From NCBI GenBank assembly GCA_025656375.1, contig JAHXHU010000120.1:1-44525 (forward strand): DNA of 44,525 bases, read 5' to 3'. This DNA comes from Candidatus Thiodiazotropha sp. (ex Ustalcina ferruginea). GTDB lineage: Bacteria; Pseudomonadota; Gammaproteobacteria; Chromatiales; Chromatiaceae. The position numbers and the translations under genes are program-made. Shown here one piece after another: positions 1-44,525 of this stretch. The notes beneath the pieces were generated by a model that saw only the letters and a list, made by a program, of their open reading frames with translations, was not told the origin of the DNA and ran no database searches. Each line of letters opens with the position of its first letter. Position 1 is the first letter of the stretch.

Positions 1-132
1 AACTGCTGAATTCATTTTTTCCTTCCTTTGCCATAAACCGGAACACTGGGAATTATAAATGAATATTTTATTCAGGACACTACACTAGGTGAGATAAGTG
101 AACATGGAAAGAGATTATTAAATATTCTTTCA

Positions 133-747
133 ATGCAGGCCAGTTCTGCATTCAAGAATATTGACCTTTTTGAGCTGATCTCTCGCGAACATCAAGAAAC
201 AATCAATCTACTTGCGATTGCCTCAGAATACAAAGATGAAGATACCGGAGAACATATCAGAAGAATTGAAAACGTTACCCGTTTACTGGCTCTGGAACTG
301 GGTATGAGTGAGGCATATGCAGTTCAGCTTGGTCAATCTTCAACACTGCATGATATTGGTAAATTGTCAGTACCGGACAGTGTATTGCAGAAACCGGAAA
401 AATTGACATCAGAAGAGTTTGAAATAATAAAATTGCATACATTAAATGGTGAGAAAATACTTGCTGGCCATGGACAGTTTGAACTCGCAAGCAATATTGC
501 TAGAACGCATCATGAACACTATGATGGATCCGGTTATCCAGAGGGTACTACGGGGGATGATATTCCGATCTGTGGGAGAATTACTGCCCTTGCCGATGTT
601 TATGATGCCTTGTCGAATGAAAGGCCCTATAAGAGGGCTTGGCCCAAAGAAGACGTGCTTAATCTTGTTCGCTGTGAGCGGGGTAAGCAGTTTGATCCTG
701 ATGTGGTTGATGCCTTCTTTAGACTTATTGATAAAGGTGTCATTTAA
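133..747 (+). CDS. HD-GYP domain protein (putative c-di-GMP phosphodiesterase), probably the 3' part of a longer GAF/HD-GYP gene
   Basis: Translation has GEHIRRI, HDIGKLSVPDSVLQKP and HHEHYDGSGYPEG, typical of HD-GYP domains. The frame stays open upstream to about nt 37. Confidence 0.85.
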   Translation: MQASSAFKNIDLFELISREHQETINLLAIASEYKDEDTGEHIRRIENVTRLLALELGMSEAYAVQLGQSSTLHDIGKLSVPDSVLQKPEKLTSEEFEIIKLHTLNGEKILAGHGQFELASNIARTHHEHYDGSGYPEGTTGDDIPICGRITALADVYDALSNERPYKRAWPKEDVLNLVRCERGKQFDPDVVDAFFRLIDKGVI

Positions 748-875
748 TCAATCAAACAGAACGTTAATTTATAGATAATTATCGAATGTCTCTAATGCTG
801 TATTTCAATGTTAAGTAGTCATAGTTACTGGCAATGTTAATGAATACTGAAATGATGAGATAAGATAGGTGATTC

Positions 876-2406
876 ATGCAACGAACGTTGATTCGTCGAT
901 ATGGCGTCATATTCTCGAGCCTTTTTTTTCCGCCGATAATATTCTTGATCGCGATTTCATCTTGGCTTCTATATCTGGAAACTGAGAGTGGTGTCAGTCT
1001 GGTCAAGCAGTCAGAATTATTGAGTGTTGCACAGCAGCGGGATATTCTAGAGCATCGAATTGATGATGCTATGACTGATCTTCTTTTTCTTGCAGGTCTT
1101 GATGTCCTCCAGCAGATTATCCGACAACCAGAAAACAGACAGTATCGAGAGATACTGGCTAAAGATTTTAAGTCTATGATGGAGAAAAAGGGTATATACG
1201 ATCAGGTACGTTATCTTGATGCGGAAGGGTATGAGCTAGTCAGGGTCAACTATGAATCAGGGATGGGTAAAATTGTGCACGATAACCAGCTTCAGTTTAA
1301 ATATTACTTTAAAGACTCATTAAAGAAGCAAAGTGGCGAAGTGTTTCTGTCACCATTAGATCTGAATGTTGAGCAGGGAGTGATTGAGAGGCCATTCAAG
1401 CCAGTGATTCGTGTTGGAACACCCATTTATGATGCGTATGGGGAAAAGCATGGAATAGTTATAATCAACTATCTGGCAGGCGGTTTGATTGAACTCTTAG
1501 AGACTGCCGGTGCATCGTCAGCCAGTAAGATTTCGCTGCTAAATCGAGATGGTTACTGGCTCAAAGGAGAGAGCCCTGCGGATGAGTGGGGTTTTATGTT
1601 CCCGGAAAAACAAGATACAAAAATGATCAACAAGTATCCTGCTGCATGGTATCAGATAAGTGGAAGTGATACGGGACAGTTTATCAATGATGATGGCATG
1701 TTTACTTATGCAACTGTTGCAACACAAATAACTTATACCGGATCGACAAATAGAACGCTTGAAAAAAATGATATAGCATTGAAAGACACTTTAAATTGGA
1801 AGCTTGTACGCCAAATACTTACTAAAGATATTGATGCTCCTTTTTTTGACCTACTTCAAAAATATTTGATTGTTAATATTGCTCTAGTGGTTACATGGGG
1901 GGTCGTGGCGAATTTACTTAGCCGTGCCAACTTATATAAATCAGATGCACAGCAAATATTGCATGAAAAGGAGCAAAAAATAAGTGAAATTGTCAACTGT
2001 GCATTTGATGGCATTATTACGATAAATGAGCGGGGTATTATAGAGACGTTCAATCCCTCAGCCTGTAAAATGTTTGGATATGATGAGGACGAGGTGATCG
2101 GTGAGAAAGTTAACATGCTTATGACTTCACCTGACCGTGAGTATCATGATCTGCATATTCAAAACCATATAGAGAGCGGCGTTGGAAAGTTTATCGGACA
2201 GCCTGGTCGTGTTACAGGAATTAAAAAAAGACGGTGAGTCATTTGATATAGAAATTAATATTGGTGCCAAGCAAATACATCGTAATTGGTTCTTCACAGG
2301 TGTCTGTCGACATTATCGTGATGAGATTGCAGTCCTTGAACAGACAAAACAAGGTGAACAGGATAAGTCTAATGGCGAAACAGATATTAGTGATGATCTG
2401 GTCTAG
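876..2406 (+). pseudogene. Membrane Cache-PAS sensor protein, frameshifted at A7 (2223-2229) and lacking an obvious output domain
   Basis: ORF 876..2237 has an N-terminal TM segment, a periplasmic Cache-like region, a second TM and a PAS (GIITINERGIIETFNPSACKMFGYDEDEVIGEKVNML). The PAS tail KKDGESFDIEINIGAK continues in ORF 2182..2406 in another frame. Confidence 0.65.
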
Positions 2407-2484
2407 AGTGAGTACTGGAAAGCTGCATAAACATTTGACTCAATATATGGTTAGATCCATTTTCCATACTGGTAAGTTCAGCTG

Positions 2485-3327
2485 TTATGAACGGCGACCT
2501 GTCTTTTTTCGGCATTTTGCGTTTCTCGCTCTTCCTCTTGCCTCCTTGAAATAGTTACGAAGACGCTCTGTAAGTGGCAAGTTACTCATGGGGCAGCTAC
2601 TTGTGATGGAAGACGGTGGTTTTGGTATGTCGTTCCATGCCTCTACAATCTGTCCGTCAGCCAGTTTTATGAGGCGGCTGGCTGCTTGCTTGACGTCCGG
2701 GTCATGGGATGAAATGAGAAAGGTTGTACCGAGTCGCTGATTGAGCTCCCGCATTAAATGAATCAGGTGCCTGCCTGTCATACTGTCGAGGTTTGCAGTA
2801 GGTTCGTCAGCGAGTATTAATTTTGGATTGGATGCGAGAGCACGGGCAACCGCTACTCGTTGCTGCTGTCCACCGGACAGTTGGTCCGGGCGACGATAAC
2901 CGAGATGCCCTATCTCGACTTCCTGTAACCAGTGGTTCGCAATCTCCATACTCTCTTTTTTGCTCTTACCCTGGAGTTGACAAACATAGGCGACATTTTC
3001 ACGTGCGCTGAAAACACGAATGAGATTATAGGCCTGAAATATGAATCCAATATTGTGTAGACGAAAATGGGTACGTTGGTCTTGATTCATGCTAAGGATA
3101 TCCTGACTCAGTACCTCAATCCTGCCGCTGTCAGTGGATTCTAAAGCGCCTACAATGTTTAGTAGGGTGCTTTTCCCCGAACCCGAGCGTCCGGCTAATA
3201 CTGCAAACTCCCCTGGTTCGATCTCCAGATTTATCCCGTACAAGGCAGGAAAAGGCATAGTGCCGACCCAGTAGCATTTGTGCAGCTCCCGGATCTTAAT
3301 AACACTTTCGGCCTGCTGATTAAGCAT
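2485..3327 (-). CDS. ABC transporter ATP-binding protein (LolD/MacB-type)
   Basis: Walker [10 protein letters not shown], signature [15 protein letters not shown], Walker [13 protein letters not shown]. Confidence 0.93.
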
Positions 3328-3334
3328 GAACTTC

Positions 3335-4576
3335 CTATTGAATGCGTAGTGCTTGGCTGAGCGGTAGACGTGTCGCTTTCCATGCCGGATAAATACCGGC
3401 TAACAGTGCTGCTGCCAGCGTGGTGCCTAAAATCTTTATCGCTGAACTCTGTGTGAGTTGTGGGTGTATGACTGGATCCATGTAGAAAAACTCAAAGGCG
3501 TTCGCAAAGTGTGTCAGGTTGATTCCGTTATCAGCCACAGAATAGACTATTAAGCTTCCCGCCAGGTAACCCAGAATGGCGCCGATAAAAATAAGCATCA
3601 CCGCTTCCAGGAGAAGCATCAGAAAAATCTGGTACCGCTTGGTGCCAATTGCCACGATCACCCCCAACTCTTTTTGACGTTCATGTAAGGAGATGAGCAT
3701 GGTATTAAGAATTTCAATGAGTACCAGTATGATCACAACAAAAAGAATAACAAAACCATAAGCATCACTGAACTCGAGCCATTGCCTGACCATTGGGTCC
3801 AACTCCTGCCATGGCATTATTTCGTACTTTAAGTCGGATAATTGTTGTACAAAGAGTCGATAGAGCACATCTGTGTTGTCATGAACATCTGCCCGAATAA
3901 CAATATCAGTGACGGTCTGATCCATCTGTAGCCATTGTTGGGCGCTGTTGAGTGTAATGACAGCCAATGTGCGGTCTATCTGTGGTGCGCCGGTCTCGAG
4001 TACCCCCCGCAGAAAAAAGACTTCAGAGACCATTTCGCCGTTCAGGCGTTGTGCCATCAGGATTACCCTGTCACCCAGTTCTGCTCCCAGGTTCTGTGCA
4101 ACGGTACGGCCCAGTAGAAGGTCATGGCTCATACCGGGTCTTAGCCAGATACCCTCCTTGATACCCTGGTCCATAGAGGTAACCCAAGTCTCCTGTTCTG
4201 GATCGGTCGCCATAATCTGAATGCCGGCGCTATTGCCACTCACCGAAGCCAGGCCGGAAGTGCGTATACGTTGAGTCCAACCGATGATTTCAGGATAGCT
4301 TTGCATCAGCCTGGAGACCTCTTCCGGATCTTTAATCCGATCATTGAGATTTTGTGAAGTCTCGAAGCCTTTGGCATGGATCTGTAGATGACCGGTATAG
4401 CTGAGAATGAAATTTGTCTTCATCTGACTCAGCCAGCCATCGTTTAAGGCACTCAATAAAGTCAATGTAGCGATGCCGAATATCAGTGTGATCAGTGTGC
4501 GGCGTCGATTACGCAATAGATTGCGAGTAGCGAGTGAGAGGTAGGTGAACAGACCGAGACGATCAGATTCAGCCAT
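3335..4576 (-). CDS. ABC transporter permease (FtsX/LolC-E/MacB-type)
   Basis: N-terminal LATRNLLRNRRRTLITL, periplasmic MacB-PCD-like domain, C-terminal TM bundle with LISLHERQKELGVIVAIGTKRYQ. MAESDR start chosen; the ORF track start is 4591. Confidence 0.88.
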   Translation of the reverse strand: MAESDRLGLFTYLSLATRNLLRNRRRTLITLIFGIATLTLLSALNDGWLSQMKTNFILSYTGHLQIHAKGFETSQNLNDRIKDPEEVSRLMQSYPEIIGWTQRIRTSGLASVSGNSAGIQIMATDPEQETWVTSMDQGIKEGIWLRPGMSHDLLLGRTVAQNLGAELGDRVILMAQRLNGEMVSEVFFLRGVLETGAPQIDRTLAVITLNSAQQWLQMDQTVTDIVIRADVHDNTDVLYRLFVQQLSDLKYEIMPWQELDPMVRQWLEFSDAYGFVILFVVIILVLIEILNTMLISLHERQKELGVIVAIGTKRYQIFLMLLLEAVMLIFIGAILGYLAGSLIVYSVADNGINLTHFANAFEFFYMDPVIHPQLTQSSAIKILGTTLAAALLAGIYPAWKATRLPLSQALRIQ

Positions 4577-5811
4577 TTCGGATTGCCTCAACAGGCTGTA
4601 GCAGACTTGCTCTCCATGCGGGGTAGATGCCAGCGAAAACAGACGCTAGAAGAATCATCCCGACAGTGATACCCAGGTTGTCCAATTTTAGATGAGGATA
4701 AATCAGTGGATCGACATAAAATCGCGATGTAGAACCGAGTAGAATCGAGAGGTCGATACCTATGATGCTGGTTACCAGGATGATGCTATAACCAAGCATG
4801 ATGCCAGATGTAATACCAATGACACCAATGAGTACGGCCTCAACCAATAGCATACTAGCCACTTGGTAACGCGTTGTACCAATGGCCATTAATACCCCAA
4901 ACTCCCTGGTCCTCTCCAACATGGATAGCAGCATGGTATTCATTTCACCTGCAAGCACAATAAATAGCACGACACCAATGAACAGATAGAGAAAGCCATT
5001 GTGTAGTAATCCACTCCTTCATCACCGGAAACATGGTGTACCAAGGCATAATTTCCAATGACTCGCCTTGCAGCGATTGATTCAGTTCATCGATCAGGGT
5101 GGGAATCCGTTTTTCCTCAGCGCTGATAACGATAGTTGTGACTTGTTCAGGTAAATCCACCATCTCTTGGAGAGTGGATAGGCTGGTGATGGCCATACCA
5201 CTATCAAGCCCCATTTCGCCGCTGGTGATGATGCCAACCAGGGTAAATGACTCAGCCACCATAGCGCCATATCGGTCATAGCCGATAATGATGATCTCGT
5301 CGCCTAGCCTGACCTGAAGATTGCTGGCTGTTGTCGCGCCTACCACCAGACTGTAATCATCTTCTGGTTGTAAAAACCGACCTATGCCTATTCGTTTCTC
5401 GAGTTCTGTAACAAGGCCCTCCCGCTGTGGGTCCATACCGATCAACATGACCCCCTGGGTTGTGGTATCGGATGCAGCGAGGCCAAAGGTCTCAAGTCGA
5501 CGGCTATAGTTTGTAATGCCGGCTTGCTCCAGGTTGGTGATTATCCCGTCAGGATCAGCTATCACTCTGGAGAGTTCAGGACGCTGAAAAAATCCCTGAT
5601 GATGAATCTGAATAGAACCTATGATGGCTTTTTGGAAATTACCCAGCATGTTTCGATGCAGGCCTTCGTTGAAGCCCCAAAGAAATATCAGAGAAGCGAG
5701 CCCAACCGCGATCGCCCCGACGGTTAACAGGGTGCGACGGAGATGGCTAAGCAGGTTGCGTATCGCTGCAGCTAGGATGGTGGAGTTGACTACTGACTTC
5801 GACAGGGTCAT
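4569..5811 (-). pseudogene. Second ABC transporter permease (FtsX/LolC-E-type), split by a frameshift near 4998-5020
   Basis: ORF 4945..5811 (N-terminal TM and periplasmic domain) and ORF 4569..4970 (C-terminal TM domain, MLSMLERTREFGVLMAIGTTRYQ) together make one permease parallel to the neighbour. Confidence 0.75.
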
Positions 5812-5818
5812 CTGCTCC

Positions 5819-5984
5819 CTAGGCGTCTGTCGGACTTAGGATGAATCTACTGCGGAAAAGCCATTTTGGCCAGATTTCCCGATTAAATTCGTTAAATATA
5901 CTCATATACGCCTCATTTAATCGATAAATCTGACTCAAAATGGCTTTCCCTCGCTACGATCACCTAAGTCCGACAGACGCCTAG
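5819..5984. mobile_element. MITE-like palindromic element, 166 bp, with perfect 22-bp terminal inverted repeats
   Basis: CTAGGCGTCTGTCGGACTTAGG (5819-5840) is the exact reverse complement of CCTAAGTCCGACAGACGCCTAG (5963-5984). Inner arms also pair (AAAGCCATTTTG/CAAAATGGCTTT; CGATTAAAT/ATTTAATCG). No ORF. Confidence 0.75.
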
Positions 5985-6091
5985 TGTAGTGTAACGTATA
6001 AAATGTACCTATCAGTGAGACGCTGTGATCCGTATCTATAAAGAGCTTAGCGGTTGTTTATCATTTGCGCTTATCAGGTGCGAACAGGTTA

Positions 6092-6811
6092 TCAGTCAGT
6101 GGGACATTCATTGAACTCGATCGATTTTAATGTAATGACTGTGCGTTTGCCTTCATCGCCCAAGGGGGTCATTGTCCAGCGGGTTGGAATATGACGTCCT
6201 CCCATCTCCTGGATCAGGTCAAAAGTCATTCGTCTGTTCGCCCTTTTTTCACATTGGTATTCCATTTCCAGAGGTATTCCATCAGCGCGGATACGCTGTA
6301 TTAGCTGTTTCCAGGTTACCTTCGCGGTGGGAGATGGGGTGGATTCGATGGTTATGACAGCCTGGTTTCCGCTGCCATCACGCTGAATGATACGGTGGCT
6401 GTAGTCACTGATGAGTGAATCGGTCTCCAGTAGATCCTGGTTGTTGAAATCTGATCCCATCCAAGGATCCTGCATCATCGCCGGAGAGATTTTGATCTGT
6501 CGCCGCAGTTTGGGTAGGTACATGGAGAGTATATTGTCGACCTTGAGATAGACAGTACCCTTCGTTTTGCGCGGAGAGAGGATCTCCATACGAAACCGGT
6601 TTTTATCCACATCATCATGACTGCGGAAAGCCATACTACGTTGCCAATCCGGACGTATGATATCGACTTGATATTCTGCAATGGTGCCGGTTGAGCGCAT
6701 TAATGCCTCGGCTTTTTTAAGCAGGTCGATCGCTTCCAGTTCGCTTTCGCTGGCCATGGTCCCGGTAGCGTGGAAGATCAGAAGCCAGATTGCCTGAATA
6801 AACAGTTTCAT
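6092..6811 (-). CDS. Outer membrane lipoprotein-sorting protein (LolA-like, COG2834-type)
   Basis: Signal peptide MKLFIQAIWLLIFHATGTMA, then MEILSPRKTKGTVYLKVDNILSMYLPKLRRQIKISPAMMQDPWMGSDFNNQDLL, typical of this family. Start moved to the ATG at 6811, which has an upstream AGGAGTGA. Confidence 0.85.
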   Translation of the reverse strand: MKLFIQAIWLLIFHATGTMASESELEAIDLLKKAEALMRSTGTIAEYQVDIIRPDWQRSMAFRSHDDVDKNRFRMEILSPRKTKGTVYLKVDNILSMYLPKLRRQIKISPAMMQDPWMGSDFNNQDLLETDSLISDYSHRIIQRDGSGNQAVITIESTPSPTAKVTWKQLIQRIRADGIPLEMEYQCEKRANRRMTFDLIQEMGGRHIPTRWTMTPLGDEGKRTVITLKSIEFNECPTD

Positions 6812-6988
6812 AGAAAAACTCACTCCTAGAGTCAGGAATTCAGGATAGATGGTTAGATTATAAGCATTTGTTAATATATTGCCAATCAAATGCCCCCTCA
6901 GGGATAGTGAAGAAGTGTGATGTAAAGGCCAATAGGGGGGATATTGAATTGAGATGGTGGCTCTTCCGACGGTCCATTTAATAAAACG

Positions 6989-7094
6989 CCTGATTACCCA
7001 CCATGCTCAGCAATTGTGTAGGCACCAAAGGAGATCTGAATCGTTAATACGAGGGCTTGTATGGACTTCCTGTGCGTTATGGTGGGTAATCAGG
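6989..7094. repeat. 106-bp element bounded by perfect 16-bp inverted repeats
   Basis: CCTGATTACCCACCAT (6989-7004) and ATGGTGGGTAATCAGG (7079-7094) are exact reverse complements in an intergenic region. Confidence 0.6.
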
Positions 7095-7219
7095 AAAAAA
7101 TAAATCCGTAGGTTTAAGATGGTATGTAGCATAAGCTTATGATTCAATTGGATAATTAATGCCTTGCGTCTTGTATTTGCCAGAGTCTCCCTGTATTAAG
7201 GCTTAGTAGCGCGGCAGGT

Positions 7220-7813
7220 TTAGCGGCTGCTATGGAGGTGATTCATGGCTTTTTGTAATTCACCCTTTACAACCTCATCGAGGCAGTCAATGGCACTATC
7301 GATGGCTGTATTGATCGCTTCCCGATCAGCCTTAGAGGGTCGCCCGAGTACGTAGTTAACGACCTCACCACGATCGTTAGGATGGTCAATCCCGATTCGC
7401 AAACGGGGAAAATCACAACTCCCCAGGGCGCTCATGATGTTTCTCAACCCATTATGCCCAGCGTGCCCACCACCGATTTTAAGGCGTATTTGTCCAGGAT
7501 CCAGGTCGAGTTCATCGTGAGCAACCAGGATCTGGTCAGGGCTGATACGAAAATAGTTAGCCAGACTGGAGACTGACTGACCACTGCGGTTCATATAGGT
7601 TGCAGGTTTCAGGAGACGCACTTCCTCTCCCCGGATGTTCAGTTTGCACACTGATCCGTGATGGCGCGAATCACTTCGGAAATGTTGGTGATATTGCTGG
7701 GCCAGCTTGTCTACAAGCCAAAAGCCGGTATTGTGGCGGGTCTCTTCATAGTCGGGTCCTGGGTTTCCCAGGCCAACGATGAGCCTGATGGGGGGGTTCA
7801 CCCTATTACTCAT
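7220..7813 (-). CDS. pth: Peptidyl-tRNA hydrolase
   Basis: LIVGLGNPGPDYEETRHNTGFWLVD, GGGHAGHNGLRNI. Confidence 0.97.
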   Translation of the reverse strand: MSNRVNPPIRLIVGLGNPGPDYEETRHNTGFWLVDKLAQQYHQHFRSDSRHHGSVCKLNIRGEEVRLLKPATYMNRSGQSVSSLANYFRISPDQILVAHDELDLDPGQIRLKIGGGHAGHNGLRNIMSALGSCDFPRLRIGIDHPNDRGEVVNYVLGRPSKADREAINTAIDSAIDCLDEVVKGELQKAMNHLHSSR

Positions 7814-7882
7814 CGGCTAACCAACATAACGTATTACTCAATAGAGGGTAAGGGGAGGTGGTTGCCCCCCCCTTCATATGGC

Positions 7883-8524
7883 TTACTCGGTGGGTTCCTC
7901 TCCACCTTCTTCTGCCTCTTCACCCTCAATATCTTCCTCTTCTTCTTCCGTTGTGTGAGCGGCGTGGAGGGTGACAACGATAGGATCCTCGTTACCTTCA
8001 TGAGTGATCAACTCAACCCCCTCTGGAAACTGGAGATCTGAAGCATGCAGAATTGCACCCATCTCCATATTGGCCATATCAACTTCAATGAATTCAGGCA
8101 AATCCTTCGGCAAGCAACTGATCTCCATATCGGTCATAACATGGCTTGCCTGGCCACCTGACTTGATGCCCGGACAGGTTGCTTCATTGATGAAGTGGAC
8201 CGGTACGTTCAGACGAATCTTCTCGTCAGCCTGTACGCGTTGAAAATCTACGTGCAGGATGATTGGTTTGCCTGGATGGCGTTGAAGATCCTTCAGTATC
8301 ACCGTCTCTACTTTACCATCGACCTTCAAACTCAGAAGGTTGGCGTAGAAGCCCTCGTTTTCCAGAGAGTGGCTCAGTTCATGGTGTAGAACGCTGATCT
8401 TGGAAGGCTCTTTATGGGCACCGTAGACGATGCCAGGGACTAGGCCGGTCCGACGCAGGCGGCGGCTCGCACCTTTCCCCGAATCGCTCCGTGATTGAGC
8501 GTTAACTTCAAAATTGGCAGACAT
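7883..8524 (-). CDS. rplY: 50S ribosomal protein L25 (CTC long form)
   Basis: MSANFEVNAQSRSDSGKGASRRLRRTGLVPGIVYG, acidic C-terminal tail. Start moved to MSANF. Confidence 0.96.
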   Translation of the reverse strand: MSANFEVNAQSRSDSGKGASRRLRRTGLVPGIVYGAHKEPSKISVLHHELSHSLENEGFYANLLSLKVDGKVETVILKDLQRHPGKPIILHVDFQRVQADEKIRLNVPVHFINEATCPGIKSGGQASHVMTDMEISCLPKDLPEFIEVDMANMEMGAILHASDLQFPEGVELITHEGNEDPIVVTLHAAHTTEEEEEDIEGEEAEEGGEEPTE

Positions 8525-8699
8525 GGCAATCTCCGTATCTGGTTGGTTCAGTTCATAGGGAGTGCCGCTCCGCGACCAAAGCGGCACCGTATCGCTGTGT
8601 GACAGCGGACGCGCGATTCTAACAGGACTGGCTTTTTTTTCCAGTCTTTATACGCTCTAACAATTCAGTAGGTCCTGCTATTCCATCATTGAGGACATA

Positions 8700-9653
8700 C
8701 TAATCGATGAACAGAGAGCTGACTGACTCCTCATTTGAGATACGACTCATAGTCTCAGCCAATAGCTCAGCAATGCTAACCTGACGTATGGCGGTACACT
8801 GTTTGGCCTCTTCGGATAGAGGAATGGTGTTGGTAACCACAAGTTCATCGAGCAAAGAGTTGCTAAGATTGGTAACTGCCGGTCCGGAGAGGACAGGGTG
8901 TGTGCAGTAGGCTACAACTTTGGCCGCACCGTGTTCTTTGAGTGCTGCGGCTGCCTGACATAGGGTGCCAGCGGTATCGACCAGGTCATCAATCAGAATA
9001 CAACTGCGGCCCTCTACCTTACCGATGATATTCATCACCTTGGCTTCATTGGGGCGGGGACGGCGTTTGTCGATGATGGCCAGCTCAGAGTCATCCAGTC
9101 GTTTCGCTAGAGCCCGAGCCCTTACAACGCCACCCACATCAGGTGAGACGACTACGATATCCGGATGTTTCTGGCGCCAAACATCACCTAGCAGTATTGG
9201 CGAGGCGTAGACATTATCGACAGGAATATCGAAAAAGCCCTGTATCTGATCTGCGTGGAGATCGACCGTCAGTACCCGATCCGCGCCGGCAGCACCAATC
9301 ATTTTGGCGGCCAAGCGGGCGGTGATGGGTACGCGAGCTGAACGAGGGCGCCGATCCTGGCGAGCGTAACCGAAATAGGGGATGACGGCTGTTATACGTT
9401 TGGCAGATGACCAACGCATGGCGTCGATCATTACCAGCAGCTCCATCAGGTTTTCATTGGTTGGGGCAGAGGTAGGCTGAACGATGAAGGCATCACGCCC
9501 CCGTACATTCTCGTGGATTTCCGCCATGACCTCGCCGTCACTGAAGCGGCCAACCTGCATCTTGCCGAGTGGGAGGTTGAGGTGAGTAGCGATTTCACTG
9601 GTCAGTTCCGGATTGGCGTTACCAGAGAAAACCATCATGGCATTGGAAGGCAC
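8700..9653 (-). CDS. prs: Ribose-phosphate pyrophosphokinase
   Basis: [61 protein letters not shown]. Confidence 0.97.
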
Positions 9654-9692
9654 GGTTTTGATCCCCTATCTCAAACGGTGATTTGTATGAAA

Positions 9693-9767
9693 TGGCTGGG
9701 GCGGCAGGATTCGAACCTACGAATGCTGGGATCAAAACCCAGTGCCTTACCGCTTGGCGACGCCCCA
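9693..9767 (-). tRNA. tRNA-Gln (TTG), CCA encoded
   Basis: Reverse complement TGGGGCGTCGCCAAGCGGTAAGGCACTGGGTTTTGATCCCAGCATTCGTAGGTTCGAATCCTGCCGCCCCAGCCA folds as a cloverleaf. Anticodon loop TTTTGAT. Confidence 0.95.
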
Positions 9768-9768
9768 A

Positions 9769-10638
9769 TTAAATCTCATCGGGTTGGAGAAACTCCAGTA
9801 GCGGGGAACGGTTGACCCCCCGCGCAACAAAACCATTAAGACCGGCAGGTAGATCGTGAAGGTGTTCACGGGCCTGCTGCTGGTCAGCAAAGGCGGCGAA
9901 TACACAGCCACCGGTGCCGGTTAGTCGGGCATCAGCATACTGGTTCAGCCAATCCATTGCTTCTGCCACCTCTGGGTGGCGTCTGCGAACAACAGGCAAA
10001 CAGTCATTCTGGTTGTTGCCCTGCAGAAAGGCGCGTATTTTGATCCGGGGGGAGTGGCGTGTCAAATCGGTTTGATTGAATATTTCCGCAGTTGAGACAT
10101 GACAGGCGGGTTGTAAGACCAGATGCCAGCTTTGCGGGAGTTCTATGTTGGTCAAATGTTCACCGATACCTTCGGCCCATGCAGCGTGTCCATGGACGAA
10201 AATCGGTACATCCGCTCCCAGTGTTAAAGCTATTTTATTTAGCGCTGCCCGGTTGAGTGAAAGCTCCCATAGCCGGTTGAGTGCAATCAGGGTGGTGGCT
10301 GCGTCAGAGCTTCCCCCGCCAAGGCCACCCCCCATCGGGAGGTGCTTTTCAAGTTTGATTTCGACGCCTTGGGAAGATCCGCTGGTCATCTGCAGTTGAC
10401 GGGCTGCCCGATAGCAGAGATTGTCCTTTTTTGGCAGTCCGGGAATGTCATCCTGCAGGATGATCTTGTTATCTACACGTCGCTTGAATCTGAGTCGATC
10501 ATGGATGTCGAGAAACTGGAAGACTGTTTGTAGTTCGTGGTACCCATCACTGCGTCTACCAAGGATTCGCAGCATCAGGTTTAGTTTTGCAGGTGCCGGG
10601 TAGGCAATGCTCTCGATAGGCGGTGTGCTGACCGACAT
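9769..10638 (-). CDS. ispE: 4-diphosphocytidyl-2-C-methyl-D-erythritol kinase
   Basis: YPAPAKLNLMLRILGRRSDGYHELQTVFQFLD, GHMP motif LPMGGGLGGGSSDAATTL. Confidence 0.96.
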   Translation of the reverse strand: MSVSTPPIESIAYPAPAKLNLMLRILGRRSDGYHELQTVFQFLDIHDRLRFKRRVDNKIILQDDIPGLPKKDNLCYRAARQLQMTSGSSQGVEIKLEKHLPMGGGLGGGSSDAATTLIALNRLWELSLNRAALNKIALTLGADVPIFVHGHAAWAEGIGEHLTNIELPQSWHLVLQPACHVSTAEIFNQTDLTRHSPRIKIRAFLQGNNQNDCLPVVRRRHPEVAEAMDWLNQYADARLTGTGGCVFAAFADQQQAREHLHDLPAGLNGFVARGVNRSPLLEFLQPDEI

Positions 10639-10646
10639 GGAGAAAT

Positions 10647-12377
10647 TCAGATATCAGCGCCTAAGCGGCTCATCACCTGATTAATGAATCGGTTATTGGG
10701 CTCGCGCTGATTGGCGGCCTTCCATACCTTCAAGGCGCGTTGTTGTTGACCCATTTGCCAGAGTACTTCACCCAGATGGGATGCAATCTCAGCGTCAGGG
10801 CTGAGTTCTGCCGCTTTGTTGAGGAATTCCAAGGCGGATTCAAGATTACCCATACGGTATTCAACCCAGCCCATGCTATCCAGGATCGCCGGGCTGTCTG
10901 GTTTTAATGAAAAGGCTTGTTGAATGTACTGCTTAGCCTCCTCCAGACGGTCAGTCTGATCAGCTAATGTATAACCCAGTGCATTGAGCGCATCGGCATG
11001 TTTAGGCTGAGCGGTAAGAATCTTTCGAAGGTCTTTTTCCAACAGATCGACACGTTTTAGATCGGCAGCATTGAGTCCTCGAGCGTAAAGGAGGTCGGTG
11101 TTGTCCTGAAAAAGATCCAGGGCCTTGCTGTATACTTTGTGTGCAGCCTCGAACTGCAATGCCTCACGTAAAAGTTCGGCTTCTATGATATAGAATTTAA
11201 CCTGATTCTGGGACTGGTTGATACGTAACCGCTGGAGTGTCTCACTGGCTTGGTTCAGGTTGCCTTGATCTGCCAGTATTTTGGCAATGCGTACCTGGGC
11301 ATCAGCCAGATTCTTCCCCTCCACCTGGCTGTACCAAGCGAGCGCCTTTTCAGGTTCTTCCTCTTCTTCGGCGATCATACCGAGATAGTAGTTGGCTTCA
11401 TTGCGCTTCTGACGCTTGTCGACCAGTTTCTCCAGATGGCTTTTTGCACGCTCTAATTGCTCTAGTTGCAAGTGAATAATGCCTAGGGAGAAAACGATAT
11501 CATCATCAGGAGCTAGTGTATGGAGCTTCTCGAATGTGTCGAGAGCGGCCTCTGGCTGATTCAGCTCAAGCAGTGTTCTGGCGTAGGCTTTACCTAGCTG
11601 AACATTGTCTGGAGAATCATCTACAGCCTGCTTCATGAAAGCCAGGCCTTCACTCTGTTTGCCCATTGCAATCAATGTGTGTGTCTTGAGTACAAGGCTT
11701 TGAGTCGATTTGGGGTTGAGTGACAGAGATTGATTGATGTAGTCTAGAGCAAGATCGCGTTGCTTAGCGTGATTAGCGGTCAATGCCAAGGCATAAAGTG
11801 CTTTCGGATCACTGCTCTCTTCCTCTACCAGTTGCTGCATGATGATCAATGCCTGGTCAGGTGCCCCCGACTTTTCTGCAATTGCCGCCGCCTGGAGGTG
11901 GCCTGATTGCCCTTTACTATTGGCAATTTTCACGACCTGTTGCAGGTGCTGAATGGCATCGCTTAGATTTTTCTTGCGAATGTACAGGATGGCAGCGATT
12001 TGATGGGCTTTGAGGGAGCTTGGGGAGATATCGACCCACAGCTTTGCGGCAGTCAGGGCTGAGTCAGGCCTATTCGCCTGTAAACCAAGGCCGGTAGCAC
12101 GCTCAGCTGCGCTTTCATCTCTTGATTCACGAGCTGCCTGTAGGGCATGTTCAAATGCGAGGCGGTTCTGTCCCCGTTGAGCCGCGATTTCGCTGGTCAG
12201 TGTATTGTATATGAGGTCTCTACTGAGGCTGTCTGGCTGATTTTCCGATGTTGATTGTTCCACACCCGCCCCTGGTTCAGGCAGGGTATTGGTCGTGCCG
12301 GTTGGGCCGGTCGCACAAGCGGAAAGCAAGATGCTCGATAGGACAGGGAAATACTTTATTGGTTGGTTGATTCGCAT
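10647..12377 (-). CDS. TPR-repeat lipoprotein
   Basis: Signal peptide with lipobox LLSAC, then tandem tetratricopeptide repeats (e.g. ADALNALGYTLADQTDRLEEAKQYIQQAFSLKPDSPAILDSMGWVEYRMGNLESALEFL). Confidence 0.9.
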   Translation of the reverse strand: MRINQPIKYFPVLSSILLSACATGPTGTTNTLPEPGAGVEQSTSENQPDSLSRDLIYNTLTSEIAAQRGQNRLAFEHALQAARESRDESAAERATGLGLQANRPDSALTAAKLWVDISPSSLKAHQIAAILYIRKKNLSDAIQHLQQVVKIANSKGQSGHLQAAAIAEKSGAPDQALIIMQQLVEEESSDPKALYALALTANHAKQRDLALDYINQSLSLNPKSTQSLVLKTHTLIAMGKQSEGLAFMKQAVDDSPDNVQLGKAYARTLLELNQPEAALDTFEKLHTLAPDDDIVFSLGIIHLQLEQLERAKSHLEKLVDKRQKRNEANYYLGMIAEEEEEPEKALAWYSQVEGKNLADAQVRIAKILADQGNLNQASETLQRLRINQSQNQVKFYIIEAELLREALQFEAAHKVYSKALDLFQDNTDLLYARGLNAADLKRVDLLEKDLRKILTAQPKHADALNALGYTLADQTDRLEEAKQYIQQAFSLKPDSPAILDSMGWVEYRMGNLESALEFLNKAAELSPDAEIASHLGEVLWQMGQQQRALKVWKAANQREPNNRFINQVMSRLGADI

Positions 12378-12529
12378 AGGTGTGTAGTAAAGAGGTAATT
12401 GCGATTCTCTGCAAGTGTTGTGAGGCGGTTCCTATCATGAATAGTCCTGGATTCACAATCCTATCCTACTGATAAGTCGGCTAGATATCCGGTTAATGCA
12501 ATAGACAAGTAATTGTTTGAAATGTTGTA

Positions 12530-12558
12530 TTGACTTTGGCTGATGTAGGCGTCAGAAT
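12530..12558 (+). promoter_or_regulatory. Sigma70 promoter for tRNA-Tyr-Gly-Thr-tuf
   Basis: TTGACT (12530-12535), 17-bp spacer, CAGAAT (12553-12558), then a GC-rich discriminator GCCCGG 16 nt or less before the tRNA. Confidence 0.65.
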
Positions 12559-12573
12559 GCCCGGCTCTCGCTA

Positions 12574-12658
12574 GGAGGGGTTCCCGAGTGGCCAAAGGGA
12601 TCAGACTGTAAATCTGACGGCTCAGCCTTCGGAGGTTCGAATCCTCCCCCCTCCACCA
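12574..12658 (+). tRNA. tRNA-Tyr (GTA)
   Basis: GGAGGGGTTCCCGAGTGG...CAGACTGTAAATCTG...variable arm...CCCTCCACCA. Confidence 0.96.
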
Positions 12659-12702
12659 GATGTTGGTTTTGTAGCGGTAAATGGTGAGCGACGCGTCGCT
12701 GC

Positions 12703-12776
12703 GCGGGTGTAGTTCAATGGTAGAACTTCAGCCTTCCAAGCTGAATACGTGGGTTCGATTCCCATCACCCGCTCCA
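12703..12776 (+). tRNA. tRNA-Gly (TCC)
   Basis: GCGGGTGTAGTTCAATGGTAGAACTTCAGCCTTCCAAGCTGAATACGTGGGTTCGATTCCCATCACCCGCTCCA. Confidence 0.96.
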
Positions 12777-12908
12777 TATCCCCGGGGCGACCGTGATGGC
12801 CGGTTCGGGTGGACGGTAGTACTGATGGTACCACCGTTTCTTGTGATCCTGTATAAGGGTCGCGGACGGGCACAGGCGTCATTTGGGCGCTGTTTGAAAG
12901 TGAAATTT

Positions 12909-12984
12909 GCCCAGATAGCTCAGTTGGTAGAGCACACCCTTGGTAAGGGTGAGGTCGGCAGTTCAAATCTGCTTCTGGGCTCCA
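12909..12984 (+). tRNA. tRNA-Thr (GGT)
   Basis: GCCCAGATAGCTCAGTTGGTAGAGCACACCCTTGGTAAGGGTGAGGTCGGCAGTTCAAATCTGCTTCTGGGCTCCA. Confidence 0.96.
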
Positions 12985-13049
12985 ATATTGAAAGGCGTGC
13001 GGAAGCATGCGAATTTATCTTTATACAATAGAGAACCTGGAGAACACTC

Positions 13050-14240
13050 ATGTCCAAGGAAAAATTCGAACGCACAAAGCCGCATGTCAATGTGGGCACG
13101 ATCGGTCACGTAGACCATGGTAAGACCACGCTGACGGCGGCCATCACGACGGTACAAGCGGCCAAGTTTGGCGGCGAGCAGCGTGCATTTGATCAGATAG
13201 ATAACGCCCCGGAAGAGCGTGAGCGCGGTATCACCATTGCGACCTCGCATGTGGAATACGAATCAGAGTCACGCCACTACGCGCACGTTGACTGCCCCGG
13301 CCATGCGGATTATGTCAAGAACATGATCACGGGTGCGGCGCAGATGGACGGAGCGATCCTGGTGGTGTCAGCAGCAGACGGCCCGATGCCGCAGACCCGG
13401 GAGCACATTCTGCTGTCGCGTCAGGTAGGCGTACCGTACATTGTGGTCTACCTGAACAAGGCAGACATGGTGGACGATGAAGAGCTGCTGGAATTGGTTG
13501 AGATGGAAGTGCGAGAGCTGCTGGACAGCTACGAATTTCCAGGAGACGACACTCCGATCATCGTGGGTTCGGCCCTGAAGGCCCTGGAAGGGGATACCTC
13601 AGAGATTGGTAGCCAGTCGATCGACAAGCTGGTCGAAGCACTGGACAGTTACATCCCGGAGCCGGAGCGAGCGGTGGATGGAGCCTTTCTGATGCCGATC
13701 GAGGACGTATTCTCGATATCGGGACGAGGCACGGTAGTGACAGGGCGTGTTGAGCGCGGTGTAGTGAAGGTGGGAGAAGAGGTCGAGATAGTCGGCATTA
13801 AAGAGACCACCAAGACGACCTGTACCGGCGTAGAGATGTTCCGCAAGCTGCTGGATCAGGGCGAGGCTGGAGATAATGTGGGGGTGCTGTTGCGAGGCAC
13901 CAAGCGAGACGAGGTAGAGCGCGGGCAAGTATTGGCGCACCCTGGCTCGATCACGCCGCACACGCATTTTGAGTGTGAAGTGTATGTATTGAGTAAGGAC
14001 GAGGGTGGACGACACACCCCGTTTTTCAGTAACTACCGGCCACAGTTTTACTTCCGTACGACAGACGTAACAGGCGCCTGTGATCTGCCAGAAGGTGTAG
14101 AGATGGTGATGCCTGGAGACAACGTGAAGATGGTGGTGAATCTGATCGCGCCGATCGCGATGGAAGACGGCTTGCGCTTTGCGATTCGCGAAGGCGGCCG
14201 GACCGTGGGTGCCGGTGTGGTATCCAAGATTATCGAGTAA
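13050..14240 (+). CDS. tuf: Elongation factor Tu, copy 1 (ATG start)
   Basis: [33 protein letters not shown]; full 396 aa. Confidence 0.99.
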
Positions 14241-14296
14241 ATCGGTAGAGATGTTTGCGGGGCGGGTCTATGATTTGCCCTGCATTTACTATTTTT

Positions 14297-14372
14297 AGGC
14301 CAATGGCTCAATTGGTAGAGCAGCGGTCTCCAAAACCGCAGGTTGGGGGTTCGATTCCCTCTTGGCCTGCCA
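14297..14372 (+). tRNA. tRNA-Trp (CCA)
   Basis: AGGCCAATGGCTCAATTGGTAGAGCAGCGGTCTCCAAAACCGCAGGTTGGGGGTTCGATTCCCTCTTGGCCTGCCA. Confidence 0.96.
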
Positions 14373-14394
14373 TATATATCGGCAAATAGAAACT

Positions 14395-14769
14395 ATGAAT
14401 TCGAAGTCCCAGGTAGAGGCATCGAGTCTCGACACCGCCAAGCTCATATTGGCGGTAGGGATCATTGTGGGCGCTATTCTTGGTTTTTACTACCTTGATG
14501 GCTACTCGCAACTTTTACGTGTCCTGGGCCTATTGGCACTGGTGGGCGTATCAGCATTGATTGCCTATCAAACGACGGTGGGTCGAACAGTTTGGGAATT
14601 CGCCTCGGCTGCCAAGGTCGAGGTACGTAAGGTTGTATGGCCAAGTCGTCAGGAGACGGTGCAAACCACACTGATTGTGTTTGTGATGGTCTTGATTATG
14701 GGTATTGTGTTGTGGCTGTTTGACATGATGCTGGGTGAGATTCTGCGCGCCTTGACTGGGTCTGGATAG
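14395..14769 (+). CDS. secE: Preprotein translocase subunit SecE
   Basis: Three TM segments and [20 protein letters not shown]. Start moved to the ATG at 14395 because the longer ORF begins inside tRNA-Trp. Confidence 0.95.
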
Positions 14770-14779
14770 GGAGAGTGAT

Positions 14780-15313
14780 ATGACCATGCGTTGGTATGTA
14801 CTGCACGCCTACTCCGGCTTTGAATCCCAGGTTCAGCGCTCACTTAAAGAGCGTATCGAACGTTATGATATGCAGGATAAATTTGGCGAAATTCTGGTCC
14901 CTACCGAAGAAGTGGTGGAGATGCGCGCTGGTCAACAGCGTAGGAGTGAACGAAAATTTTTCCCTGGGTATGTGTTGGTGCAAATGGAGATGACTGACGA
15001 TACCTGGCATTTGGTGAAGGATGTGCCGAAAGTGATGGGATTTATTGGCGGAACAGGTGACCGGCCGGCACCCATCTCCAATAAGGAGGCGGATGCTATC
15101 CTGCAGCGGGTTCAGGAGGGTGTTGAAAAACCCCGTCCGAAGGTGTTGTTCGAGCCTGGCGAGGTGGTGCGTGTTGTCGATGGACCTTTCAATGACTTCA
15201 CTGGTGTGGTTGAAGAGGTCGATTATGACAAAAGCCGCCTGAAGGTGTCGGTACTGATTTTTGGCCGCTCCACACCTGTAGATCTGGAGTTTGGCCAGGT
15301 GGAGAAGGGCTGA
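14780..15313 (+). CDS. nusG: Transcription termination/antitermination protein NusG
   Basis: [57 protein letters not shown]. Confidence 0.98.
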
Positions 15314-15397
15314 CGCTCTGAATCCTGGAATTGTAACTATTGAATGGGGAGCCGAGGTGAGAGTCCAAGGCATTTGCACCCATAACAGAGGTATGAC

Positions 15398-15832
15398 ATG
15401 GCTAAGAAGATAATGGCTTACATCAAGCTTCAGGTGAAGGCTGGTGAAGCTAATCCGAGTCCTCCTGTTGGTCCGGCGTTGGGTCAGCATGGCGTGAATA
15501 TCATGGAGTTTTGTAAGGCCTTCAATGCGAAGACGCAAAACGTGGAGAAGGGACTGCCTATTCCAGTGGTCATCACTGTTTATGCCGATCGTTCGTTCAG
15601 CTTTATTACTAAAACACCCCCAGCATCAGTATTGCTGAAGAAGGTGATGGGCCTACCAAAAGGTAGCTCGGTCCCCAATACTCAAAAAGTGGGAACCGTG
15701 ACACGTCAGCAGTTGGAAGAGGTTGCCACGATCAAGATGCCGGACCTCACTGCCGCCGATATGGATGCAGCTGTTCGTACCATTGCGGGTAGTGCCCGTC
15801 AGATGGGGCTCGATGTTGAGGGGGTGGAGTAA
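15398..15832 (+). CDS. rplK: 50S ribosomal protein L11
   Basis: [37 protein letters not shown]. Confidence 0.98.
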
Positions 15833-15835
15833 ATC

Positions 15836-16531
15836 ATGGCTAAGTTGACAAAACGAGCTAAGGCAATCCGTGAAAAACTGGAAGCTGGTAAGAGCTATCC
15901 GGCTGATGAGGCTTTCAGCTTACTGAAAGAGCTATCTGCCGTGAAATTCAGTGAGTCCATAGACGTCAGTGTGAATCTTGGTGTTGATGCAAAAAAATCT
16001 GATCAAGTAGTACGTGGGGCGTCAGTACTGCCTCATGGTACCGGTAAATCTGTGCGTGTGGCCGTTTTTGCACAAGGTGCGAATGCGGATGCAGCTAAAG
16101 CGGCAGGCGCAGACGTGGTCGGTTTTGAAGACCTGGCTGAAGAGATCAAGGGCGGCAAGATGGATTTTGACGTGGTCATTGCCTCTCCGGATGCAATGCG
16201 TGTTGTGGGTAAACTGGGGCAGATCTTAGGGCCACGAGGTCTTATGCCAAACCCCAAAGTTGGCACCGTTACACCGAATGTGGTGGAGGCAGTTGAGAAT
16301 GCCAAGGCTGGGCAGGTGCGCTATCGCACAGACAAAGCAGGCATTATCCATTGCTCGATCGGTAAAGTTGATTTTGAACCACAGAAATTGAAAGAGAATC
16401 TGGAACATTTGCTGCGTGCTTTGGTTAAGGCAAAGCCAAGTTCGGCAAAGGGTGTTTTTCTGGGAAAGGTGACAGTCTCCTCGACCATGGGTCCAGGGCT
16501 GACACTTGATCAGGCAACGCTCACAATTTAA
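15836..16531 (+). CDS. rplA: 50S ribosomal protein L1
   Basis: [47 protein letters not shown]. Confidence 0.98.
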
Positions 16532-16583
16532 TGAACTCGAGCGGTTAGGTGGCATGTTATCTACCTGGCCGCTTTCTTGAACT

Positions 16584-16673
16584 TTGGGGTGCCGGTTCAC
16601 CGGTGCTGTCAAAGACCGCAGGCGCATGATTTAGCATGCTTAATCTATGCCTGCGCAGACGGAGCACCCCCAA
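16584..16673 (+). promoter_or_regulatory. L10 (rplJL) leader RNA, probable L10-L12 autoregulatory element
   Basis: Long-range pairing TTGGGGTGC (16584-16592) with GCACCCC(C)AA (16664-16673). CCTGCGCAGACGG (16650-16662) resembles the E. coli rplJ leader motif CCTGCGTAGACGG. Confidence 0.65.
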
Positions 16674-16776
16674 TCAGGAATTTTCCTGGTGATGGTGCGC
16701 GTTAGGTTGTGACACATATGGTGTCATGTTGTGTTTGGGAAATATGATGTTTCCCCATTATCAGGAGGTGACGACT

Positions 16777-17304
16777 TTGCCACTCAATCTTGAGCAAAAA
16801 AGAGCCATCGTTGCCGAAGTCAGTGACGTAGCCAATAGTGCGCTTTCAGCGATTGCCGCTGAGTATCGGGGGCTGACCGTCGAGGAGATGACCGCATTGA
16901 GACGCGAAGCGCGTAACAATGGTGTCTACCTTCGAGTGGTTAGGAATACCCTGGCTAAGCGTGCTGTTGAGAATACAGATTTTGCCTGTATGCAGGAGGG
17001 TTTGACGGGTCCTTTGATCCTCGCCTTCTCACAGGAAGATCCAGGTTCTGCAGCTCGCGTTATTAAGGACTTTGCTAAGGAGCACAAGCTTCTCGAGGTC
17101 AAAATGGTATCCATAGGTGGCAAGATGCTGGCGCCCGGTGATATCGATGCTTTGGCCAAATTACCGACCTATGACCAGGCTATCAGCATGCTGATGGCTG
17201 TCATGAAGGCACCGGTAGAGAAGTTGGCCCGCACCATGAACGAGGTGCCTGGCAAGCTGGTCCGGACTGTGGCTGCGATCAAGGACGCCAAACAGGCGGC
17301 CTAA
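16777..17304 (+). CDS. rplJ: 50S ribosomal protein L10 (TTG start)
   Basis: LPLNLEQKRAIVAEVSDVANSALSAIAAEYRGLTVEEMT aligns with the canonical L10 N-terminus. AGGAGGTG lies just upstream of the TTG at 16777; the ATG in the ORF track (16726) would add a non-conserved extension. Confidence 0.93.
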   Translation: MPLNLEQKRAIVAEVSDVANSALSAIAAEYRGLTVEEMTALRREARNNGVYLRVVRNTLAKRAVENTDFACMQEGLTGPLILAFSQEDPGSAARVIKDFAKEHKLLEVKMVSIGGKMLAPGDIDALAKLPTYDQAISMLMAVMKAPVEKLARTMNEVPGKLVRTVAAIKDAKQAA

Positions 17305-17361
17305 TCGGCTTTACCTTTCACACGTATATATCGTGCAAAACAATTTTCAGGAGTTTTAATA

Positions 17362-17739
17362 ATGGCCGTTTCTAAAGAAGATATCCTCGACGCGATTGCC
17401 GAGATGTCCGTGATGGACGTTGTCGCGCTTATCGAGGCAATGGAAGAGAAGTTTGGTGTTACCTCTGCAGCTGCTGTTGCCGCTGCACCGGCAGCTGCTG
17501 GTGGTGGTGAAGCCGCAGCAGAAGAGCAGACCGAGTTTGACGTAGTACTGGCTGAAATCGGCGGCAACAAGATTGCTGTCATCAAGGCTGTCCGCGGCAT
17601 GACCGGTCTGGGCCTCAAAGAGGCAAAGGAAGCTGTCGAAGGTGCACCGACCACATTGAAGGAAGGCGTGAGCAAGGATGAGGCCGAAGAGGCCAAGAAG
17701 AAGCTCGAAGAGGCAGGCGCCAAAGCCGAGATCAAATAA
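17362..17739 (+). CDS. rplL: 50S ribosomal protein L7/L12
   Basis: [28 protein letters not shown], Ala-rich hinge, [12 protein letters not shown]. Confidence 0.98.
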
Positions 17740-17762
17740 GATTCTCGTCTCGATCGTCTGCA

Positions 17763-17816
17763 GACAAGTGCGGTTGAGGCTGGTGGCCTAAAGCCGCCGG
17801 CCTTTTACCGCTTGTC
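17763..17816 (+). terminator. rplL-rpoB intergenic attenuator-like nested hairpin
   Basis: Inner stem GGCTGGTGGC-CTAAA-GCCGCCGGCC (two G-U pairs) followed by TTTT, enclosed by outer arms GACAAGTGCGGT/ACCGCTTGTC. Confidence 0.6.
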
Positions 17817-17980
17817 ACGCAGGAATTTTACTGAATCCCTAATTCTATGGGGATGAGGTGAAGATCAGGTTCCCTGAGCCGAATTAAATCAGGCGTTAGT
17901 TTGAGGCGTTGTTCACTACCTGACGGGAAGTAGGTAGTGATAGCGCAACCACCAAGCCTTTGACACCGAGGGATGGCAGT

Positions 17981-20900
17981 ATGGCCTATTCTTTCACCGA
18001 AAAAAAGCGTATCCGTAAAGACTTCAGTAAGCGACCCAGTATACTGGACGTACCGTTTCTTTTAGCAACCCAAATCGATTCCTATCGTGGCTTTTTACAG
18101 GATGGCGTAGCCCCTGATGAGCGCCAGGATATGGGACTACACGCGGCTTTTAAATCGGTAATGCCGATTACCAGTTACTCAGGTAACGCTGTACTGGAGT
18201 ATGTGAACTATAAGCTCGGTGAACCTGTTTTCGATGTCAGGGAGTGCCAGCTTCGAGGTACCACCTACGCGGCTCCACTGCGGGTTCTGGTGCGCCTTGT
18301 CATCTATGATAAAGAGGCACCCGCCGGTTCCAAGGTGGTTAAAGATATCCGTGAACAAGAGGTCTACATGGGTGAACTGCCTCTGATGACCAATACGGGT
18401 ACTTTCGTAATCAATGGTACCGAGCGCGTTATAGTGTCTCAGTTACACCGCTCTCCTGGTGTCTTTTTTGACCATGACCGGGGCAAAACCCATTCTTCCG
18501 GCAAGCTGCTGTTTTCGGCACGGGTGATCCCCTATCGTGGGTCTTGGCTCGATTTCGAGTTTGATCCAAAAGATAATGTATTCGTGCGCATTGATCGGCG
18601 TCGGAAACTGCCTGCAACCATTCTGTTACGTGCACTGGGATTCGATACTGAACAGATTCTTGAGATGTTCTTCGAAACTGACTCGTTTAGCCTGACTAAA
18701 AGGACATTGAAAGTTGATCTTGTACCGGAACGTTTGCGCGGCGAAACCGTCAGTTTTGATATTAAGGTTGCTGACCAGGTTATTGTTGAAGCTGGACGGC
18801 GTATCACAGCGCGGCACATTCGTGATCTTGAAAAAGCCGGTGTTAAGAAGCTGGATCTGCCTCGCGATTTTGTCTATGGAAAGGTGTTAGCCCACAATGT
18901 AGTTGACAAGAAAACGGGTGAGCTGATCGCAGAAGCCAATGCTGAGATCACCGAAGAGTTGTTCGATGTACTTGTCGAGAATGGTGTGAAAAAGCTGAAA
19001 ACGCTGTTCACTAACGACCTGGATCATGGTTCGTTTGTCTCGGAGACACTACGCATCGATCCAACCACCAATCAGCTGGAGGCCCAGGTCGAGATCTATC
19101 GCATGATGCGTCCAGGTGAGCCGCCTACTAAAGAAGCCGCTCAGAATCTATTTAATAATCTCTTTTTTACGCCGGAACGCTACGACCTTTCAGCAGTCGG
19201 CCGTATGAAGTTCAATCGCCGATTGAGTCGTGAGGATGAAGTTGGTGAAGGCGTGTTGTCCAAAGAGGACATAGTCGATGTTCTCAGGGAATTGATAAAT
19301 ATCCGCGACGGGAATGGTGTGGTGGATGACATCGATCATCTGGGTAATCGCCGTATCCGATGTGTCGGTGAGATGGCGGAGAATCAATTTCGTGTGGGTC
19401 TTGTTCGTGTTGAACGTGCTGTTAAGGAGCGGCTGACCCAGGCTGAATCCGAAGGGCTGATGCCCCAGGAGATGATCAACTCCAAGCCAGTTTCTGCTGC
19501 CATCAAAGAATTTTTCGGCTCCAGTCAACTGTCTCAGTTCATGGACCAGAATAATCCGCTTTCCGAGGTAACCCACAAGCGCCGTGTTTCAGCACTGGGT
19601 CCAGGCGGTCTGGCGCGTGAGCGTGCCGGCTTTGAGGTGCGCGATGTTCATCCAACGCACTATGGTCGAGTCTGTCCCATCGAGACGCCTGAAGGGCCGA
19701 ATATCGGCTTGATCAACTCCCTCGCAGTCTACTCGCGTACCAATCGCTACGGCTTTCTCGAAACACCGTACCGTAAGGTCGAGAACAGCAAGGTCACAGA
19801 TCAGATCGACTATCTCTCCGCCATTGAAGAGGGTCGTTACGTCATCGCCCAGGCCAATGCCACGTTGGATGCGAGTGGAAAATTGGCTGATGAGCTAGTC
19901 TCTTCCCGATTTCAAAATGAATTCACACTCTCTACCCCGGAAAAGGTGCAGTATATAGACGTTTCACCAAAGCAGATCGTCTCTGTGGCGGCTTCCTTGA
20001 TTCCGTTTCTGGAACATGACGATGCCAACCGAGCTTTGATGGGATCCAACATGCAACGTCAGGCTGTTCCTGTGTTGCGAGCCGAGAAGCCATTGGTTGG
20101 TACCGGCATCGAACGTGTGGTTGCAGTTGATTCCGGCGTCACTGTGGTGGCGACCCGTGGTGGTGTGATTGAGTCGGTTGACGCAGCCCGTATCGTAGTG
20201 CGCGTTAATGATGATGAGACTGAGGCAGGTGAACCTGGCGTCGACATCTACAATCTGACCAAGTACACCCGATCCAATCAGAACACCTGCATCAACCAGC
20301 GTCCACTGGTTGATGTGAATAACGTGATTGCACGGGGTGATGTGTTGGCCGATGGTCCCTCTACAGACATGGGCGAACTGGCGCTTGGACAGAATCTGCG
20401 TGTCGCATTCATGCCCTGGAACGGCTACAACTTCGAGGATTCGATCCTAATCTCCGAGCGAGTGGTACAGGAGGATCGTTTTACATCGATCCACATTGAA
20501 GAAATGACCTGTATGGCTCGCGATACCAAATTGGGTCCTGAAGAGATCACCGGCGATATCCCGAATGTGGGTGAAGCTGCGCTCTCCAAGTTGGATGAGT
20601 CCGGCATTGTCTATATCGGTGCAGAGGTACGTGAAGGGGATATCCTGGTTGGTAAGGTCACACCCAAAGGTGAATCTCAGCTGACTCCTGAAGAGAAGTT
20701 GCTGCGTGCCATTTTTGGTGAGAAAGCCTCTGATGTAAAAGACACTTCACTGCGTGTCTCATCCGGTATGGTCGGGACCGTTATCGATGTCCAGGTATTT
20801 ACCCGCGATGGTGTGGAAAAAGATGCTCGGGCACTACAGATAGAACAGGTTGAGTTGGATCGTGTCCGTAAGGATCTCGATGATCAACTGCGTATCATGG

Positions 20901-22063
20901 AAGAGGATACCTTTCAGCGTGTTGAAAAAATGCTTGTGGGCAAGTTAGTTGATGGTGGACCCAACCAGATCAAGGCTGGCACCAAAGTCACCAAAAACTA
21001 TCTTGCAGACATGGAGCGTGACAAGTGGTTGGAAATCCGCCTGCGTAATGAGGAGTCTGCTACACAGTTGGAGGCGATTGCCGAGCAGATCAGGGCTCAG
21101 CGTGAATCTTTCCGTGACAAGTACGAAGAGAAGAAACGCAAATTGACTGCCGGGGACGATTTAGCGCCTGGTGTGTTGAAGATGGTCAAGGTCTACGTGG
21201 CGGTAAAACGTCGTGTTCAGCCAGGTGACAAGATGGCGGGACGTCATGGTAACAAGGGTGTTATCTCCACTATCGTACCGGTAGAAGATATGCCGTTCGA
21301 CGAACATGGCGAACCGGTGGATATTGTGCTTAATCCGCTTGGCGTACCTTCGCGTATGAATGTCGGACAGGTACTTGAGACCCATCTTGGGTTTGCAGCC
21401 AAGGGGGTCGGTCGCCGTATCGGTACGATGCTGGATGCCCACAATAAGATGACTGAACTGCGTGGTTTCCTTGAAAAGGTTTATAACACCAGCGGCAAGA
21501 AAGAGGATATCAACTCTATGACCGATGAAGAGGTGGTGGCCATGTGTCAGAACCTCAGAAGCGGTGTGCCGATGGCAACACCGGTATTTGATGGTGCCCA
21601 TGAATCTGAAGTGAAACAGATGCTGGAGCTGGCAGGACTACCGGAAAGTGGCCAGTGCAGACTGTATGACGGTCGTACCGGTGACACATTTGAACGTGAG
21701 GTGACGGTTGGCTACATGTACATGCTTAAACTCAACCACTTGGTGGATGACAAGATGCATGCTCGTTCAACCGGTCCCTACAGTTTGGTGACGCAGCAGC
21801 CACTGGGTGGAAAAGCCCAGTTTGGTGGACAACGTTTCGGTGAGATGGAAGTCTGGGCGTTGGAAGCATACGGTGCTGCCTATACCTTGCAGGAGATGCT
21901 TACCGTCAAGTCTGACGATGTCGTCGGGCGTACCCGGATGTACAAAAACATCGTGGATGGCAATCATCAAATGGAGGCCGGTATGCCCGAGTCATTCAAC
22001 GTGCTGGTCAAGGAGATACGTTCTCTGGCCATCAATATCGAATTGACTGACTCAGGTCAGTAA
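17981..22063 (+). CDS. rpoB: DNA-directed RNA polymerase subunit beta
   Basis: [20 protein letters not shown]; rifampicin region [31 protein letters not shown]. Confidence 0.99.
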
Positions 22064-22085
22064 CCGAAATGCAGGAGAGACGATC

Positions 22086-25000
22086 TTGAAAGATCTACTG
22101 AATATTCTTAAGCAGCAGGGTCAGACCGAAGATTTCGATGCCATCCGCATCGGCTTGGCGTCACCGGACATGATCCGTTCCTGGTCCTATGGCGAAGTAA
22201 AGAAGCCGGAGACCATCAACTACCGTACTTTCAAGCCGGAGCGGGATGGATTGTTCTGCGCCAAGATCTTTGGCCCGGTAAGCGATTACGAGTGTCTCTG
22301 TGGCAAATACAAGCGACTCAAGCACCGCGGTGTGGTGTGTGAGAAGTGTGGTGTCGAGGTAACCCTGGCTAAGGTGCGTCGTGAGCGTATGGGCCACATT
22401 GAGCTTGCCAGTCCAGTTGCGCATATCTGGTTCCTCAAATCATTGCCATCACGAATTGGTCTGTTGATGGACATGACCTTGCGTGATATCGAACGGGTGC
22501 TCTACTTCGAATCATTTGTCGTGGTCGATCCCGGTATGACGCCCTTGGAACGTGGCCAGCTGCTAACCGATGAGCAGTACCTTGATGCTATCGAGGAGAA
22601 TGGAGACGAGTTTGATGCCAGGATGGGTGCCGAAGCGGTCTACGAACTGTTAAAGACTATTGATATTCCGGAGGAGATAAAGCGCCTGCGGGAAGAGATT
22701 GAAGGCACCAATTCAGAGACCAAGATCAAGAAGTTCACCAAGCGGTTCAAATTGCTGGAGTCCCTCAATGAGTCGGGTAACCGGCCTGAGTGGATGGTAA
22801 TGACTGTGCTGCCTGTGCTGCCGCCGGAGTTACGGCCTCTGGTGCCATTGGATGGTGGGCGATTCGCAACCTCTGACCTGAATGATCTCTATCGTCGAGT
22901 CATCAATCGCAACAATCGCCTGAAACGACTGCTTGACCTCAACGCGCCGGATATCATCGTACGCAATGAAAAACGTATGCTGCAGGAGTCGGTGGATGCC
23001 TTGTTGGACAACGGACGCCGCGGTCGTGCCATTACAGGTACCAATCGTCGTCCTCTGAAGTCCCTGGCAGACATGATCAAAGGCAAACAGGGACGCTTCC
23101 GTCAAAACCTGCTGGGTAAACGTGTCGACTATTCAGGTCGTTCAGTTATCGTGGTAGGTCCAACATTGAAATTGCATCAGTGTGGTTTGCCCAAACGGAT
23201 GGCCCTGGAGCTGTTTAAGCCGTTTATCTTCAGCAAACTGCAGTTGCGTGGGTTGGCAACAACCATCAAAGCTGCCAAGAAACTGGTGGAACGTGGCACC
23301 GGTGATGTGTGGGATATCCTGGAAGAGGTGATCCGTGAGCATCCCGTTATGCTCAACCGTGCGCCTACCCTGCATCGACTCGGTATTCAGGCCTTTGAAC
23401 CGCTGCTTATCGAAGGTAAGGCTATCCAGCTCCATCCTCTGGTCTGTACTGCTTTCAACGCCGATTTTGATGGTGACCAGATGGCTGTCCATGTGCCACT
23501 GTCACTCGAGGCGCAGCTAGAGGCGCGCAGCCTCATGATGGCCACCAACAATATTCTCTCCCCGGCCAATGGTGATCCAATCATTGTACCATCACAGGAC
23601 GTGGTGCTTGGTCTCTACTTCATGACCCGTGATCGGGTTAACGCCAAGGGCGAGGGTTCTGTATACGCTGATGTCAAAGAGGCGAAGCGCGCCTATGAAT
23701 CGGGCCATGCTGATCTACAGGCACGTGTCAGAGTACGTATGAAAGAGGTGGTGCTGGATGAGGATGGTAATCTCAGTGAGTCAATCCGTATTATCAATAC
23801 CACAATTGGGCGTACACTTGTCTTTGATGTAGTCCCTGATGGCCTACCCTTCTCCCTGGTCGATCAACCAATGGGTAAGAAGTCGATCTCAAACCTTATC
23901 AATGCCTGCTATCGCAGACTTGGTTTGAAGGACACGGTGATATTCGCCGATCAGCTCATGTATATGGGCTTTCGCTATGCTACCCGGGCAGCAGTCTCCT
24001 TCTCCTCAAATGATATGGTGGTTCCTGAGGAGAAAGGTAAAATACTGGCACGTGCCGAAGCGGAAGTGAAAGAGATCGAGAATCAGTACACATCCGGCCT
24101 CGTAACCAATGGTGAGCGATACAACAAGGTAGTCGATATCTGGTCGCATACGAATGATCAGGTAGCAAAGGCCATGATGGGCAAGTTGGGCAAAGAGAAG
24201 GTGATTGACCGTGATGGTAACGAGGTCGAGCAGGACTCCTTCAATTCCGTCTACATGATGGCCGACTCCGGTGCTCGTGGTTCTGCCGCGCAGATTCGCC
24301 AATTGGCTGGTATGCGTGGCCTGATGGCCAAGCCGGACGGCTCCATCATCGAAACGCCGATCACCGCTAATTTCCGCGAAGGTCTTGACGTACTGCAGTA
24401 CTTCATCTCCACCCACGGTGCTCGTAAAGGTTTGGCCGATACCGCATTGAAAACAGCCAACTCAGGCTACTTGACCCGACGTCTGGTTGATGTGGCGCAG
24501 GACATGGTGGTGCTGGAAGTGGATTGTGGAACGGATGATGGACTGTTGATGCAGCCCATCATTGAGGGTGGTGATGTGGTAGAGGCGCTCCGTGAGCGTA
24601 TTCTAGGACGGGTCACAGCTGTACCTGTCTATGCACCTGGTAGCGACAAGGTAGTCTGCGAAGGTGGTGTGCTATTTGATGAAAAATGGGTTGAGATACT
24701 TGAGTCTGCGGGTGTGGACCAGGTGGTTGTTCGTTCCGCTATTACCTGTAATGCCAAAGTCGGTGTCTGTGCAAAGTGCTATGGACGTGATCTGGCGCGT
24801 GGCCATCAGGTCAATATGGGTGAATCGGTGGGCGTCATCGCCGCTCAGTCAATTGGTGAGCCAGGTACACAGCTTACGATGCGCACCTTCCACATCGGTG
24901 GTGCAGCCTCCCGTTCTGCAGCAGTCAACAATATCCAGGTTAAGTCTACTGGTATTGCAAAGCTGCACAACATCAAGACAGTAAAGCATTCAAGCGGTCA

Positions 25001-26300
25001 TTTGGTTGCGACCTCCCGTTCCGGTGAGCTGACCATTGTTGATGAAGTTGGGCGTGAACGTGAACGCTATAAGGTTCCCTATGGTGCCACGCTACAGGTT
25101 GAAGATGGAAGCGCGGTGGATGGTGGACAGATCGTCGCCAACTGGGATCCTTACACCCATCCGGTTATTACCGAAGTTGCAGGTGTACTGCGTTTTGACG
25201 AATTTGTCGATGGCGTTACAGTACAGAAGAAGACCGATGAGGTTACTGGACTGAGTTCACTTGAGGTCATCGATCCCAAGCAACGCCCACCGGCCGGTAA
25301 AGATATCCGACCAATGGTCAAGCTCGTGGATGATAATGGTAAGGACCTCAACATTGCTGGCACCGATATTCCCGCTCACTACTATCTACCCGCTAATGCA
25401 GTAGTTAACGTGCAGGATAGCGCTGCAGTGGGTGTGGGTGACGTACTTGCTCGCATTCCACAGGAGTCATCCAAAACCCGTGATATCACCGGTGGTCTTC
25501 CCCGTGTGGCAGACCTGTTTGAGGCGCGCAAACCGAAGGATCCGGCAATTTTGGCTGAAGCAACAGGTACAGTGAGTTTTGGTAAGGACACCAAAGGTAA
25601 GCAGCGACTTATTATTACCGATTCTGAAGGTGAGCATCATGAAGAGCTGATTCCGAAATGGCGACATGTCAATGTGTTCGAGGGCGAACATGTAGAGAAG
25701 GGTGAAATGATCTCAGATGGAGAACTCAATCCCCATGACATTTTGCGCTTGAAAGGAGTGACGGATCTGGCTGAATACCTGGTGAAGGAAATACAGGATG
25801 TCTATCGCTTGCAGGGTGTAAAAATCAATGATAAGCACATTGAAGTAATCATTCGGCAAATGTTGCGCAAGGTCGAGGTGGCAGCTACTGGTGACAGCCA
25901 CTTCCTGAAGGGGGAGCAGGTAGAGAAGTCGGCTCTGCTGGAAGAAGCTGAGAGGCTTCGTGCAGAGAGCAAACATCCAGCACTTTACACGCCGCTCTTG
26001 TTGGGCATCACAAAGGCGTCACTGGCCACTGAATCGTTCATTTCGGCTGCATCCTTCCAGGAGACGACACGTGTATTGACAGAAGCTGCGGTGCGCGGTC
26101 TGTCTGATCGTCTGCATGGTTTAAAAGAGAACGTGATTGTTGGACGACTCATACCATCGGGTACCGGCCTCTCCTTCCACAATGACCGTAGACGCAGACG
26201 TCAAGAGGAGCTGATGGAGCCTGAGGCTAAACCAGAGCTTGTGGTGGAAGAGGTTGAGCAGGCATTTAAGGAAGCACTCAACACCCCTGAGACTGAATGA
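22086..26300 (+). CDS. rpoC: DNA-directed RNA polymerase subunit beta'
   Basis: Zinc ribbon [23 protein letters not shown]; catalytic [16 protein letters not shown]. Confidence 0.99.
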
Positions 26301-26331
26301 CCTGTTTCGGGGGGTATATTGTTACAGTCTC

Positions 26332-26360
26332 TTGACAAGAGGATAGAGCAAGCATAGAAT
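26332..26360 (+). promoter_or_regulatory. Sigma70 promoter of the str operon (rpsL-rpsG-fusA-tuf)
   Basis: TTGACA (26332-26337), 17-bp spacer, TAGAAT (26355-26360), GCGCGC discriminator. Confidence 0.8.
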
Positions 26361-26372
26361 GCGCGCTCCTTA

Positions 26373-26398
26373 GACAGGCCGGCCCATGCCGGCCTGTC
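26373..26398 (+). terminator. Strong hairpin downstream of the str promoter (rpoC terminator and/or 5' leader hairpin)
   Basis: GACAGGCCGGC-CCAT-GCCGGCCTGTC, perfect 11-bp stem, followed only by GTTT. Confidence 0.6.
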
Positions 26399-26561
26399 GT
26401 TTCTGCCACTCAATTCGTCGACTAAGGCGTTGTTGGGTAAGGTTATTTTAACCAGAGAAAATGCATTCGCTTTTTGTTGTTTTAACTGCAACAGGAAGGA
26501 TTCGGCTTCTCCGGTTTTTTTTGTGCATATAGCAAACATCACGTCCCTGGAGACGGAATAG

Positions 26562-26936
26562 ATGGCGACAATTAACCAGCTGGTGCGTAAGCCCAGGAAA
26601 CGTAAAGCCCAAAAGAGTAATGTGCCGGCACTGGAGTCCTGCCCGCAGCGGCGTGGCGTGTGTACTCGTGTCTATACTACGACACCTAAAAAACCAAACT
26701 CTGCACTTCGTAAGGTTGCGCGTGTCAGGTTGACCAATGGCTATGAAGTCTCGAGTTACATTGGTGGTGAGGGGCACAATCTGCAGGAGCACTCGGTGGT
26801 GCTTATTCGTGGTGGTCGTGTAAAGGACTTGCCTGGTGTTCGTTATCATGTGGTGCGTGGCAGTCTTGATACCTCGGGTGTCGAGAAGCGGCGTCAAGGT
26901 CGATCCAAGTACGGCGCTAAGCGTCCGAAAGGTTAG
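26562..26936 (+). CDS. rpsL: 30S ribosomal protein S12
   Basis: [55 protein letters not shown]. Confidence 0.99.
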
Positions 26937-26971
26937 TAGTCTGCTGGTCAGACATTCTTCAACGAGTTTGA

Positions 26972-27451
<480 letters not shown>

Positions 27452-27497
27452 GCGATCTATTAATCTTAACTTAGCTCTTTAAAAACAGGTTTGTAAC

Positions 27498-29594
27498 GTG
27501 GCACGGAAAACTCCTATCGAGCGCTATCGCAATATCGGTATCATGGCGCACATCGATGCTGGTAAGACGACGACAACTGAGCGTGTGCTCTATTATACTG
27601 GCGTATCTCACAAAATTGGTGAGGTGCATGACGGTGCGGCTACCATGGATTGGATGGAGCAGGAGCAAGAGCGGGGTATCACGATCACCTCAGCAGCCAC
27701 GACCTGTTTCTGGAGCGGTATGGGGCAACAGTTTCCTGAGCATCGCTTCAATATCATCGATACTCCCGGACATGTAGACTTCACTATTGAGGTGGAGCGT
27801 TCATTGCGTGTACTTGACGGCGCCGTTTTCGTGCTGTGTGCCGTGGGGGGTGTTGAGCCCCAATCCGAGACTGTTTGGCGTCAGGCCAATAAATACAATG
27901 TACCCCGTATGGCGTTCGTCAATAAGATGGATCGTATGGGTGCTGACTTCTTTCGTGTGGTTGGCCACCTGAAAGATCGTCTCGGTGCCAACGCAATACC
28001 GATTCAAGTGCCGGTTGGAGCTGAAGAGGGTTTTAAAGGTGTTATCGACCTCATAAAGATGAAATCAATCGTCTGGAGTGAGGAGAATATGGGTACCCAG
28101 TTTGAGTATGCCGATATCCCGGCTGACCTGCAGGACACCTGTGACGAATGGCGTGAGCACATGGTTGAGGCTGCGGCGGAAGGCAATGATGAGTTGATGG
28201 AGAAATATCTGGAAGAGGGTGATCTTTCAGAAGAGGAAATCCTTGCGGGCCTGCGTGAGCGGACCCTGCGACTTGAAATTGTGCCGGTTACCTGTGGGTC
28301 GGCTTTTAAGAATAAAGGTGTTCAGGCGGTTCTGGATAAGATTATTGAAGTGATGCCGTCTCCTGTAGATGTACCCGCTATAACCGGTGTGCTGGATGAC
28401 GCGGACGGGACAGAAGAGGCGCGACCATCTGATGACAGTGCGCCGTTCGCTGCTTTAGCGTTCAAGGTCGCAACAGATCCGTTTGTCGGTACGTTAACTT
28501 TCTTCAGGGCCTATTCGGGGACGCTGAAGTCAGGTGACTCGGTATATAATCCGGTGAAAGGAAAGAAAGAGCGTATCGGACGTATTCTTCAGATGCACTC
28601 CAACTCCCGTGAGGAGATCAAAGAGGTGCTGGCTGGAGACATTGCAGCTGCGGTGGGTCTTAAGGATGTCACCACTGGTGATACATTGTGTTCCTTGGAT
28701 AAGCCAATAACGCTAGAGCGTATGGAGTTTCCTGAGCCTGTTATCTCCGTAGCTGTTGAGCCTAAGACCAAAACTGACCAGGAGAAAATGGGTATTGCCC
28801 TTTCTAAGCTGGCCCAGGAAGATCCTTCATTCCGAGTTAGTTCTGATGAAGAGTCGGGGCAGACAATTATCTCTGGTATGGGTGAGTTGCATCTCGATAT
28901 TATCGTCGATCGCATGCGTCGTGAGTTCAAGGTTGAGGCAAATGTGGGCGCACCTCAGGTTGCCTACCGCGAAACCATCCGTAAATCGATTGAGAAGGAA
29001 GGAAAGTTTGTGCGTCAGTCAGGTGGTCGTGGTCAGTTTGGTCATGTCTATCTGCGCATCGAGCCTCAAGTGGCGGGTGAAGGTTACGAGTTTGTGAATG
29101 AGATTGTTGGCGGTGCAGTACCCCGTGAATACATTCCGGCTGTTGATAAGGGTATCCAAGAGGCGATGGGTAATGGTGTAATTGCTGGATATCCGATGGT
29201 GGATGTGAAGGTTACGCTTTACGATGGCTCGTACCATGATGTCGATTCCAGCGAGATGGCCTTTAAGATTGCCGGCTCTATGTGTTTTAAAGAGGGTGCT
29301 GCAAAAGCGAGGCCAGTCTTGCTTGAGCCAATGATGAAAGTCGAAGTCATTACGCCTGAAGAGTACATGGGTGACGTGATGGGCGACCTTAACAGTCGGC
29401 GCGGACTTGTTCAGGGTATGGATGACACACCGGCAGGAAGACAGATAAAAGCTGAAGTTCCATTGTCCGCGATGTTCGGTTATGCAACCGATTTACGCTC
29501 AGCCACTCAGGGCCGAGCAAATTACAGCATGGAATTTGCTAAATACGCAGAGGTGCCGGCTAGCATAGCTGACGCCGTCATCAAGAAACAGTAA
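27498..29594 (+). CDS. fusA: Elongation factor G (GTG start)
   Basis: [34 protein letters not shown]. Confidence 0.99.
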
Positions 29595-29614
29595 ACGGGT
29601 ATAGGGGTAGCACT

Positions 29615-30805
29615 GTGTCCAAGGAAAAATTCGAACGCACAAAGCCGCATGTCAATGTGGGCACGATCGGTCACGTAGACCATGGTAAGACCACGCTGAC
29701 GGCGGCCATCACGACGGTACAAGCGGCCAAGTTTGGCGGCGAGCAGCGTGCATTTGATCAGATAGATAACGCCCCGGAAGAGCGTGAGCGCGGTATCACC
29801 ATTGCGACCTCGCATGTGGAATACGAATCAGAGTCACGCCACTACGCGCACGTTGACTGCCCCGGCCATGCGGATTATGTCAAGAACATGATCACGGGTG
29901 CGGCGCAGATGGACGGAGCGATCCTGGTGGTGTCAGCAGCAGACGGCCCGATGCCGCAGACCCGGGAGCACATTCTGCTGTCGCGTCAGGTAGGCGTACC
30001 GTACATTGTGGTCTACCTGAACAAGGCAGACATGGTGGACGATGAAGAGCTGCTGGAATTGGTTGAGATGGAAGTGCGAGAGCTGCTGGACAGCTACGAA
30101 TTTCCAGGAGACGACACTCCGATCATCGTGGGTTCGGCCCTGAAGGCCCTGGAAGGGGATACCTCAGAGATTGGTAGCCAGTCGATCGACAAGCTGGTCG
30201 AAGCACTGGACAGTTACATCCCGGAGCCGGAGCGAGCGGTGGATGGAGCCTTTCTGATGCCGATCGAGGACGTATTCTCGATATCGGGACGAGGCACGGT
30301 AGTGACAGGGCGTGTTGAGCGCGGTGTAGTGAAGGTGGGAGAAGAGGTCGAGATAGTCGGCATTAAAGAGACCACCAAGACGACCTGTACCGGCGTAGAG
30401 ATGTTCCGCAAGCTGCTGGATCAGGGCGAGGCTGGAGATAATGTGGGGGTGCTGTTGCGAGGCACCAAGCGAGACGAGGTAGAGCGCGGGCAAGTATTGG
30501 CGCACCCTGGCTCGATCACGCCGCACACGCATTTTGAGTGTGAAGTGTATGTATTGAGTAAGGACGAGGGTGGACGACACACCCCGTTTTTCAGTAACTA
30601 CCGGCCACAGTTTTACTTCCGTACGACAGACGTAACAGGCGCCTGTGATCTGCCAGAAGGTGTAGAGATGGTGATGCCTGGAGACAACGTGAAGATGGTG
30701 GTGAATCTGATCGCGCCGATCGCGATGGAAGACGGCTTGCGCTTTGCGATTCGCGAAGGCGGCCGGACCGTGGGTGCCGGTGTGGTATCCAAGATTATCG
30801 AGTAA
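29615..30805 (+). CDS. tuf: Elongation factor Tu, copy 2 (GTG start)
   Basis: Same 396-aa protein as 13050..14240; nucleotide sequence appears identical over the ORF apart from the first base. Confidence 0.99.
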
Positions 30806-30811
30806 GAGATA

Positions 30812-31123
30812 ATGGCTAACCAGAGAATACGAATTCGTCTGAAAGCATTTGATCATCGACTGATTGATCAATCTGCCCGTGAAATAGTGGAGACTGCCAA
30901 GCGCACTGGTGCGCATGTGCGTGGCCCTATTCCACTGCCGACAAAAAACGAGCGATATACCATTTTGGTTTCACCGCATGTCAATAAAGATGCCCGTGAT
31001 CAATATGAGATTCGCACCCACAAACGTCTGCTCGATATTGTTGAGCCAACTGATAAAACTGTGGATGCATTGATGAAGCTCGATTTGGCTGCCGGCGTCG
31101 ATGTGCAGATCAAACTGAACTGA
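30812..31123 (+). CDS. rpsJ: 30S ribosomal protein S10
   Basis: [42 protein letters not shown]. Confidence 0.98.
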
Positions 31124-31134
31124 GGTTAAGAACG

Positions 31135-31785
31135 ATGGCGATTGGAGTAGTCGGCCGGAAGGCAGGAATGACCCGAGTATTTACCGAGCAGGGTGAGTCA
31201 ATACCTGTCACGGTAATCGAGGTTGAACCCAACCGTATCACTCAATTGAAGAGTGAAGATGCGGACGGATATTTGGCTGTTCAGGTAACCACCGGATCCC
31301 CTAAGACCTCACGTGTGAATAAGCCTGCTTCTGGACACTTTGCGAAAGCGGGAGTGGAAGCCGGTCGTAATGTCTGGGAGTTCCGCACTCAGCAAACCGA
31401 TATGGAAGGTATGGAAGTGGGTAGCGAAATTAAAGCTGACCATTTTGGGCCTGGACAGATCGTAGATGTGCGTGGCCGCTCCCAAGGTAAGGGTTTTCAG
31501 GGTGGCGTAAAACGTCATAACTTTCGGATGCAGGACGCGACCCATGGTAACTCGCTGTCTCATCGCGCGCCTGGTTCAATCGGGCAGTGCCAGACTCCGG
31601 GGCGCGTGTTTAAGGGCAAGAAAATGGCTGGCCAGATGGGTGCAGTGCAGCGTTGTCAGCAGAACCTAGAGGTTGTGCGTGTAGATACAGAACGCAATCT
31701 GTTGTTGGTCAGGGGTTCTGTGCCTGGTTCCAGAGGTGGTGATGTTATCGTCACTCCCGCTGTGAAGATGAAGAATAAAGGGTGA
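31135..31785 (+). CDS. rplC: 50S ribosomal protein L3
   Basis: [37 protein letters not shown]. Confidence 0.98.
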
Positions 31786-31790
31786 CAGTA

Positions 31791-32402
31791 ATGGATCTCA
31801 ATGTACAAACAGCCGTAGGCGCTCAAACACTGGAGGTTTCAGATGAGATCTTTGGTGCAGAGTTTAAAGAGTCACTGGTCCATCAAGTGGTTTCTGCTTA
31901 CATGGCAAGTGCTCGTGCCGGCACTAAGGCACAAAAAAACCGTGCAGCAGTAAGAGGTGGTGGCGCTAAACCTTTTCGTCAGAAGGGTACTGGACGAGCT
32001 CGGGCGGGTACCAGTCGAAGCCCTATTTGGCGAAGTGGTGGTGTGAATTTTGCCGCTAGCCCTCGCAGCTATGCACAAAAGGTTAATCGTAAGATGTACC
32101 GTGGTGCAATCCGTTCAATTCTTTCTGAGCTGAACCGCCAGGAAAGGCTCGTTATCGTCGATGAGATAAGTGTATCTCAACCGAAAACCAAGGAGTTGGT
32201 CGATAAGCTGAAAGGTATGGATTTGAGTGATGTATTAGTGGTCTCACTCAACCCGGACGAGAATCTTCATCTGGCTTCTCGCAATCTTTATGGCGTCGAT
32301 GTGCGAGATGTTGATGAGATTGATCCGGTTAGTCTGGTAGCCTACGAGAAAGTGCTGGTTACCGAGGGTGCGGTGAAGAAACTTGAGGAGCGGCTGGCAT
32401 GA
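31791..32402 (+). CDS. rplD: 50S ribosomal protein L4
   Basis: [45 protein letters not shown] start at 31791; the track uses GTG 31782. Confidence 0.97.
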
Positions 32403-32695
32403 ACAATGAGCGTCTCATGAAGGTTCTTCTGAGTCCGGTAGTATCAGAGAAGAGCAGCATAATAGCTGATGCCAATCGGCAGTACACTTTTCGCGTTACT
32501 ACTGATGCAACTAAGCGAGAAATTGCCAAGGCAGTTGAGAAACTGTTTGAGGTAGAAGTCGAGCAAGTGCAGGTAGTGAATTGTAAAGGTAAGCAAAAGC
32601 GCTTTGGTCAAGTAAACGGAAAGCGTTCTGACTGGAAAAAAGCATATGTTCGTCTCAAGCCGGGTAGCGATATCGATTTCGCAGCCGGTGCGTGA
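32399..32695 (+). CDS. rplW: 50S ribosomal protein L23
   Basis: [45 protein letters not shown] overlap with rplD. Confidence 0.97.
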
Positions 32696-32718
32696 GCAAG
32701 TAAAACAGGATTGGGATA

Positions 32719-33546
32719 ATGGCAGTCGTTAAAACAAAACCGACCTCTGCAGGCCGCAGGTTTGTGGTTAAGGTTGTCAATGATGAGCTCCATAGGGGTG
32801 AACCTTTTGGGCCGCTATTGGCAAAGAAGAGTAAGAGTGGCGGTCGTAACAACAACGGTCGAATAACTACTCGTCATCGTGGTGGTGGCCACAAGCAGCG
32901 TTACCGCATTATCGATTTTAAGCGTAATAAAGAGGCAATACCGGCAACTGTAGAGCGTCTGGAGTATGATCCAAACCGTACAGCACGTATTGCACTGATC
33001 CGCTATGCGGATGGCGAACGCACTTATATCATTGCGCCAAATAACCTGCATGTAGGTGACAAGATTGAGTCAGGTTCTGGCGCGCCGATCAAGACAGGTA
33101 ACTGCTTACCATTAAGAAATATTCCACTGGGTTCAGTGATGCATTGCATCGAAATGAAGCCTGGAAAAGGTGCACAGATCGCTCGCTCCGCTGGAGCATC
33201 AGTTCAGTTGGTCGCTCGTGAAGGTGGATATGCTACCTTGCGTTTGCGCTCAGGAGAGATGCGTAAAGTACCTGCTGATTGTCGTGCTGTAATCGGTGAA
33301 GTATCCAACTCTGAGCATACGCTTCGTTCACTGGGAAAAGCCGGGGCGAAACGCTGGAAGGGTGTACGTCCAACAGTACGTGGTGTCGCCATGAATCCGG
33401 TTGATCATCCGCATGGAGGTGGCGAAGGTCGTACCTCAGGCGGGCGACATCCCGTATCGCCATGGGGCACGCCAACCAAAGGGTATAAAACCCGCACCAA
33501 CAAACGTACGAATAAGATGATCGTGCGCCGTAGAAACCGTAAATAA
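32719..33546 (+). CDS. rplB: 50S ribosomal protein L2
   Basis: [47 protein letters not shown]. Confidence 0.99.
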
Positions 33547-33565
33547 TTGATTAGGGGTTAGAGTC

Positions 33566-33838
33566 GTGCCACGTTCAATCAGAAAAGGCCCATTCATAGA
33601 CCACCATCTGACAAAGAAGGTGGATGAGGCAGTAGCCCAGAACAATAAGCGTCCTATCAAGACCTGGTCACGGAGATCGGTCGTCATCCCGGAGATGGTG
33701 GGATTGACCATTGCTGTTCACAACGGTAAGCAGCATGTACCGGTACTGGTATCAGAAAATATGGTTGGACATAAATTGGGTGAGTTTGCGCAGACCCGCA
33801 CCTATCGCGGTCATTCCGCAGATAGGAAGTCCACGTAA
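33566..33838 (+). CDS. rpsS: 30S ribosomal protein S19 (GTG start)
   Basis: [21 protein letters not shown]. Confidence 0.98.
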
Positions 33839-33843
33839 AGGAT

Positions 33844-34182
33844 ATGACGATGCAGACAACAGCAAAATTGCGTCATGCCCGCATCTCTGCTCAAAAAGGA
33901 CGCTTGGTCGCTGACCAGATTCGCGGTCTTCCTGTTGAGCAGGCCCTCAATATCCTGACATTCAGTAAGAAGAAGGGCGCGGAGCTGGTAAAAAAGGTTC
34001 TTGAATCGGCAATCGCCAATGCGGAACACAATGACGGCGCCGATATTGATGAATTGAAGGTTTCGGCCGTCAGTGTTGATGAAGGTCCGACTATGAAACG
34101 TATCCGTGCTCGCGCCAAGGGGCGTGCATCCAGGATTCTCAAGCGCACCAGCCACATTAACGTGACTGTCGCGGAAAAGTAA
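33844..34182 (+). CDS. rplV: 50S ribosomal protein L22
   Basis: [34 protein letters not shown]. Confidence 0.97.
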
Positions 34183-34200
34183 CAGGCAAGAGAGGCCGAA

Positions 34201-34884
34201 ATGGGTCAGAAAGTACATCCAACTGGGATACGTCTTGGCATCGTCAAAGATTGGACGTCCAAGTGGTATGCAGATTCCAAGCACTATGCAGATCTGTTGA
34301 ATAATGATCTCGAAGTCCGTGATTTCTTGAAAAAGAAACTGTCACAGGCTTCAGTCAGTCGAATTCAAATCGATCGTCCGGCCAACAATGCCCATATTAC
34401 TGTCCATACGGCACGACCGGGATTGGTAATCGGTAAAAAAGGTGAGGATATCGACGCCTTGAGAGCTGAGGTCTCAGGCATGATGGGTATCCCTGTTCAT
34501 ATGAGCATTGAGGAGATCCGCAAGCCGGAGCTGGATGCGCAATTGGTCGGCGAGAGTATTGCTCAACAGTTGGAACGTCGTGTGATGTTCCGTCGTGCTA
34601 TGAAGCGAGCCGTTCAAAATGCAATGCGCCTGGGTGCCGAAGGCATCAAAGTTCATATCAGCGGGCGCCTAAATGGCGCTGAGATTGCACGTTCTGAATG
34701 GTATCGTGAAGGCCGCGTTCCACTACATACACTGCGAGCAGACATTGACTATGGCTTCGCTGAAGCAAATACCACCTACGGTATTATCGGCGTCAAAGTA
34801 TGGGTCTTCAAAGGTGAAGTCTACGGTGACCGTGAGGAAGTGGAAGTGGAAACTAAGACAGCCTCACCGAGTAAGAGGTCGTAA
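34201..34884 (+). CDS. rpsC: 30S ribosomal protein S3
   Basis: [26 protein letters not shown]-domain [11 protein letters not shown]. Confidence 0.98.
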
Positions 34885-34887
34885 GTC

Positions 34888-35301
34888 ATGTTGCAACCAA
34901 AACGGACAAAATTTCGAAAGCAGCACAAAGGACGCAATCGCGGTTTAGCAATAACGGGTAGCGATGTCTCCTTTGGTGAGTTCGGCTTGAAATCAACGGG
35001 CAGAGGTCGTCTTACGGCAAGGCAGATTGAGTCAGCGCGTCGCGCCATAACTCGACACGTAAAACGTGGCGGTAAAATCTGGATTCGTGTCTTTCCAGAT
35101 AAACCAATCACTAAAAAGCCGTTGGAAGTACGCCAAGGTAAAGGTAAGGGTAATGTTGAATACTGGGTAGCTCAGATTCAACCGGGCCGAATGCTTTATG
35201 AGATTGAAGGTATCTCTGAAGAGTTGGCCCGCGAGGCATTTGCACTCGCTTCTGCCAAGCTGCCTGTTTCTACTGCATTCGTGAAGCGGACGGTAATGTA
35301 A
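34888..35301 (+). CDS. rplP: 50S ribosomal protein L16
   Basis: [36 protein letters not shown]. Confidence 0.98.
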
Positions 35302-35501
35302 TGAAAACATCTGAACTTAGAGCAAAATCGCAACAAGAACTAACGACCGCACTCGATGAACTTTTAAAAGAGCAGCTTTATCTGCGCATGCAGCGTGGTA
35401 CTGGACAATTGGCCAAGCCTTCTCGCATGAATGAGGTTCGCAAGGATATTGCACGGGTTAAGACTCTTATGAACGAACAGAAGTCGGGTAATGCATCATG
35501 A
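35301..35501 (+). CDS. rpmC: 50S ribosomal protein L29
   Basis: [37 protein letters not shown]. Confidence 0.97.
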
Positions 35502-35758
35502 GTGAGCAACAGACAACTAACCGTACACTGGTTGGGCAGGTCGTCAGTAGTGCAATGGATAAATCCATCACTGTAACTGTTGAACGTCTCGTAAAGCATC
35601 CGGTGTACGGTAAGTTTATGCGTCGTTCAACTAAAGTACATGCGCATGACGAGGCAAACGAGTGTCAGAAAGGGGATAAGGTGATGGTAGAACAGTGCCG
35701 TCCCCTGTCGAAAACCAAAACATGGCGTTTGGTAAAAGTACTGGAGCGTGCTAGCTGA
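35498..35758 (+). CDS. rpsQ: 30S ribosomal protein S17
   Basis: [32 protein letters not shown]. Confidence 0.97.
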
Positions 35759-35811
35759 GTGATATGCTCAGCATGCGTCCATTCGAAACTATTTGGAATT
35801 AGGGCAATACC

Positions 35812-36180
35812 ATGATTCAGATGCAGACCAACCTCAGTGTTGCTGATAACAGTGGTGCTAAGCGGGTTCAGTGCATAAAGGTGCTAGGTGGTTCACATCG
35901 TCGTTATGCCGGGATCGGAGACATTGTGAAGGTCAGTGTCAAAGATGCAATACCTCGAGGCAAAGTGAAGAAAGGCGATGTCTACAATGCAGTTGTTGTA
36001 CGTACTACCAAGGGTGTACGTCGTCCCGACGGCTCGGTGATACGTTTCGATACCAATGCAGCGGTGCTTTTGAATAATGCGCTGCAGCCTATCGGCACTC
36101 GCATATTCGGCCCCGTTACCCGTGAATTAAGGAGTGAGCGATTTATGAAAATCATCTCGCTTGCTCCAGAAGTTTTGTGA
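35812..36180 (+). CDS. rplN: 50S ribosomal protein L14
   Basis: [37 protein letters not shown]. Confidence 0.98.
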
Positions 36181-36192
36181 GGCAGCATTAAT

Positions 36193-36513
36193 ATGGCTAA
36201 CAAGATTAAAAAAGGTGACGAAGTCATCGTTATTGCCGGTAAGGATAAAGGTAAACGCGGCACTGTAGTCAAAAGGCTACAGGAAGACCGGCTGGTAGTT
36301 GAAAACGTCAATATGGCGAAAAAACATACCAAACCGAATCCGAATAAAGGCGAACCAGGCGGAATCCTTGATAAGGAGATGCCACTGCACATCTCAAACG
36401 TCGCTCTATACAACCCGGAAACCGGTAAGGGCGATCGTGTTGGATTTAAAATTCTAGAAGACGGCAAAAAGGTTCGGATATTTAAATCGAATCAAGAAGT
36501 CGTCGATATTTAA
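36193..36513 (+). CDS. rplX: 50S ribosomal protein L24
   Basis: [25 protein letters not shown]. Confidence 0.97.
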
Positions 36514-36526
36514 GGCGTGATCAGAC

Positions 36527-37066
36527 ATGGTAAGGTTACAGCAACATTATAAAGAAACTGTGGTCCAGGAACTAATGGGCAAGTTTCAGTTCAGCAGCAT
36601 AATGCAGGTGCCTAAGATTACCAAGGTTACCCTGAATATGGGTGTTGGTGAGGCGATTGGCGACAAGAAAATCCTGGAACACGCAGTAGGAGACATGGAG
36701 AAGATTGCAGGTCAAAAAGCAATCATTACACATGCTCGAAAATCGATTGCAGGATTTAAAGTCCGTGAAGGATGGCCGATCGGTTGTAAGGTTACCTTGC
36801 GCCGCGAGCGGATGTATGAGTTTCTTGACCGTCTTATTAATGTCGCGATTCCGCGTATCCGAGATTTTCGAGGACTGAATGGTAAAGCCTTTGATGGCCG
36901 TGGCAACTACTCCATGGGTGTTAAAGAACAGATCATGTTTCCAGAGATTGATTACGACAAGATCGATGCGCTGCGTGGATTGGATATTACCATTACCACT
37001 ACAGCACGTACCGATGAAGAGGGTCGTGCATTACTGGAAGCCTTCAAATTCCCCTTTAAGAACTGA
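36527..37066 (+). CDS. rplE: 50S ribosomal protein L5
   Basis: [33 protein letters not shown]. Confidence 0.98.
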
Positions 37067-37075
37067 GTTTTAAAT

Positions 37076-37381
37076 ATGGCAAAGAAGAGCATGATTGCAC
37101 GCGAATTCAAACGTGCGCAGACAACTTCACGCTACGCTTCCAAGCGTAATGCACTGAAGGCTGTAGTTAAAAACCCTAACAGCAGTTTTGAAGAGATAGA
37201 GCAGGCAACTTTGAAACTACAGAAATTGCCCAGGGATGCAAGTCCGTCTCGAAAGCGAAATCGCTGTCGAGTGACCGGACGGCCTCATGGCGTGTACCGT
37301 AAATTCGGTCTCTGCAGAAATAAATTGCGCGAGGCGGCAATGCGTGGAGATATACCGGGGCTTGCTAAAGCGAGTTGGTAA
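37076..37381 (+). CDS. rpsN: 30S ribosomal protein S14 (long form)
   Basis: [53 protein letters not shown]. Confidence 0.97.
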
Positions 37382-37394
37382 GAGTATTATTTTG

Positions 37395-37459
37395 CGCCTT
37401 TATCCGGAGCAGGTACTGGTCCGGTGGTTTTACTTTTTGGGTATCGCGCCATAAAGGCG
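37395..37459 (+). ncRNA. Putative structured RNA element in the rpsN-rpsH spacer
   Basis: Outer arms CGCCTTTAT (37395-37403) / ATAAAGGCG (37451-37459); inner hairpin CCGGA-g-CAG-GTA-CTG-g-TCCGG (37404-37424). Confidence 0.5.
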
Positions 37460-37481
37460 GACTGACCTCAGGAGCTCTAAT

Positions 37482-37877
37482 ATGAGTATGTCAGATCCCA
37501 TCGCGGATATGCTTACGCGCATCCGCAATGGCCAGGCAGCTAAGAAAGCAACTGTCGAGCTGCCTTCCTCTAAGCAAAAGCTGGCAATTGCTAATCTTCT
37601 GAAAAATGAAGGATTTCTTAAGGAAGTCTCTGTAAATAGCGAATCAACTAAACCTATCCTTGTGCTAGAGTTGAGCTATTTTCAAGGTCGCCCCGTCATC
37701 GATATCATCAAGCGTGTAAGTCGTCCTGGTCTTCGTGTCTACAAAGGTAGAGACGAACTTCCTAAGGTGCGTGGTGGTCTTGGTCTGGCGATTATATCCA
37801 CTTCTCAAGGTGTGATGACAGACCGAGCTGCCCGAGAGATCGGACAGGGCGGAGAAGTTGTCGCCTTTGTCGCCTAG
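37482..37877 (+). CDS. rpsH: 30S ribosomal protein S8
   Basis: [43 protein letters not shown]. Confidence 0.98.
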
Positions 37878-37888
37878 AGGTTATTGAT

Positions 37889-38425
37889 ATGTCACGCGTA
37901 GCTAAGAGTCCTATATCGATACCATCTGGCGTTACTGTAAAAAGAGCTGACCAATCGCTGAGTGTCAAGGGACCTAAGGGTGAAATTGCAATGAACATGC
38001 ACCCGATGGTCGATGTTACAGAAGAAGACAACACGCTGAACATTTCACCTAAAGCTGAGAGTAAATCTGGATGGGCCATGGCTGGCACAATTCGCGCCCT
38101 GGTCAATAACATGGTTACTGGTGTCAGCCAGGGATTTGAAAAGAAACTTCAGTTGGTGGGCGTTGGTTATCGTGCACAGGCAGGCGGTAAATCACTTAAT
38201 CTCAATCTTGGTTTCTCGCACCCAATTGATTACCCAGTGCCTGAAGGTATCAGCAGCATAGCAACACCTTCGGCAACTGAGATAATTGTCAGTGGAAGCG
38301 ACAAGCAGCGAGTTGGCCAGGTGGCTGCGGAGATCCGGGCCTATCGTCCGCCTGAACCTTACAAGGGTAAGGGTGTACGTTATTCTGATGAGCACGTTGT
38401 GCGTAAAGAAGCCAAGAAGAAATAG
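37889..38425 (+). CDS. rplF: 50S ribosomal protein L6
   Basis: [39 protein letters not shown]. Confidence 0.98.
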
Positions 38426-38434
38426 GGTATAACG

Positions 38435-38791
38435 ATGGAAAAGAAAATATCACGTATACGTCGTGGACGTCGAACACGAGCCAAGATTCAAGAGCTCGGT
38501 GCTTATCGTCTGTCTATTCATCGTACACCCCGCCATATTTATGCCCAGGTGATTAGTCCTGATGGCGCAAATGTATTAGCGAGTGCCTCTACGCTTGATA
38601 AAGCCATTCGTAGTGAAATCAATGGTGCCAGTGGAAATGTCAGTGCTGCAACGGTAGTGGGGAAGTACATTGCTGAGAGAGCCAAATCCGCTGGTGTTGA
38701 AAATGTTGCCTTCGATCGTTCAGGTTTTAGATACCACGGTCGTGTGAAGGCGCTTGCTGATGCGGCCCGTGAAGCCGGTCTCCAATTTTAA
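38435..38791 (+). CDS. rplR: 50S ribosomal protein L18
   Basis: [59 protein letters not shown]. Confidence 0.97.
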
Positions 38792-38803
38792 AGGTTCAGG
38801 ATT

Positions 38804-39313
38804 ATGGCAAATTTTAGTGCGAAGCCTGAGGGTGACGATCTGCTTGAAAAGCTGGTCAATGTAAACCGGGTAGCAAAAGTAGTAAAAGGTGGCCGCCAAT
38901 TCGGTTTTTCCGCCTTAACTGTCGTTGGTGATGGCAAGGGTCGCGTCGGCTTCGGAACGGGTAAAGCCCGCGAAGTACCTGTAGCTATACAGAAGGCGAT
39001 GGAAACGGCACGTAAGAACATGGTGTCTATCAGACTGAATGGTTCTACATTGCAATATCCTGTAATGGGCAGACATGGTGCAGCCAGGGTTCACATGCAA
39101 CCTGCTTCAGACGGTACCGGTATCATCGCCGGCGGTGCGATGCGAGCGGTTTTCGAGGTTCTTGGTGTACAGAATGTTTTAGCCAAGTGTATCGGGACAA
39201 ACAATCCCATGAACGTTGTTCGGGCCACTATCAATGGCTTGAATGAGATGACAGATGCTGAATCCGTCGCACTTAAGCGCGGTAAGAGTGTCGAAGATAT
39301 CCTGGTGGGGTAA
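38804..39313 (+). CDS. rpsE: 30S ribosomal protein S5
   Basis: [46 protein letters not shown]. Confidence 0.98.
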
Positions 39314-39316
39314 GTC

Positions 39317-39505
39317 ATGGTAAAAAAGAAAACAATGCAGGTGACTCTGACTCGCAGCACAAGTGGCCGCCTAGCAAGCCATAAAGCATGTGTTACTGGG
39401 TTAGGGCTGCGACGCATGTACCAGATTGTCGAGGTAGAGGATACTCCTGCTACTCGGGGTATGGTGAATAAAGTTAATTATATGGTTAAGGTAGTGGAGG
39501 CTTAA
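39317..39505 (+). CDS. rpmD: 50S ribosomal protein L30
   Basis: [53 protein letters not shown]. Confidence 0.96.
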
Positions 39506-39506
39506 A

Positions 39507-39938
39507 ATGCGCTTAAATACACTACAGCCAGCTCCAGGTAGTAAACCAGCTCGAAAACGTGTCGGCCGCGGTATTGGTAGCGGTCTCGGAAAAACCTGTG
39601 GGCGTGGTCACAAGGGGCAGAAATCCCGTTCCGGCGGTTTTCAAAAGGTTGGTTTTGAAGGTGGCCAGATGCCCCTCCAGAGAAGACTGCCAAAGATCGG
39701 TTTTACCTCACGCATTTCCATGTCAACCGCACAAGTACGACTTGGTGAGTTGGCTAAAGTGGAAGGTGACGTCATCGATCTTGAAACCTTACAGAAGGCA
39801 AATGTCGTCACACGCTCAATCAAGAAAGTGAAAATATTTGCATCTGGTGCAATCGATCGCGCAGTTACTGTAAAGGGACTGGGTGTTTCAAAGGGTGCGA
39901 AAGCTGCAATCGAAGCAGCTGGCGGTAAGGTCGAATAA
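39507..39938 (+). CDS. rplO: 50S ribosomal protein L15
   Basis: [44 protein letters not shown]. Confidence 0.98.
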
Positions 39939-39941
39939 GTT

Positions 39942-41273
39942 ATGGCCAATCAAGGTTCACCGATGATGGGGGCTCTAGGTAACATGGGTCGGTTGACGGA
40001 ACTTCGTCAACGACTTTTGTTTGTTGCTGGTGCTCTACTGGTGTTCCGCATTGGTACCTTCATACCGGTACCTGGTGTGAATCCAGTTGCCTTGGCAGCG
40101 CTTTTTGAGCAAGCTCAAGGTTCGATTCTGGATATGTTCAATATGTTTTCAGGCGGTGCTCTGGAGCGTGCCAGTTTGTTTGCTCTTGGCATTATGCCTT
40201 ACATATCCGCCTCGATTATTATGCAGTTAATGTCTGCCGTTATCCCTACCCTGGAGCAACTTAAAAAAGAGGGTGAGGCAGGACGCAGAAAAATAACTCA
40301 ATATACCCGCTACGGAACTGTCGTTTTAGCGACATTTCAAGCAGTCGGTATTTCAATCGCCCTGCAAAGCCAGACTGTTGGTGGAGAGACGATTGTCATA
40401 CATCAAGGTGTGGGCTTTGTTGTAACTGCAGCTGTCTCATTGGTTACAGGTACGATGTTCCTGATGTGGTTGGGTGAGCAAATCACCGAGCGTGGTATCG
40501 GAAACGGTATTTCAATGATCATTTTTGCGGGCATTGTAGCTGGGTTGCCAGCGGCTATCGGTGGGACACTAGAGCTTGCGAGAACAGGTGAACTGAATGC
40601 GCTTACAATTCTTTTCCTGTTTGTATTGGCAATTGCTGTTACTGCTTTTGTCGTATTCGTAGAGCGTGGACAACGACGGATAACGATTAACTATGCAAAG
40701 CGTCAGCAGGGTAGGAAGATGTTGGCTGCTCAAAGTACGCATTTGCCGCTCAAACTCAATATGGCTGGGGTAATACCACCTATTTTTGCATCGAGTATTA
40801 TTCTATTTCCGGCAACACTTGGACAGTGGTTTGGAAATACTGAGGATACACGCTGGATACAGGATATATTCTCCAAGTTATCTCCTGGTGAGCCGGTCTA
40901 TGTCATGGCTTATGCAGCAGCGATCATCTTTTTCTGTTTTTTCTATACAGCATTAGTGTTCAATTCTCGTGAGACGGCTGATAATTTGAAGCGCTCGGGG
41001 GCCTTTATTCCAGGAATAAGACCAGGTGATCAGACAGCTAAGTATATCGATAACGTCATGTCGAGACTGACGATGGCCGGCGCAATCTATATTACTTTGG
41101 TTTGCCTGCTACCGGAATTTCTAATAGTCGGTTGGAATGTACCCTTCTACTTTGGCGGTACCTCACTATTGATTATCGTGGTAGTGGTTATGGATTTCAT
41201 GGCGCAAGTACAAGCACACCTGATGTCACACCAATACGAAGGCTTGATGAAGAAAGCCAATCTGAAAGGGTAG
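39942..41273 (+). CDS. secY: Preprotein translocase subunit SecY
   Basis: Multi-TM protein; [48 protein letters not shown]. Confidence 0.98.
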
Positions 41274-41336
41274 TGGCGCAGGGCTGTTACGTTAACGAAT
41301 CTTGACCAGTATGGAACATATTTTGGAGTCTATATC

Positions 41337-41450
41337 ATGAAAGTGCGTGCATCGGTAAAGAAAATCTGCCGCAATTGCAAGATCGTGCGCCGGAATGGCG
41401 TTGTCAGAGTGATCTGTAAAGAAGGACGCCATAAGCAGCGTCAGGGTTAA
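41337..41450 (+). CDS. rpmJ: 50S ribosomal protein L36 (37 aa, zinc-ribbon C+ form); absent from the ORF track because it is short
   Basis: Manual translation [37 protein letters not shown]. Confidence 0.96.
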
Positions 41451-41557
41451 TCACAGCGAAAAATTTCCTACGTCCGCTTGATAGAGGCGGTTGTGTAGGG
41501 TAGTATTGCTCGTTTACCTCTGGTGGAGAGCCAGGGGTTTCTTCAGGAGATTTAGAG

Positions 41558-41914
41558 ATGGCTCGAATTGCAGGGGTCAACATTCCAGACCGGAAACATG
41601 CGGTTATAGCGCTGACATCAATATTTGGTATCGGGCGCTCGCGAGCGGGTGATATTTGTAAAGAAGCCGGCATCGAACCTGATACAAAAATACAAGAACT
41701 CAGCGAGGATCAAGTTGAATCGATACGTGCGATAGTGGCTCGTTTTTCGGTAGAAGGTGATCTGCGCCGTGAAGTCTCGATGAATATCAAGCGTCTGATG
41801 GATTTAGGTTGTAATCGTGGGATTCGCCACCGTCGCGGTTTACCGTTGCGTGGCCAGCGTACTCGCACAAATGCGAGAACGCGTAAAGGTCCTCGTCGCC
41901 CAATCAAGCGCTAA
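41558..41914 (+). CDS. rpsM: 30S ribosomal protein S13
   Basis: [34 protein letters not shown]. Confidence 0.98.
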
Positions 41915-41948
41915 ACAAACATATTTTACGAATCTGTAGGTACAGAAG

Positions 41949-42338
41949 ATGGCAAAACCCAGTAACCGTGCCAAGAAAAAGGTAAGGAAGAGTGTGACCG
42001 ACGGGGTCGCTCACATCCACGCCTCTTTCAATAACACAATTATCATGATTAGCGACCGTCAGGGAAATACCCTGGCTTGGGCAACGTCTGGTGGGTCCGG
42101 ATTTCGTGGATCTAGGAAAAGTACACCCTTTGCCGCTCAGGTCGCTGCAGATCGCGTAGGCCAGATGGTCAAGGAGTACGGGGTAAAAAAACTTGATGTC
42201 AATGTCAAGGGTCCGGGGCCAGGTCGCGAATCGGCAGTTCGCTCACTGAATAATGCAGGGTTTAAAATAACCAGCATTTCCGACGTAACGCCTATTCCTC
42301 ATAATGGCTGTCGTCCCCCCAAGAAGCGCCGCGTCTAA
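41949..42338 (+). CDS. rpsK: 30S ribosomal protein S11
   Basis: [47 protein letters not shown]. Confidence 0.98.
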
Positions 42339-42358
42339 TTACTGGAGTTACATGAATC

Positions 42359-42979
42359 ATGGCAAGGTACATCGGACCTAAGTGCAAACTGAGTCGTAGA
42401 GAGGGGACTGACCTCTTTCTCAAGAGTCGCGTTCGCTCACTTGATTCCAAATGCAATATGGAAAAGGTGCCTGGACAGGCGGGTGATCGTCGTCGTCGGG
42501 TGTCTGATTACGGCCTGCAGTTGCGCGAAAAGCAGAAGGTACGTCGAATCTACGGTGTTATGGAAAAACAGTTCCGTAACTACTATAAAGCTGCAGCTCA
42601 GAATAAGGGTGCAACGGGTGAGAACCTGTTGCAATTGCTTGAGACGCGTTTGGACAATATTGTCTATCGTATGGGGTTTGGGGCTACACGCGCGGAGGCT
42701 CGCCAACTGGTAAGTCACAAGGCGATTGAGGTTAACGGCAAGGTTGTAAATGTACCTTCCTTTAAGCTTGCAGCTGAAGACGAAGTCTCCATCCGCGAAA
42801 AAGCAAAAAAGCAGCTTAGAATTCAAGGGGCACTTGAACTGCAAGGGCAGTTTGGTTTTGTTGATTGGGTTGAAGTTGATCCCAAGGCAATGAAAGGTAA
42901 GGTAAAGCGAATACCTGATCGTTCCGATCTATCTGCTGAGATTAATGAGCAACTGGTCGTCGAGCTCTACTCTAAGTAA
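42359..42979 (+). CDS. rpsD: 30S ribosomal protein S4
   Basis: [33 protein letters not shown]4 domain [34 protein letters not shown]. Confidence 0.98.
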
Positions 42980-42999
42980 GTCTTGACGAGGGAACATAC

Positions 43000-43998
43000 A
43001 TGACCGAAAGCGTTACGGAATTTCTCAAGCCTCGCATCGTTAATGTTCAGCCTGTCACCGCTACACGAGCGAAGGTGACACTTGAACCATTAGAGAGAGG
43101 TTTTGGACATACATTGGGTAATGCGCTAAGGCGCATCCTTCTCTCATCAATGCCTGGAAGTGCTATCACTGAGGTAGAGATAGCTGATGTACTCCATGAG
43201 TACACGACTATGGAAGGCGTTCAGGAAGATGTCCTGGATGTACTTCTCAATCTCAAGCAAGTTGCAATCGTCATGCATACACGTGACGAAGCAACGTTAA
43301 AGCTGCAGAAAAAGGGACCTGGGCAAGTATTGGCTAGCGACATTACGTTAGATCACGATGTTGAGATCGCCAACCCTGATCATATTATCGCAACCCTGAC
43401 AAAATCGGGCGAGATCAATATGACACTGAATGTTCGTCGTGGACGCGGTTACCATCCAGCGGCAGCGCGACAGGGAAGTGCAGGTGATGAGCGTCCGATT
43501 GGAATGTTACAGGTAGATGCCTCATTCAGCCCTATCAGAGAAGTGGCATACAGCGTAGAGGCTGCCCGTGTTGAACAGAACACCGGCCTTGATCGTCTTG
43601 TGATAGAGCTTGAAACAAATGGTACGATAGATCCTGAAGAGGCTATCAGACGCTCAGCTAGCATTCTGCGCGACCAACTGTCAGTTTTTGTTGATCTTGA
43701 AGCTGAAGCGGCTGAGTCAATTGCAGAGCCAGAAGAGCCGGCAATTGATCCTATTCTGCTACGGCCTGTTGACGACCTTGAGCTCACTGTACGCTCTGCG
43801 AACTGTTTAAAAGCTGAAAATATATTCCTTATCGGTGATCTTATTCAGCGCACAGAAGTAGAGTTGCTCAAAACACCTAATCTGGGCAAAAAGTCTCTCA
43901 CTGAGATCAAAGACGTACTTGCTCGTCGAGGGCTGTCACTGGGGATGCGTCTTGAGCATTGGCCACCTGAAAATATCGAAGAGCAACTGACTCATTGA
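43000..43998 (+). CDS. rpoA: DNA-directed RNA polymerase subunit alpha
   Basis: [46 protein letters not shown]; alpha-[48 protein letters not shown]. Confidence 0.99.
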
Positions 43999-44049
43999 AT
44001 TCAGTTGTCCTGACCTTTTATTAACTATTGAATTTGTGGAAGTTGACCC

Positions 44050-44442
44050 ATGCGCCATCGTAAATCTGGACGGCAGCTGAATCGTAACAGTAGCCATCGC
44101 AATGCCATGTTCAGAAACATGACTGTCTCATTGATCAATCACGAATTGATTAAGACAACCCTGCCTAAGGCAAAAGAGTTGCGTCGTGTTGCTGAACCTC
44201 TTATTACAATGTCTAAAACAGACAATGTTGCAAAACGTAGGCTGGCATTCTCACGGCTGCGTGACAATGCAGCAGTCGGTAAGTTATTTGCTGAACTAGG
44301 ACCTCGATATCAGGAGAGAGCTGGCGGATATCTGCGCATACTGAAGTGCGGTTACCGTGATGGGGATCAAGCGCCAATGGCTTACGTTGAGTTAGTAGAC
44401 CGTCCGATTCCGGAAGTCACGGAAGATGCTGAGGCTGGGTAA
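44050..44442 (+). CDS. rplQ: 50S ribosomal protein L17
   Basis: [53 protein letters not shown]. Confidence 0.98.
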
Positions 44443-44525
44443 TCTCCCCATTAATAATGGGACTCAAAAGTAGTCACTGTTAAGCTGTCTGAGCCAGCTT
44501 CTGTATCGGGGTGATTCCACCTAAT

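Follow-up and report, generated by a model that had tools for sequence, protein, structure and literature searches.

A palindromic IS1182-type MITE with a conserved, strand-preferring core in a Lol-like operon of Candidatus Thiodiazotropha sp.

The IS1182 family has given rise to MITEs before: the ISMac2-related MITEs of Methanosarcina acetivorans are IS1182-derived, 160-169 bp long and bounded by 25-26-bp ends, as described in PMC3852290. Palindromic elements of other kinds include ERIC and Correia/NEMIS, which are mostly intergenic, fold when transcribed and reportedly change the way mRNA is processed (review PMC10969869), and the Coxiella elements QMITE1 and QMITE2, MITEs with very stable folds that are a source of small RNAs, QMITE1 being reported to lack orthologues elsewhere (PMC5896051). 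REP palindromes, finally, are given as 20-40 bp long (PMC3733652).

The window, i.e., the whole stretch of 44,525 nucleotides analysed here, harbours a palindromic element of 166 bp at 5819-5984 (exact coordinates, both CTAG copies counted). With the ISMac2-related MITEs it has in common an IS1182-type partner and a similar size and end length, and one of those two MITEs carries a 4-bp direct repeat; yet they belong to another host domain, are likened here by description rather than by sequence, and the passage that describes them mentions no conserved structured core. ISAzo2 of Aromatoleum aromaticum (IS1182) resembles the window element in its ends, CTAG-(G/C)AGCCTGTCGGRCT, and in its target, CTAG, whereas ISAzo2 and other IS1182 transposons encode a transposase of ~450 aa and lack the core.

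Nearest in behaviour are the ERIC, Correia and QMITE elements. ERIC and Correia/NEMIS are likewise palindromic, mostly intergenic and folding, but the CTAG target and the IS1182 ends belong to the window element; QMITE1 and QMITE2 are also MITEs with a very stable fold, but have other direct repeats, and the core of the window element is phylum-wide. Against identity with ERIC, a core-bearing element had no match among 20,395 records of E. coli, a species in which ERIC is found. The GTAG-tagged REP palindromes associated with RAYT are hairpin repeats too, and GTAG stands at both feet of the window core; REPs, however, are shorter and, as described, lack such terminal repeats or a CTAG duplication. 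Taken together, we regard the element as a MITE with a conserved fold (probability about 0.8 for both parts jointly, a function as RNA lying outside this figure).

The element and its site in the Lol-like operon

A sequence-only reading had proposed a 166-bp palindrome with perfect 22-bp termini, further imperfect inner arms and no ORF, and the element proved to be a near-complete palindrome of just this kind. Its outer arms are complementary at 22/22 positions, the inner arms (5854-5888 and 5915-5949) at 74%, and a search of the 166 bp for ORFs of at least 80 aa yielded none. The minus strand folds at -95 kcal/mol, compared with -38.0 +/- 3.7 kcal/mol for 200 shuffles of the element (z = -15.4), none of which folded as well as the real sequence; the folding energy is thus far beyond chance. 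The features of the locus are compiled in Table 1.

Table 1. Positions of the element, its parts and the adjoining genes in the window
Feature	Position	Strand	Evidence or remark
MITE copy	5819..5984	minus (sense of conserved core)	pairing, folding energy, ~11 near-full copies in own genome
CTAG, left target-site copy	5819..5822	none	single CTAG in G001 empty site; likewise most further occupied/empty comparisons
CTAG, right target-site copy	5981..5984	none	single CTAG in G001 empty site; likewise most further occupied/empty comparisons
Terminal inverted repeat, class A (CTAG + GMGYCTGTCGGACTTAGG type)	5819..5840	plus	common to IS1182-family transposons
Second terminal inverted repeat	5963..5984	minus	22/22 complementary to first
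Conserved structured core	5844..5958	minus	full-length match to covariance model R2
Near-invariant 5' box of core, CGTAGCGAG	5950..5958	minus	aligned copies
Near-invariant 3' box of core, CGCAGTAG	5847..5854	minus	aligned copies
Apical motif TGAGGCG(A/T)ATA-nnn-TATTTAACG, conserved internal loop and tip	5890..5915	minus	aligned copies
LolA-like lipoprotein-sorting gene, upstream of element in operon	6092..6811	minus	PF17131 (LolA_like), E 4e-35
First permease gene (MacB_PCD + FtsX), downstream of element	4569..5811	minus	domain matches; 2-nt deletion at about 5006/5007
Shine-Dalgarno AGGGAG	5815..5820	minus	kept intact; restored by CTAG target copy

As first read from the letters, the element lies between a LolA-like gene and a first permease, and its left edge overlaps the Shine-Dalgarno sequence before the ATG at 5811. 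The gene upstream matches PF17131; MacB_PCD/FtsX permeases follow downstream together with an ABC ATPase, and every one of these genes is encoded on the minus strand. The accompanying suggestion that it had replaced the 5' UTR of the permease did not hold. The orthologous operon of the nearest relative, G001, whose LolA is 97% identical to that of the window's genome (G000), has the empty site ...TTACAC-CTAG-GGAGCAG, while the occupied site reads CTAG-element-CTAGGGAGCAG. The leader is therefore lengthened, the gap between LolA and permease measuring 283 nt in G000 versus 112-117 nt in the two nearest relatives, and the Shine-Dalgarno sequence is unchanged because the duplicated target copy restores CTAG. 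When transcribed with the operon, the insertion would add a very stable hairpin to the leader, its foot touching the intact Shine-Dalgarno sequence, and it may well lower translation of the permease. The latter is frameshifted in any case: a 2-nt deletion within 5001-5012, relative to G001 and G003, splits the gene of G000 into two ORFs (4945-5811 and 4569-4970), either as a real pseudogene or as an assembly error. The permease starts with ATG at 5809-5811 in G000; the same position reads ATA in G001 and G003. A search of the element for an intrinsic terminator, a hairpin followed by a T-run, and for a promoter of an RNA gave neither; as the hairpin lacks a T-run, an intrinsic terminator or attenuator was discarded. 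Elsewhere in the operon region, a separate inverted repeat, CCTGATTACCCACCAT / ATGGTGGGTAATCAGG (6989-7004 and 7079-7094, ~106 bp overall), sits between the LolA-like and peptidyl-tRNA hydrolase-like genes.

The orthologous site is also empty in G003, and no copy was detected at the LolA-permease junction in the other genus members examined. The window insertion hence arose in its own lineage after the split from the nearest sampled relative. At least one other insertion is old, being common to G000, G001 and G003.

Searches for the element recovered ~11 near-full copies (89-93% identity) as well as shortened relics in the window's genome; two other members of the genus and several genomes of the family yielded further copies. 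Almost all copies have CTA at the left border and TAG at the right one. Queries made of joined flanks uncovered empty orthologues for eleven further occupied sites, a few of which hold copies with decayed edges; the empty site carries a single CTAG in eight of the eleven, and in the other three the relative differs there by about one base. Thus the multicopy nature of the element, the empty orthologous sites and ends common to a complete transposon bear out its reading as a MITE inside the operon, and the suspected duplication of CTAG is seen as one CTAG in empty and two in occupied sites, a pattern in which duplications of 2, 3 or 4 bp look alike because the target is CTAG.

Several observations were made along with these comparisons. 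Orthologous copies differ in length (L002 versus L079, L012 versus L028: full length versus ~80 bp), which means that the palindromes shrink in place via internal deletion. At L044, L065, L078 and other loci the copy begins exactly at the stop of the neighbouring ORF, whose stop codon is the TAG contained in the CTAG target. Another element, with the end TGTAGTGTCCTAAACATATTATCC, is very abundant: it occurs 50 times in G000, mostly near contig ends (e.g., C312:3974, C179:8196, C4:35896), adjoins CTAG in both loci examined and is absent from G001. The right flank of the window MITE, CTAG-TGTAGTGTAACG (5981-5996), shares its first 8 nt with this end, perhaps by chance or as a footprint.

IS1182-type ends and partner transposons

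The search for a transposase with matching terminal repeats was successful outside the window's genome. In G032 a pair of the same ends encloses a 449-aa transposase within CTAG (L051), and this protein scores 375 bits on the IS1182 model NF033551 (cut-off 270 bits). L051, L169 and other loci carry GAGYCTGTCGGACTTAG-type ends as in the MITE, and L169, L171, L172 and L173 are likewise complete transposons of the IS1182 family, sitting at CTAG and bounded by the same ends. Related transposases elsewhere in the class (55-62% identity) are bounded by the same kind of ends in CTAG, as are a copy on a Methylobacter plasmid and ISAzo2. In G000 itself, a draft of 444 contigs, no transposase with matching ends was found, and the window copy is therefore probably immobile in its own genome at present, subject to assembly gaps. 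MITEs usually have their partner in the same genome, although it may become lost.

The element is thus almost certainly a non-autonomous IS1182-type MITE, and there is equally little doubt that its insertion target is CTAG. To judge from the complete transposons in other genomes, an IS1182-family DDE transposase would have recognised the ends GAG(C/T)CTGTCGGACTTAGG in trans and inserted the element into CTAG. IS1272, a member of the IS1182 family, has been reported to choose stem-loop targets (PMC5678879), so that there is a precedent in the family for structure-sensitive behaviour. The inverted-repeat replacement mode of IS1272 is not seen here and was ruled out, since both sides retain CTAG and the flanks are not lost. 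The core was sought in 20 autonomous IS1182 loci and is absent from all of them, which weighs against the reading as a whole.

The conserved core and its fold

A covariance model built on the inner 116 nt of the element matches 83 of 369 genomes of the class, corresponding to 67 of 271 genera, and 45 of 399 genomes drawn from across the phylum, among them many genera of one family outside the class. Some relatives match the element only at positions 25-140. The same interior is enclosed by class-A ends and by a second type, class B (CTAGGAGCCTGTCCGAGAATAG), and in G026 the core between class-B ends shares 91% identity with that of the window, the class-A copies of the same genome only ~79%, a sign that core and ends may be exchangeable. 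As class-B ends also bound another IS1182 element (L244), both end types belong to the IS1182 family. A related fold (-122 kcal/mol in L237) lies between unrelated ends, GAGCCACAGACAAAACTC..., at L237:1501-1605 and L240:1501-1606, a possible third end type. As to carriage, core-type elements occur on one Pseudomonas plasmid only, the Methylobacter plasmid copy belonging to the IS1182 transposon set, and a search for phage carriage gave none. No Rfam family matches the element or core at the gathering cut-off, and a known structured RNA was thereby ruled out. Searching the literature for the sequences of core and ends brought up unrelated papers only, and searches for IS1182 MITEs of symbionts or Zetaproteobacteria, or for MITEs with compensatory structure, gave nothing relevant; most closed-access work falls outside this coverage, which limits any claim to novelty.

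Covariation was assessed in two sets, 38 copies from 35 genomes or records and 31 copies from other genomes, both aligned to the model and hence biased towards it. In the first set 95.5% of the cells pair and both sides have changed in 31 of 40 pairs; its covariation score amounts to 0.464, compared with 0.154 for shuffled and at most 0.129 for slid alignments; in the second, 33 of 40 pairs show double changes, with a score of 0.579 compared with 0.211 for shuffled alignments.

Because of this bias, the copies were realigned by sequence alone before G-U and A-C sites were counted on each strand. For pairs found on both strands, the first set yielded 17:3 G-U versus A-C sites (p = 0.003), and 18:5 (p = 0.011) with the structure derived from the opposite strand, while the shared pairs of the second set gave 12:4 (p = 0.08), which is suggestive only; as the copies share ancestry, the sites in these counts are not fully independent. 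The terminal repeats lean weakly in the same direction (15:9, not significant). The CGTAGCGAG strand is the more stable one in all 38 copies of the first set and all 31 of the second. The loops CGTAGCGAG / CGCAGTAG, GAG / GGCC and TGAGGCGAATAG-nnnn-CTATTTAACGA are near-invariant, and one pair is G-U in 35 of 38 copies.

These data make it quite probable that a single-strand fold of the core is under selection, and we infer that the selected molecule is the folded single strand CGUAGCGAG...CGCAGUAG. The choice posed by the sequence-only reading between a mobile element and a regulatory hairpin is too simple: the element is mobile, and compensatory changes have kept the fold of its core throughout the phylum. 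Its preference for one strand speaks for RNA, and less so for single-stranded DNA; we favour RNA, with some reserve, the failure to find a promoter counting against it. Over 54 copies, the orientation to flanking genes is random (crude ORF calls), and for this reason a role in the element's own spread appears preferable to one for a neighbouring gene, with the fold envisaged to bind a transposase or a host factor for the element's benefit.

Alternatively, the strand-specific fold might act as single-stranded DNA during replication, bringing the two ends into contact or being read by a structure-sensitive IS1182 transposase. This explanation, which we consider unlikely, is in line with the participation of the terminal repeats in the fold, the random orientation to genes and the stem-loop targets of IS1272; however, conserved G-U pairs such as that in 35 of 38 copies are found more typically in RNA, and for IS1182, a DDE family, no single-stranded DNA intermediate is known to us. 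More doubtful is an ordinary MITE devoid of a functional core, the arms of which stay complementary through quasipalindrome correction, a repair templated by the hairpin in which one arm is copied onto the other, and whose loops owe their conservation to common descent. Arm correction is a known property of palindromes, and joint changes in the two arms of a single copy do occur (for example GGCGTC/GACGCC, which is confined to the window copy), but neither the excess of G-U over A-C on one strand nor the near-invariant loops across the phylum beside largely replaced stems are accounted for in this way. It is very improbable that the hairpin serves the host by regulating the lol-like operon in cis, be it as an attenuator, as a terminator or as an RNase III site, even though the sense strand of the window copy is the operon strand, its foot touches the Shine-Dalgarno sequence and it folds so stably, since the site is empty in the two nearest relatives and carries no detected copy in the other genus members examined, terminator and promoter patterns are lacking, and the 54 copies are randomly oriented.

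Returning to the selected fold, one may tentatively envisage an as yet uncatalogued class of structured RNA, phylum-wide in occurrence, that travels inside MITEs and goes with two or more kinds of IS1182 ends, perhaps also with a further end type unrelated to these (L237, L240). As a joint reading, equally tentative, such an RNA would work for the element, e.g., by recruiting or regulating the transposase.

Implications for MITE interiors

The insertion itself is ordinary, and IS1182-derived MITEs are already known (PMC3852290). The interest of the element lies in a conserved, strand-preferring core, which is common to IS1182-type MITEs across the phylum and, as a candidate structured nucleic acid, has no counterpart in Rfam. 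MITEs are usually regarded as leftover transposon ends, and their interiors as disposable. Here, the interior recurs throughout the phylum, is kept by compensatory change, prefers one strand and is found between terminal repeats of at least two types. These properties open a function of a MITE interior to direct test, and the finding also supplies a concrete IS1182 partner system for experimental work.
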